This document shows positions 1 to 17,577 of a DNA stretch of 17,577 nt, one piece after another. Made by a program: the position numbers and the translations under genes. Positions within the stretch are counted from its first letter, which is position 1, and every line of letters starts with the position of its first letter. The notes under the pieces are model-generated. The model did no database searches and was not told the DNA's origin. It was given only the letters and a program-made list of their open reading frames with translations. Origin of the DNA: a bacterium (GTDB lineage: Bacteria > UBA9089 > CG2-30-40-21 > SBAY01); contig JBFLYA010000071.1 in NCBI GenBank assembly GCA_040757115.1, positions 1 to 17,577 of the forward strand. Reading direction: 5' to 3'.

Positions 1-67
1 TTTATGGAAAGCCATTTACCGATATAGCAGTTATTAGTCAAAATTTTACTCAGGGTGGATAAGTAAA

Positions 68-202
68 AAATCCCAAATCCCAAGCACCAAATCCCAAATA
101 AGCACCAAATTTCAAGTACTAAATACCAAACTATGGGGGGTAATGTTTTGAATTTTGGTCATTTGAATTTGTTTGGAATTTGGAATTTGTGATTTGGAAT
201 TT
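68..202. repeat. Imperfect inverted repeat, AAATCCCAAAT type
   Basis: The left arm (from about 68) is built of AAATCCCAAATC and GCACCAAAT units. The right arm (to about 202) reads TTTGGAATTTGTGATTTGG, whose reverse complement resembles the left arm. The pair can form a long imperfect hairpin. There is no coding potential. Repeats of this look are common between genes in several uncultivated phyla; a mobile origin is inferred. Confidence 0.6.
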
Positions 203-1305
203 CATAGCCATATCTGGTCAAATTTCGATTAATAAGTGCTATATATTGTCCCTATGGGACATTAAATGAAGGATGAGGTAGAATTTTCATATTCTATTTT
301 TTTCCATTTTATCATAAGAAATGGGAGAAGGCAAGCCAAATGGACATAATTGTCTAAAAATATAGAGAGTTATAGCACTAATTTGACATAGTGTAGTAAT
401 GGTTCACGCATAACTTGTTAATTCACTACGAGTAGTTACGAGTATTTAATTCTAAGCTGGAGTTTCGTGAATTTTCTATGATTCCTTTCTCATTTAATCT
501 TTGCGGTCGATTTCTTTGCGTTCTTTGCGGTTAAAAAAAGGATAAACCACAAAGGGCACAAAGTAGTAACGCAAAGGGCACAAAGGGAAGAAAATAGGTG
601 AAGCATTTTTTATCAACTCAACTTCAAAGGATAAGTTGCAAAAAAAAATCATCAGGCTTTTGAGCCTAATTTTGCCATCTTTGAACAAAATAAACAGATT
701 GATAAGGATTCAGATAGCCTCAATGGCTCCTTAAATTAACGAAACTCCAGATCCCGAAAAACCCTCATAAATATTCATTTCTTATTTTCACCGAGAATTG
801 CTGCAACCTGTCCTGCAATTCAGACAGTAGACCATAGACATCAGACATTAGACTTAAAGGAAGGAAATGGCCAGAAATTACACAAAAATAAAAGCATGGC
901 AATTGGCAGATGAATTCTGTGATTCAGACACTGGACATCAGACATAAGACTATAGACTCTATTTATGCAGGAAATTAGTGACATTTGGGAAACTATCCTC
1001 AAAACTTCACTCCCTGAATTTTTCCTAAGCCTTACCTATGTCAGTGACAGTGTCAGTGTCAGTGAAGAAACTCCTTCAACTCATCCAACACTTCCAACTC
1101 TTTCTACTCTTTCAACTCTTCCAGCAGAAGTATAGGCAGGTCTCCCAAGCCTTCATTCTTCTGCAATTTCTGCCCGCTTTAGTCTGAGGTCCGATGTCTA
1201 TAGTCTACTGTCTGAATCACAGTCCGAACATATAAATGAGTAACTACCCCCTTGAAATTGCTATAGTTTTTGGGAGAGGGGAAGTTGTGTCTAATTTTAC
1301 TCTAA
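203..1305. other. Gene-free, repeat-rich region
   Basis: I see no credible gene here; short reading frames fall inside repeats. Contents: a facing pair of TTCTTTGCGGTTA and AACCACAAAGGGCACAAAG motifs around 518-580; a solo copy of TTCACCGAGAATTGCTG at 787-803, which is the terminal repeat of the element at 7874-8070; several blocks of AGACATNAGACTATAGAC type (about 815-860, 920-960 and 1179-1215); a short tandem GTCAGT run at about 1038-1062; and a pyrimidine-rich CAACTC/TTCCAAC run at 1076-1130. I found no promoter that I trust. Confidence 0.6.
917..1222. repeat. Inverted repeat pair of the AGAC family
   Basis: CTGTGATTCAGACA at 917-930 is the exact reverse complement of TGTCTGAATCACAG at 1209-1222. 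Inside each arm follow AGAC-rich blocks (GACATAAGACTATAGAC on the left, GATGTCTATAGTCTAC on the right). A third, imperfect block lies at about 815-860. The intervening sequence is non-coding. This looks like a degenerate palindromic element; I could not see a target duplication. Confidence 0.6.
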
Positions 1306-1405
1306 AGAAAAAAGTAACTATTCACCACGAAGAGCACGAAGGACACGAAATGGAATTTAATGTCTTGTAATTTTCGGTAGTGTCTGACAATAACTACAAT
1401 TTTTT

Positions 1406-1642
1406 GTAAGCGTTCAGGTGGTGTAACAAAAGGAGATGTGGAGATTAAGGAGATAGGGAGATATTATTAAAAAAATTGAAATTAGTAGAAACTAATAGAA
1501 ATTTATGGAAATTTGTTGTTTCCCACAATCAATTTCTACCTATTTCTATAAATTTCAATCTATTTCTATTATCTTATCTCCATATCGCCCTTATCTCCTT
1601 ATCCCCTTTCTTACACTTTTGATATATAGCCTGAACGGTTAC
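1406..1642. mobile_element. Nested palindromic MITE with IS66-like ends
   Basis: The ends are GTAAGCGTTCAGG (1406-1418) and CCTGAACGGTTAC (1630-1642), inverted copies with one mismatch. AATTTTTT flanks both sides (1398-1405 and 1643-1650), a possible 8-bp target duplication, though it is low complexity. The interior is itself a long imperfect palindrome: AGGAGATNNGGAGAT purine blocks and AGTAGAAACTAATAGAAATTT on the left face their complements on the right. It lies inside the larger 1314-1915 element, so it inserted later. No coding potential. Confidence 0.7.
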
Positions 1643-1649
1643 AATTTTT

Positions 1650-1744
1650 TTAACCACAAAGATCGCAAAGAGTTTCACAAAAGAGTCAAAGATTTTTGAG
1701 AGAATAAATTTTTTCCTTTATTTCTTTGTGTACTTTGTGGTTAA
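1650..1744. repeat. Short palindromic element, TTAACCACAAAG ends
   Basis: TTAACCACAAAG (1650-1661) and its exact reverse complement CTTTGTGGTTAA (1733-1744) bound a 95-bp stretch. Related CACAAAG/CTTTG blocks occur at about 518-580. No duplication was seen. It is nested in the 1314-1915 element. Confidence 0.5.
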
Positions 1745-1911
1745 TTTCAGAGACCATCTAATTTTCTTCGTGTTCTTCGTGGTGAATAGTTACGTGGATT
1801 CAAGCAAACCTGGCCCAAGACTTCGATGCACCGCTATAGCGAATCCAATGACTCTATTCGATAATTCATCAAATTTCACTTCGTGCTCTCCGTGCCCTTC
1901 GTGGTGAATAG

Positions 1912-2763
1912 TTACAGAAAAAATTTAAAAAAGTGCTTGACTTTTATATGGTAGTCTGACCCTAATACTCTTCTCAAAATCCAAAAAGCAACAAGAATCA
2001 CTCCAAATGTGCAAACAATTGCCGCACCTGTTGGCAAGTCTAATTGGTAAGACAAAAAAAGACCAATTATGGATGTAAGTATTCCAATTATCCAACCCAA
2101 GATAAGTCTTTTGCTTATCTTTTCAAAAACTAATCCTGCACAAACTGCAGGAACTATAAGATAAGAGAATACCAAAAGAACACCAGCAACTGCAACTGAT
2201 GTGGTAACAACAAGTCCAAATGTAGCATAAAAAAGGAAATCCCAAAGTTTAATTCTAATCCCTTGGTTTTCTGCTTCTCTGGGATATAAGGAAATCTTAA
2301 GGAAGGTCTTTCTCCAAATTATGTGGAATATACCCACTAAAATTGCAACAATAAATATTTTGAAAATATCCACCCCTGTTACAAATAATATATTCCCTAC
2401 CAGCATTCCTTTTATATGTTCTGCTTCTTCAGGTATTTTAGTCAGGACAAGAATTGCACCTGCCGTTGAAACTGCGTAAACTATTCCTATTATTGCTTCC
2501 TGAGATACTTTTTTGTCCTTTACCCTTGTTAGGGAAAATATTCCTGCACCAATGAGAGTAAATAGAAGAGAAATCAAATATGCAGAGGTTGAATGAATCT
2601 CAACTCCAAAAAGAATTGATGATATTGCACCCAGTGCGGCAATCTGTGCTAATGCTAAATCCACAAAAATTATCTCTCTCTCAATGATATGGATGCCAAA
2701 ATATGCATAGATACCTGTTAATATCAAACAAGCAATAAAAGGTGCCAACATTAATTCATACAT
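1912..2763 (-). CDS. znuB: Zn/Mn-type ABC transporter permease (ZnuB-like)
   Basis: An integral membrane permease of the ABC-3 family that would form the channel for zinc or manganese import with the binding protein encoded upstream. The 283 residues form about seven to nine hydrophobic helices and match the usual family length (260-290). The ...FVDLALAQIAALGA... region at residues 33-46 and the IKLWDFLFYATFGLVVTTSVAVAG region are typical of ZnuB/MntB. Start: ATG with AAAGGAGG seven bases upstream. It is last in a minus-strand metal operon and is now separated from the binding protein by a 222-bp element. The stop is unusual: TAA is supplied by the GTAAC end of an inserted element, and the final codon CTG is completed by its first G. 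The uninterrupted sequence would have read CTT TAG, giving the same protein. No ATPase gene (ZnuC) is present, so the ATPase must come from elsewhere. Zinc versus manganese cannot be decided. Confidence 0.9.
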   Translation of the reverse strand: MYELMLAPFIACLILTGIYAYFGIHIIEREIIFVDLALAQIAALGAISSILFGVEIHSTSAYLISLLFTLIGAGIFSLTRVKDKKVSQEAIIGIVYAVSTAGAILVLTKIPEEAEHIKGMLVGNILFVTGVDIFKIFIVAILVGIFHIIWRKTFLKISLYPREAENQGIRIKLWDFLFYATFGLVVTTSVAVAGVLLVFSYLIVPAVCAGLVFEKISKRLILGWIIGILTSIIGLFLSYQLDLPTGAAIVCTFGVILVAFWILRRVLGSDYHIKVKHFFKFFL

Positions 2764-2814
2764 AATTTTCCTCCTTTGCGTTTAGATATTCTGGTAGTCT
2801 ATGTAGCCCGGGCA

Positions 2815-3036
2815 CTAACTGTTCAGCCGTGTCTATCAGATGGGACAATATTAACTCAAAACTCAAATGTCAAAACTCAAAACCTCATCTCAAAACCTTA
2901 AAACTAATAGATTCATTGAGATTTATTGCGACTGATGGAGAAGCCTTTAGTTTTTAGTTTTAAGTTGTAGTTTTGAGCTTTGCGTTTTGAGATTTGAGTT
3001 ATAGTTACATATTTTTATCTATACCTGAACGGTTAC
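2815..3036. mobile_element. Palindromic MITE with IS66-like ends between znuA and znuB
   Basis: The right end CCTGAACGGTTAC (3024-3036) faces a diverged left end CTAACTGTTCAGC (2815-2827; ten of thirteen positions pair). The flanks are a perfect 8-bp duplication, CCCGGGCA, at 2807-2814 and 3037-3044, which is strong because this site is G+C-rich and not repetitive. The interior is an imperfect palindrome of ACTCAAAACTCAAA units facing TTTTGAG/TTTGAGTT units. It splits the permease gene from the binding-protein gene and may affect read-through. Confidence 0.82.
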
Positions 3037-3081
3037 CCCGGGCAGATAGGCACTCAGATACCAGACCACCGAATGGTTGCC

Positions 3082-3984
3082 TTATTTCATTGTTTCTTCT
3101 ATTTTTTCAATTATGTAATCAAAGAGTTTAAAATAATTATTAACCCCTTTTACACCTCCTGTCTGGCCTGGAAGGAGTAAAACCTTTGCACCTGTTTTCC
3201 TTGAGATTAAATCTGGTGCTTTGAGAGAAAAATATGACTCAACAATTATTAATCTGACCTCCTCCTGTTTTATTGTTTCAATAAGTTTTGCCACATGAGA
3301 AGGTGAAGGTGGAATACCTGGTTTTGGCTCAACAAAGCCTGCAATTTGCAAGTCAAAGGTATTTGTAAAATAGGGCCAGGAATTATGATAAGTAACAATC
3401 TTTGTTCCTTTGTATCTTGAAATTTTCTCTTTCCACTCAAGAATTTTTTCATCAAGTTTTTTTAAAAAATCTGCCCTATTTTTCTCAAAATATTCTTTAT
3501 CTTTTGGTGAAATCTTAACGAGGGTATTTAAAATATTTTTTGTAACAACCTTTGCACTCTCGGGTGATAAAAGATAATGTGGATTTCCATAGAGGTGTAT
3601 ATCCCCCATAGAGGCATCTATTTTCCCTTCAGGAACTTCTAACTTTTTAACCCCAACGGATACATCGCAATATCCTTTCTTACCATAAAACAAATTTGAA
3701 TTTCTTGCTGTCTCAACAAGTGAATCAACCCACATATCTAAGTCCATCCCAATTTTTACTAACATATCTGCATCCCTTAATTTTATTACCATACTTGGTC
3801 TGGGCTCAATTTGATGAATATCCTGATTTCCAGTTGACAAACTTACCACAGAAACCTTATCTCCACCTACATATTCAACTAAACTTTTCAGGTCTTCTGT
3901 AGTGGTTACAACTTTTGTTGTTGCAAAGACAGTTGAGTTTATGCTTAGAAATAGCGGCAGAATAAATATCCATATATTTCTCAT
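3082..3984 (-). CDS. znuA: Zn/Mn-type ABC transporter substrate-binding protein (ZnuA-like)
   Basis: Periplasmic metal-binding lipoprotein-like or secreted protein of the cluster A-I family (ZnuA/TroA), which captures Zn2+ or Mn2+ for the permease. Residues 1-21 are a signal peptide (hydrophobic core, cleavage near VFA/TT; no lipobox cysteine). Metal ligands by family position: H57 in QDIHQIEPRPS, H136 in GNPHYLLSP, H200 in TYHNSWPYF and an acidic ligand near E249 (IIVESYF). The length of 300 is normal. The His-rich loop of many ZnuA proteins is missing; only GDIHLYGNPH remains. Start: ATG with AAGGAG about nine bases upstream. A MITE (4004-4160) is inserted immediately upstream of this Shine-Dalgarno sequence, between it and the outer-membrane protein gene. 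The missing ATPase gene would normally be adjacent. Confidence 0.92.
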   Translation of the reverse strand: MRNIWIFILPLFLSINSTVFATTKVVTTTEDLKSLVEYVGGDKVSVVSLSTGNQDIHQIEPRPSMVIKLRDADMLVKIGMDLDMWVDSLVETARNSNLFYGKKGYCDVSVGVKKLEVPEGKIDASMGDIHLYGNPHYLLSPESAKVVTKNILNTLVKISPKDKEYFEKNRADFLKKLDEKILEWKEKISRYKGTKIVTYHNSWPYFTNTFDLQIAGFVEPKPGIPPSPSHVAKLIETIKQEEVRLIIVESYFSLKAPDLISRKTGAKVLLLPGQTGGVKGVNNYFKLFDYIIEKIEETMK

Positions 3985-4003
3985 TTTTTTAGCTCCTTTT
4001 TTC

Positions 4004-4160
4004 GTAACCGTTCAGGGAGTCTGGTGTCTGGTGTCTAAGTATCTATGTTACATAGATTACCAGACACATAGACACCCTTTACGCAAAATCGTAGGACTTG
4101 CTACTGTCCTGATTTCCCGAATGTTAACTGATTGCTGATACAGGATGGCTGAACGCTTAC
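4004..4160. mobile_element. Palindromic MITE with IS66-like ends upstream of znuA
   Basis: GTAACCGTTCAG (4004-4015) and CTGAACGCTTAC (4149-4160) are inverted copies with one mismatch. The flanks CTTTTTTC at 3996-4003 and 4161-4168 are a perfect 8-bp target duplication. The interior holds GTCTGGTGTCTGG units on the left that face CCAGACACATAGACACC. It shares ends, but not its core, with the elements at 1406-1642 and 2815-3036. It lies between the outer-membrane gene stop and the znuA ribosome binding site; its removal would leave a gap of about 40 bases, typical of an operon. Confidence 0.85.
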
Positions 4161-4182
4161 CTTTTTTCTTACTCCACACCCT

Positions 4183-5289
4183 CTACTCAAGTGGGTGACT
4201 ATGTGGTCCTATCCCAAATTGCAACTGCAAATATGCAGAATCATTTTTATTTTCAAAATCATATTTATACTGCAGTCTCAACTTGGTTGTCTCGGTTAAA
4301 TTTCTTGTAGCAATTAGAGATAAACCTTCAGATTTTTTTGCTATATTTACATCATCATTATGTGGCCAGGCATCCTCTGTATGGTCATATCTAACACCAA
4401 AATCGTAATACTTATTTAGCTTATAGTTTGCAAAACTGTAAAAGCCACTTCTTTCTATTTTACCAATAGGAACCTCTCTTTTTAAGAAAAAGATTTCATT
4501 TTGCAACAAAAATCTTTTATGAGCAGAGAGCCATTTTTTGTAGGTCAGGTCTATTCCATAAACTTCTACATTATCTTTATGTTCTTTAAAATGTGCTCCT
4601 TTCCCTTTGGCAAAATTTAAGCCAATTTCTAATTCAGAAATATCTGACCATGGATACGAACCCCACAATTTTGCTGTACAAACCTTGTCTGCAAGAGAAA
4701 ATTCATCTGTATGATGCTCTTCTTCATCGTGGTGGTGATGACCTTCTACATACCATGTTCCTAACTCAAACTGAAGGAATCTTTTTGTTGGCAGTAGATA
4801 ACTTAACACTGCTCCTTGTCCCACTAATCCATGCCCCCCAAAGAAATTTGTAATAACCTCAGGCTGGTCAGCATAAGGTCGATGATGGGAGTGAATCTTA
4901 TTTATTTTCCCAAAATCAGTATGGATTTTTCCTGCTTTTAGATTAAATCCTTTTCCTAAATTTAAGAAACTGACATAACCTTCACAAATTTCTGCTACGG
5001 TTTCTTCTCCATGTCTATGCATTGCTAAAAACATATCCGCCCGCATCTGTGGATAAATATATCCTTGCAATGCCAATTCAACTTCCCTGACTAAAATTTT
5101 ATTTCTCTCTTCATCATTTTTATCATCATTTAACTTTCCGACTATGTCTCCAACAAAACTTACATCCGGAAAGTTTGCCGTAGTTGTTTTCATCCCTGGT
5201 GGCAGAGTTGATTGTTCCTCCTGATTTTGAGCAAAGGAAATACCTCCCAATAGAAAAACCATCAATAAATTAATAAAATTTTTTTTCAT
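4183..5289 (-). CDS. Histidine-rich outer-membrane beta-barrel protein of the metal locus
   Basis: I do not recognise a named family. The protein has a clear signal peptide (residues 1-20, MKKN...SFA, cleavage before QNQEE) and then alternating hydrophobic/polar segments typical of an outer-membrane beta barrel of 16 or more strands, ending in a short strand before HSHPLE. Histidines are concentrated in apparent loops: H133, H135, H136 (KIHSHHRPYAD), a cluster at 184-193 (GHHHHDEEEHH) and the C-terminal HSHP. There is no TonB-box or plug domain that I can see and the length of 368 is porin-like. Its place directly before znuA, with AGGAGG before the ATG, suggests a zinc-concentrating or zinc-conducting porin induced in zinc shortage. 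That role is inference. Alternatives: another divalent metal, or a structural barrel protein. Confidence 0.75.
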   Translation of the reverse strand: MKKNFINLLMVFLLGGISFAQNQEEQSTLPPGMKTTTANFPDVSFVGDIVGKLNDDKNDEERNKILVREVELALQGYIYPQMRADMFLAMHRHGEETVAEICEGYVSFLNLGKGFNLKAGKIHTDFGKINKIHSHHRPYADQPEVITNFFGGHGLVGQGAVLSYLLPTKRFLQFELGTWYVEGHHHHDEEEHHTDEFSLADKVCTAKLWGSYPWSDISELEIGLNFAKGKGAHFKEHKDNVEVYGIDLTYKKWLSAHKRFLLQNEIFFLKREVPIGKIERSGFYSFANYKLNKYYDFGVRYDHTEDAWPHNDDVNIAKKSEGLSLIATRNLTETTKLRLQYKYDFENKNDSAYLQLQFGIGPHSHPLE

Positions 5290-5365
5290 TTTTGAACCTC
5301 CTGTAAATAGATTTCACCGCAGAACCACAGAAGACGCAGAGAGTAATAAAAAACCAACTGGTATT

Positions 5366-5386
5366 AAGGGCAAGCCATGAGCCCTT
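5366..5386 (-). other. Short perfect hairpin between small protein and porin-like gene
   Basis: AAGGGC (5366-5371) and GCCCTT (5381-5386) pair exactly across a 9-base loop. On the minus strand it is followed after 12 bases by a T-run (about 5347-5353), so it could be a weak attenuator within the metal operon. The rest of 5290-5497 holds part of a CCGCAGAACCACAGAAG repeat and an inverted TTATGG/CCATAA pair, and no gene. Confidence 0.3.
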
Positions 5387-5497
5387 GCATCATCCTGCTG
5401 GGCAAACGCTTATGGTTATCCCTCCATAACAGAGCAAGCTGCCTGTCCCTCTTCTGTCTTGCGAATTGTTTTTTTACCGCGAATGGAAAAAACGGGG

Positions 5498-5758
5498 TTA
5501 TGCCGGTGGGGCACGACTAAATAGAGAGGTTGAAGCAATTGAAGGCAATAGCAAAGATTCTTGGGGTAAATCTAAAGCGGAAATATGTTGAAGGATATCA
5601 AATGAGACATCATCCTGCTGAATTAAAGATAACTGGTGGCTTACAATACAAAGTGAACACTCAGAATGTGAAGTCTCATCCTCGTGGTGATGAAAGCCTC
5701 CTACAAAGGAGAAGAATAAAAAAAGTAATATCAAAACAAAAGAAATCTTTTTATTCAT
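5498..5758 (-). CDS. Small secreted His/Cys metal-binding protein (DUF2946-like)
   Basis: An 86-residue protein with a hydrophobic leader (residues 5-21), then a compact metal-binding patch: H23-H25, H31, C34 and C37 (CSLC) and H41. It ends in RAPPA. A CxxC-x3-H patch after a leader and a terminal R[AG]PP sequence are, from memory, typical of small DUF2946-like proteins found beside metal and heme transport genes. I chose the ATG at 5758 rather than the longer frame to 5794 because the leader begins there and because the upstream bases are a promoter whose predicted start site falls at about 5759. The mRNA would then be nearly leaderless, in line with the absence of a Shine-Dalgarno sequence. 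First gene of the metal operon; a periplasmic zinc sensor, chaperone or buffer role is inference. Confidence 0.65.
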   Translation of the reverse strand: MNKKISFVLILLFLFFSFVGGFHHHEDETSHSECSLCIVSHQLSLIQQDDVSFDILQHISALDLPQESLLLPSIASTSLFSRAPPA

Positions 5759-5765
5759 AGAACCA

Positions 5766-5794
5766 AGTTTAACATAAATAGTTATCATTGTCAA
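5766..5794 (-). promoter_or_regulatory. Promoter of the metal operon
   Basis: On the minus strand: TTGACA (5794-5789), a 17-base spacer, then TAAACT (5771-5766). The expected start is near 5759, one base before the ATG at 5758. The spacer and -10 carry TAACATAAATAGTTA (5770-5784), a weak dyad (TAAC/GTTA) placed where a Fur/Zur-type repressor would block the promoter. The promoter call is good; the operator is a guess. Confidence 0.6.
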
Positions 5795-5803
5795 GAAAAA
5801 AAA

Positions 5804-6070
5804 TTAAAAAGCTGGTAATGCCTCGGTTATCAGGTGTAAATTGTTTGTAGTAACCCGCTTTATCGGATGAATTCCTGATAAACAACCGCATAATGTTTTT
5901 TGCAAAAGTAAGTTCCTCTTTTCGCAACTAATGTGGAGTGCGAAAGTGCCAGAGATGCTATCTCCTTGCTTTCGCTTACGGATAAGTCTCATCCGCATTA
6001 TATCCAGGCCGGTTTCAGGATCAATTACAGCCCCTAAATCATTAATTACCTTCCATTTTAAGCTCTCCAT
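5804..6070 (-). CDS. DUF59/MIP18-like protein, divergent or decaying
   Basis: The first 30 residues (KVINDLGAVIDPETGLDIMR plus MRLI) match the DUF59 (MIP18/SufT-like) signature V.DPE.G.[DN]I..[ML].L. These proteins assist Fe-S cluster assembly. The end (GIHPIKRVTTNN) still resembles the family's closing G[IV]..V.V...N strand. The middle, where the conserved SP.CP cysteine region belongs, reads ALHISCEKRNLLLQ and is poorly conserved, so the gene may be diverged or decaying. The length of 88 is slightly short (usual about 95-110). Start: ATG 6070 with GGGAG seven bases upstream. It overlaps the 3' end of the MinD gene by 29 bases, implying translational coupling. A 36-base imperfect palindrome lies within it (5940-5975). 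Confidence 0.55.
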   Translation of the reverse strand: MESLKWKVINDLGAVIDPETGLDIMRMRLIRKRKQGDSISGTFALHISCEKRNLLLQKTLCGCLSGIHPIKRVTTNNLHLITEALPAF

Positions 6071-6914
6071 AGCATTGCTCCCAGATCTTTTTAATGGTAA
6101 CAGAAACTTCTGCGTGGCTATACTCGACCACAGGTTTTTTATTAACCAGTGATTCTACCACCAGCGGGTCAAAACGGATTTTGCCCACCAGACTATATCC
6201 GTTCTGCTGGCAATATTGTGTAATTCTCTCTGCCATCTCGGTATTCAGATCGTATTTGTTGATACAGACCAGGGTTGGGATGCCAAAATGGCCGGCTAAT
6301 TTAGCCACCCGGTCTAAATCGTGCAGTCCGGATAGAGTGGGTTCGGTTACCACCAGCACAGCCGATGCCCCGGTGATAGCCGCAATTACCGGACAGCCAA
6401 TACCTGGCGGGCCATCAATAATAATCAGGTTATATTTATGTTTTTCAGCTAACAGTTTAGCCTGATTTCTTACTAAGGTAACCAGCTTACCAGAGTTTTC
6501 CTCAGCTATACCCAGCTTTGCATGTGCCATCGGGCCATATTGGGTCTCGGATATAAACCAATCACCAGATAGGTTCTCCTCCATTTTAATTGCCTTTTGC
6601 TCACAGATATGGCTGCAAACCCCACAGCCTTCACAGGAGATAGAATTAACCTTGAAACCAGGTGATATGGCATCAAACCGGCAAACAACTATGCACTTAC
6701 CGCACTTATTACAGGCCCGCATATCCAATTTAGCAATCTTACCGCTTCTAAACTGGTGAGTCTCTTTGACCTGAGGCTGAAGCAGAAGATGCAGGTCTGC
6801 CGCATCCACATCGCAGTCTGCCATAACCTTGTTTTTAGCTAAAGCAGCAAAAGAAGCAGTAATAATAGTCTTACCCGTGCCTCCTTTACCGCTGATAACA
6901 ACCAGCTCTTTCAA
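6042..6914 (-). CDS. MinD-superfamily P-loop ATPase with inserted two-cluster ferredoxin domain
   Basis: Cytoplasmic ATPase of the CobQ/MinD/ParA group. Walker A is GKGGTGKT (residues 9-16, deviant MinD lysine at 10), followed by a DCDVDAAD switch. A 2[4Fe-4S] ferredoxin insert has C68-C71-C74-C78 and C94-C97-C100-C104. The later IIIDGPPGIGCPV and VVTEPT segments are the Walker B and adenine-binding regions. The family occurs in anaerobes next to DUF59 and NifX-like genes and is thought to act in Fe-S or cofactor metallation (NBP35/Mrp relatives); the exact role is unknown. Start: TTG at 6914, six bases after AAAGGGGG, which gives MKELVVISGKGG and fits the family; the frame continues upstream but has no better start. 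A 5' copy with ATG instead of TTG survives at 16811-16898. It overlaps the DUF59 gene. Confidence 0.9.
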   Translation of the reverse strand: MKELVVISGKGGTGKTIITASFAALAKNKVMADCDVDAADLHLLLQPQVKETHQFRSGKIAKLDMRACNKCGKCIVVCRFDAISPGFKVNSISCEGCGVCSHICEQKAIKMEENLSGDWFISETQYGPMAHAKLGIAEENSGKLVTLVRNQAKLLAEKHKYNLIIIDGPPGIGCPVIAAITGASAVLVVTEPTLSGLHDLDRVAKLAGHFGIPTLVCINKYDLNTEMAERITQYCQQNGYSLVGKIRFDPLVVESLVNKKPVVEYSHAEVSVTIKKIWEQCYGELKMEGN

Positions 6915-7204
6915 TTTTATTCCCCCTTTCAAATCTAAAATAGAGCTTGACAATGCCTGCTCACAAACTACTGTTATACGCTCTGCCGATCTACTCTCAC
7001 GTATGTGTTTAGCTCCTTAATATGTGTTGAGCTTCCTCATTAAAGAGCCAGAAATCGTTTTGTTTAATTGTAAATTTTAAATTGCAAATTTTAAATTTTT
7101 TCGACCTGTGAAATAGGTTTACAAATATCCTCCAATAGAGTAGAGAAAGCGTCCCGCTTTGTATCTTCAGTGAGAAAAAGAATAAACAGGCCGCTCCTAT
7201 GGAG
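6915..7204. other. Intergenic stretch without a confident gene
   Basis: No complete gene is visible. The MinD reading frame stays open upstream to about 7018 (residues ...HIRESRSAERITVV...), which may be the tail of a lost gene, but I do not recognise it. There is an AT-rich inverted run (TAAATTTTAAATTGCAAATTT) at about 7070-7100 and a perfect AAAGCG/CGCTTT mini-hairpin near 7147-7161. A terminator for the DUF4325 gene is possible but not clear. Confidence 0.35.
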
Positions 7205-7798
7205 CTAACTCATATCTTTGTTTGGTAAAATAGCCTCATAGACAAACTGTCTTCCTCTTTCATCAAGTAACTCTTCATTTCGACTTACCAGGTGTAATTT
7301 GTATAAGTTAAGTAGCCTTGTAGAGCTGGTATTAATTTCAAGACCCATTAAATCCGCTAATTCTCTGGCAGAGAGTTTGCCTTTTTTTAATACATAACTT
7401 AAGGTATCCCGAAGATAGGTGTTTAATACTCCTAATACCTGATAAGCTTCATTTTCATCAAAAGATAGTATGGCTAATTTCTTACGCTCTAATGCTACTT
7501 CAATATTCTCCCGCTGGGTTGAATTTGTTCCCTTTAACAGGATGTGTTTATCTCCATACTCGCCAGAATTAAGTCTGGTGATAAGTTTAGCAATAATCTC
7601 ATCTGCACAGGAATAGTCAATAATACCAATGCCTCCAAAATCTAATATAATTATTGTCCCTTCTGGTTCTTTTTCTAACATACCTTCAATAGCCTCTCGA
7701 ATCCTTTTGCCTGTTTGGCGAGTGACTAAATTAAAAGAGCCATTGGTAAGGCACGTAGCCATAATATTTTTTAGTTGATAAGTGTTATGCCTGGTCAT
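7205..7798 (-). CDS. STAS-like DUF4325 protein with C-terminal winged helix
   Basis: Residues 15-110 form a STAS-like alpha/beta domain of the DUF4325 type: TNGSFNLVTRQTG followed by IIILDFGGIGIIDYSCADEI, where the strand-Asp and the Ser-x-x-Asp-Glu turn are family hallmarks. Residues 125-190 form a winged helix (LSARELADLMGL then TSSTRLLNLYKLHLV), suggesting DNA binding. Such proteins usually pair with GHKL ATPases, in an arrangement recalling anti-sigma/antagonist switches. The likely partner here, the STAS-GHKL gene at 15452-16375, is 7.6 kb upstream, beyond the defence island. Start: ATG 7798 with GAGG ten bases upstream; an internal ATG at 7762 has no ribosome site. A role as a transcriptional switch for the island is inference. 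Confidence 0.75.
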   Translation of the reverse strand: MTRHNTYQLKNIMATCLTNGSFNLVTRQTGKRIREAIEGMLEKEPEGTIIILDFGGIGIIDYSCADEIIAKLITRLNSGEYGDKHILLKGTNSTQRENIEVALERKKLAILSFDENEAYQVLGVLNTYLRDTLSYVLKKGKLSARELADLMGLEINTSSTRLLNLYKLHLVSRNEELLDERGRQFVYEAILPNKDMS

Positions 7799-7873
7799 GG
7801 ATATTTTACCTCAAATTATTCACTTAAAAGGCTACATCAAGTTTCTTTTCCATTATACTTTATCCTTTTATCA

Positions 7874-8070
7874 ACAGCAATTCTCGGTGAAATTTTGCAG
7901 GTAGTATTGACAATGGATCTCAGGCAAAAGCAAAAATGTTTTTCGCCAAGATTCTTGGTAAAGAGAGAATGTAGTGAGGGACTTTAGTCCCGTTATAATG
8001 CTTGTGGTTACTATAAGACGCACCTAAAGGTGCTCACTACAGTCTAGTTACATTCACCGAGAATTGCTGT
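7874..8070. mobile_element. MITE with 18-bp inverted ends and 7-bp duplication
   Basis: ACAGCAATTCTCGGTGAA (7874-7891) and its exact reverse complement (8053-8070) bound 197 bases without a gene. TTTATCA occurs directly on both sides (7867-7873 and 8071-8077), a 7-bp duplication. A solo end lies at 787-803. A smaller palindrome (7970-8041) is nested within. The ends differ from the GTAA family, so this is a second element type; the parent transposon is unknown. It sits between the DUF4325 gene and the promoter of the structured RNA. Confidence 0.75.
7970..8041. repeat. Small palindromic repeat with TGTAGTGAG ends
   Basis: TGTAGTGAG (7970-7978) faces CTCACTACA (8033-8041). Within are two short hairpins, GGGACTTTAGTCCC and GCACCTAAAGGTGC. 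It resembles REP-like units of the GTAGTGAGCACCTTTAGGTGC type. No target duplication was seen. Confidence 0.6.
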
Positions 8071-8086
8071 TTTATCAAAAAAACTC

Positions 8087-8115
8087 TTGACAAATTTATT
8101 AAAATGTAGTATATT
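8087..8115 (+). promoter_or_regulatory. Strong sigma-70-type promoter of the structured RNA
   Basis: TTGACA (8087-8092), a 17-base spacer and TATATT (8110-8115) give a near-consensus promoter on the plus strand, opposite to all surrounding genes. The predicted start at about 8122 falls three bases before the basal stem of the RNA. From the base before -35 to the base after -10 it closely matches the promoter of the minus-strand operon at 15394-15422 (about 27 of 33 positions agree). Confidence 0.8.
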
Positions 8116-8121
8116 ATTATA

Positions 8122-8228
8122 ATAGAGTTTGTGAGTAAGGCCTATACGGTTCCCAAGGGGACTTTGCTCTGTGAGTTGAAGAATGATCCTTGGGGGGTAC
8201 CATATAGGGGTCGCAAACTCATTTTTTA
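8122..8228 (+). ncRNA. Structured small RNA convergent with DUF3800 gene
   Basis: The transcript folds into a long interrupted hairpin. The basal stem is GAGTTTG (8125-8131) with CAAACTC (8214-8220). After an asymmetric internal loop (8132-8140 and 8209-8213) comes an 18-pair helix: 8141-8158 (CCTATACGGTTCCCAAGG) with 8188-8208, with two mismatches and a three-G bulge (8192-8194). The apical loop is 8159-8187. A T-run (8222-8227) follows the basal stem, so it may act as its own terminator. The end meets the stop codon of the convergent DUF3800 gene. Candidate structured RNAs named for their association with DUF3800 genes are known from comparative genomics; this may be one of them or a relative. 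A short 6S-like RNA is the alternative. Function is unknown. Confidence 0.75.
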
Positions 8229-8888
8229 TGCAGATAAATTCTCCTCCTCAAAACATATCTTTTCCTTGAAAATCTCATACCAGTCTAAATTTTTATTCTC
8301 ATATTTTCTAAATATTCCCCAACAGAAAAGGTCTACTGCCTGTAGCCCTTTACTCGTTTTGGAATCTAAATGAAAGACATTAAGTTTCACCTTAGGGGAA
8401 AGGCTTCCTTCTAATTGATAAAGAAGGTATGCGTCGAATGTTCTTTGTTCTTCTTTGGTCTTACACCGATCAAGAGTTATAATTATTCTGGAACTTGCTT
8501 TTTTAAGTGGGCACCTTTCAATTATTAACCTTGCCAGGTAGTTATATAGCCTTTCTTTATCTTTCCTTAAAGTTTCGGGAACTTTCTTTTTGTTGAAAAC
8601 TACCACATAAAGGCTAAATGGATCATTTTTAATTTGTCTATAAAAGTATCTTTTTGTCCCTATACTTGTTTTAGACCCTTTAAGCTCTAAGGAGATATTC
8701 TTTTTTCTGACGTAATTAACCTTACTTTTAAGTGTCCTTGCAACAGCCTTCTCTATGTTTCTAATTACAAAACCACTTTCAATTACCAGCAAAGTTATTA
8801 TGAAATAGCCAGTCGTCTTCGGCTTTGAGAAATCAAACCCTAAATCACCACTTTCATCAAGATATAAATATAACATTTTCGTATTCAT
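8226..8888 (-). CDS. DUF3800 protein (RNase H-like fold, predicted nuclease)
   Basis: The N-terminal LYLDESGDLGF (residues 7-17) is the DUF3800 hallmark: the first-strand Asp and Glu are the presumed metal-binding acids of an RNase H-like site. Other family marks are SLELKGS (about 66-72), IIITLDRCK in the centre, and the closing FHLDSKTSKGLQAVDLFCWG and KYENKNLDWYEIF helices. The length of 220 is typical. The family is common in phage-defence and mobile regions and is thought to be a nuclease. The start is uncertain: ATG 8888 has GGAG only one base upstream, and ATG 8876 (MLYLYLDESGD) fits the family better but its GGAG is 13 bases away. The sequence up to 8875 is copied from inside the PLD gene, so the native 5' region has been replaced. 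It is last in the operon and convergent with a structured RNA. Confidence 0.85.
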   Translation of the reverse strand: MNTKMLYLYLDESGDLGFDFSKPKTTGYFIITLLVIESGFVIRNIEKAVARTLKSKVNYVRKKNISLELKGSKTSIGTKRYFYRQIKNDPFSLYVVVFNKKKVPETLRKDKERLYNYLARLIIERCPLKKASSRIIITLDRCKTKEEQRTFDAYLLYQLEGSLSPKVKLNVFHLDSKTSKGLQAVDLFCWGIFRKYENKNLDWYEIFKEKICFEEENLSA

Positions 8889-9051
8889 TCTCCAGTTCTT
8901 TAAGTTTTTCTAGTTCGGCCCAGGGTCTAATAGAATTACCAATAGTCCTGCCGGGTGCTGGTGAAGAGTATCTTATATAGTTTGATTTTTTATGATTCTC
9001 AAGGCTTAAGTTAAGTTGTTGTGACTCCATATGATTCCCATATTTTAACAT
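8857..9051 (-). pseudogene. Chimeric scrap: methyltransferase 5' end joined to PLD-gene segment
   Basis: This 64-codon frame is stitched from two upstream genes. Bases 8918-9023 match 14251-14356, the first 36 or so codons of the large methyltransferase, at 105 of 106 positions (QQLNLSLENHKK through to IRPWAE). Bases 8875-8914 match 11216-11255, inside the PLD nuclease gene, at 39 of 40 positions (LEKLKELENEYEN). Three bases separate the two pieces. The start ATG overlaps the ART stop (TAATG) and the frame runs into the DUF3800 gene in another phase. A functional small protein is unlikely but possible, since the frame is open and coupled. Confidence 0.8.
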
Positions 9052-9377
9052 TATTCTTTTCTCCCTCCGCCAAGAAATTGTATCAAATTATCATCCCATT
9101 TTTGAATCATATATACATGTTTACGAGGATTTTTTAATATTTGAGGGTCTATATCAAACTTTAAGTAATATTTGACTCTTTTTAACACATTCAGATTCAT
9201 TGATTGCCAACAATACCATGCTATTACTCCATCATTTGTATTAGGACCTAAGTTGGTAAAATACCATCCAGTACCATGTGCTGAATCCATTGCTATCCAC
9301 GGAGCGGATGGCCTAAATTTTCTAGTTCTCATAATATTATCGTAATTTTCTTTACTTGTATAATGGTAAACTATCAT
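9051..9377 (-). CDS. ADP-ribosyltransferase-like toxin domain (Tox-ART-HYD1 type)
   Basis: A single small domain of 108 residues. YHYTSKENYDNIM (residues 4-16), FRPS (21-24), and HGTGWYFTNL (34-43) follow the pattern YHYT...I...L.PS.....G.G.YFTDL of the HYD1-like ADP-ribosyltransferases first noted in polymorphic toxins. The H in YHYT would contact NAD. The rest (VKYYLKFDID, then VYMIQKW) gives the later strands. No secretion signal, so it is probably cytosolic. The ATG overlaps the TGA of the macro-domain gene (ATGA), a coupled pair. With that partner it resembles an ADP-ribosylation toxin with a macrodomain antidote. Target unknown. Alternative: an RNA 2'-phosphotransferase-like or other ART-fold enzyme. 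Confidence 0.72.
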   Translation of the reverse strand: MIVYHYTSKENYDNIMRTRKFRPSAPWIAMDSAHGTGWYFTNLGPNTNDGVIAWYCWQSMNLNVLKRVKYYLKFDIDPQILKNPRKHVYMIQKWDDNLIQFLGGGRKE

Positions 9378-10282
9378 TTTTTTATTTCTCCCAAGGGAAC
9401 TATTGCATATTGTAGATGTTTGACATACTCCGGTATTTCTGCCTCATCCTTCTCATGAACTACAATATCGATTTCTTTTAAGGGACCATGATGAAACTTA
9501 GTAAAACAATAGTTAATGGAAATCAGAAGGAGTAGTACGGCTGTACTTATAGATATACCTCCTCGGCCACTACCCAAAATAGGCATAATTAGTTTAGAGA
9601 TTCTCATAATAGCTGTTTTTTCAAAGATTTGTTCAACACATTTGCAAATGGAGCTCGGTTCTGTTTTAAAGCCAATAGATTCTGCTTTTAATACTGAAGC
9701 TATTAATAAAATATTAACATTAAGATTGTAAAAGGAAGATAACTCGATGATAGTGCCTACTGGATAAATTTCGTTATTGTTTCGTTGACAATCTACTTCT
9801 CTTTCTTGCAATTGACCTTTAATAAATTGTTTAAGTTCTGAAATTCTATCAGGACAATATGTGATATTAAATGAACCAAATGCAGTTTTAGTATCCACAA
9901 GCTCATCAATAAATGTTGCATCAACGGGAAGTACTACTGCTACTGTTTTATCTAAACCTGAAATATCTTCAATCTTGCCTATTTTGATGTTAACTTTATA
10001 TTTCCCAAATGTAAGAGGAAGAGGTTCATTCTTAATGTTTATTTTTTCCTTCACCCATTTGTTTTGTTTCAGAATTTGAATAACACCACAACCCACAAGC
10101 ATAACTCCCATTATGAATAATAGCCATCTTGTTAAATCTGTTAGAGTTACTGGAAAACAGAAACCTGTTATTTTATCATATTTAAAAATGGAAGATAAAA
10201 TGAATAAGAGCCCAACTAATATTGTCAAAACAATAGGATTTTTGGATATTAATATTATAATCTCTTTTATCTCTTTAATCAT
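9374..10282 (-). CDS. Two-TM membrane protein with cytoplasmic macro domain
   Basis: Two transmembrane helices (about residues 16-34 and 52-72) form an N-terminal hairpin. A macro-type ADP-ribose-binding domain follows from about 93 to 282: VAVVLPVDATF (114-124), AFGSFN (134-139), YPVGTIIEL (173-181), the glycine-rich PILGSGRGGIS (234-244) matching the macro phosphate loop P.IG.G.GG, and IDIVVHE (271-277). It may therefore bind or remove ADP-ribose at the inner membrane. Start: ATG 10282 has GGAG eight bases upstream. An earlier ATG at 10300 overlaps an upstream stop (TGATG) and would add six residues. The stop overlaps the ART start by four bases. Similar TM-macro proteins occur in defence loci. 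Whether it is an antidote, sensor or effector is not shown. Confidence 0.72.
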   Translation of the reverse strand: MIKEIKEIIILISKNPIVLTILVGLLFILSSIFKYDKITGFCFPVTLTDLTRWLLFIMGVMLVGCGVIQILKQNKWVKEKINIKNEPLPLTFGKYKVNIKIGKIEDISGLDKTVAVVLPVDATFIDELVDTKTAFGSFNITYCPDRISELKQFIKGQLQEREVDCQRNNNEIYPVGTIIELSSFYNLNVNILLIASVLKAESIGFKTEPSSICKCVEQIFEKTAIMRISKLIMPILGSGRGGISISTAVLLLLISINYCFTKFHHGPLKEIDIVVHEKDEAEIPEYVKHLQYAIVPLGEIKK

Positions 10283-10299
10283 AACTTGTTCTCCATCCA

Positions 10300-10449
10300 T
10301 CAATAATATTTCCCTACAAAATGTTTTTCTATCATCCCCCTAATCTCCTTACCATTTACAAGTTCTACTTCTGTCTTTTTATCAGATTGAGTTGGTATAT
10401 TATAAATAACAGTTTTGCCAAATGTGTATAATATTATCGTATGTGGTAA
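10300..10449 (-). pseudogene. Possible C-terminal remnant or tiny overlapping frame
   Basis: An open frame of 49 codons without a start codon except an internal ATG 11 codons before its stop reads LPHTIILYTF...KKTEVELVNGKE...FVGKYY. Its composition looks protein-like after about 10400, where the PLD gene has ended, and its stop overlaps ATG 10300 (TGATG) of the macro gene. That is how a real preceding gene would be coupled. I do not recognise the family. It may be the tail of a lost gene or chance. Confidence 0.3.
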
Positions 10450-11488
10450 TCAGTCTAATAACGCCACGACCTATGGATTTAAGTCGATGAGTTTGTAGGA
10501 AATTATCCATTTCATCATATCCCTCATCCCTCGGCATCAACAGAACATAATGAAATATTCTAGTACCAATCTCTCTTACAACTAAAATTGGACGACTATC
10601 CGATGGATAAGGTTTATCTCTTTTAGCTGCAAATTCGATTTTTATATTTCTGTTTCTCCTGCTGAATACTACGGGTCTAACTTCTTCCTGGCCTATTTTT
10701 GTAGGAGATATTTTTTCAAACAGATATGCTCTTTCTGATGAATTAGGTTGAACTTTGAAGAATTGCCTGTTTACATCCACATTAAAATGGATTTGAGTCC
10801 ATCGATCTCCGGCTTTTGGCACCTCAGCAACCAACATCTTTGAATTTTCTTCGACAGGTATTATTTCAATCTCCTCTTTCTCCTCCTCAGATATTTCTTC
10901 TGGTTCAACTTCCTCGATAATTTTCCGCTTTCTCCGAATAATTCTATTTTGTCTGGCGAGTTCTATTATTTCATCATTAATTTCTTTTAAAGAATCCGAA
11001 TGGATTTCTAAAAACCGCTCCATATCTCCAAGATCAACTTCTTCACCTGGCTCGGAAATAAAAACAGAATAAGCTTCAATATTATTTTTTAATCCTCCAT
11101 GAGTAAGATTACCTGAACCAACAATGATAACTTGTGTTCCATCATTTCGAATAAAGTGGACAATCTTGGGATGAAAAACACCTTCCATTCGTTTATAAAA
11201 TATTTTAACTTTGAAATTTTCGTATTCATTTTCCAGTTCTTTAAGTTTTTCTAGTGCAGCAGGATCAGTAATAGCATCTATTCCAATAATTAAATCAGTA
11301 CTACCTCGTTGCAAAAACCTTCTAACATCCGGATCGTCCAAGAGACCACCTATTCCTGGTCGAGAAGCAAAAGCGAATATGCCTCTCCATAATATGGTCT
11401 CCGGGAAAATTAATTGATCGATAATAGCCTCAATAAGATAATGTGGATTTTGACTATGTGGATCCTGAATGTAAAAATTATATTGCAT
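10400..11488 (-). CDS. PLD-family restriction endonuclease (NgoFVII/BfiI-like)
   Basis: Residues 1-145 form a phospholipase D-type nuclease domain with one HKD motif: H106-P-K108 in VFHPKIVHFI, then GSGNLTHGG (124-132, with N127) and the closing NNIEAYS (E138). A single HKD implies a dimer with one active site, as in BfiI. A charged linker (about 185-214, EEVEPEEISEEEKEEIE) leads to a C-terminal domain (218-362) starting MLVAEVPKAGDRWTQ, which resembles the B3-like DNA-recognition part of NgoFVII-type enzymes. Start: ATG 11488 with AGGGGGAT six bases upstream; a longer frame to 11512 is less likely. It overlaps the SPPYW methyltransferase by 11 bases, as expected for an R-M unit. Bases 11216-11255 are duplicated at 8875-8914. 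Confidence 0.82.
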   Translation of the reverse strand: MQYNFYIQDPHSQNPHYLIEAIIDQLIFPETILWRGIFAFASRPGIGGLLDDPDVRRFLQRGSTDLIIGIDAITDPAALEKLKELENEYENFKVKIFYKRMEGVFHPKIVHFIRNDGTQVIIVGSGNLTHGGLKNNIEAYSVFISEPGEEVDLGDMERFLEIHSDSLKEINDEIIELARQNRIIRRKRKIIEEVEPEEISEEEKEEIEIIPVEENSKMLVAEVPKAGDRWTQIHFNVDVNRQFFKVQPNSSERAYLFEKISPTKIGQEEVRPVVFSRRNRNIKIEFAAKRDKPYPSDSRPILVVREIGTRIFHYVLLMPRDEGYDEMDNFLQTHRLKSIGRGVIRLITTYDNIIHIWQNCYL

Positions 11489-12344
11489 TTTTATCCCCCT
11501 GTTGTGATTCACTCATCAACTCTGAATAGAACTTCACCGTTTTTCCTTTTGCCTTCGTCTTTGGTGGCTTCATAAAAATCAAAATATGCTCATGGACATT
11601 TTTAAAAAGAAGGTTAGGTGGATATGGATAACTTCCAAATATCGGTCTTTGAGAACCCCAGGAGCCCCACTTACCACCAGTGCCGTTTTTATTCCAAATA
11701 ACCTCATTTACTAATACAAAACCAATATCCCTTAACCGAATAATAAAATCTGCTGCTAAAGGAAAAGTCAGAAGACCATAATCGGTATGCTGGTTTACAT
11801 TAGCAGTTACTAGACATATTTTGCGACCAGGCATTAACACCCTATAACATTCTTCAAAAACAGGTTGAATTTCCTCAAAGAATTTCGTGTACATATTAAT
11901 ATTGCCCAGATTGATCTCTTTATTCCCATAATCTGCTTTATTCCAATAAGGTGGACTTGTTACAATGAGTGCAATAGAATTATCTTCAACAAAACCTAAC
12001 TCCCTACTGTCACCGATGTTAGTAACAAGCTTATCTCCAGGATTAATATTTTTTTCTTCCAGATCATTTCTCAGGATATTAAGATAATCCTCATTTTGTT
12101 CAACACAAATAGCTTTTCTATCTAATTCCAGAGCAATCCTGCCCGTAGTTCCAACTCCTGCAAAAGGGTCTAACACTGTTTCCCCGACAAAAGTAAACAT
12201 TTTTATTAGTCTTTTAGGAATTTCCTCTGGAAAAACAGCCGGGTGTTTAGGATGTTTGATATTTGCAATCTGCCATACCGTCAATGTATATTCGCGCCAC
12301 TCATCCTTTGTAATTTTACTCCGCTCCTTTATTTTTGAATCCAT
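11478..12344 (-). CDS. Site-specific DNA methyltransferase, SPPYW (N4-cytosine or N6-adenine)
   Basis: Amino-methyltransferase of 288 residues. It starts with a motif X-like WQIANIKHPKHPAVFPEEIP, then motif I DPFAGVGTTG (59-68), motif II ICVEQN, motif IV TSPPYW (129-134), and a C-terminal part with WNKNGTGGKWGSWGSQRP. SPPY is most typical of N4-cytosine enzymes but also occurs in some N6-adenine enzymes. The AdoMet-binding half precedes the catalytic half, a gamma-like order, whereas most SPPYW enzymes have the opposite order. Start: ATG with AAGGAG inside the last codons of the upstream methyltransferase. It would protect one strand of the site cut by the PLD nuclease, which follows with an 11-base overlap. 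Confidence 0.88.
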   Translation of the reverse strand: MDSKIKERSKITKDEWREYTLTVWQIANIKHPKHPAVFPEEIPKRLIKMFTFVGETVLDPFAGVGTTGRIALELDRKAICVEQNEDYLNILRNDLEEKNINPGDKLVTNIGDSRELGFVEDNSIALIVTSPPYWNKADYGNKEINLGNINMYTKFFEEIQPVFEECYRVLMPGRKICLVTANVNQHTDYGLLTFPLAADFIIRLRDIGFVLVNEVIWNKNGTGGKWGSWGSQRPIFGSYPYPPNLLFKNVHEHILIFMKPPKTKAKGKTVKFYSELMSESQQGDKNAI

Positions 12345-12347
12345 ATA

Positions 12348-14360
12348 TTACAACTCCTTTGTTTTGTTATTTTTCTTTGTATCAATTTCATTTTCTCTTC
12401 CGCAGACAATTATAGATCTCGTCAACTCTTTGAAATAAGTATATTTTTCTGTCGGCATATCAACAAGTTCTAATAATATTCTGTCAATCTCATTTATATT
12501 CTCTTCAGCGTTATAAGGACAATAGGTAATAGACTTTACTTTGGAATTATTACTGACTATGGGTTTTTTACTAATAGATTCCCATAGTTTAATGCTGTTT
12601 TCTTCTACAATAGTTTTTTGCTTTGGGGACAAATCATTAATACTATAAGGCACTCTTTTTATAAAGGAAAGATTTAAATGAAAACCATCCCCTTCAACTC
12701 GCCAAAGCCAATATAGTATCCTGCTTGTAAGTATGCCATAGGCAATATTTGCATCTTTTTCAGTTTTAAATGAGATCGGAAATAAAGTTGAATATGAATT
12801 TTCTTCGTCATTTGTGGAATATGGGTTAAATCGATATATTGAAAGCCAATTATATGAGGTCCTCCCGACAAATATCCTGTTTGGAGTATGCTTATTAGAA
12901 TTATCTTCAATAATATCTTGCCTTAATCGACTCTTTCTGTTTAATAGTTTAAAATATAAAGTTTTTTCAAAATCAGTTCCGATTTTAGGAATGCTTTGTT
13001 TTATATTAAGATTTTCTAAACAAGTATGTGTTATGTTTTTAAAAAGAGATGTGCGATTTCTACTGTTCCATCGCAACAACGGAGTTGTAAAAATAGATTT
13101 TTTATTGTTCTTGTTTTGGTCAATGAATATAATCGTGTTTCGTGTTTTAACATCATCACCAAATAATGAATCCGGAGTTCTATCAAAATTAGTAAAGTAG
13201 CAAATTCTATTAATGTTCATAATGTCTTCCCTGATTTTACAAAATTCCCGGCCAGTATTGTAAGTAATTGAAAGAGGAACAACTATAGCACCCGCAGAGT
13301 GTTGAGGCTTGCATACAGACCACATTATTCTAATAAAATCCGGATATAAATAATCCCCCCTAATTCTTTTAGAATACGGAGGATTTGTAACAAAAAAGGT
13401 GAAATCATTTATTATAGAAAATATCTTTTTTATGAGACTCCTATTTAATTTTGTAGCATCCATGACTGCGAGATTTTTTTTAATTGTTTGATAATAATAC
13501 CAGGGTCTATCAATATTAACATCAGTTTGACTTAAGCAAAATGTTAATAAATTAAACGCACTGGATTGAATTGCCTGTCTACTAATATCTATACCATATA
13601 TCTTTTCTTTGATAAATCGTATTATATCCTCTATTCTATTGGGTATGAATTTTTCGTTGATATAGTATTCTACGATTGTTTTTAAAAATAATCCAGAACC
13701 ACAGGCAGGATCTATCCATTCACCCTGTAAAAAATCTAACCTATCCTTTTTCTTTTCAACAATATTTTTTATCATGAAATACGCAACATCTGATGGTGTA
13801 TAATAAATACCAAATTCCCGTTTTTTCATTCGCTCAAATCCATTTTTCAAGAATAGTTCATTGTCCGTTTCATAAATTTCTAATATATATGGATATAGAT
13901 CTAAAAACATCTCATTATATGATAACTCGCATAATGATTGAGTGCTTATATTATTTAGCCATTTTTCTAAGGGGTTAATGTCTAATTTAATATACCCATT
14001 ATAAAACCACATTACACTTTCTAATAAGCCTGCATTTTTATTTACATTATTGGTAGAAACTCCTGTGAGCCACATACTTAAAATGGCATTTGTGAGAAGA
14101 TTTACATTCTTTCCATAATCGGTAGGTGTATTTTCTATTAATGGTGTGTGAACATTAAGATTGTTTTTATAGAAATGGCTTAATTCTTCTAACATATTGA
14201 GTTCTTTAGCCCTTTTCTTCATTTCTGCAGATATTGTTAAAATCTTTTCAGCCCAGGGTCTAATAGAATTACCAATAGTCCTGCCGGGTGCTGGTGAAGA
14301 GTATCTTATATAGTTTGATTTTTTATGATTTTCAAGGCTTAAGTTAAGTTGTTGTGGCAT
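12348..14360 (-). CDS. Large N6-adenine DNA methyltransferase (NPPY, type I/IIG-like)
   Basis: A 670-residue protein. After a helical N-terminus comes FGIYYTPSDVAYFMIKNIV (183-201), motif I WIDPACGSGLFLKT (215-228), YGIDIS (255-260), VMDATKL (299-305) and motif IV VTNPPYSKRIRGD (324-336), the pattern of N6-adenine methylases of type I HsdM and type IIG proteins. Residues 440-640 (NRIFVGRTSYNWLSIYRFNP...) look like a target-recognition region, so no HsdS is needed. There is no nuclease motif at the N-terminus, so cleavage would be left to the PLD protein. Ribosome site AAAGGAAATGAG before the ATG. The first 36 or so codons are duplicated at 8918-9023. It is four bases from the next methyltransferase. 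Confidence 0.88.
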   Translation of the reverse strand: MPQQLNLSLENHKKSNYIRYSSPAPGRTIGNSIRPWAEKILTISAEMKKRAKELNMLEELSHFYKNNLNVHTPLIENTPTDYGKNVNLLTNAILSMWLTGVSTNNVNKNAGLLESVMWFYNGYIKLDINPLEKWLNNISTQSLCELSYNEMFLDLYPYILEIYETDNELFLKNGFERMKKREFGIYYTPSDVAYFMIKNIVEKKKDRLDFLQGEWIDPACGSGLFLKTIVEYYINEKFIPNRIEDIIRFIKEKIYGIDISRQAIQSSAFNLLTFCLSQTDVNIDRPWYYYQTIKKNLAVMDATKLNRSLIKKIFSIINDFTFFVTNPPYSKRIRGDYLYPDFIRIMWSVCKPQHSAGAIVVPLSITYNTGREFCKIREDIMNINRICYFTNFDRTPDSLFGDDVKTRNTIIFIDQNKNNKKSIFTTPLLRWNSRNRTSLFKNITHTCLENLNIKQSIPKIGTDFEKTLYFKLLNRKSRLRQDIIEDNSNKHTPNRIFVGRTSYNWLSIYRFNPYSTNDEENSYSTLFPISFKTEKDANIAYGILTSRILYWLWRVEGDGFHLNLSFIKRVPYSINDLSPKQKTIVEENSIKLWESISKKPIVSNNSKVKSITYCPYNAEENINEIDRILLELVDMPTEKYTYFKELTRSIIVCGRENEIDTKKNNKTKEL

Positions 14361-14409
14361 ATTAGCTCATTTCCTTTCTTTAGTTACATCAACTTGATAA
14401 CAGCAAAAA

Positions 14410-15333
14410 TTAAAATGAATTTAGTAGTTTTTCTAATTGTTTTGAAATTACGAGGGAATTTTCCAAATTGATTCTGGCTAACCGTTTTGCCTCAGCAATT
14501 AGTTTTTTTTGCACATCCTCAATTCTCTTCGCATCTTCTAATGGCTTGGGAGATGAGTCTATAGCAATCACTCTCTGTAAATTGTCTCTTATTTGCCTAA
14601 TATTTGCATAGTGATAAGATAAATTAAATACTAATTGGCTATTACCCAATAGTCCTAACCAGCCTATGTTTATCATTGAGTCCCAAGAATCGGTTATAAA
14701 ATAACAAAAATCACCCTGATATTTACTTTCAGGTAATTGAGAAAATTTAGCAAGAAAATCATCATCCCATTTTATCTCATTAATAATACTTTGAATTAGT
14801 TCTCTTTTTCGTTTCTTATCTTCGTCAGTACTAAAAAGATATGATGATTTGGTATAGGTTAGAATCTCTTGACTCGTTTTAATCTGATTCCCTAATGATT
14901 CAACTTGCTTCTTCTCCTGGTTTAACATTTCAGATAATATCTCTACTTGATGACGGATATTTTTAAGAGTTTTCTCAGTATTGGTAGCAATAGAATCTGC
15001 TCTAACGAGTTGGGTATAGGACAGATCATTATTCTTTTTCATTTGTAATTGTTGTTGTTGAAATAATTGTGTTTGTGTACCCATTTCATTAAATAACTTG
15101 GCGACATTCTCAGCATTTTTCTGAGATTCACGACGAGTATCATTAAGTGCCACAATAGCAACAAAACAGGCAACGGTAGTCATAAAGCAGGAAATGATAG
15201 TCATAAAATTCATAATATTAGAGAATGTAAAAGTTCCTTTCTCTCTCTTCCTATCAGTAACATACCATATAAGTAAGATTATTCCATATAAACTGAGTCC
15301 CCCTAAAAACCAACCTATCATTAAGCCTAACAT
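14410..15333 (-). CDS. Membrane-anchored coiled-coil protein, first gene of the island operon
   Basis: I do not recognise a family. Two transmembrane helices (about residues 4-25 and 41-64) are followed by a long coiled coil (about 66-165, rich in Gln, Lys, Glu and Asn, e.g. KLFNEMGTQTQLFQQQQLQ) and a mostly helical C-terminal domain (175-307) with an aromatic patch (FCYFITDSWDSM, then WLGLL). This layout of two helices, a coil and a helical head is common in membrane sensors or effectors of defence systems. It is the first gene after the promoter at 15394-15422, with AAGGATG about ten bases before the ATG. Role unknown; it may anchor or regulate the products of the operon. Confidence 0.6.
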   Translation of the reverse strand: MLGLMIGWFLGGLSLYGIILLIWYVTDRKREKGTFTFSNIMNFMTIISCFMTTVACFVAIVALNDTRRESQKNAENVAKLFNEMGTQTQLFQQQQLQMKKNNDLSYTQLVRADSIATNTEKTLKNIRHQVEILSEMLNQEKKQVESLGNQIKTSQEILTYTKSSYLFSTDEDKKRKRELIQSIINEIKWDDDFLAKFSQLPESKYQGDFCYFITDSWDSMINIGWLGLLGNSQLVFNLSYHYANIRQIRDNLQRVIAIDSSPKPLEDAKRIEDVQKKLIAEAKRLARINLENSLVISKQLEKLLNSF

Positions 15334-15373
15334 CTTTTCTTAACATCCTTTCTTAAGATTAAGGTTTCAATGC

Positions 15374-15385
15374 GTTCAATTGAAC
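15374..15385. promoter_or_regulatory. Perfect 12-bp palindrome at the operon start site
   Basis: GTTCAATTGAAC reads identically on both strands and spans about +2 to +13 of the transcript predicted from the promoter at 15394-15422. Such a position is typical for a repressor or control-protein site. No C-protein gene is visible nearby; the DUF4325 winged helix is the only obvious DNA-binding candidate. Confidence 0.45.
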
Positions 15386-15393
15386 TCATAAAT

Positions 15394-15422
15394 AATATAC
15401 CATATTATTCTAAATCTGTCAA
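15394..15422 (-). promoter_or_regulatory. Promoter of the defence operon
   Basis: Minus strand: TTGACA (15422-15417), a 17-base spacer and TATATT (15399-15394). The start is expected near 15387, giving a 5' leader of about 54 bases to the ATG at 15333. An A/T-rich run (15423-15452) lies upstream and could act as an UP-type element. The -35 to -10 region closely matches the promoter of the structured RNA at 8087-8115. Confidence 0.8.
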
Positions 15423-15451
15423 GTGTTTTTTTTAAATTTTTTTAAATTTTT

Positions 15452-16375
15452 TCACGAAATTTCAGGAAGGATAATACTTATTTGTGTTCCTGGGAAGAAA
15501 CTAAGTGCAGATTGTTGAGGTTTAGTAGTATCCCATTCAGGCACTATGCCCAGTTTAGCTGTTCCTGAGCGAATCATAAACTTACCACCCCATTTTTGTA
15601 CCAATTTTCTTACATTTGTTAGTCCATGCCCTCTACCTATATCATCATACCGGGATGCACCTTCAAATAAAGCAAGCCTGATTGCTTCCAAATCGGACCA
15701 ATCTTTATAACGACTACTGTACTTATGGGTAAGAGAGTCTTTTATTCCTATCCCTAAATCCATAACCGCAATCTTTACCACATACTTGCCTAACCTTTTT
15801 TCGTAAAGGTACCTTTGAATGCCCACATACCCCGCAGATTGGCTATGTTCCGGAATATTCTGACAAATTTCTGATAAAGCGACAATAAAGGAATCAATGG
15901 CTTGAGTATCATAGTTAAGATTCGTCTTTAAAATAGTTTCTGCCCTTTGTTTTACTCTGTCCACAATAGTATGAATATCATCTGTCCCTTCTATCTTTGT
16001 AATTTCAAGCAAGACATCTGAGTGTCTACTTCGCAAGAACCGATCTTCTATTTTTATAGTGGAAGTATCTATTTCAAAGACATTGCCTGCCTTCTCCAAA
16101 AAGTCCATCCGCTCAAGATACTTTAACACATCTGTTAATTGAGGCAAGATAAGTATTGGAATAATGTCTGATTCCTTCTTCAAATACCAACCGATTTCCA
16201 ATAACCCAACCATCCCATAAGGGTCGATAAACTCAGCTTTGGCTATATTGATAATGGCTCCATTTTTTATACTATCCTTCTTAGAACTTAATTGGGAAAA
16301 TAGCCTTTCAAATGTATTTTCATCTAAGGATGTTGGTGAGGATAAACTATCTGCTATGCGATCTATAATCTTCAT
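15452..16375 (-). CDS. STAS-like plus GHKL ATPase regulatory protein
   Basis: Residues 1-100 form a STAS-like domain (IKNGAIINIAKAEFIDPYG... then IPILILPQL); the antagonist-type serine is replaced, as the turn reads DPYG. Residues 135-307 form a GHKL ATPase: N-box EICQNIPEHS, G1 VMDLGIGIKDS, G2 GRGHGLTNVRKLV and the final FFPGTQISIILP strand. No kinase phospho-acceptor domain is present, so it resembles an anti-sigma-type switch kinase rather than a sensor kinase. Start: ATG 16375 six bases from AAAGGAG; an adjacent ATG at 16378 is also possible. It ends 30 bases before the operon promoter. DUF4325 proteins such as that at 7205-7798 are its likely partner. It may control the operon downstream; inference. 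Confidence 0.82.
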   Translation of the reverse strand: MKIIDRIADSLSSPTSLDENTFERLFSQLSSKKDSIKNGAIINIAKAEFIDPYGMVGLLEIGWYLKKESDIIPILILPQLTDVLKYLERMDFLEKAGNVFEIDTSTIKIEDRFLRSRHSDVLLEITKIEGTDDIHTIVDRVKQRAETILKTNLNYDTQAIDSFIVALSEICQNIPEHSQSAGYVGIQRYLYEKRLGKYVVKIAVMDLGIGIKDSLTHKYSSRYKDWSDLEAIRLALFEGASRYDDIGRGHGLTNVRKLVQKWGGKFMIRSGTAKLGIVPEWDTTKPQQSALSFFPGTQISIILPEIS

Positions 16376-16457
16376 CATCAGCTCCTTTCAATCCCACCTC
16401 ATAGGGGTAGCATTTACTGCTTCACAACATGAAGCCATAGATAATGTTCTCTAACTC

Positions 16458-16685
16458 CAGACTTCTCCAAAGTTGAGGTGTCGTTCGCTATAAGATATGG
16501 CATTTCAATTAGTTACGAGAATGTCGTTAAATTGGACATTTGCAAATTTCTTGACTCTGTAACATATTGAATTTAAAAGAGAGATTTTTTGCAATGATTT
16601 TGGCTAAAAATTCAACGTGTTTAAAATCAAGAAGTTATCGCTAAAGCTAATGTCCAAAAATTTGGAGTCAGGTTGGAGAAGTCTG
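16458..16685. mobile_element. Palindromic element with CAGACTTCTCCAA ends
   Basis: CAGACTTCTCCAA (16458-16470) and TTGGAGAAGTCTG (16673-16685) are exact inverted copies. A second, nested pair is TTGGACATT (16532-16540) with AATGTCCAA (16649-16657). Weaker similarity continues outside the 13-bp arms (ATAATG on both sides). There is no gene inside. It lies where the permease fragment breaks off, so it may have taken part in the truncation. No target duplication was found. It differs from both other element families in this window. Confidence 0.55.
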
Positions 16686-16798
16686 AACTCATTATAATTT
16701 TTCGATAAGAGTGACTGGACTCTCTGGTTTGATAAAGGTATAAAGTATGCTAAAACAAACATACAGAGCATTAAAATAAGTTTATATACTTCTTTCAT
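16604..16798 (-). pseudogene. Permease 5' fragment running into a palindromic element
   Basis: The first 29 residues (MKEVYKLILMLCMFVLAYF, then IPLSNQRVQS) look like the start of a YraQ/DUF318-type permease, which usually continues with a second helix of about AREHVLLCL type; recognition is from memory. After S29 (16712) the sequence changes to low-complexity residues encoded by the palindromic element at 16458-16685, and the remaining 280 or so residues of a permease are missing. The start is real: AGGAG six bases before the ATG. The remnant follows the MinD fragment directly. Confidence 0.6.
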
Positions 16799-16810
16799 GA
16801 TTTTCTCCTG

Positions 16811-16898
16811 CCTTGTTTTTAGCTAAAGCACCAAAAGAAGCGGTAATAATAGTCTTACCCGTGCCTCCTTTACCGCTGATAACAACAAGCTCTTTCAT
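16811..16898 (-). pseudogene. Duplicated 5' end of the ferredoxin-MinD ATPase
   Basis: Bases 16811-16897 match 6827-6913 at 84 of 87 positions, in the same orientation. They encode MKELVVISGKGGTGKT and ITAS, FGALAKNK, then break off at the ribosome site of the permease remnant. This copy starts with ATG where the intact gene has TTG. The Walker A motif is present, but all Fe-S cysteines and the rest of the ATPase are gone. The ATG overlaps the stop of the preceding remnant (TAATG), the usual coupling in such clusters, so this was once a full operon member. Confidence 0.88.
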
Positions 16899-17056
16899 TA
16901 GTTTGTTCCTTTACCTTTTCTTCCGCATATAACCACAAAACCACCCTGACCGTATCCCTGCCGATGGGGTTCTACTTCCTTTAAAATCTTCGGCAAAGAA
17001 AAGATGGTCTGGCTGGTTGTTATCTCCTTAAAATCGTTCACCTTCAGCAACTCTAT
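16898..17056 (-). pseudogene. 3' end of an unidentified gene
   Basis: An open frame of about 52 codons without a start ends TAA at 16898. The sequence includes KVNDFKEITTSQTIFSLP, KILKEVEPHRQG and YGQGGFVVICGRKGKGTN. It looks like the conserved C-terminus of a cytosolic enzyme, perhaps a small methyltransferase-type Rossmann protein, but I cannot name it. It is joined at about 17053-17056 to the 5' fragment of an ABC ATPase. Confidence 0.5.
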
Positions 17057-17103
17057 TTACCAAATACTTTTGTTAAGGATGTAACCTCAATTGCATTTGT
17101 CAT
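17053..17103 (-). pseudogene. 5' fragment of an ABC transporter ATPase
   Basis: ATG at 17103, with GGAG eight bases upstream, encodes MTNAIEVTSLTKVFGK and then TAG at the junction. The pattern [AI][IV]EV..LTK.FG is the first strand and A-loop of ABC ATPases; Walker A and everything after are lost. It follows the DsrE gene by 20 bases. Confidence 0.65.
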
Positions 17104-17123
17104 TTCACTTGCTCCGCCATAAC

Positions 17124-17444
17124 TTAAAATGTAACAACTTTATCGCTTTCTTTTATTATTTCGTACATATCTTTCATCGTAGAAATCGGACACATTTCCG
17201 ACCCTTCTTCCTCCCTTGATCTTATACACGTTCCACAGGCATAAATCTTACCGCCGGATTTCATAAATTTTTCTGCCTGCTCAATCGTATTGAATTTTTC
17301 AGTGCTTATTTTTTGATATTCAACGCCTTTTCCCATAAAAAAGCATTTAACCTCATCTTTCTGATTCAAACAAAAATTTCCATACCTTAAAGCATTCCAG
17401 CATGTTTCCGCATCATTAGTTGAAATAATCAATCCAATTTTCAC
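17124..17444 (-). CDS. DsrE/DsrF-like family protein
   Basis: A 106-residue Rossmann-like protein: MKIGLIISTNDAETCWNALR opens with the DsrE beta-alpha unit, VKCFFMGKGVEY is the second strand, and KIYACGTCIRSR carries C70 and C73, the conserved sulfur-handling cysteine region; C85 follows in SEMCPIS. DsrE-family proteins take part in sulfur relay or persulfide transfer, usually in the cytoplasm. The start is GTG at 17444 with GAGGAGG six bases upstream, and gives the expected family N-terminus. It stands before a chain of gene remnants, so its original operon partners are lost. The precise role is unknown. Confidence 0.82.
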   Translation of the reverse strand: MKIGLIISTNDAETCWNALRYGNFCLNQKDEVKCFFMGKGVEYQKISTEKFNTIEQAEKFMKSGGKIYACGTCIRSREEEGSEMCPISTMKDMYEIIKESDKVVTF

Positions 17445-17514
17445 GGTAAGCCTCCTCGTATAATATGTTTAATATAGTTATTAATTAATTTATAATTAAT
17501 ATTTAATAATATTT

Positions 17515-17531
17515 CTCTCCTCATGGGAGAG
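17515..17531. repeat. Short perfect hairpin in AT-rich DNA
   Basis: CTCTCC (17515-17520) pairs with GGAGAG (17526-17531) around a 5-base loop. It could end transcription coming from outside the window, but a clear T-run is missing. The rest of 17445-17577 is very AT-rich and probably holds the DsrE promoter, which I cannot place. Confidence 0.35.
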
Positions 17532-17577
17532 TTTATGAAATCTTTGATTGTGAACAAAAAGAAACTTGACTTTTATG

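What the first reader, a model, noticed from the sequence alone, without database searches (positions are those of the whole stretch)
9051..10282. Coupled ADP-ribosyltransferase and membrane macro-domain protein: a possible new writer/eraser toxin system
Seen: an ART-HYD1-like single-domain protein overlaps by 4 bp (ATGA) a protein with two TM helices and a macro domain carrying PILGSGRGGIS. Known: in DarTG an ADP-ribosyltransferase toxin is countered by a macrodomain antitoxin. Inference: this pair uses different parts (HYD1-type ART, membrane-tethered macro domain, antidote gene first) and could be an abortive-infection module that acts at the membrane. The alternative is that the macro domain senses an ADP-ribose-derived signal and the TM hairpin is the effector.
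Basis: partly seen in the sequence, partly recalled or inferred. Interest (0 to 1): 0.82.

Follow-up and report, generated by a model that had tools for sequence, protein, structure and literature searches.

The report
Thoeris-like membrane effector with ADP-ribosyltransferase partner
Two overlapping genes encode a membrane protein related to a known bacterial anti-virus effector and, where its usual signal-making partner should be, a different NAD-using enzyme; the same gene pair recurs in at least four other distant microbes, so it may be an undescribed version of a signal-triggered cell-suicide defence.

Summary
The 108-aa protein is a stand-alone HYD1-type ADP-ribosyltransferase (ART). Its overlapping upstream partner is a two-helix membrane protein with a macro domain. 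[quoted passage not shown] Here the ART sits where Thoeris has its TIR signal-maker, ThsB.

The pair is conserved. A search of about 85,000 genomes that used only an ART start motif gave 14 loci. All four loci with stand-alone ARTs (Omnitrophota, Elusimicrobiota, WOR-3, a Methanoperedenaceae archaeon) carry the same TM-macro beside the ART. None of the ten other loci do. Three of the four also encode a MacroD-type hydrolase. Two of the four lie in BREX- or PglX-like defence neighbourhoods. Those four genomes have no ThsB TIR.

Best reading: the ART makes or deposits an ADP-ribose mark or messenger, the TM-macro binds it and disrupts the membrane, and MacroD (when present) is the off-switch. 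This is inferred, not shown. The main rival is an ART toxin restrained by its macro partner.

The window's own copy is trimmed: the ART lacks its relatives' Cys-rich tail and there is no MacroD. No description was found in the library searched.

The parts
9374..10282 (-). TM-macro protein (302 aa from ATG 10282; 309 aa from TTG 10303): two TM helices plus a ThsA-type macro domain; proposed sensor/effector
   Evidence: PF20016 E 7e-11 and PADLOC ThsA; HHalign to canonical ThsA E 4.5e-12 over TM and macro; Foldseek top hit 8r66, ThsA macro with its signalling molecule, E 7e-10; VIA Z 18.6 to PcThsA
10205..10261 (-). predicted TM helix 1
   Evidence: hydropathy, residues 15-33 of the 309-aa reading; helix in the model
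10070..10126 (-). predicted TM helix 2
   Evidence: hydropathy, residues 60-78; helix 56-85 in the model
9401..10027 (-). macro domain (residues about 93-301)
9557..9574 (-). GSGRGG loop, the expected phosphate/ADP-ribose loop of macro domains (GSGHGG in the relatives)
   Evidence: invariant columns G244 S245 G246 G248 G249 in A3; aligns with the ThsA GSG loop
9374..9377 (-). ATGA overlap of the TM-macro stop and the ART start (translational coupling)
   Evidence: sequence; gap of -4 to 11 nt in all five pairs
9051..9377 (-). stand-alone HYD1-type ADP-ribosyltransferase, 108 aa; H5 and Y39 invariant
   Evidence: PF15633 E 2e-7; alignments A4/A5; AF2 pLDDT 89, ART-fold neighbours
9039..9050 (-). 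codons just downstream of the ART stop (TGT TAA ...) where the family profile continues: decayed start of the lost Cys-rich tail
   Evidence: A5 profile match G000:C71:9039-9377 with 2 TAA inside; tail present in L018, L020, L025b and L028
8857..9051 (-). 64-aa mosaic ORF, remnant of a second copy of the upstream R-M-like operon, lying where relatives carry MacroD
   Evidence: 110 nt 98% identical to 14247-14356 and 55 nt 87% identical to 11206-11260
10400..11512 (-). PLD-type nuclease-like protein, next gene upstream in the same direction (context)
   Evidence: PLDc_2 E 2.7e-5, just below its cut-off, and RE_NgoFVII E 5e-4
11478..14360 (-). two DNA methyltransferase genes, N6_N4_Mtase and N6_Mtase/Eco57I type (context)
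   Evidence: Pfam E 1e-39 and 5e-11
15394..15422 (-). strong sigma-70-like site (TTGACA-17-TATATT) ahead of the whole minus-strand gene row 15333-8226 (context)
   Evidence: 11/12 match, one of the two best sites in the region; consensus match only

Best explanation
A Thoeris-like abortive-infection unit in which an ART replaces the TIR enzyme. Proposed order: (1) infection or DNA-damage-like stress activates the HYD1-type ART. (2) The ART uses NAD+ to make an ADP-ribose derivative, either free (ADP-ribose, or ADP-ribose joined to a small acceptor) or attached to a membrane-proximal target. (3) The macro domain of the partner binds it through the GSG[HR]GG loop and oligomerises as ThsA macro domains do. 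(4) The clustered two-helix TM segments disrupt the membrane and stop the infected cell. (5) Where present, the MacroD-type hydrolase removes the mark or signal and sets the threshold. Shown here: gene coupling, fold and family of both proteins, recurrence of the pair, absence of ThsB beside it. Inferred: catalysis, the ligand, oligomerisation, membrane damage, antiviral role.
For: TM-macro is closest to ThsA TM-macro effectors by profile and structure, and groups with them apart from MacroD. ThsA macro domains bind ADP-ribose and adenine dinucleotides, are not hydrolases on the substrates tested, and oligomerise on ligand (PMC11204291); His-ADPR triggers type II Thoeris (PMC12847820). The ART occupies the ThsB slot: three of four canonical ThsA loci found have an adjacent ThsB TIR, while the four related genomes have no ThsB_TIR at all. 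An ART-only motif search recovered the pair in four further lineages, 4/4 stand-alone ART loci against 0/10 others. Several ARTs per locus (L018, L025) recall several ThsB per ThsA. Two ARTs carry their own C-terminal TM helix. Defence surroundings: BREX pglZ-brxL directly upstream in L020, a PglX-like methylase near L025, R-M-like genes in the window. Both genes show fewer changes at codon positions 1 and 2 than at 3.
Against: No biochemistry. ThsA residues that fix ligand choice differ: EcThsA D83 is K/E/E/N/R here and N114 is hydrophobic, so the ligand cannot be the known one by default. The only stand-alone HYD1 ART studied, YarT, behaves as a toxin with a NADAR antitoxin (PMC11125620). 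The third ART catalytic position is not conserved. In the window the ART tail and MacroD are gone, so this copy may be weakened. The L028 TM-macro has only a short, weakly hydrophobic N-terminal segment. Five pairs are few, and pairwise distances of ART and TM-macro do not correlate (r -0.03), so long joint descent is not shown.
Confidence: 0.5

Rival explanations
1. Toxin-antitoxin of DarTG/YarT logic: the ART is a toxin that modifies nucleic acid or protein, and a macro protein (TM-macro, or MacroD where present) is its antidote.
For: Stand-alone HYD1 ART YarT is a toxin neutralised by a NADAR (PMC11125620). MacroD genes adjoin the ART in L018, L020 and L025, one with weak DarG similarity. 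An RHS toxin with a HYD1 ART (L017) has a macro gene downstream.
Against: The invariant partner is the TM-macro, not MacroD; the pair stands without MacroD in L028 and the window. The TM-macro lacks the NAAN/GGGV loop of the MacroD hydrolases and is nearest to non-hydrolysing ThsA. An antidote does not need two TM helices.
Confidence: 0.27
2. Guard model: the TM-macro is tethered to sense ADP-ribosylation of a bound host or phage target rather than a diffusible signal; the ART marks that target and the TM-macro then opens the membrane.
For: C-terminal TM anchors on the L025 and L028 ARTs place both proteins at the membrane; the macroH2A-like PANTTF stretch and PARP14/PARP9 macro neighbours are ADP-ribose readers.
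Against: ThsA macro domains do not bind or process mono-ADP-ribosylated proteins according to PMC11204291; most ARTs here lack a TM helix.
Confidence: 0.13
3. Decayed or non-functional in this genome: the window holds a trimmed relic of the system.
For: ART profile continues through two stops, Cys tail lost, MacroD absent, mosaic remnant directly downstream.
Against: Both open frames are intact over their domains, H5 and Y39 kept, positions 1-2 more conserved than 3; L025a also lacks the Cys motif.
Confidence: 0.1

Closest known systems
Type II Thoeris (TM-macro ThsA + TIR ThsB)
   Same: Effector with two N-terminal TM helices and a ThsA-type macro domain; NAD+-using enzyme in the adjacent gene; sometimes several enzyme genes per effector; defence neighbourhoods.
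   Different: Enzyme is a HYD1-type ART, not a TIR; macro domain is a separate clade (18-21% identical to ThsA) with different ligand-contact residues; MacroD hydrolase in three of four related loci.
DarTG toxin-antitoxin
   Same: ART plus a macro-domain protein in one operon; MacroD accessory in some loci.
   Different: ART matches HYD1, not DarT; the constant macro partner is membrane-bound and ThsA-like, not DarG.
YarT-YbiA (NADAR) toxin-antitoxin
   Same: Stand-alone small HYD1-subclade ART in a two-gene unit, as second gene.
   Different: Partner is a TM-macro, not a NADAR.
Tox-ART-HYD1 of polymorphic (RHS) toxins
   Same: Same Pfam family and motif (YHYT...GxGxY[FL]T).
   Different: Here stand-alone, short, without delivery domains; the polymorphic-toxin versions found have no TM-macro neighbour.

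Membership tests
Thoeris type II | Effector with TM helices and a ThsA macro domain | tested here: met
   PF20016 above cut-off, PADLOC ThsA, full-length HHalign E 4.5e-12, Z 18.6
Thoeris type II | Adjacent ThsB with a TIR domain | tested here: not met
   No TIR among the ten window proteins scanned; none anywhere in the genomes of L018, L020, L025, L028. G000 has four ThsB_TIR matches on other contigs, none beside a TM-macro
Thoeris type II | ThsA residues that contact ADP-ribose (D83, N114, S175, S217, G218, T220, K262 of EcThsA) | tested here: inconclusive
   By alignment: S-G of the loop and the S175 position kept; D83, N114 and T220 not kept
Thoeris type II | Signal molecule activates the effector; abortive infection | not testable with these tools
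   needs biochemistry and phage assays
DarTG | DarT-family ART | tested here: not met
   Pfam at E<=1 gives only Tox-ART-HYD1; no PADLOC match
DarTG | DarG macrodomain antitoxin with hydrolase activity | tested here: inconclusive
   TM-macro has no DarG match; MacroD of L025 has a weak DarG match, E 2e-5; no DarG-like gene identified in the window; activity untested
YarT-YbiA | Stand-alone HYD1-clade ART | tested here: met
YarT-YbiA | Adjacent NADAR antitoxin | tested here: not met
   no NADAR among the ten window proteins scanned
Tox-ART-HYD1 | HYD1 signature: H, [RK], [FY], [DE] | tested here: inconclusive
   H5 and Y39 invariant; acidic position not conserved across the seven ARTs; family score above cut-off

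The most novel reading that the evidence does not exclude
An ADP-ribosyltransferase-fold enzyme, instead of a TIR, makes the NAD-derived immune signal that switches on a Thoeris-type TM-macro effector, with a dedicated MacroD off-switch: an undescribed Thoeris-like type with a new kind of messenger synthase, shared by bacteria and an archaeon.
Probability: 0.4. Interest if true: 0.87.

Novelty: new variant of a known kind. Interest (0 to 1): 0.72.

Why it matters
Known Thoeris messengers are made by TIR domains. A conserved pairing of a ThsA-like effector with an ART would mean that a second NAD-using fold feeds the same type of membrane effector. It would also link Thoeris signalling to ART/macro toxin chemistry, and it predicts a new ADP-ribose ligand that can be looked for directly by mass spectrometry. 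It also gives stand-alone HYD1 ARTs a testable cellular role.

Tried and rejected
Close relatives in viral contigs, plasmids and phages: for the TM-macro, none in viral contigs or plasmids. For the ART, only one family of weak plasmid hits, in what looks like a polymorphic-toxin cassette array on IncC plasmids, no TM-macro annotated. Pattern test on viral contigs: 0. Further TM-macro members by profile in 386 mixed, 147 WOR-3-phylum, 218 Omnitrophota-phylum and 149 archaeal-class genomes: no further full-length member; the rest were weak partial matches, and those read were MacroD or MacroD-Nudix proteins. PDB sequence search with the ART profile: nothing. ThsB acting in trans: not supported for the four relatives; in G000 the ThsB-like TIRs lie beside other genes, one next to a small TM protein, not a TM-macro. 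Co-evolution by distance correlation: no signal with five pairs. Literature: no description of ART plus TM-macro found in the open library searched; subscription papers are not covered.

Full report
What is there. On the minus strand, 9374-10282 (or from a TTG at 10303) encodes a protein with two TM helices followed by a macro domain, and 9051-9377 encodes a 108-aa protein. Their ends overlap by ATGA. The ATG at 10282 has a GGAG about 8 nt upstream and is the better start. The 108-aa protein matches Tox-ART-HYD1 (E 2e-7, above cut-off). The membrane protein matches ThsA_Macro (E 7e-11) and the PADLOC ThsA models.

Structure. The ART model is confident (pLDDT 89). Foldseek E-values are weak, but most of the recognisable top matches are ART-fold enzymes (TreTu, Tpt1/KptA, PARPs). 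VIA gives Agrobacterium 6b Z 9.5 and Tne2 Z 7.1; middling Z alone would not prove the fold. The TM-macro model is moderate (pLDDT 75). Its macro part is clear: the best matches are ThsA macro domains solved with their signalling molecule, ADP-ribose or imidazole adenine dinucleotide (Foldseek E 7e-10; Z 18.6, 189 residues at 2.9 A). Other macro domains follow within about 1 Z, so the fold search alone does not separate ThsA from the rest. Sequence profiles do: HHalign aligns TM plus macro with canonical ThsA at E 4.5e-12 and only part of the macro with MacroD at E 1e-6. A tree puts the ART-associated proteins in their own clade (81/89) beside ThsA (100/98), away from MacroD (95/95).

Is the pair real? 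One scan of about 85,000 genomes used only an ART motif: a start-like ATGA, YH[YF]T, then GxGxY[FL]T. It found 14 loci. Twelve hold HYD1-like ARTs. In eight the ART is part of a larger protein, mostly RHS-type toxins. In four the ART stands alone, and all four have the same TM-macro directly upstream, while none of the other ten do; by hand, Fisher p = 1/1001. The four are Omnitrophota L018, Elusimicrobiota L020, WOR-3 L025 and a Methanoperedenaceae archaeon L028. The TM-macro stop and ART start lie -4 to +11 nt apart in all five pairs. L018 carries a second, tandem unit whose TM-macro is cut by the contig end. L025 carries a second ART after MacroD. The extra ARTs of L018 and L025 resemble each other (52%) more than their neighbours, so two ART subtypes exist. 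L018, L020 and L025 also carry a MacroD-type hydrolase after the ART. The system is rare: profile surveys of 386, 147, 218 and 149 genomes found no further full-length member.

Surroundings. In L020 the unit follows a BREX pglZ-like gene and brxL and precedes a KAP/PifA-like ATPase. In L025 it follows a LexA/S24-like repressor and is near a PglX-like methylase. In L028 it adjoins genes that look like nucleotidyltransferase/HEPN toxin-antitoxin pairs, a reading by eye. In the window it follows two DNA methylases and a PLD-nuclease-like gene in one direction. This is defence-island company, which supports but does not prove an antiviral role.

How it probably works. In type II Thoeris a TIR enzyme makes His-ADPR (PMC12847820). 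The TM-macro ThsA binds ADP-ribose-type ligands without hydrolysing those tested, and it oligomerises (PMC11204291). Here the effector is the same kind but the enzyme beside it is an ART, and no ThsB TIR was found in any of the four related genomes. The simplest reading is that the ART supplies the ligand. MacroD then looks like an off-switch. The ligand need not be His-ADPR: EcThsA D83 and N114 are not kept, while the GSG[HR]GG loop and the S175-equivalent serine are. Steps from enzyme activity onward are inference.

Why not DarTG. The ART is not DarT by family search. The constant partner is not DarG-like and lacks the NAAN/GGGV loop seen in the MacroD neighbours. A toxin-antitoxin reading stays open, because the one studied stand-alone HYD1 ART, YarT, is a toxin with a NADAR antitoxin (PMC11125620), and because L017 shows a HYD1 RHS toxin with a macro gene behind it.

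State of this copy. The window's ART ends at GGGRKE, before the Cys-rich (roughly C-x5-C-x2-C) tail seen in most relatives. The family profile runs on through two TAA codons. Directly downstream lies a 64-aa mosaic of the methylase start (98%) and PLD-gene interior (87%), where relatives carry MacroD. So this copy was probably trimmed by recombination and may be altered in function. Its domains are intact, and positions 1 and 2 of codons are more conserved than position 3.

Verdict. Observation confirmed; the main interpretation (writer/eraser) only partly supported; its stated alternative is favoured. A new variant of a known kind: Thoeris-like, with ART in place of TIR. It fails membership of Thoeris type II on the TIR requirement.

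Noticed in passing
window 8857-9051 (-), with 14247-14356 and 11206-11260: 64-aa mosaic ORF made of the methylase gene's 5' end (98% over 110 nt) fused to PLD-gene interior (87% over 55 nt): remnant of a second copy of the operon, or an assembly chimera.
   Followed up: partly
window 8077-8118 (+) and 15391-15432 (-): 83% matching 42-nt inverted pair, each holding a near-perfect sigma-70-like promoter (TTGACA-17-TATATT), bracketing the gene row 8226-15333; the left one points into the antisense of the DUF3800 gene.
   Followed up: partly
window 15452-16378 and 7205-7798: HATPase protein (15452-16378) and DUF4325 (STAS-like)-wHTH protein (7205-7798) on either side of the gene row; possibly regulators of the island.
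   Followed up: no
window 14410-15333 (-): TM plus coiled-coil protein with weak CARF_TM/SLATT similarity at the head of the methylase gene row.
   Followed up: no
L096 4291-5590 (G000 contig C45): Two adjacent ThsB-like TIR genes after a small multi-TM protein, inside a type I R-M-like locus of the same genome; other ThsB-like TIRs on C69 and C55.
   Followed up: partly
L094 4834-11107 (L020 contig): TM-macro-ART-MacroD cassette lying directly behind brxL of a BREX locus, followed by a 1128-aa KAP/PifA-like ATPase (1227-4613).
   Followed up: partly
L093 17012-17647 (L025 contig): LexA/S24-like repressor 61 nt upstream of the TM-macro gene, suggesting DNA-damage control.
   Followed up: no
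L017 244-3214: Thiomargarita RHS toxin ending in a HYD1 ART, followed by a small possible immunity gene and a macro-domain gene: possible macro-based immunity to a HYD1 ART.
   Followed up: no
L018 2094-2606 and L025 5642-6148: MacroD genes 80% identical between an Omnitrophota and a WOR-3 genome while the neighbouring ARTs are only 40-52% identical: recent transfer or unusually strong constraint.
   Followed up: no

Follow-up and report, generated by a model that had tools for sequence, protein, structure and literature searches.

What do two unlike DNA methyltransferases (MTases) and a single-HKD PLD nuclease do together, and why do they lie between genes resembling a known regulatory pair? 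The window (the whole stretch of DNA that was analysed, 17,577 nucleotides) carries such a trio as a minus-strand operon, and an ORF check found all three genes where the initial annotation had placed them:

12348..14360, minus strand: M1, an N6-adenine-type (type IIG/Eco57I-like) DNA methyltransferase of 670 aa recognised by Pfam, with NPPY at 13374-13385.
11478..12344, minus strand: M2, an SPPYW methyltransferase of 288 aa (Pfam N6_N4_Mtase, E 1e-39), with SPPYW at 11943-11957.
10400..11488, minus strand: R, a PLD-B3 nuclease of 362 aa from the ATG at 11488.
10919..11488, minus strand: PLD catalytic domain of R (about residues 1-190; H106, K108, N127, E138), from HxK...N...E conservation.
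10403..10858, minus strand: B3 DNA-recognition domain of R (residues 211-361), from a structural match of the model.

The neighbouring genes had been described as overlapping or four bases apart; the overlap stands, as R read from the ATG at 11488 shares 11 bases with the SPPYW gene, but the gap between the two MTase genes is 3 bases. Use of the first in-frame start codon (GTG at 11512) would extend the R ORF to 10400-11512, although the ATG, which is preceded by AGGGGG, is the likelier start. Our answer to the first question, held with good confidence, is that the three genes make up a restriction-modification (R-M) system of a BfiI-like, type IIS-like kind, carried as cargo of a defence cassette with a CapK/CapS-like frame.

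Are the three genes together by chance? Related loci from many phyla were recovered with the SPPYW-MTase alignment as bait, and 55 of the 56 hold the NPPY MTase and 50 the PLD gene (four of the six loci lacking the latter are contig ends), so the clustering is far from chance. M1 and M2 are fused in Salipiger. Does R occur without the methyltransferases? Three PLD homologues that reach into the C-domain were found independently of the MTases: two are accompanied by precisely this pair of MTases and the third adjoins a DPPY MTase-like gene, while a fourth, found via its B3 domain, adjoins two other MTases. Homologues regularly standing alone, a possibility that the initial annotation had raised, did not emerge here, the PLD relatives without MTases being distant relatives of the PLD domain only. 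Single-protein scans of genome contig and viral contig collections with R gave no matches, and R was found neither in the 18 further genomes sampled from the phylum of the window nor in phages.

Which bases would the two MTases modify? M1 matches the Pfam families N6_Mtase (E 5e-11) and Eco57I (E 1.8e-6), its profile matches in the PDB are N6-adenine MTases (7lni, BseCI, TaqI and type I HsdM), and its NPPY motif is invariant in 22 relatives. Is M1 a type IIG enzyme with a nuclease of its own? Pfam recognises the MTase part only, in M1 and in 21 relatives, and an unrecognised nuclease fold is possible. M2 has a permuted motif order according to its Pfam match, and its SPPYW motif is invariant in 21 relatives. 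The M2 profile retrieves both N4-cytosine and N6-adenine MTases from the PDB; M2 is probably an N4-cytosine MTase, the methylated base not being fixed by either the SPPYW or the NPPY motif. Across phyla M2 keeps 52-66% identity, far above the identity of M1 across loci (24-34%).

The Pfam matches of R, PLDc_2 (E 2.7e-5) and RE_NgoFVII (E 4.7e-4), both fall slightly under the Pfam cut-offs, it has one HKD motif, and a single-sequence PDB search with R misses BfiI, which a profile search finds. The AF2 model of R (pLDDT 91.3) has BfiI (2c1l) as its best full-length structural match (Foldseek E 8.7e-14), covering both the PLD and the B3 domain at about 13% identity in the structural alignment. 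Residues 211-361 of the model align with the BfiI recognition domain 3zi5 (Z 12.4, rmsd 3.5, 138 aligned) and with the B3 domain of LlaJI.R1, 6c5d (Z 12.5). The C-terminal domain recalling NgoFVII that had been noticed earlier is thus right only as a fold (B3), and the nearest solved structures are the B3 domains of BfiI and LlaJI.R1. The catalytic H-K-N-E constellation, spaced +20/+31 in BfiI and many relatives and +21/+32 in R (profile alignment to 2c1l), is conserved in those relatives of R that have the PLD domain.

How close is the trio to systems already described? BfiI (ACTGGG 5/4), with its two MTases and a PLD-B3 nuclease, likewise comes from an M-M-R operon (PMC4081073, PMC4267653), and operons with a nuclease 63-66% identical to a BfiI fragment show the gene order of the trio. 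Like BfiI, R has a single-HKD PLD domain followed by a B3 domain and the H-K-N-E residues, and the trio has two MTases and no ATPase gene. A single R-M unit of the BfiI kind, as had been proposed, is therefore well supported by the conserved gene set, the full-length structural match, the catalytic constellation and the shared gene order. The MTases differ: compared with those of BfiI-like operons, M1 has no meaningful similarity and M2 a weak one at the level of motifs. NgoAVII and CglI (PLD-B3 nuclease, helicase-ATPase, one m5C MTase) share the PLD-B3 architecture of R, but the trio pairs its nuclease with two amino-MTases, not with a single m5C MTase, and its operon lacks a helicase/ATPase partner; no such subunit was found among the remaining genes of the window. 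With LlaJI (two m5C MTases, a McrB-like R1 with a B3 domain and a McrC-like R2) the B3 fold of the recognition domain is common, but R is a PLD nuclease and not McrBC. The remark that this combination is not a named system holds within our literature search, although restriction enzymes of the PLD type have been described before (PMC4081073). DISARM was considered and rejected, as PADLOC gives weak DrmC similarity only, places its DrmA match inside the CapK-like protein, in the GHKL part, and finds no DrmB; its DISARM, Pbe and MADS matches are all weak and at the domain level.

How might the system work? We infer its bases, strands, site, cutting and dimer as follows. M1 would probably methylate adenine and M2 the N4 of cytosine in one short, probably asymmetric site that they share, each on one strand. 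The two methylases of BfiI modify opposite strands of an asymmetric site (PMC4267653), and systems with asymmetric sites, such as BfiI and LlaJI, require a second MTase beside the first (PMC4267653, PMC1459862). The opposite-strand methylation of adenine and cytosine suggested in the initial annotation fits the trio by analogy, an analogy because M1 and M2 are not closely related to the MTases found in BfiI-like operons. R would be a homodimer in which the two PLD halves form one metal-independent active site, its two B3 domains would read the unmethylated site, and it would cut nearby without ATP.

The operon is itself enclosed by other genes, and they answer, in part, the second question:

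15452..16378, minus strand: CapK-like protein with a STAS-like N-terminal part (by eye) and a GHKL ATPase (HATPase_c E 1.1e-6), first gene of the cassette.
15394..15422, minus strand: cargo promoter TTGACA-17-TATATT directly behind the CapK-like gene, from sequence and alignment.
15370..15389, minus strand: conserved palindrome ATGAGTTCAATTGAACGCAT, candidate operator of the cargo promoter, from the alignment.
14410..15333, minus strand: cargo membrane/coiled-coil protein of unknown function, with no Pfam family above cut-off.
9374..10303, minus strand: cargo membrane-anchored ThsA-type macro-domain protein (ThsA_Macro E 7.3e-11).
9051..9377, minus strand: cargo HYD1-type ADP-ribosyltransferase (Tox-ART-HYD1 E 2e-7).
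8226..8888, minus strand: cargo DUF3800 protein (DUF3800 E 4e-17).
7205..7798, minus strand: CapS-like protein with a STAS domain (DUF4325 E 4.8e-7) and a winged HTH (HTH_24), last gene of the cassette.

The CapK-like gene stands before the R-M operon and the CapS-like gene after it, with a gap of 7.65 kb (7799-15451); the distance is 2.1-10.6 kb in 11 other measured cassettes. In 15 genomes 2-11 kb of cargo, mostly R-M, lies between the two, and they flank mostly R-M cargo in 15 of 16 informative loci from two groups. Locus L183 is an exception, having the kinase-like gene but no repressor-like gene within 17 kb. Relatives of the CapK-like protein frame other cargo in the two groups, a 56% identical relative of the CapS-like protein closes another cassette, and the protein at 14410..15333 is related to part of a trypsin-like protein in the cassette of locus L200. 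Is this frame undescribed? It is not, as the STAS/GHKL pair is already known as CapK/CapS, with which it shares the GHKL kinase-like and STAS-wHTH proteins, the conserved Ser (Ser63 in our CapS-like protein), a palindrome at the promoter (here a candidate operator) and the association with defence genes (PMC13373217). The N-terminal HTH of published CapK was not identified in the CapK-like protein of the window. Published CapS always immediately follows CapK (443 of 443 pairs; PMC13373217), whereas here the pair is split by the cargo; because the pair itself is known, we put forward as new only this split by mostly R-M cargo and the conserved palindrome.

Does the pair control the cargo? Given the flanking kinase and repressor genes and the palindrome-bearing promoter behind the kinase gene, we infer that the CapS-like protein probably represses the R-M genes and that its phosphorylation by the CapK-like kinase would release them. 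The element TTCAATTGAAN4ATTGAA lies at the same place in nine genomes of the two groups, behind TTGACA/TATAAT, where the cargo begins. A general repeat search found further palindromes elsewhere in the window, those that were followed up not being conserved. Alternatively, the cassette could be a shared insertion hot spot whose CapK-like and CapS-like genes mark the integration locus without regulating the R-M cargo. The highly variable cargo, the conservation in some relatives of genes beyond the CapS-like gene, as would be seen at a fixed locus, and the several cassettes without the palindrome directly behind the kinase gene would all suit a hot spot, but the element kept at the cargo start and the proven regulation of adjacent immune operons by CapK/CapS (PMC13373217) make this explanation rather unlikely, if the most serious of those we weighed.

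Is the nuclease a constant partner of the MTases? Two unlike PLD-B3 types, with unlike C-domains, alternate on the tree of one MTase subfamily and have replaced each other repeatedly beside the pair; therefore the two types must recognise one and the same site, unless the site itself varies. Two actinobacteria (loci L003 and L062) lack the PLD domain, and there the pair adjoins a putative McrB/McrC-like pair, that is a McrB-like AAA gene (AAA_5; E 2e-8 to 1e-7 to McrB structures, with midasin scoring better) and a putative PD-(D/E)xK gene without a Pfam or PDB match, together with a free-standing B3 protein of 161 aa, where LlaJI has its B3 domain within R1. The same PLD-B3 type, in turn, is also found beside a different MTase pair, both in Acinetobacter and in one actinobacterium. 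Could the MTases then be one modification unit and the PLD protein an exchangeable accessory effector reading phage DNA features or modified DNA, instead of the unmethylated M1/M2 site? These exchanges would agree with it, as would the resemblance of the PLD domain to SauUSI, an ATP-dependent type IV-like enzyme with helicase parts. Such parts are absent from the trio, however, the PLD gene is linked to the MTase pair almost invariably and often overlaps it, and the C-domain matches site-specific B3 domains, so that we consider an accessory effector improbable. Still less probable is that M1 and M2 recognise different sites, one protecting against R and the other being a passenger or marking a second target: the unequal identities across loci (24-34% for M1, 52-64% for M2) and the large C-terminal region of M1's own, which could set another specificity, would allow it, but the MTases are kept together in nearly every locus, or fused, and asymmetric-site systems require two of them. 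Returning to the BfiI-like reading, we tentatively extend it, with a little less than even confidence, to a family in which a conserved m6A/m4C pair would keep the site while the effector swaps (two PLD-B3 nucleases, or a McrBC-like machine guided by the free-standing B3 protein), and in which whole R-M systems would also be swapped inside the split CapK...CapS controller, DNA damage switching on any cargo.

What does this mean for the family? To our knowledge, PLD-type restriction enzymes are mostly known from BfiI and NgoAVII/CglI. The family of the trio is widespread, with dozens of loci in some ten phyla, and combines one conserved modification pair with interchangeable nucleases. It offers a natural experiment on how restriction is kept in step with modification after a change of nuclease. 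Given how similar the SPPYW MTase is across phyla, a single methylome could reveal the recognition site of much of the family. The cassette, finally, suggests that some R-M systems may have been inserted as cargo into a slot bearing a promoter, where a DNA-damage switch would induce them.

At 10400-14360 the initial annotation placed an NPPY methyltransferase gene, an SPPYW methyltransferase gene and a PLD nuclease gene, and all three are present, with the family matches stated, transcribed on the minus strand in the order M1, M2, R:

12348-14360, minus strand: M1, NPPY methyltransferase, matching N6_Mtase and Eco57I
11478-12344, minus strand: M2, SPPYW methyltransferase, matching N6_N4_Mtase in permuted order
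10400-11488 (most likely), minus strand: R, PLD protein, matching PLDc_2 and RE_NgoFVII with scores just under the curated cut-offs

The genes had been described as overlapping or four bases apart. If ATG 11488 (preceded by AGGGGG) is the start of R, its overlap with M2 is 11 bases; the gap between M1 and M2 is three bases. Neither R nor M1 has a close family in NCBIfam or PADLOC. The bases marked by M1 and M2 are predicted from their motifs, and SPPYW in M2 does not amount to proof of N4-cytosine.

What kind of nuclease is R? Its structure model is confident (mean pLDDT 91.3, pTM 0.88), and a Foldseek comparison with solved structures places BfiI first, with a match along the whole protein (E 8.7e-14), ahead of SauUSI and then R.NgoAVII. 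The sequence profile of R also matches BfiI (E 8.6e-6). The model of the C-terminal domain (211-361) resembles both the BfiI recognition domain on DNA (3zi5, Z 12.4) and the B3 domain of LlaJI.R1 (6c5d, Z 12.5). The H/N/E motif is spaced 0/+21/+32 in R and its nearest relatives and 0/+20/+31 in BfiI, the clostridial relatives and a second nuclease type, the Salipiger type. From this fold and spacing, R would be expected to have a single active site built by two PLD halves (PMC4081073, PMC4267653). Is the whole unit then a relative of BfiI? The gene order M-M-R of the window is also that of two plasmid operons with a nuclease 63-66% identical to a BfiI fragment. Both of their methyltransferases have SPPY; M1 does not resemble them in any meaningful way, and M2 does so only weakly, at motif level. 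Judged by its anatomy, the window system thus works like BfiI, with a modification pair recruited independently.

Direct searches with R yielded only two relatives, both on plasmids, so the M2 subfamily was taken as bait. This gave 57 loci in the genome collection, and two clear ones in viral contigs. The loci belong to Planctomycetota, Pseudomonadota, Acidobacteriota, Chloroflexota, Bacillota, Actinomycetota, Bacteroidota, Verrucomicrobiota, Nitrospirota and Candidatus Binatota. In 56 loci the M2 match is strong; of these, 55 have M1 adjoining M2, and 50 have a PLD gene that adjoins M2 or lies at most about 2.4 kb away. The other six are four contig ends (L028, L031, L053, L068), a B3-only type (L062) and L040, where M2 stands without either partner. 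Neither NPPY nor SPPYW varies among the aligned relatives, and on the Salipiger plasmid pTPRO3 a single ORF encodes a fusion of M1 and M2. The unit of M1, M2 and R is conserved. The structural match of R, the M-M-R order and this conservation bear out the proposal of a restriction-modification (R-M) unit of the BfiI kind, with two methyltransferases and a PLD nuclease.

PLD homologues regularly lacking either methyltransferase, which the initial annotation had named as evidence against such a unit, are not what is seen among full-length homologues. A PLD-profile search blind to methyltransferases covered about 1,390 genomes sampled from Planctomycetota, Chloroflexota, Acidobacteriota and Pseudomonadota, and the neighbourhoods of 17 matches were examined, with methyltransferases assigned from motifs read in a script rather than from curated families. 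Three new homologues match beyond the PLD domain, and all adjoin such genes: exactly M1 and M2 in L143 and L145, a DPPY methyltransferase-like gene in L144. Distant relatives whose match is confined to the PLD domain adjoin methyltransferase-like genes in several cases (L132, L135, L137, L140) and have none nearby in others (L134, L142, L147, L148).

The nuclease is the changeable part. The Salipiger-type nuclease combines a related PLD domain with a different C-terminal domain; its model (pLDDT 77) also has BfiI as top structural match, and its C-terminal domain reaches Z 9.5 to 3zi5. Effector labels on the M2 tree need 14 changes in total, and branches with strong support require a minimum of three for each main nuclease type of the two. 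Such repeated changes show that nucleases have been swapped beside a shared modification pair. In Clostridia and at one Chloroflexota locus the window-type C-terminal domain is joined to a PLD domain nearer the Salipiger type, and in Acinetobacter and an actinobacterium the window-type nuclease accompanies another methyltransferase pair. Sphingomonad-type loci (L045-L048, about 11840-12960; L022:12146-14091) carry a PLD nuclease with a different C-terminal domain, divergent to the methyltransferases. Nearby are a 280-aa protein and one with an unrecognised N-terminus and a Salipiger-type B3-like domain, neither with a Pfam family.

On Paenarthrobacter plasmid pB and in Cellulomonas alba the PLD domain is absent, and M1 and M2 accompany a free-standing B3 protein:

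L003:2745-9444 and L062:4640-11323: two methyltransferases, 161-aa B3 protein, divergent gene pair

The adjoining pair encodes an AAA protein similar to McrB structures (E 2e-8 to 1e-7), though with a better score to midasin, and a second protein in which a PD-(D/E)xK-like stretch was recognised by eye. LlaJI, with a B3 domain on an McrB-like subunit, a nuclease partner and two methyltransferases for an asymmetric site (PMC1459862, PMC7680126), offers a precedent, although here the recognition domain is detached from the McrB-like subunit. These loci may encode a LlaJI-like effector with a free recognition domain, an McrB-like AAA protein and a putative PD-(D/E)xK nuclease.

How is the window unit controlled? 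It is part of a cassette on one strand, encoding CapK-like, membrane/coiled-coil, M1, M2, R, ThsA-type macro-domain, HYD1-type ART, DUF3800 and CapS-like proteins:

15452-16378, same strand as the trio: CapK-like gene, GHKL ATPase, by domain match
15370-15422, minus strand: candidate cargo promoter and palindrome, from sequence, directly behind the CapK-like gene
7205-7798, same strand as the trio: CapS-like gene, STAS DUF4325 and wHTH, by domain match

The ART gene (9051-9377) overlaps that of the membrane-anchored macro-domain protein (9374-10303) by four bases; the two are possibly an ADP-ribosylation toxin/antidote pair. The DUF3800 gene (8226-8888) lies between the ART and CapS-like genes. 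CapK and CapS themselves are known from a 2026 study: CapS keeps an adjacent immune operon repressed, single-stranded DNA activates CapK, which phosphorylates CapS, and capS immediately follows capK in all 443 capK homologues found there (PMC13373217). In contrast to that constant adjacency, cassettes of the window type hold 2-11 kb of cargo between the two genes. Relatives of the end genes enclose other cargo, with order and orientation unchanged. For the family to which genome G228 belongs, 12 of the 13 informative loci have them 2-11 kb apart, and what they enclose is mostly R-M genes (BsuBI/PstI-like, SPPY methyltransferase with GIY-YIG, D12 methyltransferase) or a MazF-like toxin gene. 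L197 and L200, from the window's phylum, enclose N6_N4 methyltransferases with Mrr-type nucleases. Across the two groups, such bracketing of mostly R-M cargo is found in 15 of 16 informative loci (the cassettes are the window, L133/L156, L178, L179, L181, L182, L184, L185, L187-L191, L197 and L200). Methyltransferase-like genes occur in 13 of 15 cassettes, compared with 22 N6_N4_Mtase stretches in the whole 4.3-Mb genome. One G228 cassette (L133:2254-6015, L156:11412-14277) encodes a short PLD protein, an SPPY methyltransferase, a 368-aa protein without a Pfam family, an Eco57I-like methyltransferase and then a BsuBI/PstI-like protein. On Nostoc and Cytobacillus plasmids the CapK-like and CapS-like relatives are adjacent without cargo, and annotation shows a similar neighbouring pair on a Vibrio plasmid.

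All 15 cassette CapS-like proteins have a serine within a DYSCADE stretch (Ser63 in the window), which would correspond to CapS Ser54. Directly behind the kinase-like gene of the window, a sigma-70-type promoter (TTGACA-17-TATATT) is followed by ATGAGTTCAATTGAACGCAT (15370-15389). Eight further genomes of the two groups (L182, L184, L187, L190, L197-L200) have the element TTCAATTGAAN4ATTGAA, with these bases invariant, in the corresponding position. By comparison, 1.3 Mb of other loci contain TTCAATTGAA twice, but their base composition is different. The simplest reading is that the palindrome is a candidate operator for the CapS-like protein at the cargo promoter. This promoter precedes the membrane-protein gene, and it may also reach the R-M genes, 50 bases downstream of that gene. 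The window most likely encodes a BfiI-like R-M system with a methyltransferase pair conserved yet differently recruited; what a specialist would not expect is the exchange of effectors and the splitting of CapK and CapS around a cargo.
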